In this document: one piece after another, positions 1 through 64,000 of the stretch
How the letters are laid out: each line of letters opens with the position of its first letter
How positions within the stretch are numbered: position 1 is the stretch's first letter
Origin: Burkholderiales bacterium PBB3
GTDB taxonomy: Bacteria > Pseudomonadota > Gammaproteobacteria > Burkholderiales > Burkholderiaceae_C
Assembly (NCBI GenBank): GCA_002256115.1
Contig: NKIK01000011.1
Location: forward strand, 1 to 64,000
Length of the DNA: 64,000 bases
Direction of reading: 5' to 3'
Translations under genes and position numbers: made by a program
Notes under the pieces: generated by a model
What the model was told of the DNA's origin: nothing
Databases searched by the model: none
Seen by the model: the letters and a program-made list of their open reading frames with translations, nothing else

Positions 1-158
1 CCATTGTGGCCCTGCAGGCAGTCTTGGCCCAAGACGATGTGGCGATCATTGAAGCCACCAGCAAAGCCCTGGCCCAAGCCACCGAGAGCTTTGCCGCCGC
101 GCGCATGAACCGCGGCATTGCCAAGGCCCTGTCGGGCAAGAATATTGAAACACTCTGA
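1..158 (+). CDS. hscA: HscA C-terminal end (partial)
   Basis: The window opens inside a frame whose last 51 codons end at the TGA at 156-158. The peptide is a helical tail ending IAKALSGKNIETL. This fits the C-terminal lid of HscA, the Hsp70-type chaperone of iron-sulfur cluster assembly, and the next gene is the ISC ferredoxin, the usual partner in isc operons (established knowledge). The ATPase domain is outside the window, so the call rests on the tail and its neighbour; another DnaK-family protein is less likely. Confidence 0.75.
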   Translation, partial: IVALQAVLAQDDVAIIEATSKALAQATESFAAARMNRGIAKALSGKNIETL

Positions 159-178
159 GCCAGTTTGAAAGCACCACG

Positions 179-502
179 ATGCCTATCATCAAAATCATGC
201 CCCACTCGGAATACTGTCCCCAGGGCGCCGAAGTATCAGCCCCGGCCGGCACGTCGATCTGTGAAGCCCTGCTGGATAACGGTATCAACATCGAGCACGC
301 CTGCGACATGAGCTGCGCCTGTACCACCTGCCATGTGGTGGTGCGTGAGGGCATGAACTCACTGAATGACCCGGAAGAGACCGAGGAAGACTTGCTCTTG
401 GAGCCCAATTCGCGCCTGAGCTGCCAGGCCATCCTGGCGCAAGCCAATCTGGTGGTAGAAATCCCCAAGTACTCTATCAACCACGCCAAAGAAAACCACT
501 GA
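179..502 (+). CDS. fdx: ISC-type [2Fe-2S] ferredoxin
   Basis: A 107-residue adrenodoxin-type ferredoxin that supplies electrons for iron-sulfur cluster assembly in the cytoplasm. The cluster ligands are visible as Cys42, Cys48, Cys51 (in the HACDMSCACTTCH stretch) and Cys82 (RLSCQAI); Cys46 is the extra cysteine also seen in E. coli Fdx. The length is normal for the family. It starts 20 nt after the hscA stop, so it belongs to the same operon. No strong Shine-Dalgarno is visible before the ATG. Confidence is high because of the motif spacing and the gene order. Confidence 0.95.
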   Translation: MPIIKIMPHSEYCPQGAEVSAPAGTSICEALLDNGINIEHACDMSCACTTCHVVVREGMNSLNDPEETEEDLLLEPNSRLSCQAILAQANLVVEIPKYSINHAKENH

Positions 503-590
503 TGTTTGTTAACCCCCACGCTCATCACTGCGTGTATTCGCTGCCCCCCGCGGGGGCGTATGCCCTCCTTGGGGCGGCCCAGCGGAGGAC

Positions 591-1295
591 ATGATGCGCC
601 AGATCATTTTGGACACTGAGACCACGGGCTTTTACTTTGACAAGGACGATCGGCTGGTGGAAATTGGCTGTGTCGAGCTACTCAATCGCAAGCTAACGGG
701 CCACAATTTTCATGTCTATCTGAACCCGGGCCGGGACAGCGACGAAGGCGCTTTGCGCGTCCACGGATTGACCAGTGAGTTCCTGCGCGATAAGCCGGTG
801 TTTTCCGCCATCGTGGATGACTTTCTGGCCTATGTGAAGGATGCGGAGATCATCATTCACAACGCGCCATTTGACCTAGGCTTCCTGAATATGGAGCTTC
901 AGCGCTCAGGGCGGCCCAAGTTCAAAGAGCACGTGTCTGGCGTGGTGGATACCTTGGTCATGGCCAAGGAGCTTTTTCCTGGCAAACGGAACTCGCTGGA
1001 TGCCCTGTGCGACCGCCTAGAGGTGGACAATTCGGGACGGACCTTGCACGGGGCTTTGCTGGATGCGGAGTTGCTGGCCGACGTCTACATCAATATGACG
1101 CGGGGCCAGGATGCCCTGTTGATGGAACCACACTCGCCGCAGCAGACGGGTGTGGTGATCACCAAGGTGGATTTGACGGCGATAGAGCTCCCAGTGCTGC
1201 ATGCAAGCAGCCAAGAACTGGCAGCGCACGAGGAAGCCATGGCCCAAATTAATAAAGCCAGTGGCGGTAAAGCGGTATGGCTTCAAAGTGCCTAA
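591..1295 (+). CDS. dnaQ: DnaQ-family 3'-5' exonuclease (DNA pol III epsilon)
   Basis: This 234-residue protein has the full DEDDh exonuclease set: Asp8 and Glu10 in ILDTETTGF, Asp95 in HNAPFD, and His153 and Asp158 in LHGALLDAELLADVY. The role by family is proofreading in the DNA polymerase III core. The C-terminal third is less conserved, as expected for the segment that contacts the polymerase subunit. Two ATGs lie side by side (591 and 594) after AGCGGAGGAC; either could be used. Its 3' end overlaps the promoter of the following tRNA gene. A DnaQ-like exonuclease paralogue cannot be excluded. Confidence 0.9.
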   Translation: MMRQIILDTETTGFYFDKDDRLVEIGCVELLNRKLTGHNFHVYLNPGRDSDEGALRVHGLTSEFLRDKPVFSAIVDDFLAYVKDAEIIIHNAPFDLGFLNMELQRSGRPKFKEHVSGVVDTLVMAKELFPGKRNSLDALCDRLEVDNSGRTLHGALLDAELLADVYINMTRGQDALLMEPHSPQQTGVVITKVDLTAIELPVLHASSQELAAHEEAMAQINKASGGKAVWLQSA

Positions 1296-1310
1296 AAACT
1301 GTACTATAAT
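1282..1310 (+). promoter_or_regulatory. Sigma70-type promoter of tRNA-Val
   Basis: A perfect -10 box TATAAT (1305-1310) stands 17 bp after a fair -35 box TTCAAA (1282-1287). Transcription would start near 1317, about 18 nt before the tRNA. The promoter is buried in the last codons of dnaQ, so the tRNA can be expressed independently. Confidence 0.75.
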
Positions 1311-1334
1311 CTTAGGCTTACTGAACAAGATTCA

Positions 1335-1409
1335 GGGCGGTTAGCTCAGGGGTAGAGCACTGCATTCACACTGCAGGGGTCACAAGTTCGAAACTTGTAC
1401 TGCCCACCA
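1335..1409 (+). tRNA. tRNA-Val (anticodon CAC)
   Basis: A full cloverleaf can be folded: acceptor GGGCGGT against ACTGCCC (one G-T pair), a D arm with GCTC/GAGC, anticodon stem CTGCA/TGCAG with loop TTCACAC giving anticodon CAC, and a T arm ACAAG/CTTGT with TTCGAAA. The 3' CCA is encoded (1407-1409). It is flanked by its own promoter and a Rho-independent terminator. Confidence 0.97.
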
Positions 1410-1422
1410 AAATATTGGTATT

Positions 1423-1460
1423 AAAAAAGCACTTGGTGTCACCACCCAGTGCTTTTTTTT
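1423..1460 (+). terminator. Rho-independent terminator after tRNA-Val
   Basis: Inverted arms AAAAGCACTTGGTG and CACCCAGTGCTTTT (one mismatch) are followed by an uninterrupted T run to 1460. This is 14 nt after the tRNA end, so it terminates the tRNA transcript. Confidence 0.9.
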
Positions 1461-1536
1461 CGCATGTGCGTGAACTGTCGGAACCGGTTGGTACCCGCAA
1501 GGGGTGCCAAGTCGGTATCCGGTACTGATACTGCGC

Positions 1537-1818
1537 TCAGGCTTTTGTCTCAGGCCGAATCAGAGTGCCTTTGCTGGCCAATTCAAACCAGCCGTCTTTC
1601 ACGGGGTTGACCAGAAGGCGTCCGCTTTTGAACTGTCGGCTCTCCACAATCCAGGGCCCCCAACCATCGGCTGAGTCGGCTGACTGCTCCCGCATGACTT
1701 TCACCACACACATGATTTGGTAGGTCTTGCCAGTGGCGTCCTTCATCACGAACGGACCAACTTCTTCTTGTTTGCGTTCAATATCCATGGCTGCGGCTTT
1801 CACTATTCTGGTTTGCAA
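1537..1818 (-). CDS. Conserved-looking hypothetical protein
   Basis: I do not recognise this 93-residue protein. It has no signal peptide or membrane segment. The body (MDIERKQEEVGPFVMKDATG onward) looks like a small beta-rich fold. The internal Met11 is a better start candidate than Met1, because the first ten residues (MQTRIVKAAA) look unrelated. It is last in a minus-strand run after the PilZ gene and the small acidic ORF and may be co-transcribed with them. Function unknown. Confidence 0.6.
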   Translation of the reverse strand: MQTRIVKAAAMDIERKQEEVGPFVMKDATGKTYQIMCVVKVMREQSADSADGWGPWIVESRQFKSGRLLVNPVKDGWFELASKGTLIRPETKA

Positions 1819-1850
1819 AGCCCTCTATTATGGACGGGCCAGGTACAGGG

Positions 1851-2063
1851 CTAGCGTTTGCGGATCGGTGGCATTTCTTCCAAGGTCATAGGCACGGTTT
1901 CATCGAAAGTGGGGCGGGGCTCTTGGGTGGAGTCTTGCCACATGGCCCAAGCAGAATCGGTGTTGGTTTCAATGGCCTCGGGCACGGGGATGGGGTCTCC
2001 GGGCAGGTAGCGGTCCTCGGGGGGCTTGCCGGATTCGGGCAGAGTTTTCTTGGTGTTTTCCAC
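1851..2063 (-). CDS. Small acidic proline-rich hypothetical protein
   Basis: A 70-residue protein rich in Pro, Glu and Asp, with no membrane segment; it starts MENTKKTLPESGKPPEDRYL. The composition suggests a disordered protein. A second frame over the same bases (1886-2098) is less protein-like, having clustered Pro, Cys and Arg. The gene lies 32 nt upstream of the hypothetical gene at 1537-1818 and 107 nt downstream of the PilZ gene, on the same strand. No function can be assigned. Confidence 0.5.
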   Translation of the reverse strand: MENTKKTLPESGKPPEDRYLPGDPIPVPEAIETNTDSAWAMWQDSTQEPRPTFDETVPMTLEEMPPIRKR

Positions 2064-2119
2064 AATGCGTCCCGGTCAAGTGATACAAATGAAATCACTT
2101 TAGCGCAATTTCAAAGGCG

Positions 2120-2142
2120 GCGCAAAGCCCTTGGGCTTGCGC
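2120..2142 (-). other. Hairpin between PilZ gene and small ORF
   Basis: GCGCAAAGCCC and GGGCTTGCGC face each other across two bases (one bulged A). There is no T run on either side, so this is a strong hairpin that could attenuate or protect the minus-strand transcript, not a canonical terminator. Confidence 0.35.
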
Positions 2143-2170
2143 GTACACCACCGGGTAGTGGGCCGTGGGC

Positions 2171-2899
2171 TTACTGCGCAGTCTGCGACGCTTGGGTCAG
2201 GAAATGCAGCAGAAGTTTGTCTTGCTGCGTGAGGTCGGTGAAAGCTAAGCCCACAAAAAATCCGGGCACTGCCATCGACTTGTTGTTGTGGCAAATGCGT
2301 GCCTTCACGCTCAGTACGGCGGGCGCGCCGTCCACGTCCACAAACATTTTCAGGGGAATCACGTCACCAATGGCCCCCAAGGCCAAGGGCGCTTCAATCA
2401 TCGCGCCCTGCAGGCTCAGGTCGAGCAGCTTCACCGCGTGCGGGGCCTGGTCGGCACCTGCATCGGCACCCACAGCACCCACCCGGGTGGGCCAAGAGGT
2501 GCGGGTGCGCAGAGATTGGCGCACCATGCGGGCATCTACCTGGCTGGGGTAGGCCAATAGGGCGTAGGCAAACGGTTTTTCAAAGGTCTGCAGCACCTTG
2601 CTGAGGAAAGAAAACTCGTATTGGCCGGTAAAGCCGCGCACTACGCAGACCTCACCTTCCTCTAGCTCGGTCTTCACCCCATCGGGCCCCATGGGGCCGA
2701 CCATGACGCCTTTGCTTTCAATGGCACCAAAAAACTGCGACTCTTTTTTGCTGGCACCTTCTACCAAGCGGCGGGTCTGCAGCGCCATACCGGTGCGCAT
2801 GCCTAAGGCCTTGAAAGACAGGCGTGCTACGTTCTCGGGCGCGGTTTCGGTGTCCATGGGGATCATGCTGGTATTGCTTGAAAAGACGGGGAGCTTCAT
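2171..2899 (-). CDS. YcgR-type PilZ domain c-di-GMP receptor
   Basis: This 242-residue protein has an N-terminal YcgR-like beta-barrel (about residues 1-120) and a C-terminal PilZ domain. The c-di-GMP signature is present: RQSLRTR (RxxxR) near residue 126, followed by LLDLSLQGAMIE (DxSxxG). Family members act as flagellar brakes or as c-di-GMP sensors of motility and surface behaviour (established knowledge). No flagellar genes are nearby, so the target is unknown. The frameshifted GGDEF-EAL gene at 36.5-39.1 kb is the only other c-di-GMP gene in the window. Confidence 0.85.
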   Translation of the reverse strand: MKLPVFSSNTSMIPMDTETAPENVARLSFKALGMRTGMALQTRRLVEGASKKESQFFGAIESKGVMVGPMGPDGVKTELEEGEVCVVRGFTGQYEFSFLSKVLQTFEKPFAYALLAYPSQVDARMVRQSLRTRTSWPTRVGAVGADAGADQAPHAVKLLDLSLQGAMIEAPLALGAIGDVIPLKMFVDVDGAPAVLSVKARICHNNKSMAVPGFFVGLAFTDLTQQDKLLLHFLTQASQTAQ

Positions 2900-2986
2900 G
2901 TTACTTCATCGCATGCGCTAGGCTGGTAGCTGGGAAACTTGGCTAATATGCTTTTCGCGCATGTGTGCATTTCTTCACACCCATTT

Positions 2987-3487
2987 ATGAAAAATTTTGG
3001 TTTTTGGTGTTTTTTTGGGCACCGCAGGGTCCTGGGCTTGGTGGCTCTGGCCGCTTTGGCGGGCAGCGGCTGCGCCAAACTAGAGGATCGCGCGCGGCTG
3101 TATCTGGCCAGCTCGGTGGATGTGTTTGCGGTGGTGGGCAAGCAGTTGCTGATGGGTGAGGCCCAGCTTTATAGCGACCGCACCGGCACGATTGCGCTCA
3201 GCACGGGCTTGTCGACACAGCCACCGTTGAATTGTTCCGGGCGATTGAGTCGCACCGGGTCCACCGAAGCGGCTCTGGATTTGCGCTGCAGCGATGGCAG
3301 CAGCCTGTCCTTATCCGCCGCCATGCTGGCCGAGACCCAGGGCTATGCCTACGGGCAGAGCAGTACGGGCACGGCGGCCAGCTTGACGCTGGGCTTGGCC
3401 TCGGCGCGCGCTGTGGCCTACTTGCGTGCACCGGCAGGTCAGCAGTTGCTGGCTTTGCCCAAAAAACCATTTATGGAATTGAACTAG
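2987..3487 (+). CDS. Putative lipoprotein, unknown function
   Basis: An exported protein of about 166 residues with a signal peptide that runs through [14 protein letters not shown], a lipoprotein-like cleavage site. I chose the ATG at 2987 (MKNFGFW) because it gives a normal signal peptide and leaves room for a promoter between it and the divergent PilZ gene. TTG 2939 and ATG 2948 are alternatives with an odd N-terminal extension. No domain recognised. Its stop codon TAG overlaps the GTG start of the next gene by one base, so the two are probably translationally coupled. Confidence 0.65.
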
Positions 3488-4593
3488 TGCCGCAATCGGC
3501 TGAGCTGCAAGACTGCGTCGTCATTGGGGCCGGGGTCGTGGGGCTGGCGGTGGCGCGGGCCTTGGCCCTGGCCGGGCGCGATGTCTTGCTGCTAGAGGCC
3601 GAGTCGGCCATCGGCACACGAACCAGTGCGCGCAACAGCGAGGTGATTCATGCCGGTATTTATTACCCGCCAGGCTCGCTAAAGGCCCGGCTCTGTGTGC
3701 AAGGCAAAGCCCTGCTGTACGACTATTGCAAGGCCCGGGGCATAGCGCACCAAGCCTGTGGCAAATTGATTGTGGCCACCCACCCCGAGCAGTTGGGTGG
3801 TCTGCAAGCTATTGCGGCACGTGCGCAAGCCAATGGCGTGCATGACCTGGTCTGGCTGGACCGCGAAAGCGCGCAGGCCCTGGAGCCCGCACTGGCCTGC
3901 GTGGCGGCGCTGCATTCGCCCTCTACTGGCATCATAGACAGCCACGCCTTGATGTTGTCTTTGTTAGCTGACCTGGAGAATGCCGGTGGCGTTTTGGCAC
4001 TCAATTCGCCGCTAGAGCTCATGGATAGTGCGGGAGCAGCTATTGAATTAGTAGCGAAAGATGGCACGGTGTTGCACGCCAAAACCGTGATTAACTGCGC
4101 TGGCCTGCAAGCCCCGGCGCTGGCAGCGCGCTTTGCGGGGCTGGCGGCCGCGCATGTGCCCCAGGCCTACTTTGCCAAGGGCAGTTACTTTTCTTTGGCG
4201 GGGCGCGCCCCGTTCTCCCGGCTCATTTACCCGGTGCCAGAGCCCGGCGGTTTGGGCGTGCATCTCACTTTGGATTTGGGGGGCCAGGCCCGTTTTGGCC
4301 CGGATGTGCAGTGGGTGGATAGCGCAGACGATCTGCAAGTGCAGCCCGCGCGGGGTGATGCGTTTTACGCCGAAGTGCGCAAATACTGGCCCGCGCTGCC
4401 CAGTGGCGCGCTGCTGCCGGCTTATGCCGGCATACGGCCCAAAATCAGTGGCCCCGATGCGCCCGCCGCTGACTTTTGCATTCAGGGGCCGCGGCACCAT
4501 GGCGTGCCGGGTCTGGTCAACCTATTTGGTATTGAGTCGCCGGGGCTGACCAGTTGTCTGGCTATTGGCAACTACGTGGCCGAGCTGTGCTGA
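3487..4593 (+). CDS. FAD-dependent oxidoreductase, L-2-hydroxyglutarate oxidase-like
   Basis: A DAO-family flavoprotein of 368 residues. The FAD-binding GxGxxG appears at once ([17 protein letters not shown]), followed by an [14 protein letters not shown] segment typical of LhgO/L2HGDH-type enzymes and a C-terminal [23 protein letters not shown] that closes the flavin site. It probably oxidises a 2-hydroxy acid; the substrate is not provable here. The frame is open upstream to 3232, but the conserved part begins at GTG 3487, which overlaps the preceding stop (TAGTG). Residues encoded around 4021-4055 ([12 protein letters not shown]) come from a dispersed 40-bp repeat inserted in frame. Confidence 0.85.
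4021..4055 (+). repeat. 40-bp dispersed repeat, copy 1 (inside FAD oxidoreductase)
   Basis: Matches the repeat core GATAGTGCGGGAGCAGCT and keeps the final GTAGC, with the AT-rich middle altered. It reads in frame as [12 protein letters not shown] within the coding region. Confidence 0.8.
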
Positions 4594-4608
4594 ACCCGGT
4601 TGATTTTT

Positions 4609-4648
4609 GCTATTAACTTAGGAGCTGCTCCCGCACTATCCATGGGCT
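4609..4648 (-). repeat. 40-bp dispersed repeat, copy 2 (intergenic)
   Basis: A complete copy in reverse orientation in the gap between the convergent FAD oxidoreductase and pyrD genes, 600 bp from copy 1. It contains the inverted core GGAGCTGCTCC. Confidence 0.9.
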
Positions 4649-4655
4649 AGAACGG

Positions 4656-5708
4656 CTATTTGACCATTTTTTTGATGGCCAGGGCCGCTTCACGGACCAA
4701 TGCCGGACCCTGGTAGATCAGGCCGGTGTAGATCTGCACCACATTCGCTCCAGCCCGGATTTTGGACACTGCGTCATCCGCGCTCAGGATGCCGCCCACG
4801 CCGATGATTGGGAATGCGGGGCCCAGTGCGGCACGCAGTTGGGCGATTACTTTGTTGCTGGCCTCCAGCACCGGAGCGCCCGACAGGCCGCCCATTTCAT
4901 CGCAATGCGCCATGCCTTGCACGGCGGTGCGGCTGAGTGTGGTGTTGGTGGCAATCACGCCGTCCATGCCGTGGCGCACCAGCGTGGCGGCAATCACGCC
5001 GACTTGGGCTTCATCCAGATCGGGCGCAATCTTCACAAAGATGGGGATGCGTTTGCCGTAGCGGCTTTGCAGCGCGGTGCGGCGCTGGGCGATGGCACCC
5101 AGCAGGCTGTCCAGGGCTTCATCGCTTTGCAGGGCGCGCAGGTTCTTGGTGTTGGGGCTGGAGATATTGACGGTGACGTAGTCTGCATGCGGGTAGACAC
5201 CGTCCAGGCACAGCAGGTAGTCGTCGGTGGCATTCTCAATCGGCGTGGCGGCGTTTTTGCCGATGTTCAGGCCCAGCAGCAAGGAAGGGTTCTTGGTGCG
5301 GCGCAGGGCCGAGCGCTGTACATTGGCCACAAAAGCGTCCAGGCCCTCGTTGTTGAAGCCCAGGCGGTTGATCAGGGCCCGCGCTTCGGGTAGGCGGAAC
5401 ATGCGCGGCTTGGGGTTGCCCGGCTGGGCCTTGGGGGTTACGGTACCCACTTCGACAAAGCCAAAACCCATGGCGGCCAAGCCGTCGATGCAGCGGGCAT
5501 TTTTGTCCAGCCCGGCGGCCATGCCGACGCGGTTGGGGAATTTCAGGCCCGCCAACTCAATCGGATCGTCCACCCGACCGGCGCAGTACGCTAGCTTGAG
5601 CGGATTGCCTTGGGTGGCGGCCAGGCCTGCCATGGTGATCTCGTGGGCCACTTCGGGGTCCATACTGAACAAAACGCGGCGGGCGAGGGCGTAGGGCACC
5701 AGAGACAT
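4656..5708 (-). CDS. pyrD: Dihydroorotate dehydrogenase (quinone), class 2
   Basis: Oxidises dihydroorotate to orotate in pyrimidine synthesis and passes electrons to quinones at the inner membrane. The 350-residue length and the N-terminal helix ([19 protein letters not shown]), which docks on the membrane, mark class 2. [12 protein letters not shown] carries the class 2 catalytic serine, and the FMN phosphate site [11 protein letters not shown] is near the C-terminus. The frame extends nine codons upstream, but ATG 5708 begins the conserved helix and has CAGGAA upstream. It is divergent from rpiA across 68 bp. Confidence 0.95.
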
Positions 5709-5776
5709 CGGATAATTCCTGCTTTCAGATTGCAACTACCTCCATTGTCCCCCAGGACGCCTCTCGGACCTTCTAC

Positions 5777-6475
5777 ATGACCACACCCACACCCCCCGCC
5801 ACACTGACGCAAGACGAACTCAAAACCCTGGTCGGCCAGGCCGCGCTGCAGTATGTGGTGCCCGGCGAGATTGTGGGCGTGGGCACAGGCTCCACGGTCA
5901 ACAAGTTCATCGATGCACTGGCCACGATGAAGGATCAGATCAAGGGCGCTGTATCCAGCTCCGTTGCCAGCACCGAGCGCTTGAAGGCGCTGGGCATACG
6001 GGTGTTAGACAGCAATGACGTGGATGCGCTGTCGGTCTACATCGATGGGGCTGACGAGATCGATGGCCAGGGCAACATGATTAAAGGCGGCGGCGCGGCG
6101 CTGACGCGCGAGAAGATTGTGGCGGCGCAGTCCGCCAAGTTTGTGTGCATTGCCGATGCGTCCAAACTGGTCACTGCCTTGGGCAAGTTCCCGCTGCCGG
6201 TGGAAGTGATCCCGATGTCCACCCGCCGTGTCATCGCCCAGTTTGCGGCCCTGGGAGGCACCGCGCAGGTGCGCCTGAAGGACGGCCAGCCGTTAGTGAC
6301 CGACAACGGCCAGCACATTGTGGATGTGACTGGTTTGCAGATCACCGATCCACGCGGCTTTGAAGCCGAGGTGAGCCAGTGGCCCGGCGTGGTGACGGTC
6401 GGGGTGTTTGCGTTTCAGAAGGCCGATATTTGCCTGCTGGGCACGCCCGAAGGCGTGCGCACGCTGAGCTACTAA
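5777..6475 (+). CDS. rpiA: Ribose-5-phosphate isomerase A
   Basis: Interconverts ribose 5-phosphate and ribulose 5-phosphate in the pentose phosphate pathway. The family motifs are all visible in 232 residues: [13 protein letters not shown] (phosphate loop), DGADEID (catalytic Asp region) and [11 protein letters not shown] (catalytic Glu and Lys). Length is normal for RpiA. It is divergent from pyrD and convergent with the glutaredoxin-like gene. Confidence 0.96.
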
Positions 6476-6476
6476 G

Positions 6477-6500
6477 CGCCTGCGCTATTCGCGGCAGGCG
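6477..6500. terminator. Possible bidirectional hairpin terminator
   Basis: CGCCTGC and GCAGGCG form a perfect 7-bp stem two bases after the rpiA stop and just downstream of the convergent gene end. There is no clear T tract, so termination is inferred from position. Confidence 0.4.
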
Positions 6501-6506
6501 TAAGGC

Positions 6507-7148
6507 TTAGAACTTGATGCCAGCCGGGTTGTCTGGCGTTTTATCTGGCAGGGGTGGCGGTGGCGGTGGAGCTGGTTTTTCCTCGACCTTAGGCGCAGGC
6601 GCTGCCGATTTCTGCACGACGACCAACGGTGTGGCAGGCGCATTTTTATAACCTGTTGGCAAAGCCGATGCCTTGGGATAGCCCGCAGCGTCCAGGTACT
6701 GGGCCCACTCGGCATCGCTAAAGCCTTTGAGACGCTGGCCGCCGATGGTCATGAACGGCAGCGAACTGTCCCCCGCGATGCGCTGCAAAGACTCGGTGTC
6801 TTCGTTGGTGCTGATCGTGCGCTCGGTGAAGGGGATGCCGCGTGCGTTCAGCATGGCGCGCCCGGAATCGCAGGGCGAACATTTGGCCGAGGTGTACAGC
6901 GTCACCGGGAATTTGGTGGCGACCTGGCGCAACTCAAAGGGCAAACTGGAAACGGAGGCGGCTCCCGCGGCGCCCGTGCCGGTGGACACCACTTTGCCCT
7001 GGGCTTGCGTGGCCGGTGGCTTGTCGGAAAACGTGACCTTGCCATCCGGGCCGACGATGCGGTACACCGATTGGGCCTGTGCGCCCACGCCCGAACAGCA
7101 CAGAACGGCGGCGGCCCCAACCACATGTAAAAGTTTTTGATAGTTCAT
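6507..7148 (-). CDS. Exported glutaredoxin-like protein with DUF4124-type N-terminus
   Basis: A 213-residue protein with a signal peptide (MNYQKLLHVVGAAAVLCCSG, then VGAQAQS), a DUF4124-like segment (VYRIVGPDGKVTFSDKPP), a glutaredoxin-like thioredoxin fold with an active site CSPC (TLYTSAKCSPCDSG), and a proline-rich tail with a run of seven prolines. It is probably a periplasmic thiol-disulfide protein; partners unknown. The open frame continues to 7397, but that extension is antisense to the end of prlC. ATG 7148 has a good AAGGAG and starts the signal peptide. Confidence 0.85.
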   Translation of the reverse strand: MNYQKLLHVVGAAAVLCCSGVGAQAQSVYRIVGPDGKVTFSDKPPATQAQGKVVSTGTGAAGAASVSSLPFELRQVATKFPVTLYTSAKCSPCDSGRAMLNARGIPFTERTISTNEDTESLQRIAGDSSLPFMTIGGQRLKGFSDAEWAQYLDAAGYPKASALPTGYKNAPATPLVVVQKSAAPAPKVEEKPAPPPPPPLPDKTPDNPAGIKF

Positions 7149-7203
7149 CGAATTCTCCTTGTGGGCGTCGCACCCAAAGCCACGATTCATGGCATTTAAC
7201 CAC

Positions 7204-9258
7204 TTAAGCCGACATGCCCTGGTGGCGCAACAATGCGTCCAATGAGGGCTCTCTGCCCCGGAAGGCTTTGAACGATTCCATGGCCGGGCGGCTGCCACCT
7301 GCTTCCAGGATAGCTGTTCTGTATTTTCGGCCAGTTTCCAGGTTTGGCAAACCTTGGGCATCTGCTGTTTCTTCAAAGGCGGCGTAGGCGTCGGCACTCA
7401 GCACCTCGGCCCATTTGTAGCTGTAGTAACCGGCGGCATAGCCCCCAGCAAAAATGTGGCTGAAGGTGTGCGCAGTGCGGCTCCAAGTGGGTGGCATCAG
7501 CACCGCCACTTCTTGGCGCACTGATTGCAGCAGGGGCATGAAGTCCTGTGCAGGGTCGTGCGCGGTGTGCAGCAGCATGTCGAATAGCGAAAACTCGATC
7601 TGGCGCAGAGTCTGCAAACCGCTTTGGAAGTTTTTGGCGGCCAGCATCTTGTCAAACAGCGCGCGGGGCAGGGGCGCGCCCGTCTCCACGTGGCCCGTCA
7701 TGTGCTGCAGCACGCTCCACTCCCAGCAGAAGTTTTCCATGAATTGGCTGGGCAGCTCCACCGCATCCCATTCCACGCCGCTGATGCCAGACACATCGTG
7801 CTCATTCACCTGGGTCAGCAGGTGGTGCAAGCCGTGGCCAAACTCGTGGAACATCGTGGTCACATCGCTATGTGACAGCAAGGCTGGGGCTTTGACGCCA
7901 TTGGTCTCCACACCGTCGGCAAAGTTGCACACCAGGTGGGCCACTGGGGTTTGCAGCGTGCCGTCGTCCGGGCGCAGCCAGCGGGCGCGCACATCGTCCA
8001 TCCAAGCGCCACCGCGTTTGCCATTGCGCGCGGTGGGGTCCAGATAAAACTGACCGACCAACGTGCGGCCTTGGGGTCCAACCCGCTCCAGGCGGTAGAA
8101 GCTCACATTCGGGTTCCACACCGGGGCGGTGTCGGGCGTGATTTCCACGTCAAACAGGGTCTCCACGATCTTGAATAAACCGGCCAACACCTTGGGCAGC
8201 GTGAAGTACTGCTTGACCTCTTGCTCGCTGAAGGAATAGCGCGCTTCTTTGAGCTTTTCGCCGATGTAGGGCCAGTCCCAGGTTTGCGGATCGGTCAGGC
8301 CCAGATGCTCCGCCGCAAAGGCGCGCAGGTCGGCCACATCCTGCTCGCCATAGGGGCGGGCTTTGGCGGCCAGGTCGCGCAAAAACTGGATCACGGCGGC
8401 GGGCGAATCCGCCATCTTGGTGACCACCGACAAAGAGCCAAAGTCAGGGTAACCCAGCAAAGCGGCCTCTTCCTGGCGCAAAGCCAGAATGCTACGCATG
8501 GTCTCGGTGTTGTCAAACTTTTGCGCGTCGGCTCCCGCCTGGTCGGACGCCCGCGTCACATAGGCTTTGTAGAGGGTTGCGCGCAGCGCGCTGCTTTGGG
8601 CAAACTGCATCACCGGCAAGTAGCAGGGCATTTTCAGAGTCAGCTTGTAGCCTTCTTTGCCCTCAGCCTGTGCTGCGTTGCGCGCGCTTTGCACCACGTC
8701 GTCGGGCACGCCCACCAATTCCTCCAGCGCGGCGTAGTAGCTGAAAGCATCGGTCGCGTCCAGCGTGTGTTCGCTAAAACGCTGGCTCAGCTCGGCCATT
8801 TGCTCTTGAATGGCAGCAAAACGCTCGCGTTGCGCACCCTGCAAATCGGCACCGCCCAGCACAAAGTTGCGCAGTGCGTTCTTGTGCGCCTGACGTTGCT
8901 CGGTGTTCAAGCTCCCAGTGGGGATCGCTTTGTACTTGGCATACAGGCGCTCGTCGGCACCCAGCCGGGTCCAGAACTCGGTGACCTTGGGTAGGCAGGT
9001 GTTGTAGGCGGCGCGCAGCTCAGGCGTGTCGGCCACGGCGTTCAAGTGGCTGACGGCACCCCAGGCTACGCCGAGTTTTTCGGTGGCGACATCCAGCTCG
9101 GCGGCTATGCCCTGCCAGGTGGCGGGGAAGTCAGGGGCGGTCACGGTGCCCAGCGCGCCTTCGGCCTTCAGCAGCAGGATGTCCAGCGCCGGTTCAATGT
9201 GGTCGGGCTGAATCTGATCAAACAGCGGGAGTGGTGTGGGGCTCAGCAGGGGGTTCAT
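7204..9258 (-). CDS. prlC: Oligopeptidase A (M3 family zinc metallopeptidase)
   Basis: Cytoplasmic zinc peptidase that degrades short peptides, including cleaved signal peptides. At 684 residues it has the family length. The zinc site HEFGH lies near residue 471 in TTMFHEFGHGLHH, with the downstream Glu in GVEWDAVELPSQFMEN completing the M3 signature. It is followed on the same strand by the glutaredoxin-like gene and preceded by folD 18 nt upstream, so folD-prlC is probably one transcript. Confidence 0.95.
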   Translation of the reverse strand: MNPLLSPTPLPLFDQIQPDHIEPALDILLLKAEGALGTVTAPDFPATWQGIAAELDVATEKLGVAWGAVSHLNAVADTPELRAAYNTCLPKVTEFWTRLGADERLYAKYKAIPTGSLNTEQRQAHKNALRNFVLGGADLQGAQRERFAAIQEQMAELSQRFSEHTLDATDAFSYYAALEELVGVPDDVVQSARNAAQAEGKEGYKLTLKMPCYLPVMQFAQSSALRATLYKAYVTRASDQAGADAQKFDNTETMRSILALRQEEAALLGYPDFGSLSVVTKMADSPAAVIQFLRDLAAKARPYGEQDVADLRAFAAEHLGLTDPQTWDWPYIGEKLKEARYSFSEQEVKQYFTLPKVLAGLFKIVETLFDVEITPDTAPVWNPNVSFYRLERVGPQGRTLVGQFYLDPTARNGKRGGAWMDDVRARWLRPDDGTLQTPVAHLVCNFADGVETNGVKAPALLSHSDVTTMFHEFGHGLHHLLTQVNEHDVSGISGVEWDAVELPSQFMENFCWEWSVLQHMTGHVETGAPLPRALFDKMLAAKNFQSGLQTLRQIEFSLFDMLLHTAHDPAQDFMPLLQSVRQEVAVLMPPTWSRTAHTFSHIFAGGYAAGYYSYKWAEVLSADAYAAFEETADAQGLPNLETGRKYRTAILEAGGSRPAMESFKAFRGREPSLDALLRHQGMSA

Positions 9259-9276
9259 AGCAAATTGAGTTGGGTA

Positions 9277-10161
9277 TCAAGCGCGGCTTGCCGCATCGCG
9301 TTCAGCTGCTTCCAGCGTGTTGACCAGCAACATGGTGATCGTCATCGGGCCTACGCCGCCAGGCACGGGGGTAATAAAGCCCGCCACTTTTTGCACGCTT
9401 TCAAAGTCCACGTCGCCGCACAGCTTGCCTTCCGGGGTGCGATTCATGCCGACATCAATCACTACGGCACCGGGCTTGACCATGTCGGCGGTGAGCACAT
9501 TGCGCTTGCCCACGGCTGCCACGATCACATCGGCTTGTAGGGTCATGGCTTTCAGATCCGGCGTTGCACTGTGGCAGATGGTGAGGGTGGCGTTCTTTTG
9601 CAAGAGCATCAGCGCCATGGGCTTGCCCACAATATTGCTGCGGCCAATGACGACGGCGTGTTTGCCGCGCAGGTCGTAGCCTATGGATTCCAGCATCTTC
9701 ATGCATCCATAGGGCGTGCAGGGCCAAAAGCCAGGTTGTCCCACCATCAGCGCACCTGCGCTGGCCACGTGGAAGCCGTCCACGTCTTTGGCCGGGGCGA
9801 TGGATTCGATCACCTTGTTGGCATCGATATGGGCGGGCAGAGGCAATTGCACCAGGATGCCGTGGATGGCGGGATCGTTGTTCAGCGCATCCACGCGGGC
9901 CAGCAGCTCGGCCTCGGTCATCGTCGCCTCGTACTTTTCCAACACCGAATGCAATCCGGCATCCGAGCAGGCCTTGACCTTGTTGCGCACATACACCTGC
10001 GAGGCCTGGTTGTCACCCACCAGCACTACGGCAAGGCCCGGCGTGACACCGCGCAGTTTCAGGGCGGCGGTGCGGGTCGCCACATCAGTACGCAGTTGGG
10101 CTGCAAGTGCGTTGCCGTCAATGGTGGTCGCAAGAGTAGTGCCGATAGGAGAAGTGGACAT
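9277..10161 (-). CDS. folD: Bifunctional methylenetetrahydrofolate dehydrogenase/cyclohydrolase
   Basis: Interconverts 5,10-methylene- and 10-formyl-tetrahydrofolate. Of 294 residues, the sequence shows [13 protein letters not shown] (catalytic Tyr and Lys), [10 protein letters not shown], the NADP-binding [14 protein letters not shown], and the C-terminal [14 protein letters not shown], all diagnostic. The frame opens ten codons earlier, but ATG 10161 ([16 protein letters not shown]) is the usual type of FolD start. Confidence 0.96.
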
Positions 10162-10176
10162 AGCAGAATTCAGAAG

Positions 10177-10214
10177 TAAAAATGCCCGCAAGGCTTATGA
10201 AACCTGCGCGGGCA
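10177..10214 (-). terminator. Rho-independent terminator after the two-component operon
   Basis: On the minus strand TGCCCGC and GCGGGCA form a 7-bp stem followed by a short T run (10178-10182). It lies 30 nt beyond the response regulator stop and before folD. Confidence 0.7.
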
Positions 10215-10244
10215 GCTATTAAAAAAGGAGCAAGTAAACTTGCA

Positions 10245-10871
10245 TCAGGGTTTGGCTGGAGTTTGTCCCAATGCAATCTTCAGCAGATCGGCCACGGTAT
10301 TGGCACTGAGCTTTTCCATGATGTTGGCGCGGTGGGCTTCCACCGTCTTAATGCTGATGCCCAGGTCGTCGGCGATCTGCTTGTTCAGGCGGCCGGCCAC
10401 GATGCGCTCCAGCACTTGGGATTCGCGCAGCGTGAGTTTGGACAGCAGGGCATCGCGGTCGACCGACAACTGGTAATCGGCAAAGGACTCCTTAGCGTGC
10501 TCCAGCATGCGCTCCACCAGGCCCACCAGTTGGTCTTCTTTGAAAGGCTTCTGGATAAAGTCCATCGCGCCTTTTTTCATAGTGTCTACCGCCATGGGCA
10601 CGTCGCCATGGCCAGTGATGAAAACGATGGGCAGCGGGGACTTGGTTTCGATCAGGCGGTTTTGCAGCTCCAGCCCGGTCATGCCACCCATGCGGATGTC
10701 CACAATCAGACAGGCTACTTCGCGCGCATCGTAGCGGCTCAGAAAAGATTCGGCAGAATCAAAGCAGCGCACCCGGTAGTCCTTGCCTTCCAGCAGCCAT
10801 TGCAAGGAGTCACGCACGGCTTCGTCGTCATCGACGACATACACGGTGCCTTTTTTGGGTATCAAACTCAT
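10245..10871 (-). CDS. FixJ-family response regulator
   Basis: A 208-residue transcription factor with an N-terminal receiver (acidic pocket VVDDDEA, phospho-acceptor Asp58 in CLIVDIRMGG, Lys in IQKPFK) and a C-terminal LuxR-type helix-turn-helix (LTLRESQVLERIVAGRLNKQ then IADDLGISIKTVEAHRANIM). It is downstream of the PAS histidine kinase with a 17-nt gap and clearly forms a pair with it. The kinase gene is divergent from aceE, so control of the PDH operon is an attractive but unproven role. Confidence 0.93.
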   Translation of the reverse strand: MSLIPKKGTVYVVDDDEAVRDSLQWLLEGKDYRVRCFDSAESFLSRYDAREVACLIVDIRMGGMTGLELQNRLIETKSPLPIVFITGHGDVPMAVDTMKKGAMDFIQKPFKEDQLVGLVERMLEHAKESFADYQLSVDRDALLSKLTLRESQVLERIVAGRLNKQIADDLGISIKTVEAHRANIMEKLSANTVADLLKIALGQTPAKP

Positions 10872-10888
10872 GTGGGCAATCCAGGGTT

Positions 10889-13423
10889 CTATTTGCTTTT
10901 GCGAAGAGGGGTGGGCGCTGTGACCTGGTTTTCGGTGAGCGGAACCCAGAACGAAAACCGGCAGCCAACCACATCCTCTCTATTGTAGATGTTCTCGGCT
11001 TTCATTCGCCCCATGTGCGACTCAACAATTGAGCGGCACAAGGACAGGCCAATGCCCATACCGTCGGCCTTGGTGGAGTAGAAAGCCTCGTACAAGCGCC
11101 CCATGACTTCGGGCGACAGGCCTTTGCCGGTGTCCTGCACTGAAAACTCGACGACGGGTTTCTCCTCAATCAGGCGCGGCACTACGCGCAGCTCCACCAA
11201 GCGGTCTGCGGTCTGGCGCAGCGCCATGTCGATGGACTCGGCCGCGTTGCGGAGCAAATTGACCAGCACCTGCTCAATCAAAATCGGGTCCACCATGATG
11301 ACCGGCAAACGCGCGGCCACATAGTGGTTCAAGCGCACATTGAAGCGGCGCAATTCGATCTCGGCCAGCTCCACCGCCTCGTCCACCATTAGCGAAATCT
11401 CGGACGGCGTGCGGTTGGGCTCACTGCGTTTCACAAAGGAGCGGATGCGCTGAATGATTTGCCCGGCGCGCTGAGCCTGGCGGGCGGTTTTCTCCAGCGC
11501 GCCCAGCAGGTCTTCTTCTGAAATTTGCTTGGCCTTGATGCGCGAGACCATGCCGTTGCAGTAGTTGTTAATGGCGGTGAGCGGCTGGTTCAGCTCATGG
11601 GCCACGCTAGAGGCCATTTCACCCATAGTGATCAGGCGGCTGGCGTTTTGCGCGCGCTCGGCCTGGCTGGCCGCTTGCTCTTCGGCTAGACGGCGGGTGG
11701 TGATGTCCGTGGCAATCACCATCTGCGCCAGGCGGCCATCCACCCAGCTGAGGTAACGGGTGCGCACTTCTAGCCACTGGCCCAACTCGGGCACAAAAAT
11801 CTCGGCGCTCTCGGTCTCGGTATCCGGCAGCGCGGTGGTGGGCAGGCCGGCAAATGAATCTACGTTGTCTTCTGATTCATCGTTGGTAGGGCTGGTGGGC
11901 ACACCGGCCTGTGCCACCAGGGCCAAGTGGCCATTGGACTGCATGCCAAACCACTGGCGGTAGAGTTTGTTGGCAAACAGCAGCTCATCCCCACCCAAGG
12001 GGGCCACCGAGATGGCGGCGTCCAGCGCCTCCAGCACCGTGGTGAAGCGCTGGTGTGAGGCCGATAACTGGTCGCGCACGCGGTTGGGCTCGGTGATGTC
12101 GGTCATCGACGTAACCCAGCCGGTCTGCGTGCCCAGGGCATCAATCAGCGGGGCCACATACAGGCGGGCGTCAAACAGGGTGTTGTCGCGCCGCTTGACT
12201 CGCACCTGAATGCCGCCGGGGGTGGTGCGCCCGGTCAGCTCGGCTTCCAGCCGTGAGGCAACGTGGTCACGTTCGGCATCGGGCCAGTAGGGGAAGGGGG
12301 CCGTTCGGCCCACCAAGTCCGACTCTGTCCAGCCCGTCATTTGGCAAAAGGCCGCGTTCACGTAGGTAATGCGGCCTTGCAGATCCATGGCGCGCATACC
12401 GGTGAGCATGGAGTTTTCCATCGCCCGGCGGAAATTGGTCTCCGACACCAGGGCCTGCTGTGCCTGCAGCCTGCGCCGGGTGTGGCGCCAATTGGCAATC
12501 AGCATCCAGGCAGTCATCACGCTCAAAGCCGCCACCAGCCAAAACTGGCCGCTGCCAATGACCCCCAAAGAGGCCCGGTAGGCTTGGGCGCGAATCATCA
12601 GGCCAATGCCCACCGGCGATACCGGCATGCTGTATTCATTGGCGGGGTGCGTCCAGGGGGCCAGGCGGCTGACAATTTGGCGCGGCGGCATGGTGGTGCC
12701 CGCCAAGACGCCGCCTTTGACATCCAGCAAAGAGACCGCGTATTGGGCTGTGACTTCTGGCGGAATGCCGTAGCGGTACAGCCCGTCTACCGAGAATTCG
12801 GCCAGCACGACACCGCCAGGACGGCTGCGTTCGGTCAGCGGCAAAAAGAGCTGTAGCAGTGGCACATAGCCATCGGAGCGTGGCCGTTGTACATACAAGG
12901 GCTGCATGGATTCGCTGGCAATAGCGAAGCCGTCTTGGGGGTCGCGGCGCAGCGCGTTCTCACCGCTGGCATAGACCTGGTTACCGGGCAGTACGGTGCT
13001 GCCCAAGCTGACCTTGATTTTGCGTTTTTCGTCAATCCAGGCAATGCCATAAATCTCGGGATACTGGTCTAGCAGCGTGGCGGCGCGGGCGCGAAAGTCG
13101 GGGGCCTCCAGCTCGCGGTTGGACAGCTCGCGCGCCATGCGCATCAGTTGCTCTTGGCGCTCTAGCAAGCGCAGGCGCAGGCGCTGCTGGGCGTATTCCA
13201 CATCGCGGCGCACGGCTTGTTGCTCGCGCTCAATTTCTTCTACCCGCAAGTAGCCCAGGGCCGACACGATGGCGGCAAAAAACAAAAGCACTGCCGCCAG
13301 TGGGGCCAACATGGCGACCCGGTCTTGCCGGTGTGGGGTGAGCCGCTTCCACCAGCGCTGCGCACCACCCACCGAGGGCAGGTTGATATGCGATGGCAGA
13401 GCGATGAGATGGTTCAAAGGCAT
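10889..13423 (-). CDS. Membrane PAS-domain sensor histidine kinase
   Basis: An 844-residue sensor kinase. Domains in order: membrane segment near 39-60, a periplasmic sensor region to about 295, a second membrane helix (FWLVAALSVMTAWMLIANW), two PAS-like domains (the first around NSMLTGMRAMDLQGRITYVN), a HisKA domain with the phospho-His in VAHELNQPL near residue 608, and an HATPase_c domain with DTGKGL. Architecture is FixL-like, but the haem-binding PAS histidine cannot be confirmed by eye. The ligand is unknown. It is transcribed with the FixJ-like regulator and divergent from aceE. Confidence 0.92.
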   Translation of the reverse strand: MPLNHLIALPSHINLPSVGGAQRWWKRLTPHRQDRVAMLAPLAAVLLFFAAIVSALGYLRVEEIEREQQAVRRDVEYAQQRLRLRLLERQEQLMRMARELSNRELEAPDFRARAATLLDQYPEIYGIAWIDEKRKIKVSLGSTVLPGNQVYASGENALRRDPQDGFAIASESMQPLYVQRPRSDGYVPLLQLFLPLTERSRPGGVVLAEFSVDGLYRYGIPPEVTAQYAVSLLDVKGGVLAGTTMPPRQIVSRLAPWTHPANEYSMPVSPVGIGLMIRAQAYRASLGVIGSGQFWLVAALSVMTAWMLIANWRHTRRRLQAQQALVSETNFRRAMENSMLTGMRAMDLQGRITYVNAAFCQMTGWTESDLVGRTAPFPYWPDAERDHVASRLEAELTGRTTPGGIQVRVKRRDNTLFDARLYVAPLIDALGTQTGWVTSMTDITEPNRVRDQLSASHQRFTTVLEALDAAISVAPLGGDELLFANKLYRQWFGMQSNGHLALVAQAGVPTSPTNDESEDNVDSFAGLPTTALPDTETESAEIFVPELGQWLEVRTRYLSWVDGRLAQMVIATDITTRRLAEEQAASQAERAQNASRLITMGEMASSVAHELNQPLTAINNYCNGMVSRIKAKQISEEDLLGALEKTARQAQRAGQIIQRIRSFVKRSEPNRTPSEISLMVDEAVELAEIELRRFNVRLNHYVAARLPVIMVDPILIEQVLVNLLRNAAESIDMALRQTADRLVELRVVPRLIEEKPVVEFSVQDTGKGLSPEVMGRLYEAFYSTKADGMGIGLSLCRSIVESHMGRMKAENIYNREDVVGCRFSFWVPLTENQVTAPTPLRKSK

Positions 13424-13478
13424 AGGGCGAGTGTAGAGGACTGCCCCAGATCGCCTCTCAACTTAGCACTTTCAATAA

Positions 13479-13520
13479 TTCACAATGTGAAATGAAAAAG
13501 CATGATTTGAAATTTCAAAT
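13479..13520. promoter_or_regulatory. Two dyads between the sensor kinase and aceE
   Basis: A perfect 16-bp palindrome ATTTGAAATTTCAAAT (13505-13520) lies 14 bp from a second dyad TTCAC-N3-GTGAA (13479-13491). Both lie upstream of a possible aceE promoter (TTGTGG at 13524, TACTAA at 13546). They look like operator sites for a dimeric regulator; the protein that binds them is unknown. Confidence 0.55.
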
Positions 13521-13582
13521 AATTTGTGGGAAAATAGGCAGACCGTACTAAATTACGCTGCAACAACTAAAAGGAGACATTG

Positions 13583-16288
13583 ATGTCAGCAGTTCCCCTG
13601 AACGCGGTGGGCACCCAGCCGCCTGATCTTGATAGCCAGGAAACCCGCGAATGGATGGACGCCCTGAGCGCCGGCATTGAAAGCGAAGGCCCCGAGCGCG
13701 CCCATTTCTTGTTGGAGCAGCTGCTGGAGCATGCCCGCCAAAAGAGCATTGACATGCCCTTTTCGGCCACTACAGGCTATGTCAACACCATCGAACCGGA
13801 CCAAGAAGAGCGCTCCCCCGGCGACCTCAAGATTGAAGAACGCCTGCGCGCCTACATGCGCTGGAACGCGATGGCGATGGTGGTCAAGGCGAATCGCCAC
13901 CACCCGGTAGACGGCGGTGACTTGGGCGGCCACATCGGTTCGTTCGCGTCGCTGGCCAGCCTGTTCGGCGCTGGCTTCAACCACTTCTGGCATGCCGAGA
14001 GCGAAAACCATGGCGGCGACTGTTTGTATATCCAAGGTCACGTGTCGCCCGGCGTCTACGCCCGCGCCTATCTGGAAGGCCGCTTGTCTGAGGAGCAATT
14101 GCTGAACTTCCGCCAGGAAGTGGATGGCAAGGGCCTCTCCAGCTACCCGCATCCCAAGCTGATGCCCGAGTTCTGGCAGTTCCCCACCGTGTCCATGGGC
14201 TTGGGCCCGCTGATGGCGATTTACCAGGCCCGCTTTTTGAAATACCTGCACGCCCGTGGCATTGCCAATACCGAGAACCGCAAGGTCTGGGTGTTTTGTG
14301 GTGACGGCGAAATGGACGAAGTGGAATCCTTGGGCGCGATTGGCCTGGCCGCTCGCGAGAAGCTGGACAACTTGGTGTTTGTCATCAATTGCAACCTGCA
14401 ACGCCTGGACGGCCCGGTGCGTGGCAACGGCAAGATCGTGCAAGAGTTGGAAGGTGAGTTCCGCGGCGCGGGCTGGAATGTGATCAAGCTTTTGTGGGGC
14501 TCCGGCTGGGATGCTCTGCTGGCACGCGACAAAGAAGGTGCGCTCAAGAAGCTGATGATGGACACCCTGGACGGTGACTACCAGGCCATGAAAGCCAACG
14601 ACGGCGCCTACGTGCGTAAGCATTTCTTCGGCAAGGACCCGCGCACGGCCGAGATGGTTGCCAAGATGAGCGACGAAGAGATTTTTGATTTGCGTCGCGG
14701 TGGCCACGACTCCAAAAAGGTGTACGCCGCCTTCCACAAGGCCGTGAACCACAAAGATCAGCCCACGGTGTTGTTGATCAAGACGGTCAAGGGCTTCGGT
14801 ATGGGCAAGGCTGGTGAAGGCAAAAACACTGTGCACCAGACCAAGAAGCTCACTGACGAAGACATCAAAGCCTTCCGTGATCGCTTCAATATCCCGATCC
14901 CCGACAGTGAATTGCCGGGCGTACCGTTCTACAAACCGGCCGATGACACGCCGGAAATGAAGTACCTGCACGAGCGCCGCAAGGCCTTGGGTGGCTACTT
15001 GCCACACCGCCGTGTGAAGGCCGACGAGTCGTTCACCGTGCCGTCGTTGGAAACCTTTAAGGCGGTGATGGAACCTACGGCCGAAGGCCGCGAAATCAGC
15101 ACGACGCAAGCCTATGTGCGATTCCTGACGCAGCTGCTGCGCGACCAGGCTCTGGGTCCGCGCGTGGTGCCGATTCTGGTGGACGAGGCCCGCACCTTTG
15201 GTATGGAAGGCTTGTTCCGCCAGGTGGGTATTTACAACCCCGAAGGCCAGAAGTACACGCCGGTCGATAAAGACCAGGTGATGTACTACAAGGAGGACGT
15301 GAAGGGCCAGATCCTGCAAGAGGGTATCAACGAAGCCGGCGGCATGAGCAGCTGGATCGCTGCGGCGACGAGCTACAGCACCAGCAACCGGATCATGGTG
15401 CCGTTTTATGTGTACTACTCGATGTTCGGCTTCCAGCGCATTGGCGACTTGGCCTGGGCAGCGGGCGACATGCAGGCGCGTGGCTTCCTGCTGGGTGGCA
15501 CCTCGGGCCGCACTACGCTGAACGGCGAAGGCCTGCAGCACGAAGACGGCCACAGCCACATCATGGCGGGCACGATTCCGAATTGCATCTCCTACGACCC
15601 GACCTTCGCGCACGAAGTCGGCGTGATCCTGCACCATGGCTTGAAGCGCATGGTGGAGAAGCAAGACAACGTCTACTTCTACATCACGCTGCTGAATGAG
15701 AACTATCCGATGCCTGGCCTGAAGCCCGGCACCGAAGAGCAGATCATCAAGGGCATGTATATGTGCAAAGAGGGTGCCAAGCTCACACCCCGTGTGCAAC
15801 TCTTGGGCTCGGGCACCATCCTGCGCGAGAGCATTGCCGCGCAAGAGCTGCTGGAAAAAGACTGGGGCGTGGGGGCCGATGTGTGGAGCTGCCCAAGCTT
15901 TAACGAACTGACCCGCGACGGCCAGGATGCCGAACGTTGGAATCTGCTGCACCCGCTGGAAACACAGCGTGTGTCCTTTGTGGCGCAGCAGCTGGACAAG
16001 GCCAAGGGCCCCGTGGTGGCATCGACCGACTACATGAAGGCCTACGCCGAACAGATTCGTCCGTTCATCCCCAAGGGCCGTACCTACAAGGTGTTGGGCA
16101 CCGATGGCTTTGGCCGCAGCGATTTCCGCAGCAAGCTGCGCGAGCACTTCGAGGTGAACCGCCATTACATCGTGGTGGCAGCCCTAAAGGCGCTGAGCGA
16201 AGAGGGCACCGTGCCCGTGGCCAAGGTGGCCGAGGCGATTGCCAAGTACGGTATCAATGCCGACAAGATCAACCCGCTGTATGCCTGA
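13583..16288 (+). CDS. aceE: Pyruvate dehydrogenase E1 component (homodimeric)
   Basis: Decarboxylates pyruvate with thiamine diphosphate and acetylates the lipoyl groups of E2. At 901 residues it is the homodimeric AceE type. The ThDP motif GDGEMDEVES leads to a NCNLQRLDGPVRGN segment, and the C-terminal domain ends AKYGINADKINPLYA. The open frame begins at TTG 13580, but ATG 13583, with AAGGAG seven to twelve bases upstream, is the start. It is first in aceE-aceF-(Ntn hydrolase)-lpdA. A near full-length antisense open frame is a composition artefact. Confidence 0.97.
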   Translation: MSAVPLNAVGTQPPDLDSQETREWMDALSAGIESEGPERAHFLLEQLLEHARQKSIDMPFSATTGYVNTIEPDQEERSPGDLKIEERLRAYMRWNAMAMVVKANRHHPVDGGDLGGHIGSFASLASLFGAGFNHFWHAESENHGGDCLYIQGHVSPGVYARAYLEGRLSEEQLLNFRQEVDGKGLSSYPHPKLMPEFWQFPTVSMGLGPLMAIYQARFLKYLHARGIANTENRKVWVFCGDGEMDEVESLGAIGLAAREKLDNLVFVINCNLQRLDGPVRGNGKIVQELEGEFRGAGWNVIKLLWGSGWDALLARDKEGALKKLMMDTLDGDYQAMKANDGAYVRKHFFGKDPRTAEMVAKMSDEEIFDLRRGGHDSKKVYAAFHKAVNHKDQPTVLLIKTVKGFGMGKAGEGKNTVHQTKKLTDEDIKAFRDRFNIPIPDSELPGVPFYKPADDTPEMKYLHERRKALGGYLPHRRVKADESFTVPSLETFKAVMEPTAEGREISTTQAYVRFLTQLLRDQALGPRVVPILVDEARTFGMEGLFRQVGIYNPEGQKYTPVDKDQVMYYKEDVKGQILQEGINEAGGMSSWIAAATSYSTSNRIMVPFYVYYSMFGFQRIGDLAWAAGDMQARGFLLGGTSGRTTLNGEGLQHEDGHSHIMAGTIPNCISYDPTFAHEVGVILHHGLKRMVEKQDNVYFYITLLNENYPMPGLKPGTEEQIIKGMYMCKEGAKLTPRVQLLGSGTILRESIAAQELLEKDWGVGADVWSCPSFNELTRDGQDAERWNLLHPLETQRVSFVAQQLDKAKGPVVASTDYMKAYAEQIRPFIPKGRTYKVLGTDGFGRSDFRSKLREHFEVNRHYIVVAALKALSEEGTVPVAKVAEAIAKYGINADKINPLYA

Positions 16289-16296
16289 AACTTTGC

Positions 16297-16332
16297 GGGT
16301 CAGACCACTCACGAAGTGACGTGCTCTGACCC
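16297..16332 (+). repeat. GNA-triloop hairpin repeat, copy 1 (before aceF)
   Basis: A 36-nt hairpin: GGGTCAGA pairs with TCTGACCC, then CAC/GTG, then TCAC/GTGA closed by a GAA loop. It lies between the aceE stop and aceF. Two further copies before lpdA share the outer stem but have a different, still paired, apical stem. Confidence 0.85.
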
Positions 16333-16357
16333 CAACTGATTAAGAGAGACAAACAAA

Positions 16358-18109
16358 ATGGCATTGATAGAAGTACAAGTCCCGGACATTGGCGACCTCG
16401 ACGAGGTGGCGGTGATCGAGTTGATGGTGAAGGTGGGCGACACCGTGAAGGCCGAGCAAAGCCTGATCACGGTGGAGTCGGACAAAGCGTCGATGGAAAT
16501 TCCATCCAGCACGGCCGGCGTGGTGAAAGAACTGCGCGTGGCGCTGGGTGACAAAGTGAAGCAGGGCACCGTGGTGTTGGTCTTGGAAGCTGCAGGGGCA
16601 GATTCAGTGCCCAATCAGGCTGCAGCGCCCGCCAATAGTGCGGGAGCAGCTCCTGTTTCTGTAGCGGTTCCAACCCCGGCAGCTGTGCCGGTGACGGCTG
16701 CAGTGGCTCCCGCAGCTGCGCCTGCAGCCCAGGCAACTGGACCCATCGCGGTTCGGGTGCCCGATATTGGTGACTTCAAAGACGTTGCAGTGATTGAGCT
16801 GTTGGTCAAAGTCGGCGACACCATCAAGCTGGAGCAAAGCCTGATGACGGTGGAGTCGGACAAAGCGTCGATGGAGATTCCATCGGGCGCGGCAGGCGTG
16901 GTCAAAGAGATCAAGGTGAAGCTGGGCGATACGGTCAATATTGGTGACCTGGTGGTGATTTTGGAAGGTGTGGCGGCGGTGACTACTGCTGCTACAGCTT
17001 CTGCGCCTGCGCCGATTTCAGTGCTGAATACGGCTGTAGCGCCCACCATTAGTGCGGGAGCAGCTCCTGTTTCTGTAGCAAGTGCGCCTGTAGCGACTGT
17101 AGCGACTGTAGCGCCTGCGATGGCTGCCCCTGCGCACGCCCCCGGCGGCACGACGCTGGGCTTGCCGCACGCGTCGCCTTCGGTGCGCAAGTTTGCGCGC
17201 GAACTGGGTGTGCCTTTGAATGAAGTCAAGGGCAGTGGTCTGAAGGGTCGCATTACCGAAGCCGATGTACAGGGGTTCACCCGCTCGGTGATGAGCGGCG
17301 CGGTGCAAACCCTGGCGGCTGCGGCGCAAAACAAACCTGCATCGGGCGGGGCTGGAAGCGGTGGCGATGGCGCGGCCTTGGGCTTGATCCCCTGGCCCAA
17401 GGTGGACTTTGCCAAGTTTGGTGCTATTGAGCGCAAGGAAATGTCGCGCATCAAGAAGATCAGCGGCGCCAACCTGCTGCGCAACGCGATCATGATTCCG
17501 GCGGTCACCAACCATGACGATGCCGATATCACCGATCTGGAAGCCTTCCGCGTTTTGACGAACAAAGAGAACGAAAAGGCGGGCATCAAGGTGACCATGT
17601 TGGCATTCTTGATCAAGGCCTGTGTGGCGGCGCTGAAAAAATACCCTGAGTTCAACAGCTCGCTGGATGGTGACGCCATCATCTACAAGCAGTATTTCCA
17701 CATCGGTTTTGCGGCCGACACGCCCAATGGCCTGATGGTGCCGGTGATCAAAGATGCTGACAAAAAGGGCATCTTCCAGATCAGTGCCGAGATGGGCGAG
17801 CTGGCCAAAAAGGCGCGCGATGGCAAGCTGAGTCCGGCAGAAATGTCGGGTGCCAGCTTCACGATTTCGTCGCTGGGCGGTATTGGCGGGCGCTACTTCA
17901 CGCCCATCATCAATGCGCCTGAGGTTGCTATTCTGGGCGTCTGCAAGAGCCAGATGGAGCCGGTATGGGATGGCAAGGCATTTGTGCCGCGCCTGATGCT
18001 GCCGCTGTCATTGACGTGGGACCACCGCGTGATTGACGGTGCCGCTGCTGCGCGCTTCAACGTGTATCTGGCGCAGATCCTGGGTGACTTCCGTCGGGTG
18101 ATGCTGTGA
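16358..18109 (+). CDS. aceF: Pyruvate dehydrogenase E2 (dihydrolipoamide acetyltransferase)
   Basis: The E2 core enzyme of PDH, 583 residues. It has two N-terminal lipoyl domains (each with the lipoyl-lysine motif VESDKASMEIP), a peripheral subunit-binding domain (ASPSVRKFARELGVPLNEV), and a C-terminal acetyltransferase domain with the HxxxDG active site (DHRVIDGAAAARF). Ala-Pro-Val linkers join the domains, and both lipoyl-proximal linkers contain a copy of the dispersed 40-bp repeat read as SAGAAPVSVA. It starts 69 nt after aceE, with the hairpin repeat in the gap. Confidence 0.97.
   Translation: MALIEVQVPDIGDLDEVAVIELMVKVGDTVKAEQSLITVESDKASMEIPSSTAGVVKELRVALGDKVKQGTVVLVLEAAGADSVPNQAAAPANSAGAAPVSVAVPTPAAVPVTAAVAPAAAPAAQATGPIAVRVPDIGDFKDVAVIELLVKVGDTIKLEQSLMTVESDKASMEIPSGAAGVVKEIKVKLGDTVNIGDLVVILEGVAAVTTAATASAPAPISVLNTAVAPTISAGAAPVSVASAPVATVATVAPAMAAPAHAPGGTTLGLPHASPSVRKFARELGVPLNEVKGSGLKGRITEADVQGFTRSVMSGAVQTLAAAAQNKPASGGAGSGGDGAALGLIPWPKVDFAKFGAIERKEMSRIKKISGANLLRNAIMIPAVTNHDDADITDLEAFRVLTNKENEKAGIKVTMLAFLIKACVAALKKYPEFNSSLDGDAIIYKQYFHIGFAADTPNGLMVPVIKDADKKGIFQISAEMGELAKKARDGKLSPAEMSGASFTISSLGGIGGRYFTPIINAPEVAILGVCKSQMEPVWDGKAFVPRLMLPLSLTWDHRVIDGAAAARFNVYLAQILGDFRRVML
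16627..16666 (+). repeat. 40-bp dispersed repeat, copy 3 (first E2 linker)
   Basis: Repeat core inside aceF, read in frame as NSAGAAPVSVA in the linker after lipoyl domain 1. Same orientation and frame as the other coding copies. Confidence 0.85.
17041..17080 (+). repeat. 40-bp dispersed repeat, copy 4 (second E2 linker)
   Basis: Near-identical to copy 3 (same TCCTGTTTCTGTAGC tail), read as ISAGAAPVSVA after lipoyl domain 2. The shared tail suggests that copies 3 and 4 arose from one another by duplication of the lipoyl-linker unit. Confidence 0.85.
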
Positions 18110-18127
18110 CTCCTATGACTGAGGTCC

Positions 18128-18221
18128 GGGCGACAGAACAATCTGCTCCGTGTCCCCCGGCCTTCGGCCTCCTCCTTTTACCTACGCAGACCGCTCTGTC
18201 GCCCTGCCGTGTGGGCACGAC
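18128..18221 (+). promoter_or_regulatory. Structured leader with two mutually exclusive stems before the Ntn hydrolase gene
   Basis: GGGCGACAGA (18128-18137) is perfectly complementary to TCTGTCGCCC (18195-18204). Inside it TCTGC (18142-18146) pairs with GCAGA (18186-18190), and a GGCC-TTC-GGCC hairpin sits at 18159-18169. The 3' arm can instead pair downstream: GTCGCCC (18198-18204) with GGG and CGAC (18213-18221, CA bulged), covering the ribosome-binding region three bases before ATG 18225. Both folds cannot form together. Function as a switch is inference. Confidence 0.55.
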
Positions 18222-18224
18222 TGA

Positions 18225-18812
18225 ATGACGTCGATTGTTGTCGTCAAGAAAGCCGGGCAGGTCGCCATTGCGGCGGACACGCTGGTCACCTTTGGTGACA
18301 CGCGCCTGAGCCACCGCTTTGAAGACAACAGCAAGCTGCTGCACGTTGAGGGCGTGGGCGGCGTCAGCTACATCGGCGTGGCGGGCTCGGTGGCGCATTT
18401 TCCGGTGCTGCGCCAGGCGTTGGAAAGCCTGCCGCGTGCCCAACTGCGGCTGGGTAGCAAAGAGGAGGTGTTTGCCACCTTCAGCAAGCTGCACCCGGTG
18501 CTCAAAGAGAGCTTCTTTTTGCAAACCAAAGAAGACGACAACGACCCCTATGAGTCGAGCCAGTTCAGCGCGGTGGTAGCCAATGCCTCGGGCATTTATG
18601 GCCTGTACAGCTACCGTGAAGTCTTTGAATTCAAGGAGTTTTGGGGCATTGGCAGTGGGCGCAGCTTTGCGCTGGGTGCTATGCACGCGGTCTGGCCCAC
18701 GGCTGAGACGGCGCGTGAAGTGGCCATGGCTGGCGTGCACGCGGGTTGCGAATTCGACAAGAACTCAGCCGGACCGGTTGAGGTCTTCACTATGAAATTG
18801 AAGAAGAAGTAA
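18225..18812 (+). CDS. Proteasome-like Ntn hydrolase (betaproteobacterial proteasome homologue, BPH type)
   Basis: A 195-residue HslV/20S-beta-like protein. After removal of Met1 the new N-terminus is Thr (TSIVVVKKAGQVAIAADT), which aligns with HslV including Asp17; a lysine in DNSKLL, three residues further than in HslV, fits the catalytic Lys33. This matches the self-processed threonine peptidases described as BPH in betaproteobacteria (established knowledge). No ATPase partner is adjacent. It sits between E2 and E3 of the PDH operon, which is unusual, and its leader can fold in two ways. Substrate unknown. HslV itself is unlikely because there is no hslU and the sequence is divergent. Confidence 0.8.
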   Translation: MTSIVVVKKAGQVAIAADTLVTFGDTRLSHRFEDNSKLLHVEGVGGVSYIGVAGSVAHFPVLRQALESLPRAQLRLGSKEEVFATFSKLHPVLKESFFLQTKEDDNDPYESSQFSAVVANASGIYGLYSYREVFEFKEFWGIGSGRSFALGAMHAVWPTAETAREVAMAGVHAGCEFDKNSAGPVEVFTMKLKKK

Positions 18813-18819
18813 TTCTTGT

Positions 18820-18857
18820 GGGTCAGACCACTTTGCGTAGCAAACGTGCTCTGCCCC
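18820..18857 (+). repeat. GNA-triloop hairpin repeat, copy 2
   Basis: Outer stem GGGTCAGA against TCTGCCCC (one changed pair), CAC/GTG, apical TTTGC/GCAAA with a GTA loop. It starts seven bases after the Ntn hydrolase stop. Confidence 0.85.
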
Positions 18858-18878
18858 CAACTAAAACTGAAACCTTGT

Positions 18879-18916
18879 GGGTCAGACCACTTTGCGCAGC
18901 AAACGTGCTCTGACCC
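18879..18916 (+). repeat. GNA-triloop hairpin repeat, copy 3 (before lpdA)
   Basis: Same as copy 2 but with an intact outer stem (GGGTCAGA/TCTGACCC) and a GCA loop. It is 21 nt after copy 2 in the same orientation and ends 22 nt before the lpdA start. Confidence 0.88.
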
Positions 18917-18938
18917 CAACTGACTAAAAGAGGCATAT

Positions 18939-20813
18939 ATGGCAATCGTAGAAATCAAGGTTCCGGACATTGGCGACTTGGACGAAGTGGCGGTCATTGA
19001 ACTGCTGGTCAAGGTGGGTGACACCATCAAGGCCGAGCAGAGCCTGATCACCGTGGAGAGCGACAAAGCTTCCATGGAAATCCCCGCCAGCGAAGGTGGC
19101 GTGGTCAAGGAGCTCAAAGTCAAGCTGGGCGACAAAGTCAAACAGGGCACAGTCGTGGTGTTACTGGAGGCAGCGGGTAGTTCCGTGCCCAATACACCCG
19201 TTCAGGCCGTGGATAGTGCGGGAGCAGCTCCTAAAAATGTAGCAAATTCAACGCCTGCTGCAACGACCTCACCTGTTGCTGTAGCCCCAACTGCGGTTGC
19301 AGCTAACCCTGGTGCCAACTACACCGGTAGCGCCGATCTGGAATGCGACGTGGTCGTCATTGGCGGCGGCCCCGGCGGTTACTCCGCCGCGTTCCGCGCG
19401 GCCGACTTGGGCCTCAAGGTCATCGTGGTCGAGCGCTACGCCACCCTGGGCGGCGTGTGCCTGAACGTGGGTTGCATCCCCAGCAAGGCGCTGCTGCACG
19501 TGGCGGCTGTGATGGACGAGGTCAGCCACATGGCCGACCTGGGCGTGGACTTTGGCGCACCTACGCTGAACATCGACAAACTGCGCGGTCACAAGGAAAA
19601 GGTCATCGGCAAGCTGACCGGCGGCCTGGCCGCCATGGCCAAGATGCGCAAGGTCACCACCGTGCGCGGCTACGGCAACTTTGTCGGCGCCAACCACCTC
19701 GAAGTGGAAGAAACCAGCGGCACCGCCCAAGAGAAGACCGGCAGCAAGAAGGTCATCGCCTTCAAACGCGCCATCATCGCGGCGGGTAGCCAAGCCGTGC
19801 GTTTGCCCTTCATGCCCAACGACCCACGCGTGGTGGACAGCACCGGCGCCTTGGCGCTGACTGGTGTGCCCAAGCGCATGCTGATCCTGGGTGGCGGCAT
19901 CATCGGCCTGGAAATGGGCACCGTCTACAGCACGCTGGGCGCCCGCCTGGACGTGGTGGAAATGCTGGACGGCCTGATGCAGGGCGCCGACCGCGACCTG
20001 GTCAAGATCTGGCAAAAGATGAACGCCAAGCGCTTCGACAACATCATGCTCAAGACCAAGACCGTGTCCGCACGCGCCTTGCCCGAAGGCATTGAGGTCA
20101 CGTTTGCCCCAGCGGAAGAGGGCGGTACCGCCCCCGCACCGCAGGTGTACGACCTGGTGCTGCAAGCCGTGGGCCGCACGCCCAACGGCAAGAAGATCAG
20201 CGCCGAGAAGGCCGGTGTGTCGGTGACCGACCGCGGCTTCATCAACGTCGACATCCAGATGCGCACCAACGTGCCGCACATCTTCGCCATCGGAGACATC
20301 GTGGGCCAGCCCATGCTGGCGCACAAGGCGGTGCATGAAGCGCACGTGGCGGCCGAAGTGATTGCCGGCGAGCTGCAAGGCAACAAGGAACTGGCGGCTG
20401 CCGCGTTCAACGCACGCGTCATCCCCAGCGTGGCCTACACCGACCCCGAAGTGGCATGGGTCGGCCTCACCGAAGACCAGGCCAAGGCGCAGGGCATCAA
20501 GGTCAAGAAGGGCCTGTTCCCCTGGACCGCATCGGGCCGCGCGATTGCCAATGGCCGCGACGAAGGCGTCACCAAGCTGCTGTTTGACGACAGCCCCGAA
20601 GCGCATGGCCACGGCAAGATCCTGGGCGGCGGCATGGTCGGCACCCATGCGGGCGACATGATCGGCGAGATCGCGCTGGCGATTGAGATGGGTGCGGATG
20701 CGGTGGACATTGGCAAGACGATTCACCCGCACCCGACTCTTGGGGAATCCATTGGTATGGCGGCGGAGATTGCGCACGGCGGCTGCACGGATGTGCCACC
20801 GAGTAAGAAGTAA
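18939..20813 (+). CDS. lpdA: Dihydrolipoyl dehydrogenase (PDH E3) with N-terminal lipoyl domain
   Basis: Reoxidises dihydrolipoyl groups of E2 with NAD. The 624 residues comprise an N-terminal lipoyl domain (VESDKASMEIP again), an Ala-Pro linker that carries a dispersed repeat copy (DSAGAAPKNVA), and a full flavoprotein disulfide reductase: FAD site VVVIGGGPGGYSAAF, redox disulfide GGVCLNVGCIPSK, NAD site LILGGGIIGLE, FAD site GDIVGQPMLAHKA, and the C-terminal His-Pro-His region ending TDVPPSKK. Lipoyl-fused E3 is known in betaproteobacterial PDH. Fragments of a second lpdA lie at 26.3-30.7 kb. Confidence 0.97.
   Translation: MAIVEIKVPDIGDLDEVAVIELLVKVGDTIKAEQSLITVESDKASMEIPASEGGVVKELKVKLGDKVKQGTVVVLLEAAGSSVPNTPVQAVDSAGAAPKNVANSTPAATTSPVAVAPTAVAANPGANYTGSADLECDVVVIGGGPGGYSAAFRAADLGLKVIVVERYATLGGVCLNVGCIPSKALLHVAAVMDEVSHMADLGVDFGAPTLNIDKLRGHKEKVIGKLTGGLAAMAKMRKVTTVRGYGNFVGANHLEVEETSGTAQEKTGSKKVIAFKRAIIAAGSQAVRLPFMPNDPRVVDSTGALALTGVPKRMLILGGGIIGLEMGTVYSTLGARLDVVEMLDGLMQGADRDLVKIWQKMNAKRFDNIMLKTKTVSARALPEGIEVTFAPAEEGGTAPAPQVYDLVLQAVGRTPNGKKISAEKAGVSVTDRGFINVDIQMRTNVPHIFAIGDIVGQPMLAHKAVHEAHVAAEVIAGELQGNKELAAAAFNARVIPSVAYTDPEVAWVGLTEDQAKAQGIKVKKGLFPWTASGRAIANGRDEGVTKLLFDDSPEAHGHGKILGGGMVGTHAGDMIGEIALAIEMGADAVDIGKTIHPHPTLGESIGMAAEIAHGGCTDVPPSKK
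19205..19244 (+). repeat. 40-bp dispersed repeat, copy 5 (E3 linker)
   Basis: Repeat copy in the linker of lpdA, read in frame as DSAGAAPKNVA, at the position equivalent to the E2 linker copies. Confidence 0.88.
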
Positions 20814-20824
20814 ACACTTCAACT

Positions 20825-20879
20825 GCTACTGATTCAGTAGCTGGCCGCGCAGATTCCGCAGGGGCTGCGCGGTTTTTTT
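20825..20879 (+). terminator. Tandem hairpins and Rho-independent terminator after lpdA
   Basis: A perfect GCTACTG-ATT-CAGTAGC hairpin (20825-20841) is followed by CCGCGCAG/CTGCGCGG (20845-20872) and seven T residues. This closes the PDH operon. Confidence 0.92.
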
Positions 20880-21182
20880 AGGAAAATTTCGTCGAAATGC
20901 TTTGCTGCCAAGGCTGCACGGTGGTCCTACGGTTGGCAGATGCGCACCATCGCGTTAATTGCGCGCAGTATCGACAATCAGGCAAATACTGGAACACACC
21001 TGGGTCGCGCGTCCTGCTGTGCTAAATCTGCTAGCGAATTACGCGTCAAGCCGTCTTGTCGTCCCCACCAGCAGCACTCGCGGGTGCGGGGTAACTGCGA
21101 TATTTAGGCCAGTTCAAGCGACCACACACAGGGCGTTACTTTTCCAAGAAGGTTGAATATTTACCCGATATAAAGTAACATC
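20880..21182. other. Non-coding stretch between PDH operon and ATPase module
   Basis: About 300 bp with no convincing gene; a 65-codon open frame (20959-21156) has no protein-like features. A CTGCCAA...TTGGCAG inverted repeat (20905-20939) is the only structure seen. Base composition shifts to AT-rich toward 21160, suggesting the boundary of acquired DNA. Confidence 0.5.
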
Positions 21183-21214
21183 AATACAAATTCGTATTAA
21201 TACAATTGTGTATT
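21183..21214. promoter_or_regulatory. Tandem-dyad operator upstream of the ATPase module
   Basis: Two abutting 16-bp dyads of the form AATAC-N6-GTATT: AATACAAATTCGTATT (21183-21198) and AATACAATTGTGTATT (21199-21214). The junction is itself the palindrome GTATTAATAC, so the whole block is pseudo-symmetric. It lies 22 bp before the ATG, within the expected promoter region, as a repressor site would. The regulator is unknown. Confidence 0.7.
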
Positions 21215-21235
21215 GATTTAATATAAAGGGAAGCC

Positions 21236-22444
21236 ATGAAGCTTGGAGCTATTGCCACGGGGATAGATTTCTACGACCGAAAGACAGAGTGTTCAGACCT
21301 TTGGGGTTATCTGGAAAACGACCATGTTGTCGCCAGTGGCCCACGGCGCTTGGGGAAGTCTTCCATCGTGAACCGCCTGCGCGAAGAGGCAGCAGCGAAA
21401 GGCCTGCTTGCTCAACATGTGGATGTTCAAGGCATAGAAGGTGCTCAGGCATTTATTGATGAAATATCGTCGCATTTTCCCGATGATTCAATCATGGGCT
21501 ACCTCAGCTCTCTCGGGGACACCGCAAAACAGTGGTTCTCTGCCGTCAAGAAATTTGAGCTGAAAGGACCTGGCGGTGTTGGTGGCGGAATTGAACTGCA
21601 AGCCAATGCCGGCCAACCTTGGCACAGGTCCGCCACCGCCCTCCAGGCCAGACTGACGGCGGTGCCTGTGCTGATTTTTATTGACGAGTTCTCGGTCTTT
21701 CTCCAAAAGCTTTTGGCTAGCAATCAAAAGGAAGCCGAAGCCTTGCTGGCATGGTTGCGTGCTTGGCGGGTCACGCCCGGTGTGGCGTGCCGTTTTTTGT
21801 TTACGGGTTCCATTGGCCTGAATGCGCTGTTGGAAAAATATGGCCTCAGTGCGCAGTTCAATGACTGTTACGAATACCCTATTGGCCCTTTCAAGGTCAA
21901 CGCAGCATGCGACATGGTCAGTGCCTTTGCGCAACGCGATGGCTGGTTCATCAACACCGCTACGGCGAGTTACGTGTGTGAGCGTGTCGGATGGTTGTCT
22001 CCGTTCTATCTTTGCCTGTTGTTGGATGAAACCACCAAGGCGGCGCGTGACCGTCTGGATGAAACACCGCCCCTATCACAGGGTGTGCCAACCAGAGAAT
22101 TGACGCGTGACGATGTTGACAGTGCCTATGAGCGCTTGCTGTCCGCGCGGTCGCGCTTTGTCCATTGGGAGCAGCGCATCCATCGTGATCTAGCTGGCGC
22201 CGACTTGGCCTTCGCGAACCTTGTATTGACCGCGTTGGCGAAAAACGAAACCGGCTTGACACAACGCCAACTGCACGCCCGGCTCGCCAAACTGGAGCCA
22301 GATCCGGACCCACGTGCGGCACGTCTGCAAACCATTCTGGGCAAGCTCCAGGAAGAGGGTTACACCAGCCCGGTGGACGCATCCGGGCGAGTCAAGTTCT
22401 TGTCATTCTTGTTGCGTGACTATTGGGGTCGCAACCATGTCTGA
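21236..22444 (+). CDS. P-loop ATPase (STAND-like), first gene of a two-ATPase module
   Basis: A 402-residue protein with Walker A GPRRLGKSS (residues 35-43) and Walker B VLIFIDEF (about 145-152), then a GSIGLNALLEKYG sensor-like stretch and a C-terminal winged-helix-like segment (LTQRQLHARL...LGKLQEEGYTSPV). The arrangement resembles the archaeal-type ATPases of the STAND clade (COG1672-like). There is no signal peptide or nuclease motif. AAAGGGAAG precedes the ATG. Its last eight bases overlap the start of the next gene, so the two products are coupled and probably work together. Role unknown; signalling or phage defence is inference. Confidence 0.75.
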   Translation: MKLGAIATGIDFYDRKTECSDLWGYLENDHVVASGPRRLGKSSIVNRLREEAAAKGLLAQHVDVQGIEGAQAFIDEISSHFPDDSIMGYLSSLGDTAKQWFSAVKKFELKGPGGVGGGIELQANAGQPWHRSATALQARLTAVPVLIFIDEFSVFLQKLLASNQKEAEALLAWLRAWRVTPGVACRFLFTGSIGLNALLEKYGLSAQFNDCYEYPIGPFKVNAACDMVSAFAQRDGWFINTATASYVCERVGWLSPFYLCLLLDETTKAARDRLDETPPLSQGVPTRELTRDDVDSAYERLLSARSRFVHWEQRIHRDLAGADLAFANLVLTALAKNETGLTQRQLHARLAKLEPDPDPRAARLQTILGKLQEEGYTSPVDASGRVKFLSFLLRDYWGRNHV

Positions 22445-25400
22445 AATCCCATCCCCACCCAGCACACCCAGCTGGGGAAATCACAACGGCATCGCCGCCA
22501 CGGCCAAATACAACCCGCATCTGTGGAGTCCGGGGGAATTGCGCGCCATCTTCGTGGCGCGTCAGCGGGAACTGGCGACGATTTTGGAGGTGCTGCAAAC
22601 GGCTGCTCCCAATGTTGCCCCACAGCATCTACTAATCACTGGCCAACGCGGCATGGGCAAGTCCACTTTACTGCAGCGTGTTGCGTTGGCGGTGGAGGAT
22701 GAGCCGGAACTTCGCAAAACCTGGTTGCCCTTGCGTTTTCCAGAAGAGCAATACACCGTCAGCACACCAGCAGAACTTTGGAGCAACGTCATTGGCGCAT
22801 TGGGCGATGCCCTGGAGCGTCATGAACAGTCCACGGCAGAAGTTGATTCAGAGCTTGCGCAACTGATGAACTCGCCCAAAGAACAACGAGAAGAATCGGC
22901 GTTAGCCTGGATCAAGCAATGGTGTGAGACCCACCACCAGCGCCTGCTCTTGCTCATCGACAGTACCGATTTGCTGTTTGCCAATCTGGCGGGCGGGGAA
23001 TTGAGTAAGCGCGGCACCAAACAGGACGGTGGTGCCTCTGCACTTTGGCGTGTACGCAAGGCGCTTTTGCATTCGCCCCATTTGCTGTGGGTGGGTGGCA
23101 GCTACCAGCCGCTGGAAGCACACGGCCTCTACAGCGACGCTTTCTTGGATTTCTTTCAGCTCATCGAGTTGCGCCCCCTGACGCTGATAGAAATGCAAAC
23201 CGCTATACAAGCCATGGCGCGCGTCTTCGGTGCTGGCCGCGGGCTTCAGGGTGACGAAGCCGAGGCTGAAGTAAAGCGCGTGTTGACCGCGCGCCCAGAA
23301 CGCCTGCGCGCCATGCGCCAGCTGACCGGTGGTAACCCTCGCACCACCGTCATGCTGTATGAGCTTTTTGCCGCCGGTGGGCGCGAAAACGTTCGTGCGG
23401 ACCTGGAGCGGCTACTCGATGCAATGACTCCCTTGTACAAAGCCCGACTAGAAGTGCTAGCCGACCAGCCACGCAAAGTCGTTGCCCATGTCATGGAGCA
23501 CTGGGCTCCCGTCACCGCCAAGACACTGGCCCGGGCAGCCGCGTTACCAGTGAGTTCGGTCAGTGCGCAACTCACACGCCTGGAGCAAGAAGGCCTGGTC
23601 GAAAAGACCACCCTAAGCGGCACCAAGCGACTGGGCTACCAGTGCAGTGAGCGCTTTTTCAACATCTGGTACCTCATGCGCAATGCGCCACGCGGTGCCC
23701 GTGCCCGCGTGGGGTGGCTGGTGGAATTCATGCGGCTTTGGTATAGCAACGATGAGCTACAGGGCTTGGCAAGAACGCGCCGAAATAGGCATCGGGATGG
23801 ACTCGATTGCGATGGTTCGGAGCTTGAGTATTCCCGCGCCATCGTCTATGCAATGCCCAAAGATGCGCAAGAGCGGCATCAATTGGACTGGGCGGTGTTC
23901 CAGCAGGCTAGAAAAGGGGGCGGCTTAGGTGAACTGTACGAGCTGGACGGGGAGGATGCCGACTACGCATCGCCCCACGACTATCTGGAGCGCTTGGAGG
24001 CCTTGCGCAACGCTTTGAAGTTGACTCCGGTCCCGCAGGACGACCGACAGACTTGGGTGCAGGGTGTAGTCGGCGCACTGCATCTGACACTGATTGAAAA
24101 GGAGACGTTGGCGGCAGATTGCGCTAACGCGCCCATTCCGAAGATCACTGAGACCCGCTCGGCTCTGGCCGAAAGAAGGAAAAAGCTGATCACTGCCTAC
24201 GACTTGGAAAGCATTGAACGGGTTGAGAAAGCGGTAGTTGACGGACAATTTTTCCCAGACTGCCCAGACGCCAAGCTCGCACTTACCCAGATGTTGACGT
24301 GCTTTGAATCGCACCCAATGGCGTTCGTGGTTGCGATAGGTCGTTTGGTGAAACGGTGCAGCGGCCTCGACGTTGAGACCGCGTGCAGGAGGGCAACTGA
24401 ATTGGCGCCAAAAAATGCGCAAGCTTGGGACTTCCTAGGTGATCTGCTCAGTGAAGATATTGATCGGAGCTGGGAAGCCGAAGCGGCCTACCGCAAGGCT
24501 ATTGAAATTCGTCCGACATGGGCAATGCCGTGGAGAGACTTGGGTATTCTGTTAAGTAGAAAGCCAGATCGTGTTGACGAGGCCGAGCTGGCCTTTCGCA
24601 AAGCCATCGAACTTGACCCGGATTCAGCATCATCTTGGGGTGTTTTGGGGGCTCTACTACATTACTGGTCAAACCGCTATGAAGAGGCAGAGAAGACTTA
24701 TCGCGAAGCCATCAAACTCGATCCAAATTCGACTGCAACGTGGCTGGTTTTGGCAGATCTTTTGGGCAACAGGCTCAATCGTTTTGAAGATGCAGAAGCG
24801 GCCTATCGTAAGGTCATCGCACTCGATCCAAAGTCCAAACGGGCATGGGGCTCCTTAGGCGATATATTGGCTCACGAACTCAACCGCAATGAAGAAGGCG
24901 AGGCAGCTTATCGCAAGGTGATCGAACTAGATCCGAAGTCAATTGCGGCGTTGGGTGCGTTAGCCTATTTGTTAGGCGACATACTTAATCGACCTGTGGA
25001 AGCCGAAACGTTGTACCGAAGGATCATTGAACTCGATCCAGAACTAGCCGCACCTTGGGGAGCCTTGGGTAATTTGTTCAGCTACAAGTTGCATCGCTTT
25101 GAAGATGCAGAAGCGGCCTATCGCAGGGCAATCGAGCTTGACCCGAAGTGGGCAACACCTTGGAGAGATTTAGGGAGTTTGTTGAGCTACGAGTTCAGTC
25201 GCTACGGGGAAGCCGAAGTAGCCTATCGCAAAGCGATTGAACTTGCCCCGAAATGGGCACAAACCTGGGATGCTTTGGGCGACTTATTGTGTAAAGAGCT
25301 CAACCGCGTTGAGGAAGCTGAGGCGGCCTACCGCAGAGCGATTGATCTAGATCCGAAATCTGCTTGGCCATGGATTGGTCTGGGTCAACTGCTAAGCGAA

Positions 25401-26000
25401 AAACTTAGTCGTTTTGAGGAAGCTGAGGCCTCTTTCCGCAAGGCTATTGAACTTGATTCAAAATTTGTTTTTGCTTGGGGAGAACTGGGGGAGCTGTTGC
25501 AGGATCGTTTACATCGATACGATGAAGCGGAAGCTGCTTACCGGACTGCGATGGAATGCAACCCGCTCGCCCCATCGCCTGTCGCAAACCTGGCACGGCT
25601 TATGGCGCGGCTAAAGCGAACCAATGAAGCAAATGAACTGTTCCGACAAACGCTCAAACTGGTCGAAGTGACCGATCACAACATACGCTTGCAAGCCCAT
25701 TGCTGGCTGGGCAATAACGACTTGGCGCTGCAGGCGCTGGATGCGTTGGCGGAACAGGCTAGCAAAGGCGATGAGTCTGCGTTCTATGAACTCAAAGAAC
25801 AGTGCTTTGAGTGCCACGTCATTGGTCTGTCCAAACCTTTGGTCGCGTTAATGGAACGTACCCGTTTCGCAGACTTTTTGCAACCTTTCGCGCTGGCGCT
25901 CAGCGCGGCAGGTGGTGACATGGATGCACTCCTAGACGTAGCCGCTGAGGTACGTGGAATGGCAGATGAAGTGTTGGCGCAGATTCGCGGAGCTCGTTAG
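22437..26000 (+). CDS. STAND-like ATPase with eleven C-terminal 36-residue TPRs
   Basis: A 1187-residue protein. Walker A GQRGMGKST (residues 69-77) and Walker B LLLLIDSTD (about 170-178) head the N-terminal NTPase. A winged helix follows near 345-420 (LARAAALPVSSVSAQLTRLE). From about residue 665 come eleven tandem TPR-like units of exactly 36 residues with the pattern R-x-E-E-A-E-A-A-Y-R-K-A-I-E-L-D-P, then a degenerate twelfth. NTPase-wHTH-repeat order is that of STAND switch proteins, with the repeats as sensor. The open frame starts at 22314, but ATG 22437 overlaps the previous stop (ATGTCTGA). The TPR part is less GC-rich than neighbouring core genes. Confidence 0.8.
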   Translation: MSEIPSPPSTPSWGNHNGIAATAKYNPHLWSPGELRAIFVARQRELATILEVLQTAAPNVAPQHLLITGQRGMGKSTLLQRVALAVEDEPELRKTWLPLRFPEEQYTVSTPAELWSNVIGALGDALERHEQSTAEVDSELAQLMNSPKEQREESALAWIKQWCETHHQRLLLLIDSTDLLFANLAGGELSKRGTKQDGGASALWRVRKALLHSPHLLWVGGSYQPLEAHGLYSDAFLDFFQLIELRPLTLIEMQTAIQAMARVFGAGRGLQGDEAEAEVKRVLTARPERLRAMRQLTGGNPRTTVMLYELFAAGGRENVRADLERLLDAMTPLYKARLEVLADQPRKVVAHVMEHWAPVTAKTLARAAALPVSSVSAQLTRLEQEGLVEKTTLSGTKRLGYQCSERFFNIWYLMRNAPRGARARVGWLVEFMRLWYSNDELQGLARTRRNRHRDGLDCDGSELEYSRAIVYAMPKDAQERHQLDWAVFQQARKGGGLGELYELDGEDADYASPHDYLERLEALRNALKLTPVPQDDRQTWVQGVVGALHLTLIEKETLAADCANAPIPKITETRSALAERRKKLITAYDLESIERVEKAVVDGQFFPDCPDAKLALTQMLTCFESHPMAFVVAIGRLVKRCSGLDVETACRRATELAPKNAQAWDFLGDLLSEDIDRSWEAEAAYRKAIEIRPTWAMPWRDLGILLSRKPDRVDEAELAFRKAIELDPDSASSWGVLGALLHYWSNRYEEAEKTYREAIKLDPNSTATWLVLADLLGNRLNRFEDAEAAYRKVIALDPKSKRAWGSLGDILAHELNRNEEGEAAYRKVIELDPKSIAALGALAYLLGDILNRPVEAETLYRRIIELDPELAAPWGALGNLFSYKLHRFEDAEAAYRRAIELDPKWATPWRDLGSLLSYEFSRYGEAEVAYRKAIELAPKWAQTWDALGDLLCKELNRVEEAEAAYRRAIDLDPKSAWPWIGLGQLLSEKLSRFEEAEASFRKAIELDSKFVFAWGELGELLQDRLHRYDEAEAAYRTAMECNPLAPSPVANLARLMARLKRTNEANELFRQTLKLVEVTDHNIRLQAHCWLGNNDLALQALDALAEQASKGDESAFYELKEQCFECHVIGLSKPLVALMERTRFADFLQPFALALSAAGGDMDALLDVAAEVRGMADEVLAQIRGAR

Positions 26001-26279
26001 CGCTGTGAGTTCCACCTGGTCATGCATGGCTCTAGAAGCGTGCCGCAGGAGTGGCTGGTCACCATTCGCCAGTTTGGTGGCCACATCAAGGAAACCTACG
26101 GCAGGCCGATGGAAGAAATCCAGTGTGGCATCTATGACGGCGTGCGCAACATCAACATCAACACCGACGTTCGCCTCACTATGACCGGCGCGATGCGCCA
26201 GGTGTTCGCCCAGCAACCAAGCGAAATCCACCCGCGCAAGGCACTGGTGGCAGTCAAGAATGTTGCGCGCGGCATTGTG
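26001..26279 (+). pseudogene. Fragment of class II fructose-bisphosphate aldolase gene
   Basis: A 93-codon open fragment beginning next to the ATPase stop. [14 protein letters not shown], then the [12 protein letters not shown] segment and [15 protein letters not shown] match the C-terminal part of class II aldolases (FbaA/CbbA), where the LVMHGSSSVPQ and NIDTDLRLA motifs sit. There is no start region and no aldolase C-terminus; the frame runs straight into the lpdA fragment at 26280. It is therefore gene debris joined by recombination, not a working enzyme. Confidence 0.8.
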
Positions 26280-26502
26280 AATGCTAGACGGTCTGATGCA
26301 GGGCGCGGACCGCGATCTGGTCAAGATCTGGCAGAAGATGAACGCCAAGCTCTTCGACAACATCATGCTCAAGACCAAGACCGTGTCTGCACGCACCTTG
26401 CCTGAAGGCATTGAGGTGACGTTCGCAGCAGCAGAGGAGGGCGTGAAAGTGCCCGAGCCGCAGGTCTACGACCTGGTGCTGCAGGCCGTGGGCCGCACGC
26501 CC
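26280..26502 (+). pseudogene. Fragment A of a second lpdA copy
   Basis: Matches intact lpdA from 19961 on ([20 protein letters not shown] and following) to VGRTP, with many synonymous differences and a few amino-acid changes. It ends at the left edge of the IS21 element in ACGCCC, the same point at which fragment B resumes. Confidence 0.9.
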
Positions 26503-26538
26503 CCCGATGGCCACTCAAAGTGCTCCACTTATGGCCAG

Positions 26539-26563
26539 TCAAACTGCTCCACCTCGGCCACCG
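26539..26563 (+). repeat. IS21 terminal transposase-binding-type repeat
   Basis: The motif TCAAACTGCTCCACC followed by a GGCCACCG block near the left terminus. An almost identical copy lies inside istA at 26832-26856. Confidence 0.7.
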
Positions 26564-26655
26564 TAAATTGATGTGCTGAACTCAGCAAACCAGTAGCTCG
26601 GAGGCCACTGGCAGGACGTTACTTTCACCCCCTCACCGTCGAGGGGATAACAGGA

Positions 26656-28227
26656 GTGAACGTCTTGAAACTGCATTTGCAAACCACCATTTGGACCCTG
26701 CTCAAGGCCGGGTCCACCCAGCGCCAGATTGAACGCGCCACAGGCATTTCGCGCCACACGATACGGGCCTACAAGAAGAAGTTCGACAGCCACAGTGCGG
26801 ACCTATCGCCCGATCCGTCGAGCGCGCCAATTCAAACTGCTCCACCCTGGCCACCGACCCTACCACCTGAACGGGTGACCGGCACCTCCATCTGTGAACC
26901 CTACCGCGACTACATCGAAGCCCAGTTGCGCCTCAAACGCAACGCTATGGCCATCTACCAAGACCTGGTCGATCAGTTTGGCTTTGCGGGTGCCTACAAC
27001 GCCGTCAAGCGCTTTGCCGCCAAACTGCGCCACCGTGAGCCTGAGCAGTTCGACCGCCTGGAGTTTGCACCCGGTGAGGAGATGCAGGTCGACTACGGTG
27101 AGGGCGCACCCACCCGCGTGCTGGGCACCACCCGCTACCGCAAACCCCGCCTGTTCGTGGCAACGCTACGCTACTCCCGACGCAGCTTTCGCCGCGTGGT
27201 CTGGAAGTCTGGCCAAGAGACTTGGGCCCGGCTGCATGAGCAAGCTTGGCGCTACTTCGGCGGGTCTTGCCGATATGTGGTGCTGGACAACCTCAAAGAG
27301 GGTGTACTCAAGCCCGACATCCACGAGCCCGAGCTCAACCCGGTCTATGCAGCAGCGCTTAAGTACTACGACGTCGTGGGTGACCCCGCCCGCGTACGAG
27401 ATCCGAATCGCAAAGGTACGGTGGAGAACGCCATCGGCCACACCCAAGCCACCGCCCTCAAGGGCCGACGCTTTGAAACCATTGAGGAGCAGAACGACTT
27501 CCTTGAGCACTGGGAAGTGACCTGGGCCGCCACCCGTATCCACGGCAGTGAGCGCCGCCAAGTGCAGGCCATGTTCGAGGAAGAGAAGTCCCACCTGCAA
27601 GCCCTACCCATCGTGGGTATGCAGTATTTCACCGAGTCCCAGCGCACCGTTTACGACGATACCTGCGTGCGCGTTGACCACAGCAGCTACGCCGCGCGCC
27701 CGGCCCCCATTGGCTCCCTTGTTCTTGTGCGCATCTTTGAGCACCGTATCGAGATTCGCGACCTCCAGTCCCAATCCCTGCTGCGCACCCACCCGCGTGC
27801 CCAACGCCCAGGATCGGTGATCCTGCCCAATGAGGAGCGCGTCTTTAACCCCTCGCGTGAGACCCTGTACATCCTCAACCAGGCCAAGGACATCGGAGCT
27901 CACGCGCATCGGCTGTGCCAGATGCTGTTCGGCATTGAGGGGCGGGTAGGCCAGCGCAAGCTCTGGGGCATCGTGGGCCTGGGGCGCACCTACCCGCACC
28001 GCTTGGTCGACTCAGCTTGCGAACGCGCCATGCTTGACGGGGTCTACAGCTACAAGCACGTCAAGGCGCTCACCGAACGGCTCGTGGCAGATGCCCTTGC
28101 GGCAATTGATTCTGCGCCAGATGCGCACCGCGCTCAGGCCGAGCTGCCCCTGACCCAGGCGCACCCCCTCATCCGCAGCACTGATGAGTACGCAGACCTC
28201 TTTGCCCGCTGCAGCGCCCAGTCATAA
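26656..28227 (+). CDS. istA: IS21-family transposase IstA
   Basis: A 523-residue DDE transposase. An N-terminal helix-turn-helix (STQRQIERATGISRHTIRAY) precedes an rve-type catalytic core with Asp in MQVDYGEG, Asp in VVLDNL and Glu in KGTVENAIG. The start is GTG 26656 after CAGGA. A proline-rich stretch near residues 59-68 is encoded by a copy of the IS terminal repeat. No stops or frameshifts are seen, so the element may be active together with istB. Confidence 0.95.
   Translation: MNVLKLHLQTTIWTLLKAGSTQRQIERATGISRHTIRAYKKKFDSHSADLSPDPSSAPIQTAPPWPPTLPPERVTGTSICEPYRDYIEAQLRLKRNAMAIYQDLVDQFGFAGAYNAVKRFAAKLRHREPEQFDRLEFAPGEEMQVDYGEGAPTRVLGTTRYRKPRLFVATLRYSRRSFRRVVWKSGQETWARLHEQAWRYFGGSCRYVVLDNLKEGVLKPDIHEPELNPVYAAALKYYDVVGDPARVRDPNRKGTVENAIGHTQATALKGRRFETIEEQNDFLEHWEVTWAATRIHGSERRQVQAMFEEEKSHLQALPIVGMQYFTESQRTVYDDTCVRVDHSSYAARPAPIGSLVLVRIFEHRIEIRDLQSQSLLRTHPRAQRPGSVILPNEERVFNPSRETLYILNQAKDIGAHAHRLCQMLFGIEGRVGQRKLWGIVGLGRTYPHRLVDSACERAMLDGVYSYKHVKALTERLVADALAAIDSAPDAHRAQAELPLTQAHPLIRSTDEYADLFARCSAQS
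26832..26856 (+). repeat. IS21 terminal-type repeat inside istA
   Basis: TCAAACTGCTCCACC plus the GGCCACCG block, differing at two positions from the terminal copy at 26539-26563, embedded in the istA coding region where it encodes part of a Pro-rich linker. Confidence 0.65.
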
Positions 28228-28257
28228 CCCCAACCATTTTTAGACCGAGATATTTCC

Positions 28258-29025
28258 ATGACCCTCAATGAGATAGAACGCGCCCTGCGCGAACTGCGCT
28301 TGTCTGGCATTGCCGCCACCTTGAATACCCGTGTCATGCAGGCCCAAAGCTCCCAGGAGCCATTCCTGGACACCTTCGCCTCTATGCTGCAGGACGAACT
28401 GGATCGGCGCCGCTCGCGTGTAACAGAGCGCCGGTTCAAACAATCCGGACTCGATGAACGCTTGAGCCTTGCTGACTTTGATTGGCGCTTTAACCCCAAG
28501 ATACCCAGACAGGCTTGCTTTGAGCTGCACAGCCTCAAATTCATCACTGAAGGTGCCAACGCCCTGATCATTGGCAAACCCGGAACCGGTAAAAGTCACG
28601 TCGCCAAGGCCGTGGCTTACCAAGCAACCCTACAGGGCTACAGCGTCAAGTACGTCGAGGCGGATAGCGACTTTGCGAGGTTCGGCCTGGCCACCCAGGC
28701 TGAACAAGCCAAGATTCTGCTGACCTACACAGACCCTGACCTGCTTGTATTGGACGATCTCTTTCTGGCCCGGCGCATTGCCGAAGTCAGTGCGGAGTTG
28801 CTGCAGGCAATCGTTCACCAGCGCTACAAACTGCGCCGCTCCATTGTTGTGACTTCTAACCGTGTGGTCCAGGACTGGGGCAAATATCTGGGCGACGCCA
28901 CCATGGCAAGCACGATCTTGGACCGCCTGATGCACCGCTGCAGCATGCTCGACTTCGAAGGAAAGAGCTATCGACTCAGGGAAGCGACAGCGCGAATGGC
29001 AGTATCGGCACCCGTTGATTCTTGA
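28258..29025 (+). CDS. istB: IS21 helper ATPase IstB
   Basis: A 255-residue AAA+ ATPase of the DnaC/IstB type that assists IstA in target choice. Walker A GKPGTGKSH and Walker B DLLVLDDLF are intact, followed by TSNR (sensor 1). It begins 30 nt after the istA stop. Length and motifs are normal, so the element looks complete. Confidence 0.95.
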   Translation: MTLNEIERALRELRLSGIAATLNTRVMQAQSSQEPFLDTFASMLQDELDRRRSRVTERRFKQSGLDERLSLADFDWRFNPKIPRQACFELHSLKFITEGANALIIGKPGTGKSHVAKAVAYQATLQGYSVKYVEADSDFARFGLATQAEQAKILLTYTDPDLLVLDDLFLARRIAEVSAELLQAIVHQRYKLRRSIVVTSNRVVQDWGKYLGDATMASTILDRLMHRCSMLDFEGKSYRLREATARMAVSAPVDS

Positions 29026-29153
29026 ACCATGAATAAGGAGAAATTAATCTAAACAGCCCGCCCAGACAGCAGCCCTGAACCCCATAATCTGGCCGTCCTG
29101 CCTGGGGCAGTTTGGGTGGCCATAAGTGGAGCAGTTTGGGGTGGCCATCGGGG

Positions 29154-29450
29154 CGCCCAACGGCAAGAAAATCAGCGCCGACAAAGCCGGCGTGGCAGTG
29201 ACGGACCGTGGCTTTATCAACGTCGACATCCAGATGTGCACCAACTTACCGCACATCTTCGCCATCGGCGACATCGGCGACATCGTCGGCCAGCCAATGC
29301 TGGCGCACAAGGCGGTGCACGAGGCGCATGTGGCTGCGGAAATGATTGCCGGTGAACTGCAAGGCAATAAAGAGCTGGCCGCCGCCGCCTTCAACGCCCG
29401 CGTCATTCCATCCGTGGCCTACACCGACCCCGAAGTGGCCTGGGTCGGCC
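29154..29450 (+). pseudogene. Fragment B of a second lpdA copy
   Basis: Continues fragment A on the other side of the IS element: PNGKKISADKAGVAVTDRGF onward to VAYTDPEVAWVG, matching intact lpdA to about 20465. It contains a 9-bp duplication (IGDIGDIVG for IGDIVG) at the FAD-binding aspartate. The match stops abruptly at 29450. Confidence 0.9.
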
Positions 29451-29665
29451 AGCGGCTTTGGGTGTCTTTGGCAAGGCAGAAAGTAGGGAGGCCGTGCGTC
29501 AACTCTGGCAGAGGTATCTGCCTTAGCGGTATAGCTGGTTTTTTTGCATCCCAATATCCCCTACCGAGTTGCGTACCCGAGACCATCGCGGCTCACAGGC
29601 AAAGGCCGGCTTGCAACCGTTTGTGTTCGGAATTTTGCGGCTGCTAGGGCTTTGGAGGCGCGGAC
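29451..29665. other. Unassigned sequence between lpdA fragment and esterase gene
   Basis: About 215 bp that no longer matches lpdA. The open frame of fragment B runs through it to 29647 without recognisable protein sequence. No RNA or repeat signal seen. Confidence 0.4.
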
Positions 29666-30490
29666 CTATGGAAACAGAAAGCGCATGGCATCCGTGAAAG
29701 AGGGGATAAACATGCCGCCATGGCTTTGTGGGTACTCCTTTTTCTGCGCTTTGAGGCCCTGGTAGTGGCGGCTTTGTATTTGCTCGTACAGCAAAGACCC
29801 GGCAGCGTAATGGCAACAGGTCGCACCATGTACCACCAGGCCAATGGGCAACTGGCCGTTGCTGGCCGCGAACAGCAGTGGTTCCTGGGCTTCCATTCGG
29901 AAGCCGACACTATTGAAGTCGAACGTGCCCTCCTGCATGACGTAGTTTGTGAAGTATTTGCCGCCCAATCGGTCCATGAACAAAGCCAGCCCAACAAATG
30001 ATCCGCCGAGGGAGTGGCCCACAAGGGTTCGCTGGTCGCGCAACACGCGGTACTTGGGTTCAATAAACGGAATCAACTCTCTGGTAATGAATTCATAAAA
30101 CGTTTCCGAGCCGCTGAGTTGGTAGTCGAAGTCGCGCCGGTCGCCTCTGCCAATGGCAACCAAAATAGCCTTGATGCCAAGCTCGTCCAGGATAACGGTC
30201 ATGGTCTCAAACCAGGTATCGCTGTCCAGCGCGTAGATGATGGGGTAGGCCGTGGCGCTGGCTTCATACCCCACGGGCAGGTAGATTCGCAGTGGGTAGT
30301 CCACGCGGCCCGACGAGCGCAACAACGATGTGGACAAGCTGCCATGGGAAGTTACCACCCCTACAGGCGCAGTGACCACGGGGGCGCTGGTTGGCGAGCC
30401 CGTGCCCCCACCGCCCCCGCAAGCCGCGAACGAGACCGTTAGGGCCAAGGCACAGGCGCGAAGCGTTCTCAACATCCATGTGGCTTTCAA
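29666..30490 (-). CDS. Exported alpha/beta-hydrolase (esterase-like lipoprotein)
   Basis: A 274-residue protein with an N-terminal lipoprotein signal (ALALTVSFAACGGGGG), then an alpha/beta-hydrolase domain of the Fes/EsterD type. YPIIYALDSDTWFE is the leading strand, the nucleophile serine is in LVGHSLGGSF, and the likely catalytic His is in PQSHGGMF. It is probably an outer-membrane or periplasmic esterase; substrate unknown. It is inserted between lpdA fragments B and C, on the other strand, so it arrived after or with the break-up of that copy. Met1 or Met6 could be the start. Confidence 0.8.
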   Translation of the reverse strand: MKATWMLRTLRACALALTVSFAACGGGGGTGSPTSAPVVTAPVGVVTSHGSLSTSLLRSSGRVDYPLRIYLPVGYEASATAYPIIYALDSDTWFETMTVILDELGIKAILVAIGRGDRRDFDYQLSGSETFYEFITRELIPFIEPKYRVLRDQRTLVGHSLGGSFVGLALFMDRLGGKYFTNYVMQEGTFDFNSVGFRMEAQEPLLFAASNGQLPIGLVVHGATCCHYAAGSLLYEQIQSRHYQGLKAQKKEYPQSHGGMFIPSFTDAMRFLFP

Positions 30491-30578
30491 GTGAGTTTCC
30501 TTTTTGGAGATGAGGGCATTGGTAGGCCGTGCTCGCCGCAGTGTAATCGGCCAATTACTCCTGACTTGATAGCGTCAT

Positions 30579-30658
30579 ATGATTGGTCGGCGAGATCGTA
30601 CTGGCCATTGAGATGGGTGCGGAGATTGCGCATGGCAGCTGCACGGATGTGCCGCCCG
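30579..30658 (+). pseudogene. Fragment C of a second lpdA copy (3' end)
   Basis: Short remnant of the lpdA end: the GEIVLAIEMGA part is joined to EIAHGSCTDVPP, with the intervening 60 bp of intact lpdA missing between two similar ATGGGTGCGG/ATGGCGGCGG sites. This suggests deletion by slippage between short repeats. Confidence 0.8.
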
Positions 30659-30700
30659 TATGGTGGCAGAGTTCCGAAGGCGAGGCAAATAGGCCACAGA

Positions 30701-30740
30701 GCCCGTGGATAGTGCGGGAGCAGCTTCTTTTTTTATAGCG
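30701..30740 (+). repeat. 40-bp dispersed repeat, copy 6 (intergenic)
   Basis: Full-length copy with the core GATAGTGCGGGAGCAGCT and a T-rich tail ending TATAGC, 42 bp after lpdA fragment C. Confidence 0.9.
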
Positions 30741-30927
30741 CCTTCTTGGTTGCGGAGTGTTGGCTGGACCCAGCAAAGCGCAGCAAGTCTCACTCGGCTT
30801 CAGTAGGGGTGTGTGCGTGACCGCACAGTCCACACCCGGGATATCAACGACGATTGTGCTTTCACAGAGCCCGATTCAAGAGACCTTGATGGGAGCCATT
30901 GTGAACACACCTACAAGGAGCACCACC
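30741..30927. other. Leader region of the CBS-domain gene
   Basis: No gene supported. The frame of the CBS protein is open through it (from 30757), but the sequence is not protein-like and AAGGAG stands just before ATG 30928. The promoter is presumably here but no clear boxes were identified. Confidence 0.4.
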
Positions 30928-31347
30928 ATGCAAAAACTTAAAGACCTGATGAGCAGCGACGTCAAGGTAATCGACCCTGATATGAGCATTCGGGACGCCG
31001 CAATGCAGATGCGAGATGGCGGCTTTGGAATGCTGCCCGTTGGCGAAAACGATCGCATGATTGGAGCAATCACAGACCGTGACATTGCAATTCGTGCCGT
31101 GGCCGAAGGCAAGGACAGCATCACCAAAGTGCGTGATGTCATGTCCGAGGGAATCGCCTGGGTCTTTGAGAACCAATCGGTCGAGGAAGCCGCCAAGATC
31201 ATGAGCGAGCGCCAAGTGCGGCGTTTGCCGGTGGTGGACCGCAACAAACGTCTCGTAGGCATTGTTGCCTTGGGTGACTTTGCCGTCGAACGATCAGAAA
31301 TCCGTCCAGCCGCCGAAGCACTGTCTGAAATTTCCAAGCCATCGTAA
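30928..31347 (+). CDS. Tandem CBS-domain protein
   Basis: A 139-residue protein made of two CBS domains (about residues 5-60 and 70-130). The repeated ends GAITDRDIAIRAV and VGIVALGDFAV are typical nucleotide-binding positions. Stand-alone CBS pairs usually bind adenine nucleotides and act as energy sensors (established knowledge); its partner here is unknown. ATG 30928 was chosen because AAGGAG lies eight to thirteen bases upstream. It is convergent with the phosphagen kinase gene. Confidence 0.88.
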   Translation: MQKLKDLMSSDVKVIDPDMSIRDAAMQMRDGGFGMLPVGENDRMIGAITDRDIAIRAVAEGKDSITKVRDVMSEGIAWVFENQSVEEAAKIMSERQVRRLPVVDRNKRLVGIVALGDFAVERSEIRPAAEALSEISKPS

Positions 31348-31382
31348 GCAAGCTTTCTGAAGCGCCGGGCCTAGGCGAGGCG

Positions 31383-32342
31383 TCAGTGGGTTGCGACCAG
31401 CATTTCCATGTCTTGCAGCATATGTTCTGCTGAAATGCCTACGCGGTTGCGAAAACCGACATCCATAAGCCCACCGCTGTGCCCCGAGTTCTCCCCCGCA
31501 GAGCCTCGTATCTGAATACGGCCCGCAGATTCCAGTCGTGCGAGATGGGGCTCGCGCGTGGCGTCCACACGCGTGCTCACCATATAGCTCGCGCGCATGG
31601 CAGACCCCACATTGCTCGGGCAGCTAGTCAAATAGCCGAGTTGCGTATCCACACAAAAGTCGAGGTACTTTGCCAAGCTGGACATCACCTGCGCCATCAA
31701 TTCCGCGCAAACACCTATACAAGCGCCAGGCATGACCACAGAAACGCGCAAGTGATCCTCCTCATTGATCCAGATAGAGAGCTGCTTTTTGCGCGTGTTG
31801 AAGACACTTCTGCCAATAGGCCAGTCCGCGTGAATTTGCGCTGCAGCCATGTATTTGTCGTGTGGCCCGAACGCCATGCGTCTTAAGACCATGGAGTCAA
31901 GCCTGCCGCTGGGCATGCCCGTGAGCTCCCGGATCCAGCCTGGGAAGTGCGGGGCCAGCGCGTCGCAAGCCCGTACGATCTTGGCCTCTACGCAGAGGCG
32001 CTCTTGGCGTGACATGCCCGCGGTGAATGCATGGTCTGCGAGATTGCGAGCGACTCGGATTCTGGTGGACACGATAGCTGCCGGATTCAGGCAAGCCAAG
32101 TCTTCGCGTTGGGGTCGCGCGGGTGCGCGGAAGTTCTGCAAAATAGGATCGAACAGTTCACGAAAGACACCATAACTCTGGGCATCAGGCGCATAAACAC
32201 CGACGTAACTGTCCGGATGGCAAAGGCCTGAACGAATCACATCCTCCAGCCGAACACCGCCGGGCGTTACGCGGTTGCACAGCTTCGCTCTCAGCGCATC
32301 ATCTAGGGTTTGGGTGAGCAGGGACAATGGCTTATGCGGCAC
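31383..32342 (-). CDS. Bacterial phosphagen (arginine-type) kinase
   Basis: A 319-residue ATP:guanido phosphotransferase, rare in bacteria. Active-site motifs align well with arginine kinase: STRIR (Arg94, Arg96), NEEDHLR (Glu194/195, Arg199), the reactive cysteine in TSCPSNVGSAMRAS (Cys241, Arg250), and RGSAGE (Arg279, Glu284), where arginine kinases have Glu and creatine kinases Val. The N-terminal GVYAPDAQSYGVFRELFDPI resembles the guanidino-specificity region. It probably buffers ATP through phospho-arginine or a related compound. The start overlaps the MscS-type gene by 11 nt, so the two are coupled. McsB protein-arginine kinase is less likely because the N-terminal domain is full. Confidence 0.85.
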   Translation of the reverse strand: MPHKPLSLLTQTLDDALRAKLCNRVTPGGVRLEDVIRSGLCHPDSYVGVYAPDAQSYGVFRELFDPILQNFRAPARPQREDLACLNPAAIVSTRIRVARNLADHAFTAGMSRQERLCVEAKIVRACDALAPHFPGWIRELTGMPSGRLDSMVLRRMAFGPHDKYMAAAQIHADWPIGRSVFNTRKKQLSIWINEEDHLRVSVVMPGACIGVCAELMAQVMSSLAKYLDFCVDTQLGYLTSCPSNVGSAMRASYMVSTRVDATREPHLARLESAGRIQIRGSAGENSGHSGGLMDVGFRNRVGISAEHMLQDMEMLVATH

Positions 32343-33804
32343 CGGTGCCCGAATGCAGGCGGAAAAAATCCAGGATACGCTGAAGGATGCTGCGGGCCTC
32401 AGCGTGGTGCTCGACCGTGTCCTCCGGCTTCAGCAGCGCTGATTGGTTGGTCTTTTGACGCTGTGCAATCATCTGCGCTACTCGTTCGACGAGTGAGGCG
32501 TTCTGCTCAAAAATACGAGCCATCGTGTCCTTGCGCACTTCGAAGGTGACCGTTGGCTCGCGCGCAATCACGGTAGCCGACCGGGGTGCCCCTGTGAAGA
32601 GCGACATTTCCCCCAGGCAGTCACCTGGCCACAAGTGACCCACCGTCACGGGGCCTGTTTCCGATTCGATCACCACATCCAGGCTGCCCTCAGACACCAC
32701 AAACATGCTGTCTCCGGGCTCGCCGGCCACGAGCAAGCGCTGCCCCTTGATGAGGCGCGCGCTCACCACTTCTTCAGCAACTGCCGCTACGTCGCGCGGC
32801 GACAGGATGGATAGGAAAGGCACGCCGTACAACATTTGCAGGCGCGCAGCGGAGTGGTCAAAGTGGAATTGGCCCACTGCATGCGGCCGGGAAAGTAGGT
32901 TGCGCTGCACGCGTGTGACGGGAACGCCCGCTGTTCTAAGAAAATGGAGTGCGTAGTACAGCACCACATGCCGCGCCTTGGTAGGCGAAATGCGGCCCAT
33001 CTCCAGGCAGTACAACATGCGGTAGGTGACGACACCATCCTTAACGCTGGCGATACGGACGTAGGGGGCAGGCTGTGTCACAACCCCATCCAGCATGGCG
33101 CGCTCAACCGCAGTCTCCAGTATGGCGAGCACGCGTTTTTCATCGTGCTCAGAGTCGAGCTCGATCGTGGTGCTGTATTCCGACACATTGCTCGGGCGCG
33201 AGCGATTGGTGACCATGATGGCTGCGAACTCGCCATTCGGAATGATGACGATATTTTCAGACGTGTCGGCGATCACCACGGTGCGCCAGGCGATATCGAG
33301 CAACTTGCCGGAGAGGTCGCGGCCGCGGTATTGAAAGTCCAGCCAGTCACCGGGTGCCAGCGAGGCGTCGATCTGCAAGGCAATGCCCGAAAAGATGTCG
33401 GACACCAGCCCGCGCAGCGCAAAACCCATGACGAGCCCGACGATGCCGGAGGCGCCGAGGATGGTCGCCAGCGATTTGTCGAACACGAGGCTGATTGCCG
33501 CAGAAAACAGCACGACATAGATCACGAATGTTGCGATCTGCAGTGCCAGTCGTGGGATACGTGTCGTCTTTTTCGGGTCGGCGCTGCGACGCGCTAGCGT
33601 CCACATCACCTGTTCGAGCAGGGCGGCAAACGCGATGAATTGCAGAAAGGGAATGCCATCACCCAGCACGACGCCCGCGCTTGCCCTGGACGTGGCGAGC
33701 CAGCCTGCGGCATTTCCCAGAATTTGGAGTGCGAGGATCGCCAGCAATACATTCGCCGCAAGGACGGCGAGAAACTTCTTAGAGAAAAATTGCTTGAGCA
33801 TCAT
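32332..33804 (-). CDS. MscS-family channel with C-terminal cyclic-nucleotide-binding domain
   Basis: A 490-residue membrane protein. Four hydrophobic segments precede the MscS pore/beta-domain signature (GLVMGFALRGLVSDIFSGIA then GDWLDFQ). A cNMP-binding domain occupies about residues 335-450 (GDSMFVVSEGSLDVV, GDCLGEMSLFTGAPRSATV, the last holding the phosphate-binding Arg). Such channels are gated by tension, nucleotides or both (family knowledge). It is the first gene of a coupled pair with the phosphagen kinase and divergent from the RsmH-like gene. Confidence 0.9.
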   Translation of the reverse strand: MMLKQFFSKKFLAVLAANVLLAILALQILGNAAGWLATSRASAGVVLGDGIPFLQFIAFAALLEQVMWTLARRSADPKKTTRIPRLALQIATFVIYVVLFSAAISLVFDKSLATILGASGIVGLVMGFALRGLVSDIFSGIALQIDASLAPGDWLDFQYRGRDLSGKLLDIAWRTVVIADTSENIVIIPNGEFAAIMVTNRSRPSNVSEYSTTIELDSEHDEKRVLAILETAVERAMLDGVVTQPAPYVRIASVKDGVVTYRMLYCLEMGRISPTKARHVVLYYALHFLRTAGVPVTRVQRNLLSRPHAVGQFHFDHSAARLQMLYGVPFLSILSPRDVAAVAEEVVSARLIKGQRLLVAGEPGDSMFVVSEGSLDVVIESETGPVTVGHLWPGDCLGEMSLFTGAPRSATVIAREPTVTFEVRKDTMARIFEQNASLVERVAQMIAQRQKTNQSALLKPEDTVEHHAEARSILQRILDFFRLHSGTGAA

Positions 33805-33926
33805 GCGCCGATAGGAAAGCCAGCTGCGAGGGTAACCGAGTTAGCGGCACCGCACCAACTTGCTTAATCTCGCCACCACCAACTAATCTTGTCAGGTGTG
33901 GCGTTGTCGGGGCCGCATAATGGCCG

Positions 33927-34985
33927 ATGACCGACGCTACCCCTCCCCACAAGCGCCGCGTGCGTTATGTGGGCACCCATCCCCGCCAGTTTGAAGACAA
34001 ATACAAAGAGCTAGACCCCACACGCCATGCAGCCGAGGTGGACAAGGTCATGCAGCGCGGTCAAACGCCTGCGGGCATGCACCGCTCCATCTGCGTTGAT
34101 GAAATCCTTGCCATCTTGAAACCCGCGCCCGGCGAAACTGGCCTGGACCTGACCCTGGGCTTTGGTGGCCACACGCTGGCCATGCTGCCATTGGTGCAAC
34201 CCGGCGGGCGGGTGTTTGGCATGGATGTGGATCCGATTGAATTGCCCCGCACCACCGCACGGCTACGGGCACTGGGCTTTGGCGATGAAACACTTATCGT
34301 GCACCGCGCCAACTTCAGCGAACTAGCCACTTTGCTACCGCAGGCGGGCGGTGGCTTTGATTTTGTGTTGGCCGACCTGGGTGTGTCGTCCATGCAGATT
34401 GACAACCCGGCCCGTGGCTTTAGTTTTAGAGCCGATGGCCCCCTGGACTTGCGCCTGGACCCGACCAGTGGCCAGTCGGCCAGCGAGCTGCTGTTGTGCG
34501 TGACACGCCACCAGCTGCGCGACCTGCTGACGGACAACTCCGACGAACCCTTTGCCATACCCCTGGCAGCTGCGCTGCAAGGCCAGTACCTGGAGACCAC
34601 GGTGCAGCTAGCCGACTTGGTGCGGGCCACCATGGAGCTGGCATACAAGCGCAGCATGCCCGCAGAAGAGCGCTTGATGGAAACCAAAAAAGTGCTGCAG
34701 CGCACCTTTCAGGCGTTGCGCATCGAGGTGAACAATGAGTTTGGTGTGCTGGACACCATGCTGGCGAACTTACCCGCTTGCTTGAAACCCGGCGGGCGCG
34801 TGGCGATTCTGAGTTTTCACTCCGGCGAAGACCGGCGTGTGAAAAAGTGCTTTCAAACCGGTGAGCGCAACGGCACCTTCAGTAGCGTTGCGGCCGATCC
34901 CATCCGCGCCTCATTTGATGAGCAGCGCAGCAATCCGCGTTCATCGTCCGCCAAGTTGCGCTGGGCGGTGCGGGCGCTGCACTAG
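33927..34985 (+). CDS. rsmH: RsmH (MraW)-family 16S rRNA methyltransferase
   Basis: A 352-residue RsmH-family SAM methyltransferase (methylates N4 of C1402 in 16S rRNA). GLDLTLGFGGHTLAML is the SAM site, FDFVLADLGVSSMQID and FSFRADGPLDLRLD are family hallmarks, and ILSFHSGEDRRVK closes the fold. It has an unusual N-terminal extension (RRVRYVGTHPRQFEDKYKEL) and lies outside the division-wall cluster where rsmH normally sits, so it may be a paralogue. Its TAG stop shares CTAG with the convergent xylanase stop. Confidence 0.85.
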   Translation: MTDATPPHKRRVRYVGTHPRQFEDKYKELDPTRHAAEVDKVMQRGQTPAGMHRSICVDEILAILKPAPGETGLDLTLGFGGHTLAMLPLVQPGGRVFGMDVDPIELPRTTARLRALGFGDETLIVHRANFSELATLLPQAGGGFDFVLADLGVSSMQIDNPARGFSFRADGPLDLRLDPTSGQSASELLLCVTRHQLRDLLTDNSDEPFAIPLAAALQGQYLETTVQLADLVRATMELAYKRSMPAEERLMETKKVLQRTFQALRIEVNNEFGVLDTMLANLPACLKPGGRVAILSFHSGEDRRVKKCFQTGERNGTFSSVAADPIRASFDEQRSNPRSSSAKLRWAVRALH

Positions 34986-35674
34986 TGCTTGGGGGCACTA
35001 CTCACGGGACCTTCGGTGATCGTGATGTCCGAGCTGCCCGTGCTTTGGTAGCCCTCGGTCGCCAAGATCATGTAGTCATGCGCGCCCAGTTTCAAGCCCA
35101 CCTTTTTCCATTCTTCAAAATGCTTGGCAACGGTGATGCTCCCGCTAATGGGGCCAAAGCCTTTGATGGGGCTTCTGACGCTGAAGTATTGGTAGAAGGT
35201 TTTTGTGCCCTCAATGGAGGGCTGGTTTACGCGCTGGCAGCGGCGAATGCTGTAAGTCGCACCATCGCTCTGATAGCTGCCGTAGTCTTGTCCACCCTCA
35301 CACGACGCCGGGTTGTAGGAGCCATAGCTTTCCACCACGTAATACTCGATGAGCGGATTTTTGGTCCAGCCGTAGAGCGCCAAATAGGCATTTTGTGCGC
35401 GGGTGACGTTGAAGCTGCCGGTGTAATTCACAATCCTCGGGCCACCGGGATTCCAGCCTTTTCCGCCGACCCAATTGTTGGTTTTGGTCCATTTGGATGT
35501 ATAGCGACCTGCGGCCTCTAGGCCGAAGCTGGCATCCCCCGAGTCTTTCCAAAAAGAATAGTAAAACCCGTTGTGGGTGCCGGTTGCGCTGTCGGTTACT
35601 TCCTGGCAGAAAACACCGCCAGTGAAAAGACACAGCGCAGTGGCTGCGAGGGCCGACTTGTTGCAGAATTTCAT
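34982..35674 (-). CDS. GH11 endo-1,4-beta-xylanase
   Basis: A secreted xylan-degrading enzyme of 230 residues: a signal peptide (MKFCNKSALAATALCLFTGG, then VFC) and a single GH11 jelly-roll domain. NGFYYSFWKDSGDASF opens the domain, catalytic Glu110 is in PLIEYYVVES, Glu207 is in ILATEGYQSTGSSDITI, and the thumb motif is in NQPSIEGTKTF. There is no carbohydrate-binding module. The length is normal for a single-domain GH11. It is isolated among housekeeping genes, which suggests horizontal acquisition. It converges with rsmH at CTAG. Confidence 0.93.
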   Translation of the reverse strand: MKFCNKSALAATALCLFTGGVFCQEVTDSATGTHNGFYYSFWKDSGDASFGLEAAGRYTSKWTKTNNWVGGKGWNPGGPRIVNYTGSFNVTRAQNAYLALYGWTKNPLIEYYVVESYGSYNPASCEGGQDYGSYQSDGATYSIRRCQRVNQPSIEGTKTFYQYFSVRSPIKGFGPISGSITVAKHFEEWKKVGLKLGAHDYMILATEGYQSTGSSDITITEGPVSSAPKH

Positions 35675-35791
35675 GAACGCTCTCTACGTAGATGCTTATA
35701 TAGTTCGATTGATGAACTAATTAGGCGGTAACGTCCGATTTTCTGAAATAGGTGTTTTCCCGCGCAGCTCAGCGCTGGTGCAGGCAGTACA

Positions 35792-36406
35792 TCAACTGGG
35801 CCTGCTGCGCTGGCGGCTGCGCCACCAGTACACGACACCTACCGCAGCGCCCAGTACTAGCAGACCCAAAAGGATATGCTGGCCCCGATGCACCATGTCA
35901 AACAGGCCGTCGATATTTTTGGCACTGTAAAAGCCGAGGTAAACCCACACAGGCACGCTGATCAGAGCGGCAAAACCGTCCATCAACAACCAGGTGGGAA
36001 AGCTCACGCGCCGGGACATACCTGCGGTGAGAAAGACGGGGGTACGCAGACCGGGCAAAAAGCGCGCGACAAACATCACCCAACGCCCGTATTTGGCAAA
36101 TTTGTTTTGAACTGCGCAATAGCGTTCAGGCGTGAGCAACTTTTTAAAGAATTTCACGCGGGTGATGCCGTCGCCAAAGAAGCGCCCACCCAAGAAGATC
36201 AAGCCGTCTCCCAGCATGACGCCCGCCAGACCCACGGCCACCATGTTGTGCTCGTTGGCATAGCCCAAACCGGCAATGACGCCCCCGGTCACCAATGTCA
36301 CGTCTTCGGGCAGAGGCACGCCAAAGCCACAGATCAGCAACATGACAAATACCGCGATGTATCCGTACTCGGTGAAGATGGGCAGGAGGGCATTAAAAAC
36401 AGTCAT
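35792..36406 (-). CDS. DedA/SNARE-associated family membrane protein
   Basis: A 204-residue integral membrane protein. VMLLICGFGVPLPEDVTLVT and the motif RWVMFVARFLPGLRTPVFLTAG identify the DedA superfamily, linked to lipid carrier (undecaprenyl phosphate) recycling and membrane homeostasis in other bacteria. Membrane helices at both ends flank two re-entrant segments. The open frame begins at 36460 (MSRRIQ) with a plausible AAGGGCA; ATG 36406 (MTVFNALLP) fits family N-termini better. The choice is uncertain. Confidence 0.88.
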   Translation of the reverse strand: MTVFNALLPIFTEYGYIAVFVMLLICGFGVPLPEDVTLVTGGVIAGLGYANEHNMVAVGLAGVMLGDGLIFLGGRFFGDGITRVKFFKKLLTPERYCAVQNKFAKYGRWVMFVARFLPGLRTPVFLTAGMSRRVSFPTWLLMDGFAALISVPVWVYLGFYSAKNIDGLFDMVHRGQHILLGLLVLGAAVGVVYWWRSRQRSRPS

Positions 36407-36503
36407 GGGCGGCAGGTTTATATCATTAGAGCGTGTTGACACTTGGATCCGCCGGGACATTGCCCTTGACCTTAAAGGCCTGCTTCAACGTAAAAACGCT
36501 CCC

Positions 36504-39096
36504 TCACACCCGCCGGACAATAGCCTCAAACCCTTCAATCGGCAAAGGCCTGCTGAACAAGTAGCCCTGGTACGCCAGGCAGCCCTGGGTTGCGAGCAGG
36601 GCGCGCTGGGCCTCGGTCTCTACGCCTTCGGCTATCACACTCAAGCCCAAGCTCGCAGCCAAAGAGATCACGGTTTTGGCAATGGCGGCGTCGTCGGAAT
36701 CGGTCAGGATGTCCCTGACAAAACCCTGGTCGATCTTGAGCTGGTTGAGTGGCAGGCGTTTCAGGTACGCGAGTGACGAGTAGCCGGTGCCAAAGTCGTC
36801 CAGCGAGAAATCTACGCCCTGGTCTTTCAGGGCGCATTTTGGCAATGACGTCTTCCACGTTGTGCACCAGCAGGCCTTCTGTCAGTTCCAGTTTCAGGCG
36901 CTTGGGGTTGGCGCCGGTTTGCTGCAATACCGTAAGCACTTGGTCGACAAACTCTGGCTGGCGGAACTGCCGGGCACTCACATTGACAGCGATGGTGAGA
37001 TGCGCCATCTCCGGCATATAGGCCCAGACGCCCAATTGCGTGCAGGCGGTTTCCAGCACCCACAGGCCCAGCGGCAGAATCAAGCCGGTTTCTTCTGCCA
37101 GCGGAATGAATTCGGCAGGCGAGACCATGCCCCGCTCGGGGTGCATCCAGCGCACCAGCACCTCGGCCCCGACAATGCGGCCTTCCTCCACCACTTGCGC
37201 CTGGTAGTGCAGCAGCAATTGATTGCCTTGCAAGGCGTTGCGCAAGCCTGTCTCCAGCGTGGCCCGCGCCACCACTACCGCCTGCATCTGGGGGTCAAAG
37301 AAGCGCACGGCATTGCGGCCCGCCACCTTGGATTGGTACATGGCCAGATCGGCACGCTTCAGCGGTTCGTCAATGTGTTCATGCTGGCCGCCGCCAAACA
37401 GCGTGATGCCAATGCTGCCAGTGCAGCTGATGTCTGTGCCGCCAATAGAGTAGGGCTGGCTGAGTGCCGCGAGCACTTTGTTGCCAACCAATTCCGCCCT
37501 GGTGGCGGCATCCAGGGCTTGCTCGCTCAGGTCTTCGAGCATGACGACGAACTCGTCACCACCGAGGCGCGCCGCGGTGTCTTCCTCACGAATACAAGCG
37601 TTCAGTCGGCTCGCAACCTGCTGCAGTAGCAGGTCTCCCTGGTTGTGGCCCAGGGTGTCATTGATCGTTTTGAAGTTGTCCAGGTCTATGAACAACAGCG
37701 CGCCCTGGCGCAAGTGGCGCGACGCTGCGGCTAAGGCGTGGTGCAGGCGATCCATCAGCAGCCGCCGGTTGGGCAAGCCAGTCAAAGTGTCATAAAAAAC
37801 CAGGCTGCGGATTTCGTCCTCAGAGGCTTTGCGCGCTGTAATGTCGCGGGCAATGCCCAGCACGCCCATCAATTGCCCCGATGTGTCGTAGATTGGCGCT
37901 TTGATGGTTTCCAGCACCATGTGTTGGCCGCCATCCGCAAAGTCCAACGCCTCTTCGTAGAGGATGGGTTTACCGGCTTCGATGGCTTTGCGATCATTCG
38001 CGCGGTTCACATCGGCGGGTTTTGAGTCCATCAGGTCGTAGTCGGTTTTGCCGACAATATCGGCCTCCTTGGCACCAAAGACGCGCTCAAACACCCGGTT
38101 GCAGGCCTGGTAGACGCCATTCACGTCTTTCATCCAGAACAGGTCGGGAATGGTTTGCACCAAAGCACTCAGGCGTGCCGCCGTGGCCTGCATGGCTGTG
38201 TTGCTGTTAGAGAGCGCCATGGTGCGCTGCTCTACGCGCTCTTCTAGCAAACGCTCGGACAGCTTAAGTTTCTCGACCAACACAGACATTTCAGCACGCG
38301 ACTCATTGGCCTGGCGCGTCAGGTCGCGGTAGCGGACAAACAGGTTTGCCACCAGGATGCTGATACCCAGAAGAAAGGTTCCCAGTGTGATGGCCAGGCT
38401 CATCGCACCGGTGCCTTCCGGTGCCATGGGCACACTGGTGACGGGCGTGCCGATGAACACGGCGGCCCGCATGGCGGTGTAGTGCATACCGGCTATGGCG
38501 CAGCCCATGACTGTGCCGCTGATGAGCAAGCGCGTGAGGGCGCGCAGGGGCTTGGTGATTTTGCTGTAGCCAATCCACAGCGCCAAAATGGCCAGCAGAA
38601 CGGCCACCACGATGGACAGTGCAAACCAGAAGGGCTGGTAGCGCAGCAGCGGTGTCATCACCATGGCCTGCATACCCGTGTAATGCATGGTGCCAATGCC
38701 AGCACCCACCAGCGTGCCGCTGAAGACCAACTGGCGGTTGGAGATTTCTTTAACGACCAGCAGATTGAACGCCACCCAGGCGGCAAACAGGCTGGGCAAC
38801 ACCGACAGCAGCGTCACGGTCAGATCGTAGCTAACCGGTGCACACAGGCGCAAGGCCAGCATGCCGATGAAATGCATGGACCACACCCCCACCCCCAGGG
38901 CCAGTGATCCGCTGGAGACCGCCATCACCCGCAGAAATGGGTCGGTCAATCGGCGGGCAATCCGCACAATGTGCAGGGCCAGTACCGAGGCCGCCACGGC
39001 GATCAACACCGACAGCGTGACCAGGCCGCCGTCGTAGGACGATAAGACCAAAAGGCTGATGTCAGATGTTGAACTGAAAAATGCGTCCCACTGCAT
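36504..39096 (-). pseudogene. Frameshifted MHYT-PAS-GGDEF-EAL protein gene
   Basis: A c-di-GMP turnover gene broken by one frameshift. The first frame (39096 down) encodes an MHYT membrane sensor with three MHYT-type motifs (MHFIGM, MHYTGM, MHYTAM), a PAS domain (VQTIPDLFWMKDVNGVYQAC), a GGDEF domain with intact RLGGDEF, and an EAL domain with AEVLVRW in place of EAL. At about 36829-36838 the frame shifts after VIAKMR; the rest of the EAL domain ([20 protein letters not shown] onward to 36504) continues in another frame. One base more or two fewer restores it. A sequencing error is possible. Confidence 0.85.
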
Positions 39097-39180
39097 GGGG
39101 GTCTCTCATGAAATATGTAAATATGGTTGTAACAGTGACAAGAATATCAGCAAGCTTTCGAAGGCGTATACCAGCTAAAT

Positions 39181-39221
39181 TGCTATATATTTAGGAGCTG
39201 CTCCCGCACTATCCATGGGCT
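39181..39221 (-). repeat. 40-bp dispersed repeat, copy 7 (intergenic)
   Basis: Full copy in reverse orientation between the YceI-like gene end and the start of the GGDEF-EAL gene; core GGAGCTGCTCCCGCACTATC. Confidence 0.92.
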
Positions 39222-39248
39222 GAAAGCCGTATTTGATGCCGATTTTGG

Positions 39249-39965
39249 CTAGTCAGTGTTGGCGACCAATTCAAACTTGACTTTGAGGGTGTCCAGCACT
39301 ACCAGGGCACCCAATGCCACGCTCAGGGGCGCGATGCCGAAGTCGGTCTGCTTGATCTCGAATTCGCCCTGTACGCGCAAACTTCCATCGGTAGATCGCA
39401 GCGTCACTGGCACCACAATCTGGCGGGTTTGGTCTTTGATGCGCAGGGCCGCCAGCACCCGTGGCGTATCCGTATCGCCCAGCAGCCTGATCGACTGGAT
39501 GCTGATATCAGGGTAGCGCGCGCCGTCCAGCAGCGTTTCGCGCAGCATATTGGCCTTGGTTGCTTGCTTGGCGTCCTCGGTCACATTGAGGGGGAAATCT
39601 TCGCCTTCTGCCGTGCGTGCATCGTTGTCGTCCACGATCAAACTGTTGACCGGTACGCTGATCGCAAAGCCGGAGTTCTCCAGCGACGCGCCCTGCCAAA
39701 TACGGCCGCTGATGCTGCTTGAGATGATGACGTGGTTATGACCCAGCCGGACCATCGGGCCACCGCGGTAGACCAGTACGTGGAGTGTGGAGGCACCTGG
39801 GTCGATGCGGTAAACCTTGGCGGCTTGGGCTGCTGGCAGTAGGGAGGGCCGTGCGGCCTGTGCGTCTATCTGCCTTGCGGGCTTGGTTGGCGGGGGCAAT
39901 GTGCATGAACCCATTGCCGTGGAGCAGGCCAGCACCAGCCATCGGTAACGACTTAGTCCTCGCAT
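39249..39965 (-). CDS. YceI-family lipoprotein
   Basis: A 238-residue exported protein with a lipoprotein-like signal (LVLACSTAMGSCTLPPP) and a YceI lipocalin-like domain: YRIDPGASTLHVLVYRGG at the start, then MVRLGHNHVI and the conserved LRIKDQTRQIVVPVTL strand. YceI folds bind polyisoprenoid or amphiphilic lipids (family knowledge). It is located behind the GGDEF-EAL gene on the same strand with a repeat copy between; no operon is evident. Confidence 0.85.
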   Translation of the reverse strand: MRGLSRYRWLVLACSTAMGSCTLPPPTKPARQIDAQAARPSLLPAAQAAKVYRIDPGASTLHVLVYRGGPMVRLGHNHVIISSSISGRIWQGASLENSGFAISVPVNSLIVDDNDARTAEGEDFPLNVTEDAKQATKANMLRETLLDGARYPDISIQSIRLLGDTDTPRVLAALRIKDQTRQIVVPVTLRSTDGSLRVQGEFEIKQTDFGIAPLSVALGALVVLDTLKVKFELVANTD

Positions 39966-40158
39966 GGTTGAAGTGCTTTAGCGTTCATGCGCGCATTTTG
40001 CGCTCACAAATCTGCGTCTGTGCCAAGTGCCAAAATGAAGACCTCAGATCGCCTTTAGTGTTGGAGAATTCATTGCTTGCATCCGTTACAACTTTGCTCA
40101 CAGTGCCCAGGGCCAGCCTGCCGCCCGGCGTGGCAAGGCCCCTGCGCGGGCACACCGC

Positions 40159-41892
40159 ATGAACCTGCGCACACAACTCCAGTCGTGTGATTTGTTCTCG
40201 GGCTTGGACGACGCGGCCCTGGCCGCTCTGGAGGCGGAGGTGCGTGTGGTCACTGTTCAAGGGCAAAGCACGCTTTTTGAACAAGGTGACCGTGCGGACG
40301 GCATGTATATCGTGCTGCATGGCCGCTTGCGTGTCGTGCACCGCCATGCGGATGGCCGCGAATCGGTGTGGGGCGAAGTAGGGCGTGGCGGCTACCTGGG
40401 TGAAACTGCGCTGCTGCTGGGGGCGAGCCGCTCGGCCAGTGCGCGCGTTGTGCGTGACGGCACGCTGCTGCACCTGTCAGACGCCGGCTTTCGTGCATTG
40501 GTCAATCGCCATCCCACAGCTGCGATGGACGTGGCGCGCACCTTGGCCCAAAGAGCAAAAGATGCGCAGCGCCTGCAGGCTGTGGATGCGTTTCGGACCA
40601 TTGCAATTGTGTCGGTACACGGTGGTGCCCGGGTCGATGCGATAACGGATGCATTTGTCGCAGCGCTCCGCGCCTTTGGCACCACGGCCGTGGTGCGCCA
40701 ACCAGGTAGTGAGGCGGTGCCCACGGCAGAGTACTTGACTCGCATTGAGCAAGAGAATGAACGCGTGGTCTATGTGGCAGACCATGGTGGGCAGGATCAG
40801 GGTCAGCTCCTTTGGGCCCGACAGTGCCTGCGCCAAGCGGATATCGTGCTGGTGCTGGCATCTGCCGACCAGCCGCCCTGCGCACCGCCGGAGGTGTTGC
40901 TCGGAACCTCCGTGCCAGTGCACCTCGCCTTGCACCACCCTGGTGGTACGCCGCCGCAGGGCACCGCAGCCTGGCTGACACTGGGTGCCTACCGTAGCCA
41001 TCACCACCTGCGCCGTGGCCAGGCGTCCGATGTTGGTCGTATGGCCCGCATCCTGTGCGGCCGCGCCACGGGCTTGGCGCTCAGTGGCGGTGGTAGCCGC
41101 ACCACAGCCTACATTGGTGTGTTCAAGGCCTTGCAGGAGCACGGTGTGCAGCCAGACATCGTGTCGGGTACCAGCGGCGGTGCCATGTTGGGTGCCATGC
41201 TGGCCTTGCAAATGGACCCGCAAACCATGCTGGAGCACATCCGGCGCATGGGCCGCGCACCGTTTTACCTGGACTTGGGGCCGCCTATTGTCTCGATGTT
41301 GGGCGGGCGCGTGATGAACCGGTTGTTGCGCTCCTTTTATGGTGATTGCGGCGTTGAAGACACCCCGGTGCCGCTGATGCCGGTGTGTGCCAGTCTGCGC
41401 AATAGCGGTGTGTTTGTGCCCGCGCAGGGTGCGCTATGGCGGGCGGTGCAGGCCAGCAGTGCGGTGCCCGGCGTACTGCCGCCCGTTGCCTGGGATGGGG
41501 ATCTGCTGGTAGACGGCGGCATCGTGGATAACCTGCCAGTTGGTATGTTGGTGCCAGCCTGTTCTGAGGGCTTCATCATCGCGGCAGACGTCAGCGCGGC
41601 ACCGCAGTTCCCGCCTTCGCCCGATGATCTGCATGCGACCGGGGGGTGGATCGCCCTTTGGCGGCGCTGGAGCGGTGCGCCAAGACCCCCTGGCCTGATG
41701 GACATCTTGCAAACATCGGCCTGCATTGCCAGCAATGCGCTGGTGGCCCGCGCACTGCATAGCGTTGACTTGCACATCCTGCCGCTGGCCGGTGGTGTTC
41801 CCAGCGCGGGTGATCCATTGGACGCGATGGTGGAGGCGGGCTACCGCGCCGCCGTGGCAGCCCTGGAGCGTTCAGCACTGACCAAAACATAG
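40159..41892 (+). CDS. Patatin-like phospholipase with N-terminal cyclic-nucleotide-binding domain
   Basis: A 577-residue protein of the neuropathy-target-esterase type. Residues 1-130 form a cNMP-binding domain (GDRADGMYIVLHGRLRVV, GGYLGETALLLGASRSASARV). A middle region (about 140-290) resembles the P-loop-derived segment found in NTE proteins. The patatin domain follows: oxyanion loop LALSGGGSRTTAYIG, nucleophile Ser in SGTSGGAM, catalytic Asp in VDGGIVDN. It probably deacylates phospholipids in response to nucleotide binding. Its 3' end overlaps the convergent methyltransferase by 52 bp. Confidence 0.9.
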   Translation: MNLRTQLQSCDLFSGLDDAALAALEAEVRVVTVQGQSTLFEQGDRADGMYIVLHGRLRVVHRHADGRESVWGEVGRGGYLGETALLLGASRSASARVVRDGTLLHLSDAGFRALVNRHPTAAMDVARTLAQRAKDAQRLQAVDAFRTIAIVSVHGGARVDAITDAFVAALRAFGTTAVVRQPGSEAVPTAEYLTRIEQENERVVYVADHGGQDQGQLLWARQCLRQADIVLVLASADQPPCAPPEVLLGTSVPVHLALHHPGGTPPQGTAAWLTLGAYRSHHHLRRGQASDVGRMARILCGRATGLALSGGGSRTTAYIGVFKALQEHGVQPDIVSGTSGGAMLGAMLALQMDPQTMLEHIRRMGRAPFYLDLGPPIVSMLGGRVMNRLLRSFYGDCGVEDTPVPLMPVCASLRNSGVFVPAQGALWRAVQASSAVPGVLPPVAWDGDLLVDGGIVDNLPVGMLVPACSEGFIIAADVSAAPQFPPSPDDLHATGGWIALWRRWSGAPRPPGLMDILQTSACIASNALVARALHSVDLHILPLAGGVPSAGDPLDAMVEAGYRAAVAALERSALTKT

Positions 41893-42629
41893 TGCACACG
41901 CTGACCGCGGCGCAGCCACGCCGCAGCAAGGGCGGTCGTAAGAATTTTGAGTCCACCCGCGTTCAGGGCATGTGCCCCCTGGCGGCGTAAAAGCCTGAGC
42001 GCAAAGCGCGAAAAACCCGACAGCACGTCCTCGTCCAGGCGTTCGAACCGGACATTGCTGAAACCCAGATTCGCAAGAGCTTGCCCATAGGTGTGCTGCG
42101 TGAGGAGGTTCTCCGGCGGAATCCCGCAGGCCCTTGCCAAGCGTGCGTGTTGGGCGGGGTTTTCTTCATCGGCCAGCACGATATCGGTCAGGCCCAACAT
42201 GCCACCGGGTAGGAGTGCCCGGTAAGCCTGTGCAAAGAACGCCGAGCGCGGCGCAAAGTGGTAGGCACAGTCCAGCGCCAACACGCGGTCATAGCGTTCT
42301 TTCGCAGGCCGGGTGCGGCCGTCGCCAAGACTCAGAGTTACATCGGCAAATGCAGCGAGTTTGTGGCGCGCCTGCGCAATGCCCGCAGCGTCCGTTTCAA
42401 TGCCGGTGATGCGCCCCACGCCATAGCTTTTTTTCCAAACCAATAGCTGATCGCCATAGCCAAAACCCACATCCAGCACGCTGTGCCCTGGCTGCAATTG
42501 CACTTGGTCTGCAAGCCGCACAGCCAGTGCCTCGCAGGCGGCAGGGTAGTCTTGCGCTTGCGTCCACAGCCCCAGGTTGCCCCAGGTGCTGTCGGCAAAG
42601 CCGTGGTTCAGCAGCGCACGATGGTTCAC
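41841..42629 (-). CDS. Class I SAM-dependent methyltransferase
   Basis: A 262-residue methyltransferase. VLDVGFGYGDQLLVW is the SAM-binding motif I, VLALDCAYHF motif II/post-I, and MLGLTDIVLADE motif III; overall it resembles small-molecule methyltransferases of the UbiE/SMT type. The substrate is not predictable. The start ATG overlaps the stop of the upstream membrane-protein gene (ATGA), so they are coupled. It is the last gene of a four-gene minus-strand cluster headed by the HzsA-like lipoprotein. Its C-terminal 17 codons overlap the convergent patatin gene. Confidence 0.82.
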   Translation of the reverse strand: MNHRALLNHGFADSTWGNLGLWTQAQDYPAACEALAVRLADQVQLQPGHSVLDVGFGYGDQLLVWKKSYGVGRITGIETDAAGIAQARHKLAAFADVTLSLGDGRTRPAKERYDRVLALDCAYHFAPRSAFFAQAYRALLPGGMLGLTDIVLADEENPAQHARLARACGIPPENLLTQHTYGQALANLGFSNVRFERLDEDVLSGFSRFALRLLRRQGAHALNAGGLKILTTALAAAWLRRGQRVHYVLVSAERSRAATAAR

Positions 42630-43594
42630 GTCTGCTTTCTAAGCCGCCACAGCTGGTGCAGACAAAACGCACCGCCCAGAGACAGCAACCCGGTCCCCAG
42701 CAGAAACAGTAACGTCACGCTACGGCCATCTTGCCGGTGTACCCACACTAGGCAGATCGTGACCGTCACCATCACATCCAGGCTGATAGAGGACTGCGCC
42801 GGGTGGTTCCAGATGACGGTCCACAGCGCCATCACCGGGGTGCCAGTGTGCAGCCACAGGGCCGCATTCACCTGCCACCAGCTCAGGGTCGCTATCAAAC
42901 CCAATGCGAGGTAGAGCAGCCGTAGCAGCGTGGCGGACGCGACACGTGGCGCGAGCGGCAACAGTGATAGCAGCACACCACCATGCATCAGCAAGAGGCA
43001 TAGCTGCAATGTGCGGCCCTGGGCCGCTGGCACCCACACGGTAGCGGACGCGGCCACCACTAGGCAAAGGCCAAGCCACGCCGAAGCCGTAGCCGGTTCC
43101 TCTGCGCCGCGCTGCGCTTCGCGCCGCATCAGAAACAGGGGCAGTGCGACGCTGATCGCCACACACATGCCGACCCAAGCGTAGGCCCAGTACGAGAACC
43201 GCTGGCGCACGCTTTCGGCATGAAAAAACAATACTGCCGCAGGTGCCCACAGCATCAGTTGCTGTGACCACCACCATGCGATAGGGGTCTCGGTAACACT
43301 GCGGTAGGCATCAAAGAACAGATTCGACTGTGTAGCCCAGGCCCCGAAGCTGGGGTAGCGGGCAAGGTCTTGCCAGGCCAGCACCAGCATGAAAGCCCAA
43401 GTCAGCAAAAAACCTGTCAGCGCCAGAGCGCGGTAGGCCCGACGCCCTGCAGGCGGCGTGGTACCTGCAGCGAGTGTGTGCTGGTCTTTGCCTACCTTCC
43501 AAAGGGCCAGCAGCAATCCACCCCAAGCGAAGAGCGACCACAGGCTGCTCCACGCCGGTGTTGCAGCGGACGGGGGCAGGGCGCTTAGATCCAC
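42626..43594 (-). CDS. Polytopic membrane protein, unknown function
   Basis: I do not recognise this 322-residue protein. It has about nine hydrophobic segments (for example LWSLFAWGGLLLALW and VGMCVAISVALPLFL) and tryptophan-rich loops; a WWWSQQLMLWAP segment is notable. It begins 13 nt after the exported-protein gene and ends in a 4-bp overlap with the methyltransferase. The context suggests a membrane partner of the exported haem protein cluster; this is inference. Confidence 0.7.
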   Translation of the reverse strand: MDLSALPPSAATPAWSSLWSLFAWGGLLLALWKVGKDQHTLAAGTTPPAGRRAYRALALTGFLLTWAFMLVLAWQDLARYPSFGAWATQSNLFFDAYRSVTETPIAWWWSQQLMLWAPAAVLFFHAESVRQRFSYWAYAWVGMCVAISVALPLFLMRREAQRGAEEPATASAWLGLCLVVAASATVWVPAAQGRTLQLCLLLMHGGVLLSLLPLAPRVASATLLRLLYLALGLIATLSWWQVNAALWLHTGTPVMALWTVIWNHPAQSSISLDVMVTVTICLVWVHRQDGRSVTLLFLLGTGLLSLGGAFCLHQLWRLRKQT

Positions 43595-43607
43595 GGGTGG
43601 GGACTAC

Positions 43608-44705
43608 TTACCACTGGATGCTGGACGTGATGGGCACGGCCTGCAGTGTTTGGGTGATGGCGGTGCGAATGGTTTCCGGATTGCCCACCGCCACAATGCG
43701 GCTCAGCGTGTGAATTTTGGAGTCCACGATCCAGTTGGTGTTGTCTTTGACGGCGTTGCACAGCAAATCAGTGGCCGGGTTGCAGGCTGGCGCGCCGGTC
43801 AGGCCCATGTAGATCAGATCAGGCAGACCCGCCGAGCCCTCGCGCCGCCCGATCAGGCCCTTGACCCCAAAGTCAGAATAAATGGCTACGCACAGCGGAA
43901 TGTTGGCCAATGGGGCAGTGCACTGCATGACCAGCGATGTGGTGCGGATTTCGCGCAAAAAGTTGCGTTGCCAAGTGTTCACATTGTTGGAGCCCGTCAC
44001 ACTGTCTTGCAATGGCAAATAGACCATGTCCTGGGGTTTGCCCACAGCGGTATAGGCATAGGCAAACGCCGGGTTCAGAAACATAGCGGGTGCTTCGGTC
44101 AAATACTTGCTCAGATGCGGTGCCTGTGCATTCAGCTTGTTGATCGCCATAACGATCAGCATGGCTTGCTGTGGCACGCGCTTGCCATCGCCCAGCAATG
44201 CGCCAAAGTGGAAGAAGTAGGGGGCCGGTTGCACCGCATTTTGGATATCGCCTGTGCAGGCAGGGTCGGCCGCTGGCATGGCCATTTGGTCGCCCTGGTA
44301 GAGCAGAGGTTGTACGCCAAACAGGGTTCCGTTTTCAGCAGGAATGAAGCTCAGCGGCTGGAAGTTTTGAATGTAATTGGGGCCAATATCGGGGGTGCGA
44401 CCCACGCAGTCGCCGCCAATGGTGGGGTTGTATTTGTTACCCCCCTCACTGCGGGAAGAGAACTGGAACCCCGCCCCTGCGTTCTCGCGCGGCACCACGT
44501 CTAGGCTGCCGCCAATCGTCATGTGCGTGATCATGGGCGACAAGGGGCCGTTGATCGCGCGCCCGTTCATTTCAATCTGGATGACACCATTGCCCATGCG
44601 ACCGCCGGGGTAGAAGGTGCCTTCTGGGGTGCGTTCAGTGGCGTGCGCGGTCAAGCCGACCAAAAGTACGGTAGCGGCAATCGAAGCGAAGCTGAGGGCG
44701 GTCAT
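43608..44705 (-). CDS. Exported protein of unknown function in the HzsA-like cluster
   Basis: A 365-residue protein with a typical signal peptide (MTALSFASIAATVLLVGLTA then HA). The frame continues upstream to 44804, but the extension has no export signal. The mature part is Gly/Asn/Pro-rich with several cysteines (GGDCVG, ADPACTG, MQCTAP, IPLCVA, APACNP, LLCNAV), which suggests a disulfide-bonded periplasmic protein. No domain recognised. It follows the HzsA-like gene and precedes the membrane-protein gene by 13 nt. Confidence 0.7.
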   Translation of the reverse strand: MTALSFASIAATVLLVGLTAHATERTPEGTFYPGGRMGNGVIQIEMNGRAINGPLSPMITHMTIGGSLDVVPRENAGAGFQFSSRSEGGNKYNPTIGGDCVGRTPDIGPNYIQNFQPLSFIPAENGTLFGVQPLLYQGDQMAMPAADPACTGDIQNAVQPAPYFFHFGALLGDGKRVPQQAMLIVMAINKLNAQAPHLSKYLTEAPAMFLNPAFAYAYTAVGKPQDMVYLPLQDSVTGSNNVNTWQRNFLREIRTTSLVMQCTAPLANIPLCVAIYSDFGVKGLIGRREGSAGLPDLIYMGLTGAPACNPATDLLCNAVKDNTNWIVDSKIHTLSRIVAVGNPETIRTAITQTLQAVPITSSIQW

Positions 44706-44804
44706 AAGGGTGTGTAGTGATGGAGTCGGTGGTGTGCTCCCAAGAGAGTACGCACATCGCATCCCATTGGATTCGCTTTTTTGCTTGCTGTCGTTAAAGC
44801 GCAC

Positions 44805-46961
44805 TTACGGCATTGCTTTCCAATGTCGCAGTAGATCACGCAATGCTTCGGGTTTATTGAGCGGCGTGGCCTTGCCAGCTTGATTCAGGCTATTCAAACC
44901 ATGGCAGGACGCGCAAGTGCGTATTTCGCCCGGCTGCAGCGTGATCCAGTTTCTCTCTCGCACAATGGCCGTGCCGCTTGCATCCGTGCTCTGCCACGTC
45001 AGGGCGCGCCCTGCAGGCACAAAAGCCGCGGTGGAGCCATCCTTGGCGATTTTGACGCTCCCCGCCGGGCCAGTGGCGTTGGCGGGGTTCGAGGTGGATC
45101 GGCTTGGTATGGGCTGTGCGATGGCCCTGCGCCCGGCCCGGCCCGCATAGGCCCGTGTCAAATCTGCCTGAAAAATTTGAAAATGTGCAATGTCGTACAG
45201 CTTGGCATGGGGCTGGGTGCGCGATACCGTTTTAGCCCCACCGGGCACTTGCAAATTAAAAGGTTGCTGCAGATCCGCTTGGTCACGGCTGGTTTGGTCG
45301 CGCGTCACGATCAAGGCCAGGTCCTTGTCGATCAGCCATGCGCGCAAGGCCTCCTCGCTCACACGTTCTTCGGCCAATACCGCGCGCTCGGGCGGCTCCA
45401 GCGGGTTGGGCGATGGGCTTGGCCGGGACCGCTGCACTACCTCTACGGCTTCCAACTCCCACAGGTTGCCACTGTATTGGCGTTGCTGGTCGTCAGACCA
45501 CCAGGTGACAGATGTCTGAATGCCTTTTGTCAGCGCCGGTCCGGCTTGGTAAAGGCCACTGGTGGAATCCCGTTGCAAGAGCTTCAATCGCAAATTGTCC
45601 AGGCGCAAGCCGGGTTCGGGCGCGCGCTGCGTCGTCGTGTGGCTTGCCACCAGTTGGCCGTCGGACAGCGGCAGCGGATTGCGGTAGCGCCCCTGCAGCA
45701 AGTTGTCTCCCGGGTCGCCCGCCGTCACTGCCAGGACTTCCATCTGCGCGCCCTGCAGTGTGGGGCCACCCCGCAGCTTCACCAATCGGTCGGTGGTGAA
45801 GGACTCAGACTCACGCGCGCTGGTGGCGAAGTAGTCGCCGGGGTGCAGCGGGTCTTCACGCAGATGAAACAAGCCGCCTTCACGGCGAATGGACACCCGG
45901 TTGGCGTGCAATCGGTCATTGGTGCGATTCGTCAAATCCGGGTCATCGCGAAAACTGGGCGTCAGATAGCCAAACGACAACTCATGCAAGCCGACGTGGT
46001 TCAAGGTTTCCTCGTCCGCCCCGTCTTCGCGGATTTGCCAGGCCGTGAAGAAGTTGGATGTAAATGCATTCACCCGGCCATAGGGGCCATCACCACCGGC
46101 AATGGACTCGGGGAACAGCTCCGTGCGGCTATTCAGTCGAATCGCCTTGGCACCCTCATGGGCATAGTTAAACGATCCAAACGGCAAGGCCACACCATTG
46201 CCAACGGCATTGCGGTCCCGCTCGGCCAGGCGGTCTTGCTGCAGGTGGTCCCAGCGCGTAAAGATGACACGGCCAAAGCTGTCCAGCGTTGGTGTGAAGG
46301 CCCCGCTGACGGTGTGCGTCAGCAATTTCAAATCTCCGCTGCGCGGGTCCAGGCTCCACAGGCCACTGACCGATGGCACCGCGTTGTATTCGTCCAATTG
46401 CGGGTACAGGTGCGCCTGCCCATTGCGGGGGCGGTCTGAGGTAAACAGGACCTTGTCGTCTGTGCCATACAGGGGCGACAGATTGTTGAAGTTTGCAGGT
46501 TGCCGCTCTAGCTTGCGGATGGTGGCAGTTTCGCCCTGGCCCAAGCCGCTGACCTCCCACAGCTGCCAATAGCTTGGCGCTGCGACACCTGGCCCGGTAG
46601 GAGCACCCACCACCATACTGAACAAGGCTTTGGTGCCGCTCCAGTGCACGCTGGGCTCGCGTACCGCAATGGCGTTGGTCCCTTGCAGTCCATCGTTGCC
46701 AAAGCCCGCCTCTTGGGTCAGGTTGCGCAAGCTGCCATCGGGGTAGCGCAGCATCAGCCCTCCGCCCCGTGGCGCTTGGTCCGCCCCCGTCAGGTGGTTG
46801 GCAAAGGCTGACAAGCGACTGGCCTCGTCATGCGGGGGCGGCACCTGGGTCACAAACAAAATGGGGTGCGGGGTTGCAACTACAGCGTCGGTTGGTTTGG
46901 CGCAGCCCACCACCAAGCCACACAGCCACGCACTCAAACATAGGAGCAAGAACCTCTTCAT
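44805..46961 (-). CDS. HzsA-like lipoprotein with beta-propeller and C-terminal haem c motif
   Basis: A 718-residue exported lipoprotein (lipobox GLVVGC). The body carries TolB/PD40-type propeller repeats (LFTSDRPRNGQAHLY, VIFTRWDHLQQ) of the kind in hydrazine synthase alpha subunit-related proteins. A single CxxCH motif (TCASCHGLNSL, residues 683-687) follows RNWITLQPGEIRTC near the C-terminus, so one c-type haem is expected. It is probably an electron-transfer or oxidoreductase component. It heads a four-gene cluster; divergent from another propeller lipoprotein gene. True hydrazine synthase is not implied. Confidence 0.75.
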   Translation of the reverse strand: MKRFLLLCLSAWLCGLVVGCAKPTDAVVATPHPILFVTQVPPPHDEASRLSAFANHLTGADQAPRGGGLMLRYPDGSLRNLTQEAGFGNDGLQGTNAIAVREPSVHWSGTKALFSMVVGAPTGPGVAAPSYWQLWEVSGLGQGETATIRKLERQPANFNNLSPLYGTDDKVLFTSDRPRNGQAHLYPQLDEYNAVPSVSGLWSLDPRSGDLKLLTHTVSGAFTPTLDSFGRVIFTRWDHLQQDRLAERDRNAVGNGVALPFGSFNYAHEGAKAIRLNSRTELFPESIAGGDGPYGRVNAFTSNFFTAWQIREDGADEETLNHVGLHELSFGYLTPSFRDDPDLTNRTNDRLHANRVSIRREGGLFHLREDPLHPGDYFATSARESESFTTDRLVKLRGGPTLQGAQMEVLAVTAGDPGDNLLQGRYRNPLPLSDGQLVASHTTTQRAPEPGLRLDNLRLKLLQRDSTSGLYQAGPALTKGIQTSVTWWSDDQQRQYSGNLWELEAVEVVQRSRPSPSPNPLEPPERAVLAEERVSEEALRAWLIDKDLALIVTRDQTSRDQADLQQPFNLQVPGGAKTVSRTQPHAKLYDIAHFQIFQADLTRAYAGRAGRRAIAQPIPSRSTSNPANATGPAGSVKIAKDGSTAAFVPAGRALTWQSTDASGTAIVRERNWITLQPGEIRTCASCHGLNSLNQAGKATPLNKPEALRDLLRHWKAMP

Positions 46962-47039
46962 ACTGGCATGGTAAACCGGGAAAGCACTCCCAAATGCCCA
47001 GCGGAATCGTGGATACTTTCACCTCTAAAGGAGAAACGC

Positions 47040-48659
47040 ATGGACCACACTAAATACTTGAGGCAGAAAATTAGGCCGCTACTGCTGGCGGGTGTATTCG
47101 CGCTCAGTGCCGTGTCCTGCGGCGGTGGCTCGGGCGGTGGCACCGCCACGGCACCCATCACGCCTACTACTCCTACAACGCCGACCACACCCACCACCCC
47201 AGTACCCGTTACGGGGGCGGCATGGCTGGGCTTTGGTGGCAATGCACAGCATGCTGCGCAGGCCTCGGTGGCCACCCAATCGCTCAACCGCATCGCCTGG
47301 AAAACGCCTGTGGATGTGGCACCCCAGTATTCCGCCAGCGGCTATTTGTTGGTGCATTACGGATCGCCGGTTATTACCGCCAAAAACACCGTCATACTGC
47401 CCGTGAAGCGCGAGGTCAAGGAGACCTACCGCCTTGAAGCACGCGCCGGTGCCACGGGCGAGCTGCTGTGGTCCATGGACAGCGATTACGCCATGCCCAC
47501 CCACCGCTGGACACCCAGCTACAACCTGACGCTGACGGCGGGCAACCGCATCTATGCGCCTGGCGCGGGTGGCAAGGTGTACTACCGTGACAACGCTGAC
47601 TCCGCCACCGCCACCACCCAGACCGCGGTGTTCTATGGCAGCAGCGTTTACAACACCTCCAAGGCCACACTAGACACCTCGGTTTTTATTAACACGCCGA
47701 TCACCGCAGACCTGCAGGGCAATATTTACTTCGGGTTTGTGGCGCTGGCTGGCAATGCGGCGGGTGTGTCTAGCGGTATCGCGCGCATTGGTGCAGATGG
47801 CAAGGCCACTTGGGTGGGTGCCGCTGCCAGCGCGGCTGACCCGGCCATTCTCAAACCGGCAACCAATAGCGCACCAGCCTTGTCTGTGGACCAAGGCACG
47901 CTGTACGTGCTGGTCAACGGCAACTACAGTGGGTCCACCCGGCTGCGCGGTTATCTGCTGGCCTTAGACAGCGCTACCTTGGCCCCCAAAGGCAAGGTGA
48001 TGCTGACCGACCCCAAAGAAAATGCCCCCGCCACCGTGAGCGATGACAGCACGGCATCACCCACGGTGGGGCCGGATGGCGATGTCTACATCGGTGTGCT
48101 GGAGACCACTGCTGGCTCGCACAACCAGCGCGGCTGGTTGTTGCACTTTGATGCCAGCTTGCAGCAGACCAAGACACCAGGATCATTTGGTTGGGATGAC
48201 ACCGCGTCTATTGTTCCCGCCAGCATGGTGCCGTCCTATACCGGCACCTCCAGCTACCTGATCACCACCAAGTACAACAACTATGGTGGTTCCGGCACCG
48301 GGGACTCCATGAATCGTATTGCCGTGCTGGACCCGAATGTGAGCCAGACCGATGCCATTTCGGGTAGGCCGGTGATGAAAGAAGTGCTGACTATTTTGGC
48401 CCCAACCCCCGACCCCAACTACCCCGGCGGCTTCATTGAGTGGTGTATCAACACCGCTGCGGTAGATCCATTCACAAAGTCGATCTTGGTCAATAGCGAA
48501 GACGGCTATTTGTACCGCTGGAGCCTGGAGACCAATAGCTTGTCGGAGCGCATCCGCTTGACCAGTGGTCTAGGCGAGTCCTACACCCCCACGGCGGTGG
48601 GACCGGATGGCCAGGTGTATGCCATTAACAATGGCGTGCTGTTTGCACTGGCCAAGTAA
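47040..48659 (+). CDS. Lipoprotein with PQQ-like beta-propeller
   Basis: A 539-residue lipoprotein: signal and lipobox in LAGVFALSAVSCGGG, then a Thr-Pro repeat linker (TPTTPTTPTTPTTP, 9-bp repeats at DNA level) and a large propeller with PQQ-type blades (GKVYYRD, GPDGDVYIGV, SEDGYLYRWSLE, GPDGQVYAINNG). It is possibly a periplasmic scaffold or binding protein. The open frame starts at 46968, but AAAGGAG precedes ATG 47040, which begins the signal peptide. Divergent from the HzsA-like gene by 78 bp, suggesting shared control. Confidence 0.8.
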   Translation: MDHTKYLRQKIRPLLLAGVFALSAVSCGGGSGGGTATAPITPTTPTTPTTPTTPVPVTGAAWLGFGGNAQHAAQASVATQSLNRIAWKTPVDVAPQYSASGYLLVHYGSPVITAKNTVILPVKREVKETYRLEARAGATGELLWSMDSDYAMPTHRWTPSYNLTLTAGNRIYAPGAGGKVYYRDNADSATATTQTAVFYGSSVYNTSKATLDTSVFINTPITADLQGNIYFGFVALAGNAAGVSSGIARIGADGKATWVGAAASAADPAILKPATNSAPALSVDQGTLYVLVNGNYSGSTRLRGYLLALDSATLAPKGKVMLTDPKENAPATVSDDSTASPTVGPDGDVYIGVLETTAGSHNQRGWLLHFDASLQQTKTPGSFGWDDTASIVPASMVPSYTGTSSYLITTKYNNYGGSGTGDSMNRIAVLDPNVSQTDAISGRPVMKEVLTILAPTPDPNYPGGFIEWCINTAAVDPFTKSILVNSEDGYLYRWSLETNSLSERIRLTSGLGESYTPTAVGPDGQVYAINNGVLFALAK

Positions 48660-48851
48660 TACCCATTTCAGAACAAACACCGCTGCTCTGGCTTGGGGTG
48701 GGGAGGGGCACGCTTTGGGCACCGTAGCATTGCTTCGCATAGTGAGGATCTCGGTGCGTTGACGCACAGTGCAGCTGACCTATTGGGTTTAGCCTGAAAG
48801 AGACCAGAACGCATTCAGCGTCCGCCAGGTCTTACTCGCAAAGGAATTCCC

Positions 48852-49694
48852 ATGCAGACTGTTGTGACCCAAGATAAAACCGAGCTTTATGTCAAGGACT
48901 GGGGCGTCGGCCGTCCGGTGATCCTGATGCACGGCTGGCCCCTGTCCTCCGACTCCTGGGATGACCAGGCCATGGCGATTGCCAATGCGGGCTATCGGGT
49001 CATTGCTTATGACAGGCGCGGGTTCGGTCGGTCCTCACAACCGTGGGATGGTTATGACTATGACACCCTGTCGGACGACTTGGCCGCTGTGATGGCGCAT
49101 ACCGGTGCGCAAGACGCTACGCTGGTAGGCTTCTCCATGGGCGGTGGCGAAGTGGCGCGCTACATGTCGCGCCACGAGGGCAAGTTGGTATCACAGGCCA
49201 TTCTGATCTCATCCATCTTGCCGTTTCGGATGAAAACCGCTGACAACCCCAAAGGTACGCAGGCCGAGGCTTTTGCCGAGACCGCCAGGGCGCTGATGGA
49301 GGACCGGCCAGAGTTTTTGGCCAGATTTTTCCGGGATTTCTTCGGGGTGGGTCTATTGAGTCAACCTGTGAGTGACGAGCTGTTGGAATGGGCGCGTAGC
49401 GTGGCTATGCAGGCCAGCCTGAGGGCGACGCTGGAGTGTCTGAAGTCGTTTTCCAGCACGGACTTCCGGCCAGAGCTTGAGTCTTTTCGGGTACCCACGC
49501 TCTTCATCCACGGGACTGACGATCTCACTGTTCCGATTGAAGTTTCCAGCAGGCCCGCAGCTCAAGCTATCACACAAGCCAAGTTGTTGGCGTATGACGA
49601 TGCGCCGCACGGCCTGTGGGCTACGCACAAGGCGCGGCTGTCTGACGACATCATCAATTTCTTGAACACCTTTCAGGTGCGCACGCCCATTTGA
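48852..49694 (+). CDS. Alpha/beta hydrolase of the non-haem haloperoxidase type
   Basis: A 280-residue cytoplasmic hydrolase. LMHGWPLSSDSW is the oxyanion strand, the nucleophile Ser is in VGFSMGGGEVARY, the acid Asp is in HGTDDLTVP and the His in DDAPHGLW. This combination is typical of non-haem chloroperoxidase/esterase proteins (RutD-like or Bcl-type). The natural substrate is unknown. AAAGGAA stands before the ATG. The 192 bp upstream hold no gene. Confidence 0.88.
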   Translation: MQTVVTQDKTELYVKDWGVGRPVILMHGWPLSSDSWDDQAMAIANAGYRVIAYDRRGFGRSSQPWDGYDYDTLSDDLAAVMAHTGAQDATLVGFSMGGGEVARYMSRHEGKLVSQAILISSILPFRMKTADNPKGTQAEAFAETARALMEDRPEFLARFFRDFFGVGLLSQPVSDELLEWARSVAMQASLRATLECLKSFSSTDFRPELESFRVPTLFIHGTDDLTVPIEVSSRPAAQAITQAKLLAYDDAPHGLWATHKARLSDDIINFLNTFQVRTPI

Positions 49695-49749
49695 CAATCC
49701 CTGCTGCAAGGCCTAATCTTTTGCGACTAACTTCACAGGAGATTCAGGC

Positions 49750-50490
49750 ATGTTTTCACAGCAGCTCAGAAACCTTGCGGCGTGGTGTGGCCTGTGCTTT
49801 TTAGCGCTAAGCTCACAGGCCCAAACCTCTGTGGGTGCCACTGCCGATGCCAATCTTGCTGCGCTCAAAATTCCCAGCGTGTCTTTTAGTGGGCAGTATT
49901 ACAGCGTGACATTTAATCTGCTGGGCTACTACGAAGGCAATCCGGTGTACCAGCTGGGGCCCTTTGCTGCTAGCGCAGCGCCTGGCAACGGATGCACGGC
50001 ACCAACGGTGGCTTCTGACCTGTCTGTCAGTATCCCGTATGGCCTGATCGGCACAACCCCGCGGGCAATCAAGTTAACTTTTGTTTCGTCGAACAACGTC
50101 TGGATAGGCACTTCAACGGCGGTATCTGGTGGTACGGGCGCGCCCAATGCCTCTGATCCACTCACCCAGTTGTTGGTGTCTTCACCTGCCTGGTGTTATT
50201 TCAGTTTCTCGGCCAGCTCGGGGGTCAGTAAAAACTACCGTTTTGCGTTTCATCCCAGTGGCTCGCTGCTCGTAGGTGGGAATGCTGACACGTACTTTGA
50301 TACAGCCACGGGCTCCTATTCGAGTGCAGGTAGTACGGGCGCAGTGGTCTTGCGCTGGTTTGCCATCGGGCAGATTTTGACGTTGACCAGCGCAGCGGGC
50401 AGCTCGGAGTTGATCGTGAACGTTTCACTCAACTCTAACGGCAGTCCGATTCTGAATGTTGCGGGCTCCGAACTGTCCCGTTGTCAATGA
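49750..50490 (+). CDS. Exported protein, unknown function
   Basis: A 246-residue protein with a signal peptide (WCGLCFLALSSQAQTS). The mature part is Ser/Thr/Gly-rich with beta character (FSGQYYSVTFNLLGYYEGNP) and has three cysteines. No domain recognised. It starts 55 nt after the hydrolase gene with ACAGGAGA upstream, and may be co-transcribed with it. It converges with the ABC operon. Confidence 0.7.
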   Translation: MFSQQLRNLAAWCGLCFLALSSQAQTSVGATADANLAALKIPSVSFSGQYYSVTFNLLGYYEGNPVYQLGPFAASAAPGNGCTAPTVASDLSVSIPYGLIGTTPRAIKLTFVSSNNVWIGTSTAVSGGTGAPNASDPLTQLLVSSPAWCYFSFSASSGVSKNYRFAFHPSGSLLVGGNADTYFDTATGSYSSAGSTGAVVLRWFAIGQILTLTSAAGSSELIVNVSLNSNGSPILNVAGSELSRCQ

Positions 50491-50503
50491 GACTTCAATC
50501 TGG

Positions 50504-51466
50504 TCAATGCGCCTCTGCACGTGGGTCAAAGGCATCCTGCAGGCCATCACCCACAAAGTTGACCGCAATCACCGTAATGAAGATCAAAAAGCCGGGGTAG
50601 AAGGCCAGCTCAGGTGCACGCGCAATCAACTCCTGCGCGTTGTTCAGCATATTGCCCCAACTAGGTGTGGGCGGCTGAATGCCCAGGCCCAGAAAGCTCA
50701 GCGTGCTTTCCAGCAGGATGATCTGGCCCACGGCCAGACTCAGCGCCACAATGATGGGCGAAGTGGTGTTGGGCAGGATATGCACCGTGAGGATGTGGCG
50801 CGCGCTGGCCCCTTGGGTCCGGGCGGCCAGAACAAACTCACGCGTCATCAAACTGAGCGTAGAGGCGCGCACCAGCCGCGCCACCGTGGTCCATTCCACC
50901 AGCGCAATGATGAATACGATGCGGTAAAAATTGGCTGCGCTGGAGCGCACAAACTCTTCCGAGAAGCCTAGCTTTTGCAAGTCAATGGCAGCAAACACAA
51001 TCAGCAGCGGCAAGATGGGCAGAGAGATCACACCATCGGTGATGCGCATCAAAATCGATTCGGTACGGCCGCGGTAGTAGCCGGCAATCAAACCAATCAA
51101 TGTGCCGACCATTGCCGCGCTGACGGCGCCAAACAGGCCCACCAGCAGAGAGATGCGCCCGCCATACATCAGCCGCGCCAGCACATCGCGCCCGGCGTCA
51201 TCCGTGCCCAATAGATGTTGGGCCGAAGGAGGTGCGAAGCGGTTCAGCAAATCGGTGTCGTTCACGTCTACACCCATCAGCTTTTCATACACCGGCGCAC
51301 CGGCGGCAAACAGGGTCAGCAGAATCAACACCGCTGCGCCCAGCATGGCCGCACGGTTGCGCAGCAGGCGGCGCCAGCGCAGTTGCCATACGGACTGGGG
51401 CTTGTCGGCAATCGGGGCCAGCGTGGCCGCCACCGCTACGGGAGAGGTTTGTATGGTTTGGCTCAT
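50504..51466 (-). CDS. Peptide-type ABC transporter permease (DppC-like)
   Basis: A 320-residue inner-membrane permease with a long N-terminal segment before the first helix (AMLGAAVLILLTLFAAG). The BPD_transp motif EFVLAARTQGASARHILTVH (EAA loop) docks on the ATPases. LLGTDDAGRDVLARLMYG is typical of DppC/OppC. It is the last gene of a six-gene minus-strand operon; its start overlaps the DppB-like stop. Confidence 0.93.
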   Translation of the reverse strand: MSQTIQTSPVAVAATLAPIADKPQSVWQLRWRRLLRNRAAMLGAAVLILLTLFAAGAPVYEKLMGVDVNDTDLLNRFAPPSAQHLLGTDDAGRDVLARLMYGGRISLLVGLFGAVSAAMVGTLIGLIAGYYRGRTESILMRITDGVISLPILPLLIVFAAIDLQKLGFSEEFVRSSAANFYRIVFIIALVEWTTVARLVRASTLSLMTREFVLAARTQGASARHILTVHILPNTTSPIIVALSLAVGQIILLESTLSFLGLGIQPPTPSWGNMLNNAQELIARAPELAFYPGFLIFITVIAVNFVGDGLQDAFDPRAEAH

Positions 51467-52428
51467 GACAGCGAAATCCTTGGGTCTAGCCAGGCGTAGG
51501 CAATATCGGCGACCAGGTTGGACACCAGCGTGGCGGCGGTGGCAAACAGCAAGCCCATCAGCGCCAGATTGAAGTCATTGCCCATGATGGCGTCATAAAT
51601 CAACTTGCCCATGCCGCGCTGGGCAAACATGGTCTCGGTAATCAGTGCGCCGCCCAGCAGAGCGCCAAAGCTCAGCGCCAGCACGGTCACCACCGGAATC
51701 AGCGCATTGCGCAGTGCGTGCTTGAACACCACGCGCAGCTTGCCCGCTCCCTTGGCGCGTGCGGTTCGGATGTAGTCCATACGCAGTACCTCGACCATGG
51801 ACGCGCGCGTGAAGCGGGTAAAGCGACCGGCGAATGCAGCGGTAAGTGTGAGCACCGGCAGCACCAGGTACTTGGTGGAATCCAGCAGGCCGCCTTCGCC
51901 GCCGATGGTGAACATGCCGCTGGCCGGTAGCCAGCCCAGGCGCACCGCAAAGAAGTAAATCAGCATCAGTGCCAAAAAGAAGACTGGCACCGAGATGCCA
52001 GCAAAAGCCAGCAGGTTGATAAAGCGGTCCAGCACCGTGCCTTTGGCCAAGGCGGCAATCACACCGAGCGTGAGGGCCACCACCGTGAACACCACGAAGG
52101 ACACGCCCACCAGTTTGGCCGTTTGCACCAGCGCGGGCACCATCACCACCATCACCGGCTGCGAGTAGGTGCGTGAGTAGCCAAAGTCTAGAGTGGCAGC
52201 GGCCTGCAGCCAGTTCCAGTAGCGGGTGGTCAGCGGTTGGTCCAGGCCGTACTGCGCGCGCAGGCGGGCAATATCCTGGGCGGTGTAGCCAGGGTTGGAA
52301 TTGACCATGATGTCAATCGGATCACCCGGCATCAGGCCAATCAGGCCGTAGATGATGAAAGACATGACCAGCAAAACGAGGGCGCTTTGCAGGAGTCGGG
52401 ATGCAATGAATCGAACCATCTTGCTCAA
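51463..52428 (-). CDS. Peptide-type ABC transporter permease (DppB-like)
   Basis: A 321-residue permease of the DppB/OppB type: MVRFIASRLLQSALVLLVMS at the N-terminus, the characteristic LMPGDPIDIMV loop, and the EAA segment YIRTARAKGAGKLRVVFKHA. Start and stop overlap its neighbours by 4 bp on both sides, a tightly coupled order ATPase-ATPase-B-C. Confidence 0.93.
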   Translation of the reverse strand: MSKMVRFIASRLLQSALVLLVMSFIIYGLIGLMPGDPIDIMVNSNPGYTAQDIARLRAQYGLDQPLTTRYWNWLQAAATLDFGYSRTYSQPVMVVMVPALVQTAKLVGVSFVVFTVVALTLGVIAALAKGTVLDRFINLLAFAGISVPVFFLALMLIYFFAVRLGWLPASGMFTIGGEGGLLDSTKYLVLPVLTLTAAFAGRFTRFTRASMVEVLRMDYIRTARAKGAGKLRVVFKHALRNALIPVVTVLALSFGALLGGALITETMFAQRGMGKLIYDAIMGNDFNLALMGLLFATAATLVSNLVADIAYAWLDPRISLS

Positions 52429-53420
52429 TCCTTGAAATGACAGGCAACCAACTGCACTGCGCGTCCTGGGGCCGCAAGCAGCGCCGGCGCATCGGTTTTG
52501 CAGATGGCTTGTGCCTTGGGGCAGCGGGGGTGAAAGGCACAGCCGGAGGGCGGCTTGAGCGGGCTGGGCAAGTCACCGGCAATGGTGCGGCCGCGGGCGC
52601 GTCGGCCCTGGCCGATGCGGGGTATCGCATCCATCAGCGCCTGGGTGTAGGGGTGGCTGGGCGTGGCAAACAGTTCATTGCGCGGCGCTACTTCCACCAG
52701 GCGGCCCAGGTACATCACCGCCACGCGGTCGGCCAGATGATGCACAGCCGATAGGTCGTGGCTGACGAACAAATAACTCAAACCACGTTGCTCGCGCAGC
52801 TCGCTCATCAGATTCAGGATCTGGCTTTGGATGGAAACGTCGAGCGCTGATAGGGGCTCGTCCGCGACGATGAGCGCGGGCTCAGGCCCCAGCGCGCGGG
52901 CAATGGCAATGCGCTGGCGCTGGCCACCCGAGAACTGGTGCGGATAGCGGTTCAGCGCGTCCACTGGCAAGCCCACTTGCGCGATCAGCGCACGGGCGCG
53001 GTCAGCGCGCTCAGCACGGTTGCCAATGCCGTGAATCAGCAATGGCTCGGTGATGACATCGGATACCGGCAGCCGCGGATTGAGCGACTCGTAGGGGTCC
53101 TGAAAAATCATCTGGATGGCCTGACGCGCCTTTTTGCGTTCGGCGCTGGTCTGCTGGGTCAGGTCTTCACCCTTGAAGCGAATGGCACCGCGTGTGGCGG
53201 GATACAAGCCCACGATGGCACGGCCCAGTGTGGTCTTGCCACAGCCGCTTTCGCCCACCAGCGCCAGCGTCTCACCGGGTTGGATGGAGAAGCTCACATC
53301 GGACACCGCCTGTAGCACGGGCGACGGGCCACGCTGCAGCCACGAAATGCGGGCCATGGGGAAATGCACGGCCAAAGAGTCGACCTGCAGCAAAGGAGGG
53401 GTGACAGATGGGGTATTCAT
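52425..53420 (-). CDS. Peptide-type ABC transporter ATPase (DppF-like)
   Basis: A 331-residue ABC ATPase: Walker A GESGCGKTT, signature FSGGQRQRIAIARAL, Walker B LIVADEPLSALD, and the oligopeptide-ABC C-terminal domain with a CAFHPRCPKAQAIC cysteine cluster (family-typical iron-sulfur-like loop). ATG 53420 (MNTPSV) overlaps the stop of the preceding ATPase (ATGA); the open frame upstream is not family sequence. Confidence 0.95.
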   Translation of the reverse strand: MNTPSVTPPLLQVDSLAVHFPMARISWLQRGPSPVLQAVSDVSFSIQPGETLALVGESGCGKTTLGRAIVGLYPATRGAIRFKGEDLTQQTSAERKKARQAIQMIFQDPYESLNPRLPVSDVITEPLLIHGIGNRAERADRARALIAQVGLPVDALNRYPHQFSGGQRQRIAIARALGPEPALIVADEPLSALDVSIQSQILNLMSELREQRGLSYLFVSHDLSAVHHLADRVAVMYLGRLVEVAPRNELFATPSHPYTQALMDAIPRIGQGRRARGRTIAGDLPSPLKPPSGCAFHPRCPKAQAICKTDAPALLAAPGRAVQLVACHFKD

Positions 53421-54388
53421 GCGTCGGCCCTGAAACAAGCGACATCGTGCCCGGGGGCGACGGTAACGAGGGGTGGCACCTGCTCCCGGCACTGCGCCAC
53501 CACGCGGGGGCAGCGGTCGGCAAAGCGGCAGCCGGGCGAGGGCGCGGCCAGATTAGGCATACCACCCGGGATGACTGGCAGGCGGCTTTGGCGGTGCTGC
53601 AAATTGGGCAGGGTGTTGATCAGCCCCACCGAATAGGGATGGCGGGGTTCCGCAAACAGGCGCGCGGCCGGTGCGCGCTCTGCAATGCGTCCGGCGTACA
53701 TGACGATGATGTCGTCTGCCAACTCGGACACCACGCCCAGGTTGTGGCTGATGAACTGAATCGCCATGCCAATACGGTCTTGCAGCTCCAGCATCAGCTC
53801 CAGAATTTGCGCCTGAATGGTCACATCCAGCGCCGTGGTAGGCTCATCGGCAATCAGCAGGCTGGGGCGGCAGGCCAGTGCCATGGCAATCATGGCGCGC
53901 TGGCGCATACCGCCCGAGAGCTGGTGCGGGTAAGCCGCAGCACGGGTGCGGGCGGATGCAATGCCCACTTCGTCCAGCATTTCAATGGCGCGCTCCAGCG
54001 CGGCCTTGCCACTCAGACCCTGGTGCAGCAGCAGGGTTTCACTGATCTGCTCGCCAATCGGCATCACCGGGTTCAGCGCCGTCATCGGTTCCTGAAAAAT
54101 CATGGCCATGCGGTTGCCGCGAACTCCTTGCCATTCTTTCTCGGTCTGGGTGAATAAATCGGTGCCTAGAAAATGCGCTTTCCCGCTCACCGTGGCCACC
54201 GATGGCAGCAGCCCCATGAGGGCCAAAGCCGTGGTCGATTTGCCACAACCGCTTTCGCCCACCAAGCCCAAGGTTTTGCCCGGTGCTATGGAATAAGAAA
54301 TGTCGTCGACCGCGCGAAGGGGGCCTTTGTCGGTCTTGAAATCGATCGACAAGTGCTCGACGCGCAGCAGGTCTTGGGTATCAGTCAT
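53417..54388 (-). CDS. Peptide-type ABC transporter ATPase (DppD-like)
   Basis: A 323-residue ABC ATPase, paired with the DppF-like one. Walker [10 protein letters not shown], signature [15 protein letters not shown], Walker [13 protein letters not shown] and the C-terminal [15 protein letters not shown] cluster are present. ATG 54388 follows the binding-protein stop after one base; the longer frame to 54454 is antisense to family sequence. Part of the six-gene operon. Confidence 0.95.
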
Positions 54389-54389
54389 G

Positions 54390-56066
54390 TCAGCGGGCAC
54401 CCCAGGTTTCTGCGGTGTATGTGCTAGCGGGTAGTTGGCCGGGGCGCAGCACACCGGTCATCCACTTGGGCACTACCCACACATCGGTGCGGAAGAACAG
54501 GGGTAGCTCTGGCAATTCGTCGGTAAACACGGTTTGCATTTGGGTCCACAAAAGTTTGCGCTTGGCCGGGTCCAGCTCGGCCTGCAATTCGTTGATCAGC
54601 CGGTCCATGACCGGGTTGCTGAAATGCGAGTAGTTTTGGCCGCCGTAGTTGTTGGTTGCGGTGGGGATTCCCTCAGTGCTCAAAGTAGTCACTGGGGGGC
54701 TCTCGGGCGTGGAGCTGAAGGCGGATTGCCCCAACCCAGAGAACTGGTGCTTCTTCAAGGTCTCACCAAAGAACGTACGGGCCGGTACGTTTTTGATCAC
54801 CACTTCCACACCAATCTGTTTCCACTGGTTTTGCAGCACCTGCTGAATCAGCTCGCGCAGTTTGTTGCCCGCAGTGGTCATGTACTCCATCGATAGACGC
54901 TGCCCGGCAGCGTTCACCCGAATGCCACCGGGGCCAGGCTTGTAGCCCGCTTGCTCCAGTAGCGCCTTGGCGCGGCTGGGGTCAAAAGCGAATTTAGTCA
55001 CGTTGGTATCAAAACCCGGCTCCAGCGGGTTCACCCAGGTATGCGCCACAGGAAACTTGCCCCCCACCAGTTGCTTGACCAGGGTTTCGCGGTCTATGCC
55101 CAGCAGCAGGGCTTGACGTACGCGCTTGTCTTTGAGCGCGGCGTGGTCCTGGTTCATCACAATACGCTCATAGAGCAGCATCGGCGGAAAGGAGAAGTCG
55201 TACTTTTGTTGTGCCGCAGGCTCTGCCGCCATGGACAGGCCTTGGTCGATGGACAGGCCCAACTCGCCAGAGGTCATGTCCAGATCGCCCGAGCGCAGGT
55301 TGGCCTCCAGCGTGGCGGTGTTCTCGATGGTCTTGATCGTGATGCGCTTGAAATGCGGCTTTTGGCCCCACCAGTGCGGGTTGCGTTCAAACACCATGAA
55401 GGCGCCAGATTGAATTTGCGTCGCCAGGTAAGGGCCGTTCCAAAGCCCAGCCTTGGTGGGTTCGCGGTTGTAGGTGGTGTTCTTGTTGTAGTCGGCCGGA
55501 CTCTTCAGGCCCTTGACCACGCTGTCTTCCAGGTGCGCTGGCACCAGCCCAAAGTCGACCAGATCGGCAAAGTCGTAGGCCACCTTGTTCATGTGCAGCA
55601 CAAAGGTTTTGGCGTCCACGGTCTCGACCCGTGTGATTTTGCGGAACAGCTCGGCCCGAGAAAACCCGCTCTCGGGCTTGGCCCCTAGCGCCCAGCTAAA
55701 AGCAACGTCCTTGGACGTGAGAGGCGTGCCGTCGCCCCAGGTGGCTTTGGGGTGCAGGGTAAACCGCACCGTCATGCCCTTTTTGCCTCCTGGCAAATCC
55801 ACCAGCTTGGCTCTGCCGTTGGAGATGGTGGGGATCTCGGTGCACAAAAAGCACTCCATCTTTTTGTCGTCGTTAAAGCCGGCTATAGGCCGGTAGCCCA
55901 AGCGCATGGCGTAGACCTTGGCCACGGTGGACTCTATCGCCGGGTGCAAATTGGAGGGGAACTGCGACATGCCAATGACCAAGGTGTCTTTGGGTGCTTG
56001 CGCCTGCGCCAGCCCCGCACCCGCCAGGAAGCTGAGCGCGGCAAGCGTGCATCGAAGGGTCACCAT
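54390..56066 (-). CDS. ABC transporter peptide-binding protein (family 5), second copy
   Basis: A 558-residue periplasmic SBP_bac_5 protein: signal peptide LRCTLAALSFLAGAGLAQAQ, domain opening DTLVIGMSQFPSNLHPAIE, and the LFFRTDVWVVPKWMTGV C-terminus. It is a close paralogue of the gene just upstream, with shared FLCTE and RVNAAGQRLSMEYMTTAGN segments. The unusual CFLC pair is conserved in both. Two tandem binding proteins for one transporter suggest widened substrate range. ATG 56066 begins the signal peptide. Confidence 0.92.
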   Translation of the reverse strand: MVTLRCTLAALSFLAGAGLAQAQAPKDTLVIGMSQFPSNLHPAIESTVAKVYAMRLGYRPIAGFNDDKKMECFLCTEIPTISNGRAKLVDLPGGKKGMTVRFTLHPKATWGDGTPLTSKDVAFSWALGAKPESGFSRAELFRKITRVETVDAKTFVLHMNKVAYDFADLVDFGLVPAHLEDSVVKGLKSPADYNKNTTYNREPTKAGLWNGPYLATQIQSGAFMVFERNPHWWGQKPHFKRITIKTIENTATLEANLRSGDLDMTSGELGLSIDQGLSMAAEPAAQQKYDFSFPPMLLYERIVMNQDHAALKDKRVRQALLLGIDRETLVKQLVGGKFPVAHTWVNPLEPGFDTNVTKFAFDPSRAKALLEQAGYKPGPGGIRVNAAGQRLSMEYMTTAGNKLRELIQQVLQNQWKQIGVEVVIKNVPARTFFGETLKKHQFSGLGQSAFSSTPESPPVTTLSTEGIPTATNNYGGQNYSHFSNPVMDRLINELQAELDPAKRKLLWTQMQTVFTDELPELPLFFRTDVWVVPKWMTGVLRPGQLPASTYTAETWGAR

Positions 56067-56070
56067 GGCT

Positions 56071-57759
56071 TTAGCGCACGCCCCAGGCTTCTTGGTCAAA
56101 ATAGGCTGAGGGCTTCTGGCCCGGGCGCAGCACGCCGGTCAGCCACTTGGGCACCACATACACATCGGTGCGGAAGAACAGGGGTATCACCGGCAGCTCT
56201 TCGGTATAGATTTTTTGCATCTCAACCCACAGGGGCTTGCGCTTGGCCGGGTCCAGCTCGCGTTTGATGTCGTCGATCAGCTTGTCCATGGCCGGGTTGC
56301 TGAAGTGGGTGTAATTGACGCCTGCGTAATTGTTGGCTGCGGTGGGAATGCCGGAGGTAGACAGGGTGTCACCGGGCGGTGACTCTGGGTTGGAGCTCCA
56401 GGCCAATTGCGCCAGGCCGGTGAACTGCTGCTTCTTAAGCGTTTCACCGAAGAAGGTGCGGGCGGGCGTATTTTTGATCACCACCTCCACGCCAATCTTT
56501 TTCCATTGGTTTTGGAGCACTTGTTGAATCAGCTCGCGCAGTTTGTTGCCTGCCGTGGTCATGTATTCCATCGACAAACGCTGCCCGGCCGCATTCACGC
56601 GAATGCCATCGGCACCTGGTTTGTAGCCCGCTTGGTCCAGCAAGCCTTTGGCCTTGTTGGCATCGAAGGGGTACTTCATGACGTTCGGGTCATAGCCAGG
56701 CTCCTGGGGATTGACCCAGGTGTGGGCCACCGGAAATTTGCCATCCACCAATTGCTTGACCAAGGTCTCGCGGTCGATGCCCTGCAACAAAGCCTGACGC
56801 ACGCGCTTGTCGGCCAGCGCAGGGTGGTTGCGGTTCATGTGGATCTGCTCATAGACCAGCAGCATGGGAAATTCGAAGTTGAATTTTTGCTGCAGGGCTG
56901 GTTCTTTGGACATCGCCAATGCCTGGTCGATGGAGAGGCCCAGCACGCCCGAGATGAAGTCGATATCACCCGAGCGCAGATTGGCTTCCAGCGTGGCGGT
57001 GTTGTCGATGGTCTTGATGGTGACGCGCTTGAAGTAGGGCTTTTTGCCCCACCAGTGCGGGTTGGGCTCAAACACCAAAAACGCGCCGCTTTGAATTTGC
57101 GCCAGCTTGTAAGGGCCATTCCACAAGCCTGCTGCGGTGGGCGTGCGGTTGTAGAGTGTGTTCTTGTTGTAATCCACAGGGCTTGCTAGCGCCTTGACTA
57201 CGGGTTCTTCCAGGTGCGCGGGAATCAGCGCAAAGGCGAACAGCTCGGCAAAGTCGTACTCCGCGCGGTTCATGTGCAGCACAAAGTTCTTGGAGTCAAT
57301 CGTCTCCACCTTGGTGATGCGCTGAAACACATCGGGCCGTGCAAAGCCGCTTTCGGGCTTGACGCCCAAGGACCAGCTAAAGGCCACATCGTTGGAGGTG
57401 ATGGGTGTGCCATCGGCCCACTTGGCCTGGGGATGCAGGGTGTAGCGCACGGTCAGCCCCTTTTTGCCACCACCCAGGTCCACCACTTTGGCGCGCCCGT
57501 TGGCCACGGTGGGCACTTCAGTGCACAAAAAGCACTCCATCTTTCCGTCATCGTTGTAGGTAGAAATGGGGCGGTAGCCAAAGCGCATGGCAAAGGTCTT
57601 GGCCACGGTGGGCTCAATGCCGGGGTGCAGGCTGGACGGGTACTGTGACATGCCCACCACCAGCGTGTCTTTGGCCGCCTGTGCCTGCGCCGCATGGGGA
57701 GCCAAGACCTGCAGCAACGCTGCGGTAGCGAGGATTCGCTTCAAAACTGTTTTCACCAT
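56071..57759 (-). CDS. ABC transporter peptide-binding protein (family 5), first copy
   Basis: A 562-residue periplasmic binding protein, first in the operon. Signal peptide runs through LATAALLQVLAPHAAQAQ; the domain begins DTLVVGMSQYPSSLHPGIE and shows the SBP_bac_5 hallmark KWADGTPITSNDVAFSW. It is a close paralogue of the next gene. ATG 57759 (MVKTVLKR) was chosen over the far upstream open frame (to 58122) because it starts the signal peptide; the extension overlaps the divergent TPR gene. AAGG lies eight bases upstream. Confidence 0.92.
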   Translation of the reverse strand: MVKTVLKRILATAALLQVLAPHAAQAQAAKDTLVVGMSQYPSSLHPGIEPTVAKTFAMRFGYRPISTYNDDGKMECFLCTEVPTVANGRAKVVDLGGGKKGLTVRYTLHPQAKWADGTPITSNDVAFSWSLGVKPESGFARPDVFQRITKVETIDSKNFVLHMNRAEYDFAELFAFALIPAHLEEPVVKALASPVDYNKNTLYNRTPTAAGLWNGPYKLAQIQSGAFLVFEPNPHWWGKKPYFKRVTIKTIDNTATLEANLRSGDIDFISGVLGLSIDQALAMSKEPALQQKFNFEFPMLLVYEQIHMNRNHPALADKRVRQALLQGIDRETLVKQLVDGKFPVAHTWVNPQEPGYDPNVMKYPFDANKAKGLLDQAGYKPGADGIRVNAAGQRLSMEYMTTAGNKLRELIQQVLQNQWKKIGVEVVIKNTPARTFFGETLKKQQFTGLAQLAWSSNPESPPGDTLSTSGIPTAANNYAGVNYTHFSNPAMDKLIDDIKRELDPAKRKPLWVEMQKIYTEELPVIPLFFRTDVYVVPKWLTGVLRPGQKPSAYFDQEAWGVR

Positions 57760-57920
57760 GGAGAGACCTTCAATGGAGGGGAACAAAGGATGCGCAAGGC
57801 GCGCTAATTTGCGCCGCACAAAGTGTGCCATAGGCACGGCCCGCGATTGGGCAGGAAAACCAGTAGGCCTAGTAGGGAAAAGCTTGCGCCGCGCGATTGA
57901 GGTGCCAAATCGGCGTTCTA

Positions 57921-57960
57921 GCCCGTGGATAGTGCGGGAGCAGCTCCTATTTGTATAGCA
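57921..57960 (+). repeat. 40-bp dispersed repeat, copy 8 (intergenic)
   Basis: Complete copy in the divergent gap between the ABC operon and the TPR gene, ending TATTTGTATAGCA, identical in its tail to copy 9. Confidence 0.93.
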
Positions 57961-58003
57961 GAATACTGCGCTTTGCAAAACTACCAAAACGTACAATCCT
58001 GGC

Positions 58004-59551
58004 ATGTCACTCCGTCCCACCCCTCCTTTGGCACGCAAAGGCACGGGCGCACCTTCTTTGCTGGCCCCTGCGCAACTCGCTCTGCAATTGCAGCAAGGCG
58101 TTGCGTTGCACCAGCAGGGCAAACTCCAAGAAGCTCGGGTGCACTACGAAACCGTGCTGCGCCATGCGCCCCACAATTTTGATGCGCTACACCTTCTGGG
58201 CGTGATTGCCGCACAGACCAAAAACGATGCGCACGCGCTGACTCTCTTTGACCAAGCTTTGAAACTCAGCCCGAACTCTGCCGAAGCCTGGAGCAACCGC
58301 GGCATAGCGCTCAAAAACTTAAAGCACTTTGCTCAGGCGCTGCATAGTTTTGACAAAGCGTTGGCGCTCAAGCCAGGCTATGCAGACGCTTACAACAACC
58401 AAGGCCTTGTGCTCCACGCGATAAAGCGCTTTGGTGAGGCATTGTCCAGCTACGACCAGGCGCTAAAACTGAACCCCCGCTTTGCAGAAGCCACGTTCAA
58501 CCGTGGCTACCTACTTACGGAGCTAAATCGGTTTGACGCGGCCATTGCCGACTACGACAAGGCACTCACCTTGCGGCCCGCTTACCATGACGCACGTTTC
58601 AATAAGTCCATTGCGTTACTGCGCCAGGGGCACTTGGAGGCGGCGTGGCCCTTGTATGAGTCGCGTTGGGATGTGGAGCACGCGGGACATGTCAAACGCG
58701 AGTTTGCTGCCCCCCTGTGGTTGGGGAAAGAGCCGCTGCGGGGCAAGACTATTTTTCTGCGCGCCGAACAAGGCATGGGCGACAACATCCAGTTTTGCCG
58801 CTACGCCCAACTGCTCCATGCGCAGGGTGCAAATGTATTGCTTGAAACCCCTAAGCCCCTGATGCACTTGTTGGCCGAGCTTCCGGGGGTAGGCGCTATG
58901 GTGGAAAAAGGAAGCCACCCCCCCGTCTACGACTACCACTGCCCGCTGTTGTCTTTGCCCCTTGCGTTGAACACCACACTCGGCAACATTCCTAGGTCCC
59001 ACGCCTACCTTGCGGCTGATCCTGTCAAAACACAGGCCTGGCGCGCCCGCCTTGGCCTTGCCACAAGACCGCGCGTGGGCGTGGTCTGGAGCGGCAATGC
59101 CGTGCACAAAAACGACGCAAACCGCAGCCTGAGCTTGGAGCTTCTGTTGCGCTATTTGCCGGCCGAGTGCGAATACATAAGCGTGCAAAAGGAGGTGAGA
59201 CCGGCAGACTTGCAGGCGCTGGCGCACAGCAACGTGGCGCATTACGGCGACGAACTGAACGACTTCTCTGATACTGCGGCCTTGTGTGCCCAACTGGATG
59301 TGGTGCTGAGTGTGGACACCAGCGTGGCACATTTAGCCGGTGCCATGGGCCAGCGGACTTGGCTGATGCTGCCGTTTTTGCCCGATTGGCGCTGGCTGCT
59401 CAACCGCGATGACAGCCCTTGGTACCCCACGGCCCAGCTGTTTCGACAAAGTGAATCGCGGACCTGGGAGCCTGTGCTGGGTCGCGTTGCCACCGATTTG
59501 AAGAAACTAGCGGTGGAGTGGGCTGGTTTACAATCCAAATCCGCCCTGTAG
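58004..59551 (+). CDS. TPR protein with glycosyltransferase-like C-terminal domain
   Basis: A 515-residue protein with about five TPRs (residues 25-215; for example AEAWSNRGIALKNLKHFAQA) followed by a GT9/GT41-like Rossmann region (RVGVVWSGNAVHKNDANRSL, VDTSVAHLAGAMGQRTWLML). This architecture recurs in bacterial proteins related to O-GlcNAc transferase or LPS heptosyltransferase. Donor and acceptor unknown. The last base of its TAG stop is the first base of repeat copy 9, so the 3' end may have been set by insertion of that repeat. Confidence 0.88.
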   Translation: MSLRPTPPLARKGTGAPSLLAPAQLALQLQQGVALHQQGKLQEARVHYETVLRHAPHNFDALHLLGVIAAQTKNDAHALTLFDQALKLSPNSAEAWSNRGIALKNLKHFAQALHSFDKALALKPGYADAYNNQGLVLHAIKRFGEALSSYDQALKLNPRFAEATFNRGYLLTELNRFDAAIADYDKALTLRPAYHDARFNKSIALLRQGHLEAAWPLYESRWDVEHAGHVKREFAAPLWLGKEPLRGKTIFLRAEQGMGDNIQFCRYAQLLHAQGANVLLETPKPLMHLLAELPGVGAMVEKGSHPPVYDYHCPLLSLPLALNTTLGNIPRSHAYLAADPVKTQAWRARLGLATRPRVGVVWSGNAVHKNDANRSLSLELLLRYLPAECEYISVQKEVRPADLQALAHSNVAHYGDELNDFSDTAALCAQLDVVLSVDTSVAHLAGAMGQRTWLMLPFLPDWRWLLNRDDSPWYPTAQLFRQSESRTWEPVLGRVATDLKKLAVEWAGLQSKSAL

Positions 59552-59590
59552 CCCATGGATAATGCGGGAGCAGCTCCTATTTGTATAGCA
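59551..59590 (+). repeat. 40-bp dispersed repeat, copy 9 (at the stop codon of the TPR gene)
   Basis: Full copy starting with the G of the TPR gene stop codon TAG. One core change (GATAATGCGGG). Tail identical to copy 8. Confidence 0.93.
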
Positions 59591-59622
59591 TTTCGCGCGT
59601 CTTGGGAGCCTTGGCGTGGGGC

Positions 59623-60021
59623 TTAAGGTGGGGTGTGGGCCTTGGTAAACGTCAAAATCACCTCGCGGATGATTTTGCGCTGGGGCACCGGCAGCTTCAG
59701 GAACGCCTCAAAAATGTCCCGGTCTTCATAGCCAATACCGCTGTCCCACCGGGCGCGGCGTTGCTCCACCGTGCGGCCAATCGGCCCGCCGTAGCTGAGC
59801 TGCTGCACGGACACCCCCAACCATTTGGATAGCGTCTCCATCTTGTTGAAGTCGGGCATGGTCTCGCCCAGCAGCCACAGCCGCACGCCGTGCAATGTCA
59901 TGGGCTTGCCCCAATGCCGGGTATTGAACTCCCGCTCCAGCACGGCCGGTTTGGGCTCATAGCCCGCCGCGATCATGGCCTCACGTAATTGGTTCGCAAA
60001 CTGTTTCTTGGCATCGTCCAT
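59623..60021 (-). CDS. Small XRE-like helix-turn-helix protein
   Basis: A 132-residue protein. An N-terminal HTH-like segment (FANQLREAMIAAGYEPKPAV, then MTLHGVRLWLLGETMPDFNK and LSKWLGVSVQQLSYG) looks like a lambda-repressor-type DNA-binding domain; a C-terminal helical part (DIFEAFLKLPVPQRKIIREV) may dimerise. It is divergent from the PLD-helicase gene across 123 AT-rich bases containing palindromes, so it probably regulates the island. No other function is visible. Confidence 0.7.
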   Translation of the reverse strand: MDDAKKQFANQLREAMIAAGYEPKPAVLEREFNTRHWGKPMTLHGVRLWLLGETMPDFNKMETLSKWLGVSVQQLSYGGPIGRTVEQRRARWDSGIGYEDRDIFEAFLKLPVPQRKIIREVILTFTKAHTPP

Positions 60022-60073
60022 GCGCCGACGTTATTTTCAGCGTCATTCTCAAGCGTAAATTTAACTTATAGTC

Positions 60074-60103
60074 ACGTTTTATAACGTTATTAATACTTAC
60101 GTT
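60074..60103. promoter_or_regulatory. AACGT/ACGTT dyads in the divergent promoter region
   Basis: ACGTT-TTAT-AACGT (60074-60087) and AACGT-N11-ACGTT (60083-60103) overlap in the AT-rich gap between the small HTH gene and the helicase gene. They are candidate operator sites for the HTH protein; binding is inferred. Confidence 0.55.
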
Positions 60104-60144
60104 GACGGATTCTGGCTTGCCAGGGGGAGGTCAACACCGCTGCC

Positions 60145-63100
60145 ATGCCAAGAATCTTCGATAACATCGAAAAGCCGTTGCTGCCCGCCTTGGTAGAGAC
60201 CCTCAAAGTTGCAGAGCGAGCGGATTTTTGTGTGGGCTATTTCAACCTACGTGGTTGGCACCATCTTTCTGACCACGTTGATCGTTGGGCCGGAGGTGAT
60301 GGGCATTGCTGCCGCCTGCTGGTGGGAATGCACGTTTCGCCAAGCGAAGAGTTGCGGCACGCTCTGCGCCATCGCGAAGAGGAAGATCAACTCGATAACC
60401 AGACCGCGCTTCGTGAAAAACGCCGGATTGCCGAGGAATTTCGTCAACAGTTGATCTTTGGAGCACCCACCAATGCCGACGAAGCTGCATTGCGGGAGAT
60501 ATCAGCACAAATCCGAGCCAAGAAACTGGTCGTTAAGGTGTATCTGCGCCACCCCCTGCACGCGAAGCTTTACTTACTGCATCGGCAAGACGCTAACAAC
60601 CCTGTGACGGGGTTTCTAGGTAGTTCCAACCTGACGCTTGCAGGCCTTGTCAGGCAAGGTGAATTGAACGTTGATGTACTTGAGCACGACGCCTGCAACA
60701 AGTTGGTCGATTGGTTTGAAGACCGCTGGGGTGATCGTTGGTGTATCGACATTTCCAAAGAACTGGGTGACATCATCGACGAGAGTTGGGCGGGTGAGCG
60801 ACTTGTATCGCCGTACCACGTCTACCTCAAGATGGCCTACCACCTGGCGCAGGAAGCGCGGGCCGGTCTATCCGAATTTCGCATCCCGTCGGTGTTTGGA
60901 GATTCGTTGTTTGATTTTCAAGTCGCAGCAGTCAAGATCGCCGCGCACCATCTAAACAAACGCGGCGGTGTCTTGATCGGCGATGTAGTCGGTTTGGGGA
61001 AATCCATGATGGCCACCGCGCTGGCCAAAGTGTTTGAGGATGATTACCACACAGAAACGCTCATCATCTGCCCCAAAAATCTGGTCGCGATGTGGGAGGA
61101 CTATGTCCACCGGTATCGCCTGCATGCCAAGGTGCTTCCGCTGTCAAGGGTCATCACAGAGCTGCCGGAAAAAACCCGTCGTTATCGACTGGTGCTTATC
61201 GACGAATCGCACAACCTGCGCAACAAAGAAGGGCGGCGCTGGAAAGTCATTCGCGAGTACATCGAGCGCAACGAAAGCCTGACGGTTCTGTTGTCGGCAA
61301 CACCTTACAACAAGACCTATCTCGACCTCTCGGCGCAACTGGCGTTGTTTCTCCATGAAGATGCAGACATCGGCATTCGCCCTGAAAAGCTGCTGGCCGA
61401 ACTGGGCGGTGAGCACGAGTTCATCCGTCGCCACCAATGTGGTGTGCGCTCGCTGGCTGCATTTGAAAAGAGCGAGATTCCAGATGACTGGCGTGATCTG
61501 ATGCGCCTGTATATGGTGCGCCGCACGCGCGGCTTCATCATGCAGCATTACACCGGTGAAGATGAGCGCGGCAAGTATCTGCTGTTCTCAGACGGACGCA
61601 AGTCTTACTTTCCGAAGCGCGTACCCAAAAATCTCAGTTTCAAGATTGATGACGCCAACCCATCCGATCCATACGCCCGCTTTTACTCCGACCCCGTTGT
61701 CAACGCCATTAATGAATTGACTTTGCCCCGTTATGGCTTGGGCAACTACATCGCCCCCAAACCCAAGACACCGCCGACCCTGTTGCAGGCCAAAACCATT
61801 GAGGGACTGTCCCGCGCTGGCACCCGCTTGATGGGCTTCTGCAAAACCAATTTATTCAAACGGCTCGAAAGCGCTGGACCGGCTTTCATTCTGTCGATTG
61901 AGCGACACATTTTGCGCAACTTTATCGTGCTGCATGCTATCGAGAGCGGCCTAGACATTCCGCTAGGCACCCAGGGCGCAGAGCTGCTGGACACACGCCA
62001 TTACGACGAAGACCCTGACGGTTTGCTGGTGGATGACGATGGTGAAGAAGATGCTACCGATCCCACGGCCACCAACGGTTTGCGTACCGAAGCAGCCTAC
62101 CGCCTGCGCGCCGAGAAGGCATACGAGGCATATAGCGGCCCATTGAAGAACCGTTTCAAGTGGCTGCCAGGCACTTCGTTCATCAAGGCATTGGCAAATG
62201 ACCTATACACCGATGCACAGTCGCTGTTGCAACTGTTGGCTACTTGCGGCGAGTGGCGGGCCGATGCAGACACCAAACTTGCGGCATTGATCGAACTCAT
62301 CAACCAGCACCACCCCAAAGAGAAGCTGCTCGTCTTTACCCAGTTTGCCGATACAGCACGCTATCTCAAGGCCCAACTTGTCGCACGGGGCATCCAGCAG
62401 GTGGAAGAAGCCACCGGTCAAAGCGTTGACCCTACTGGGCTTGCTTGGCGTTTTTCACCCGTATCGAATGCCAAACGTGATCTGGTGCGCAAGCCAGACG
62501 AATTGCGGGTATTGATCGCCACCGACGTGCTCTCGGAGGGCCAAAACCTTCAGGACTCCCACATCATCGTCAACTACGACCTGCCCTGGGCCATCATCCG
62601 CCTAATTCAGCGCGCGGGGCGTGTGGACCGTATTGGCCAGCAATCCGACACCATCCTTTGCTACTCATTTGTACCCGCTGATGGTGTAGAGCGGTTGATT
62701 CAGTTGCGTGCGCGTGTCAGACAACGGTTGATTCAAAACGCTGAAGTGGTGGGCTCCGACGAAAGCTTCTTTGACGATGACACGGACGAAGAACTCATCC
62801 GCGATCTCTACACCGAGAAAAACGGCATTCTGGATGACGACGGCGACAGCGAAGTGGATTTGGCCTCTTACGCCTACCAAATCTGGAAGAACGCCACCGA
62901 CGCTGATCCATCGCTTGTCGCCCAGATCGAAACCATGCCCGATGTGGTCTATGCCACCAAAGGCCATGCGCACAACCCTGCGTCACCCCAAGGTGTGCTG
63001 GTCTATATGCGCACGACCCAGGGCAATGACGCACTGGCATGGATAGATGAATCCGGCAAGCCCGTCACCCAATCCCAGCTCACTATTTTGAAAGCGGCTG

Positions 63101-63549
63101 CTTGCGCAGCCGACACCCCGGCGCTACCCCGCCAAGAGCAACACCATGCGCTCACACAGCAAGGCTTGGCGCACATCGTCGAAGAAGAAAAGTCCTTCGG
63201 CGGTGCATTGGGCCGCCCATCGGGTGCACGCTTCAAAATTTTCGAGCGGCTCAAACGCTTTCGTGAAGGGCTCGGCAATAAGCGCGATCTCTTCATCACC
63301 GATGACTACGTCCGCCGCATTGACCGGGTGATGGAAGAAATCTACCGCTACCCGCTTTACCAATCCGCCACCGATAGCCTCAATCGCCAACTCAAAGCCG
63401 GCATTGGCGACCACCAATTACTTGATTTGGTTTTCTCCGTACGGGAGGACGGGCGCTTGTGCGTGATTGACGACCAAGACCTGCGGCGCGAACCCAAGCT
63501 CATCTGCTCCATGGGCCTGGCCGGTCTGAATCAGGGACAAACTCCATGA
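60145..63549 (+). CDS. PLD-domain SNF2-type helicase of a probable defence system
   Basis: A 1134-residue protein. An N-terminal phospholipase D-type nuclease/HKD motif (HAKLYLL, residues 139-145, then GFLGSSNLT to 164) precedes a superfamily 2 helicase: motif I GDVVGLGKS (279-287), DESH box in LVLIDESHNLRN, LLSATPYNKT, and motifs V-VI LIATDVLSEGQNLQ and RAGRVDRIGQ. Similar PLD-helicases accompany methylases in phage-defence clusters (DISARM-like or helicase-methylase systems). The next gene, a probable methylase, overlaps by ATGA. The exact system cannot be decided because the window ends. Confidence 0.85.
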   Translation: MPRIFDNIEKPLLPALVETLKVAERADFCVGYFNLRGWHHLSDHVDRWAGGDGHCCRLLVGMHVSPSEELRHALRHREEEDQLDNQTALREKRRIAEEFRQQLIFGAPTNADEAALREISAQIRAKKLVVKVYLRHPLHAKLYLLHRQDANNPVTGFLGSSNLTLAGLVRQGELNVDVLEHDACNKLVDWFEDRWGDRWCIDISKELGDIIDESWAGERLVSPYHVYLKMAYHLAQEARAGLSEFRIPSVFGDSLFDFQVAAVKIAAHHLNKRGGVLIGDVVGLGKSMMATALAKVFEDDYHTETLIICPKNLVAMWEDYVHRYRLHAKVLPLSRVITELPEKTRRYRLVLIDESHNLRNKEGRRWKVIREYIERNESLTVLLSATPYNKTYLDLSAQLALFLHEDADIGIRPEKLLAELGGEHEFIRRHQCGVRSLAAFEKSEIPDDWRDLMRLYMVRRTRGFIMQHYTGEDERGKYLLFSDGRKSYFPKRVPKNLSFKIDDANPSDPYARFYSDPVVNAINELTLPRYGLGNYIAPKPKTPPTLLQAKTIEGLSRAGTRLMGFCKTNLFKRLESAGPAFILSIERHILRNFIVLHAIESGLDIPLGTQGAELLDTRHYDEDPDGLLVDDDGEEDATDPTATNGLRTEAAYRLRAEKAYEAYSGPLKNRFKWLPGTSFIKALANDLYTDAQSLLQLLATCGEWRADADTKLAALIELINQHHPKEKLLVFTQFADTARYLKAQLVARGIQQVEEATGQSVDPTGLAWRFSPVSNAKRDLVRKPDELRVLIATDVLSEGQNLQDSHIIVNYDLPWAIIRLIQRAGRVDRIGQQSDTILCYSFVPADGVERLIQLRARVRQRLIQNAEVVGSDESFFDDDTDEELIRDLYTEKNGILDDDGDSEVDLASYAYQIWKNATDADPSLVAQIETMPDVVYATKGHAHNPASPQGVLVYMRTTQGNDALAWIDESGKPVTQSQLTILKAAACAADTPALPRQEQHHALTQQGLAHIVEEEKSFGGALGRPSGARFKIFERLKRFREGLGNKRDLFITDDYVRRIDRVMEEIYRYPLYQSATDSLNRQLKAGIGDHQLLDLVFSVREDGRLCVIDDQDLRREPKLICSMGLAGLNQGQTP

Positions 63550-64000
63550 CGATAGACGCTGCACGTTTTCAGAAACTGCTCGGTGAGTTCAAGCTTGAAC
63601 AACTCTTCAATGAGTTGGGCTGGGAGGGCGCGACACGGCGACCACATGCGATCACAGCCCAAGGCGAGTCCTTCACGCTCAGCCATTTGGCACACAAGCG
63701 TGGCGTGGCCGTACTCTTGTGTTCGCCCGACGCGTCGGGCAAAGTCCCTGCACGCCCCGTGCTGCTAAAAATCGAAAAGGAAGCTGTTAAGCACACGCAT
63801 GAACATCTGCTAGTGTTCACCGATGCAGCGCACAACATTCTCACCTGGCTGTGGGTGTCTCGCACGCCCGGCCAACCCATTGCGACACGCACCCACACAT
63901 GGCACAAGGGACAAAGCGGTGAAGCGCTGCGGCAAAAGCTGACGCAGATTGTCTGGTCACTGGAAGCAGAAGAGGCCATCACCCTCACCGACGTGATTAC
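63546..64000 (+). CDS. N-terminal part of an Eco57I-like adenine methylase/restriction protein (partial)
   Basis: The first 151 codons of a gene that runs off the window. FQKLLGEFKLEQLFNELGWE, then AHKRGVAVLLCSPDASGKVP and HEHLLVFTDAAHNILTW, resemble the N-terminal endonuclease-like domain of Eco57I-type restriction-modification proteins. The methylase motifs would lie beyond the edge. The start ATG overlaps the helicase stop, so they form an operon. The call is provisional. Confidence 0.6.
   Translation, partial: MTIDAARFQKLLGEFKLEQLFNELGWEGATRRPHAITAQGESFTLSHLAHKRGVAVLLCSPDASGKVPARPVLLKIEKEAVKHTHEHLLVFTDAAHNILTWLWVSRTPGQPIATRTHTWHKGQSGEALRQKLTQIVWSLEAEEAITLTDVI

Follow-up and report, generated by a model that had tools for sequence, protein, structure and literature searches.

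A two-gene STAND ATPase module with a phased operator array, recurring in distant bacteria

Defence proteins of the Avs and bNACHT type are built from a STAND NTPase core and a C-terminal sensor region, and STAND NTPases with repeat sensors are central to Avs-type phage defence. The BREX proteins BrxB and BrxF are inactive STAND proteins with a STAND/ORC-Cdc6 fold in a defence setting, as far as the accessible text describes them (PMC12839542). A regulatory example is mycobacterial IniR, which in the available part of its report joins an SSO1545-like ATPase to a MalT-like sensor region and binds its target promoter (PMC5760070). The window analysed here, a single stretch of 64 kb, carries two ATPase genes side by side, A and B (Table 1). 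I found no description of this pair in the literature searched, which covered few subscription papers, nor any paired ATPases in the accessible part of PMC7159879.

Architecture of the gene pair

The initial annotation read the locus as two overlapping genes for STAND-like ATPases, and this reading stands. The genes overlap by 8 nt, and their profiles are homologous (hhalign probability 98.6, E 1.2e-15). The archaeal proteins PABY2304 (2qen) and SSO1545 (2fna) are the best fold matches for both cores, with Z scores of 25.2/23.3 for the AlphaFold model of A and 22.2/20.2 for that of B (residues 18-414 and 23-413); they are also the only convincing PDB sequence matches of A. NLR and CED-4 folds match both models at Z of about 18-20, and ORC2, TnsC and MuB folds are among the further structure matches of A. 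Judged by their predicted models, A and B are members of the STAND NTPase class, with an ATPase core and helical and winged-helix domains. Pfam nSTAND_NTPase5 and AAA_16 were recovered in 25 of 25 B proteins (E<=1e-3), with the window B scoring under the curated nSTAND cut-off. The Walker A pattern is present in 50 of 54 B proteins; the Walker B pattern used for B was too loose, and its count was left unused.

Table 1. Features of the A-B locus and its downstream flank, in window coordinates
Feature	Coordinates	Strand	Remarks
Operator: two tandem 16-bp dyads (21183-21198 and 21199-21214) within a 38-bp dyad	21180-21217	.	
Possible degenerate third 16-bp operator unit	21167-21182	.	best window fit takes three units
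Gene A	21236-22444	+	402-aa STAND/ORC-type ATPase
A Walker A (GPRRLGKSS)	21338-21364	+	[RQ]RxGK[ST] in 57/58 A proteins
A Walker B, catalytic-type DE	21671-21688	+	D150 and E151 invariant in 37 sequences; DE pattern in 56/58
A C-terminal winged-helix region	22199-22441	+	predicted structure
Gene B	22437-26000	+	ATG at 22437, stop ending at 26000; 1187-aa STAND ATPase carrying a winged helix and a TPR superhelix
B Walker A (GQRGMGKST)	22641-22667	+	G69, G72 and G74 invariant, K75 >=90%, in 25 sequences
B MarR/ArsR-like winged helix, proposed operator reader	23457-23651	+	profile matches to MarR/ArsR regulators
B helical linker region, residues 414-660	23676-24416	+	all-helical in predicted model
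B TPR superhelix of eleven 35-residue repeats	24414-25619	+	1w3b match, Z 28.9
lpdA fragment (residues 340-417)	26275-26508	+	
IS21 istA/istB between the two lpdA fragments	26656-29025	+	pair 26656-28227, 28258-29025
lpdA fragment (residues 410-510)	29144-29452	+	

The winged helix of B, with a mean net charge of +4.3, is matched by MarR_2 in 11 and MarR in 10 of 25 proteins, among the best 25 of 51 families listed; that of A is near-neutral (mean +0.8). The second gene had been credited with eleven 36-residue TPRs. Eleven is correct, but the repeat anchors in B are spaced exactly 35 residues apart.

The earlier claim of two paired NTPases with no recognisable effector also held: A and B are homologous, both carry Walker A, and no effector domain was recognised in either, the Pfam matches listed (for B the best 25 of 51 families) being ATPase, winged-helix, TPR and chance repeats. 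Parts outside the core and TPRs match no Pfam family or weak ones, and strands in both models are confined to the ATPase and winged-helix parts. The linker of B matches no Pfam family at E 0.1, is predicted to be all-helical and could hide an effector.

A phased array upstream of gene A

Within the window, AATACA-N4-TGTATT with at most one mismatch occurs only at the two tandem dyads, against 0.02 sites expected, and the 16-bp period is common to homologous loci, both of which bear out the strict double-dyad operator first proposed. The alternating 8-bp half-sites are like AATACAAA, and the enclosing 38-bp dyad is 84% complementary. The third unit is weak because the fit score favours more units; indeed, the three-unit fit picks three even without an evident array, and its counts were left unused.

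Upstream of A, tandem 16-bp dyads give a lag-16 signal of z>2 in 45 of 59 loci (mean z 2.47), and in 41 of 53 once near-copies are removed, with a mean z of -0.04 in sampled controls. Five loci (L056, L057, L067, L097 and L101) that were poor in an earlier run stayed outside the sampled-control comparison together with near-duplicates and partial loci; the 59-locus counts take these five back in. They omit L063 and L065, which share their contigs with L083 and L088, the two A fragments (L049 and L082), and L107, where 2 nt precede the gene. A period-16 tandem dyad beats all 40 shuffles in 42 of the 59 loci, compared with 2-11 of 59 for six other periods. Array signal is absent at lags 16 and 27 in the same five loci, where the automatically picked A starts of L097 and L101 are doubtful, and z16 is <=2 in L012, L069, L083, L102 and L104. 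Going by the sequences, the phased operator is thus a family-wide feature, found in most loci.

The half-site sequence of the array varies between clades. In one subclade, lag 27 comes out on top in four of four loci (two of them near-copies), a period equal to 16 bp plus one helical turn. Since the dyad spacing of 16 (or 27) bp is kept while the bases change, the geometry of an oligomer on DNA appears to be under selection. In Bacteroidota-type loci, a TAnnTTTG element, which I take to be the -7 box, lies right behind the array in 7 of 13 cases and within 8 nt in 11 of 13. A sigma-70 scan of positions 20800-26700 found no promoter. By eye, the recognition helix of B varies between operator groups.

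No second array was found in the window's own genome (G000) or in G449, G110 and G985, where the search was discriminating, though single weak sites could escape it. In G427, G986, G987 and G988 the module's own array is matched only at three mismatches, which is chance level, and the claim of uniqueness is therefore limited to the first four genomes. With tandem dyads ahead of A and no second array in those first four genomes, self-repression is the likeliest reading of the module, and the MarR/ArsR-like winged helix of B perhaps mediates it. An operator-protein covariation analysis of 35 loci did not single out the B recognition helix or one winged helix, its top columns lying mostly in A.

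Distribution and surroundings

Co-occurrence of the pair in other genomes had been set beforehand as the test of the module, and the pair passes it: separate searches of 369 class genomes with A and with B returned the same 11 genomes, with the genes adjoining. The B profile included the B proteins from two of the 11 recovered genomes (G000 and G449), and up to four candidates were scored per genome; in the A search, 25 of the 36 genomes with a match reached <=63 bits and were treated as carrying other ATPases. Furthermore, B lies directly downstream of A in 61 of 64 loci examined, the three unpaired loci including one contig end and one A remnant. A is kept without B in L098, and G554 has an additional A fragment without B (L049). 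In 60 loci measured, both genes share a strand with A first, and the distance from the A stop to the approximate B start runs from -72 to +35 nt. As judged from gene order, A-B is a real two-gene module. It is scattered patchily over several phyla, and a single bacterial family has members in three clades far apart from one another, a distribution that points to a mobile, horizontally moving module.

A phage search for the module found none, and the 60 pattern matches in viral contigs yielded no confirmed case. Weak matches in G075 and G180 (L006, L007) were read by eye as P-type ATPase frames and dropped, and the plasmid match H4 was left out of the reading. The window's own genome has a second weak match on contig C41 (E 5.5e-9).

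The locus had been placed in an AT-shifted accessory region. The accessory location is upheld, but the shift is only modest, with a GC content of 0.53-0.59 in 2-kb windows over the A-B genes and 0.54-0.64 elsewhere in the window. The adjoining IS21 element and gene debris are as first described, an istA/istB pair that clusters with the annotated istA/istB of L010 and is flanked by two lpdA fragments. Elsewhere, the neighbours read are mostly housekeeping genes by eye, with Pfam names for one part. Among 542 neighbouring ORFs, called by length and some of them false, no third gene is conserved in more than four loci; searches covered 170 of 172 chosen proteins (two of >1250 aa omitted), and Pfam was run on 53 of the 170.

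A defence function is plausible as a hypothesis. Qat genes and an N6-methylase neighbour the module on a Moraxella plasmid, three Chlorobiaceae loci have hsdM-like neighbours with PADLOC type I methyltransferase matches (among the best 25 of 93 and 25 of 43 families listed), and L009 contains, by eye, a restriction-like ATPase gene. Such neighbours were seen in few loci. PADLOC-DB (2023) gave no convincing match to A, the best being mad8 (4.7e-7 in 8 of 37) and PDC-S01 (1.7e-5 in 5 of 37), and only weak matches to the window pair (best 7.7e-5). No paper on a MADS system with mad8 was found in the literature searched.

Possible functions and known counterparts

What might such a pair do? A side-by-side pair in distant bacteria, usually with its own evenly spaced array, suggests a sensor module that controls itself, moves horizontally and may serve immunity. 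The best reading, to which I give a probability of about 0.55, is a mobile, self-repressing two-STAND sensor/executor module. B, probably dimeric and oligomerising either alone or together with A, would bind at least two 16-bp dyads through its winged helix. Adjoining dimers would be offset by about 1.5 helical turns, or by 2.5 in the 27-bp subclade, and would close the shared A-B promoter. A ligand meeting the TPR superhelix of B, or another face in compact Bacteroidota forms, may then shift the nucleotide state of B, and the B assembly would come off the DNA and/or recruit A into an NLR-like hetero-oligomer. A, with its intact Walker A and DE Walker B, would be the active executor. The outcome, the least certain step, would most likely be protection from an invading element, or else abortive cell arrest.

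A more specific proposal, which I offer tentatively, is that the module parallels, in prokaryotes, the paired sensor/helper NLRs. B would then combine sensing with transcriptional self-repression in one protein, A would act as executor ATPase, and detection of an invader would at once free the operon and trigger assembly of the hetero-oligomer. If so, a single nucleotide-driven conformational change would serve transcriptional control as well as immune switching, and the operator would keep its helical phase while its sequence drifts.

The overlapping genes, the private self-operator, the patchy spread and the frequent position alone among housekeeping genes (by eye) would also suit an addiction module of toxin-antitoxin kind, where one STAND protein is harmful if free and the other holds it, the complex repressing the operon from its own operator. 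I consider this rather unlikely, as A and B are related ATPases with Walker A intact in both, modules of this kind do not usually carry a large, variable TPR sensor, and no toxin family is among the best 25 Pfam matches listed. The combination of ATPase, winged helix and TPR in B also resembles a MalT/IniR-like signalling regulator, sensing a metabolite or stress and controlling genes including its own; IniR, with its SSO1545-like ATPase and MalT-like sensor region, activates one operon in the available part of its report (PMC5760070). This too is unlikely: no conserved neighbour is there to be regulated, and in the four genomes with a discriminating search no second array, and therefore no other target, was seen. 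Finally, the ORC2, TnsC and MuB fold matches and the repeats upstream of A could suggest an ORC/TnsC-like replication or transposition initiator with iteron-like repeats, but this is very improbable given that the array abuts promoter-like elements in Bacteroidota loci and that no third gene such as a transposase is conserved.

If B does couple sensing to self-repression, the module would connect the STAND proteins that act as immune switches with those that act as transcription factors. In any case, it is a widespread two-gene NLR-like ATPase module, apparently undescribed in the literature searched, and its operator offers a direct handle on it.

Compared with known systems, the resemblance to 2qen and 2fna spans one ATPase core, and those chains (350-357 residues) have no TPR. 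IniR is one protein activating a separate operon, as far as its accessible text goes, whereas A-B comprises two ATPases for which only a self-operator was seen (PMC5760070). Unlike BrxB and BrxF as described in the available text, A and B retain Walker A, and no recurring third gene lies beside the pair (PMC12839542). Like Avs and bNACHT proteins, A-B combines a STAND NTPase core and a sensor region at the C terminus, but it shows no recognised effector domain, comprises two NTPases and has an operator array of its own. Plant NLR pairs of sensor and helper, in the portion of the literature accessible, are likewise two STAND proteins acting as a pair, as proposed for A-B, and Rx1 binds DNA in vitro according to the available part of its report (PMC4599002); within the same limits, A-B differs from plant NLRs in being bacterial overlapping genes with no CC, TIR or LRR among the Pfam matches listed.

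Relationship and distribution of the two genes

The AlphaFold models of gene A (pLDDT 88.9, pTM 0.84) and gene B (pLDDT 88.1, pTM 0.53) have one core in common, and since comparison of the A and B profiles also gives a probability of 98.6 (E 1.2e-15, 308 columns), the two proteins are distant relatives. The initial annotation had called both STAND-like ATPases, which the fold matches of both cores bear out: the A model resembles 2qen (Z 25.2, 323 residues, 4.0 Å), 2fna (Z 23.3), ORC2 (Z 20.9) and, at Z about 18-20, the folds of plant NLRs or CED-4, and in structure comparison of the B model residues 18-414 match 2qen (Z 22.2, 328 residues, 3.9 Å), a near-identical span matching 2fna (Z 20.2) and the NRC4 resistosome (Z 20.1). 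Among the best 25 of 52 families in a Pfam search of both proteins, A has nothing beyond weak ATPase matches, and B matches AAA_16, numerous TPRs and a winged helix. Residues 660-1061 of B resemble the O-GlcNAc transferase TPR superhelix (Z 28.9). B is A's distant relative plus a sensor-like superhelix of eleven repeats, the number first annotated, each of 35 residues rather than the 36 given then. The common fold alone does not reveal function.

Coordinates of features in the window and at homologous loci (L handles)
Feature	Position	Length	Remark
Gene A	window 21236-22444	402 aa	
Gene B	window 22437-26000	1187 aa	8-nt overlap with A
B residues 414-660	window 23676-24416		winged helix to TPRs
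Full lpdA, other genes, partial lpdA copies	window 20814-29650		
Presumed end of fructose-bisphosphate aldolase gene	window 26022-26290		beside lpdA fragment; by eye
Whole A	L098:1304-2467		no B found
TPR-like ORF	L053:7416-8615	399 aa	overlaps end of short B
Large gene adjoining Moraxella pair	L009:7122-10868		by eye
Annotated IS21 pair	L010:14123-16425		about 4 kb behind Segatella module

The two genes had been proposed as a pair, and they do co-occur elsewhere. With A as query, true A was found in 5/250 family genomes (own, G008, G121, G205 and G110), and B adjoins it in all five, cut by a contig end in G205. The A profile found 11 of 369 class genomes at a threshold of at least 100 bits, and a separate B profile, built partly on B from two of these 11, found the identical 11 of 369 at E 1e-15, with B adjoining A; one genome (G554) has an additional A fragment without B. 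Among 398 phylum genomes, A occurs in five besides the own genome and is paired with B in 5/5. Two peptide patterns derived from four A proteins, scanned against 84,980 species genomes, led to 40 confirmed loci. Their labels are Pseudomonadota, Bacteroidota, Chlorobiota, Thermodesulfobacteriota, Acidobacteriota, Planctomycetota and, for one MAG, Bacillota; this MAG groups among Bacteroidota in the A tree. In the 64 loci that I read (scan and genome-search loci, three plasmid loci and the window, with L063 and L065 duplicating L083 and L088), B lies directly downstream of A in 61; the other three are L104 (contig end), L049 (A fragment) and L098, and in L102 B is present and A is split.

Walker A is kept in 57/58 A proteins and a DE Walker B in 56/58. 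B frames uncut by contig ends range from 292 to 1295 aa, the Bacteroidota type being compact (292-313 aa). TPR families are matched by at least 16/25 B proteins and by 9/10 further ones; no effector-type domain is among the Pfam matches listed for B proteins, and ten pieces outside the core and main TPRs gave no family, weak families or further TPR. Residues 414-660 are all-helical in the model and matched no family in the Pfam search, so a helical effector may lie there. The TPR-like ORF of L053 looks as if the sensor were a gene of its own, or B were frameshifted.

The operator and its candidate reader

The double dyad initially described 5' of A recurs as an array in most homologous loci. 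Autocorrelation of this region is strongest at lag 16 (59 loci, mean z 2.47), with z>2 in 45/59 loci, or 41/53 after removal of near-copies, and mean z is at most 0.88 at every lag other than 16 and 32; an earlier run that left out five failing loci gave a mean z of 2.85 over 47 loci. In that run, 150 of 192 upstream regions taken from these loci as controls averaged z -0.04, with 5% above z 2. A palindromic tandem pair of period 16 scores above all 40 shuffles in 42/59 loci; at periods 10, 12, 14, 18, 20 and 22 the counts are 2, 3, 6, 11, 5 and 9 of 59.

The array units read as 8-bp half-sites in alternation, loosely NNNN[CA]AA[AT], whose bases vary by clade (for example window AATACAAA; Chlorobiaceae TATTCAAA; loci L014 and L047 ACGTCAAT; Bacteroidota TATAAAAA). 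Lag 27 is top in 4/4 loci of one tree group (L008/L009, L052 and L054; SH-aLRT 91), of which L008 and L009 are near-copies, and 27 is 16 + 11, one B-DNA turn added. Neither spacing was found at L056, L057, L067, L097 and L101 (the last two with doubtful starts), and lag-16 z is 2 or less at L012, L069, L083, L102 and L104. Upstream of the unpaired A of L098 lies a good dyad (palindrome 14 of 16) with weak unit repetition (repeat 7 of 16) and z16 >2.

The tandem pattern occurs once only in the own genome, at the module with zero mismatches; the single dyad occurs at two other sites with one mismatch. Three further genomes (G449, G110 and G985) match the module array at 0-2 mismatches and have matches elsewhere only at three. 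Genomes G427, G986, G987 and G988 are uninformative on uniqueness because the module's own array is matched only at three mismatches, where chance hits set in (backwards-control matches 24, 2, 1 and 1, respectively). At Bacteroidota-type loci the motif TAnnTTTG, which I take to be the -7 consensus, starts directly after the array in 7/13 and at most 8 nt from its end in 11/13, a set that includes the near-copies L094, L095 and L099. A sigma-70 scan of window 20800-26700 found no promoter.

I infer that B reads the operator. The profile of its winged helix matches regulators of the MarR/ArsR kind (1ku9, E 6.8e-7; MarR, 1.2e-5; SmtB, 8.2e-4), and this domain carries a net positive charge in 94% of the 35 proteins, averaging +4.3; the winged-helix region of A averages +0.8, and a PDB search with the A profile at E 0.1 brought up no transcription factor. 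Operator-protein covariation singled out neither winged helix, its top columns lying mostly in A.

Apparent mobility and genomic setting

Family members do not group together in the A tree, which was built quickly and has long branches: one separate clade holds the window, another L011 and a third L012-L014. The pair thus seems mobile, or these clades may be old paralogues. The flanks that I read hold mostly housekeeping genes (by eye, with Pfam names for part), and by raw count defence-type neighbours occur at few loci. Within this genus the lpdA 3' end looks like a hotspot for insertions; in G217 and G125 other genes lie between lpdA and partial lpdA copies. The order of full lpdA, other genes and partial copies is seen in the window genome and in G217 and G125 (loci L114 and L115), and the cargo differs among the three genomes. 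In Dechloromonas and a relative, a cobQ-like gene precedes the module by 0.6-2.1 kb at four loci (L084, L085, L086 and L089), two of which also have a cobT-like gene downstream (names by eye). The large gene beside the Moraxella pair combines a restriction-like N-terminus with a P-loop ATPase part, and is possibly another STAND defence gene. IS21 lies behind both the Segatella and the window modules, probably by chance.

Interpretation and known systems

The conserved pair, single fold, private phased operator and patchy spread are together consistent with a mobile switch that represses itself. Immunity would be the likeliest payoff of this switch, because STAND proteins with repeat sensors often serve in immunity; an addiction module and a signalling regulator remain its rivals. 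According to DefensePredictor, only 17% of known defence genes lie inside islands by its definition (PMC13092281), and on that figure a position outside islands is no argument against immunity. The passages at hand on BREX describe inactive STAND partners, the A-B pair not being among them (PMC12839542). IniR offers a precedent for promoter control by a STAND protein (PMC5760070), and Rx1 one for a DNA-binding NLR (PMC4599002).
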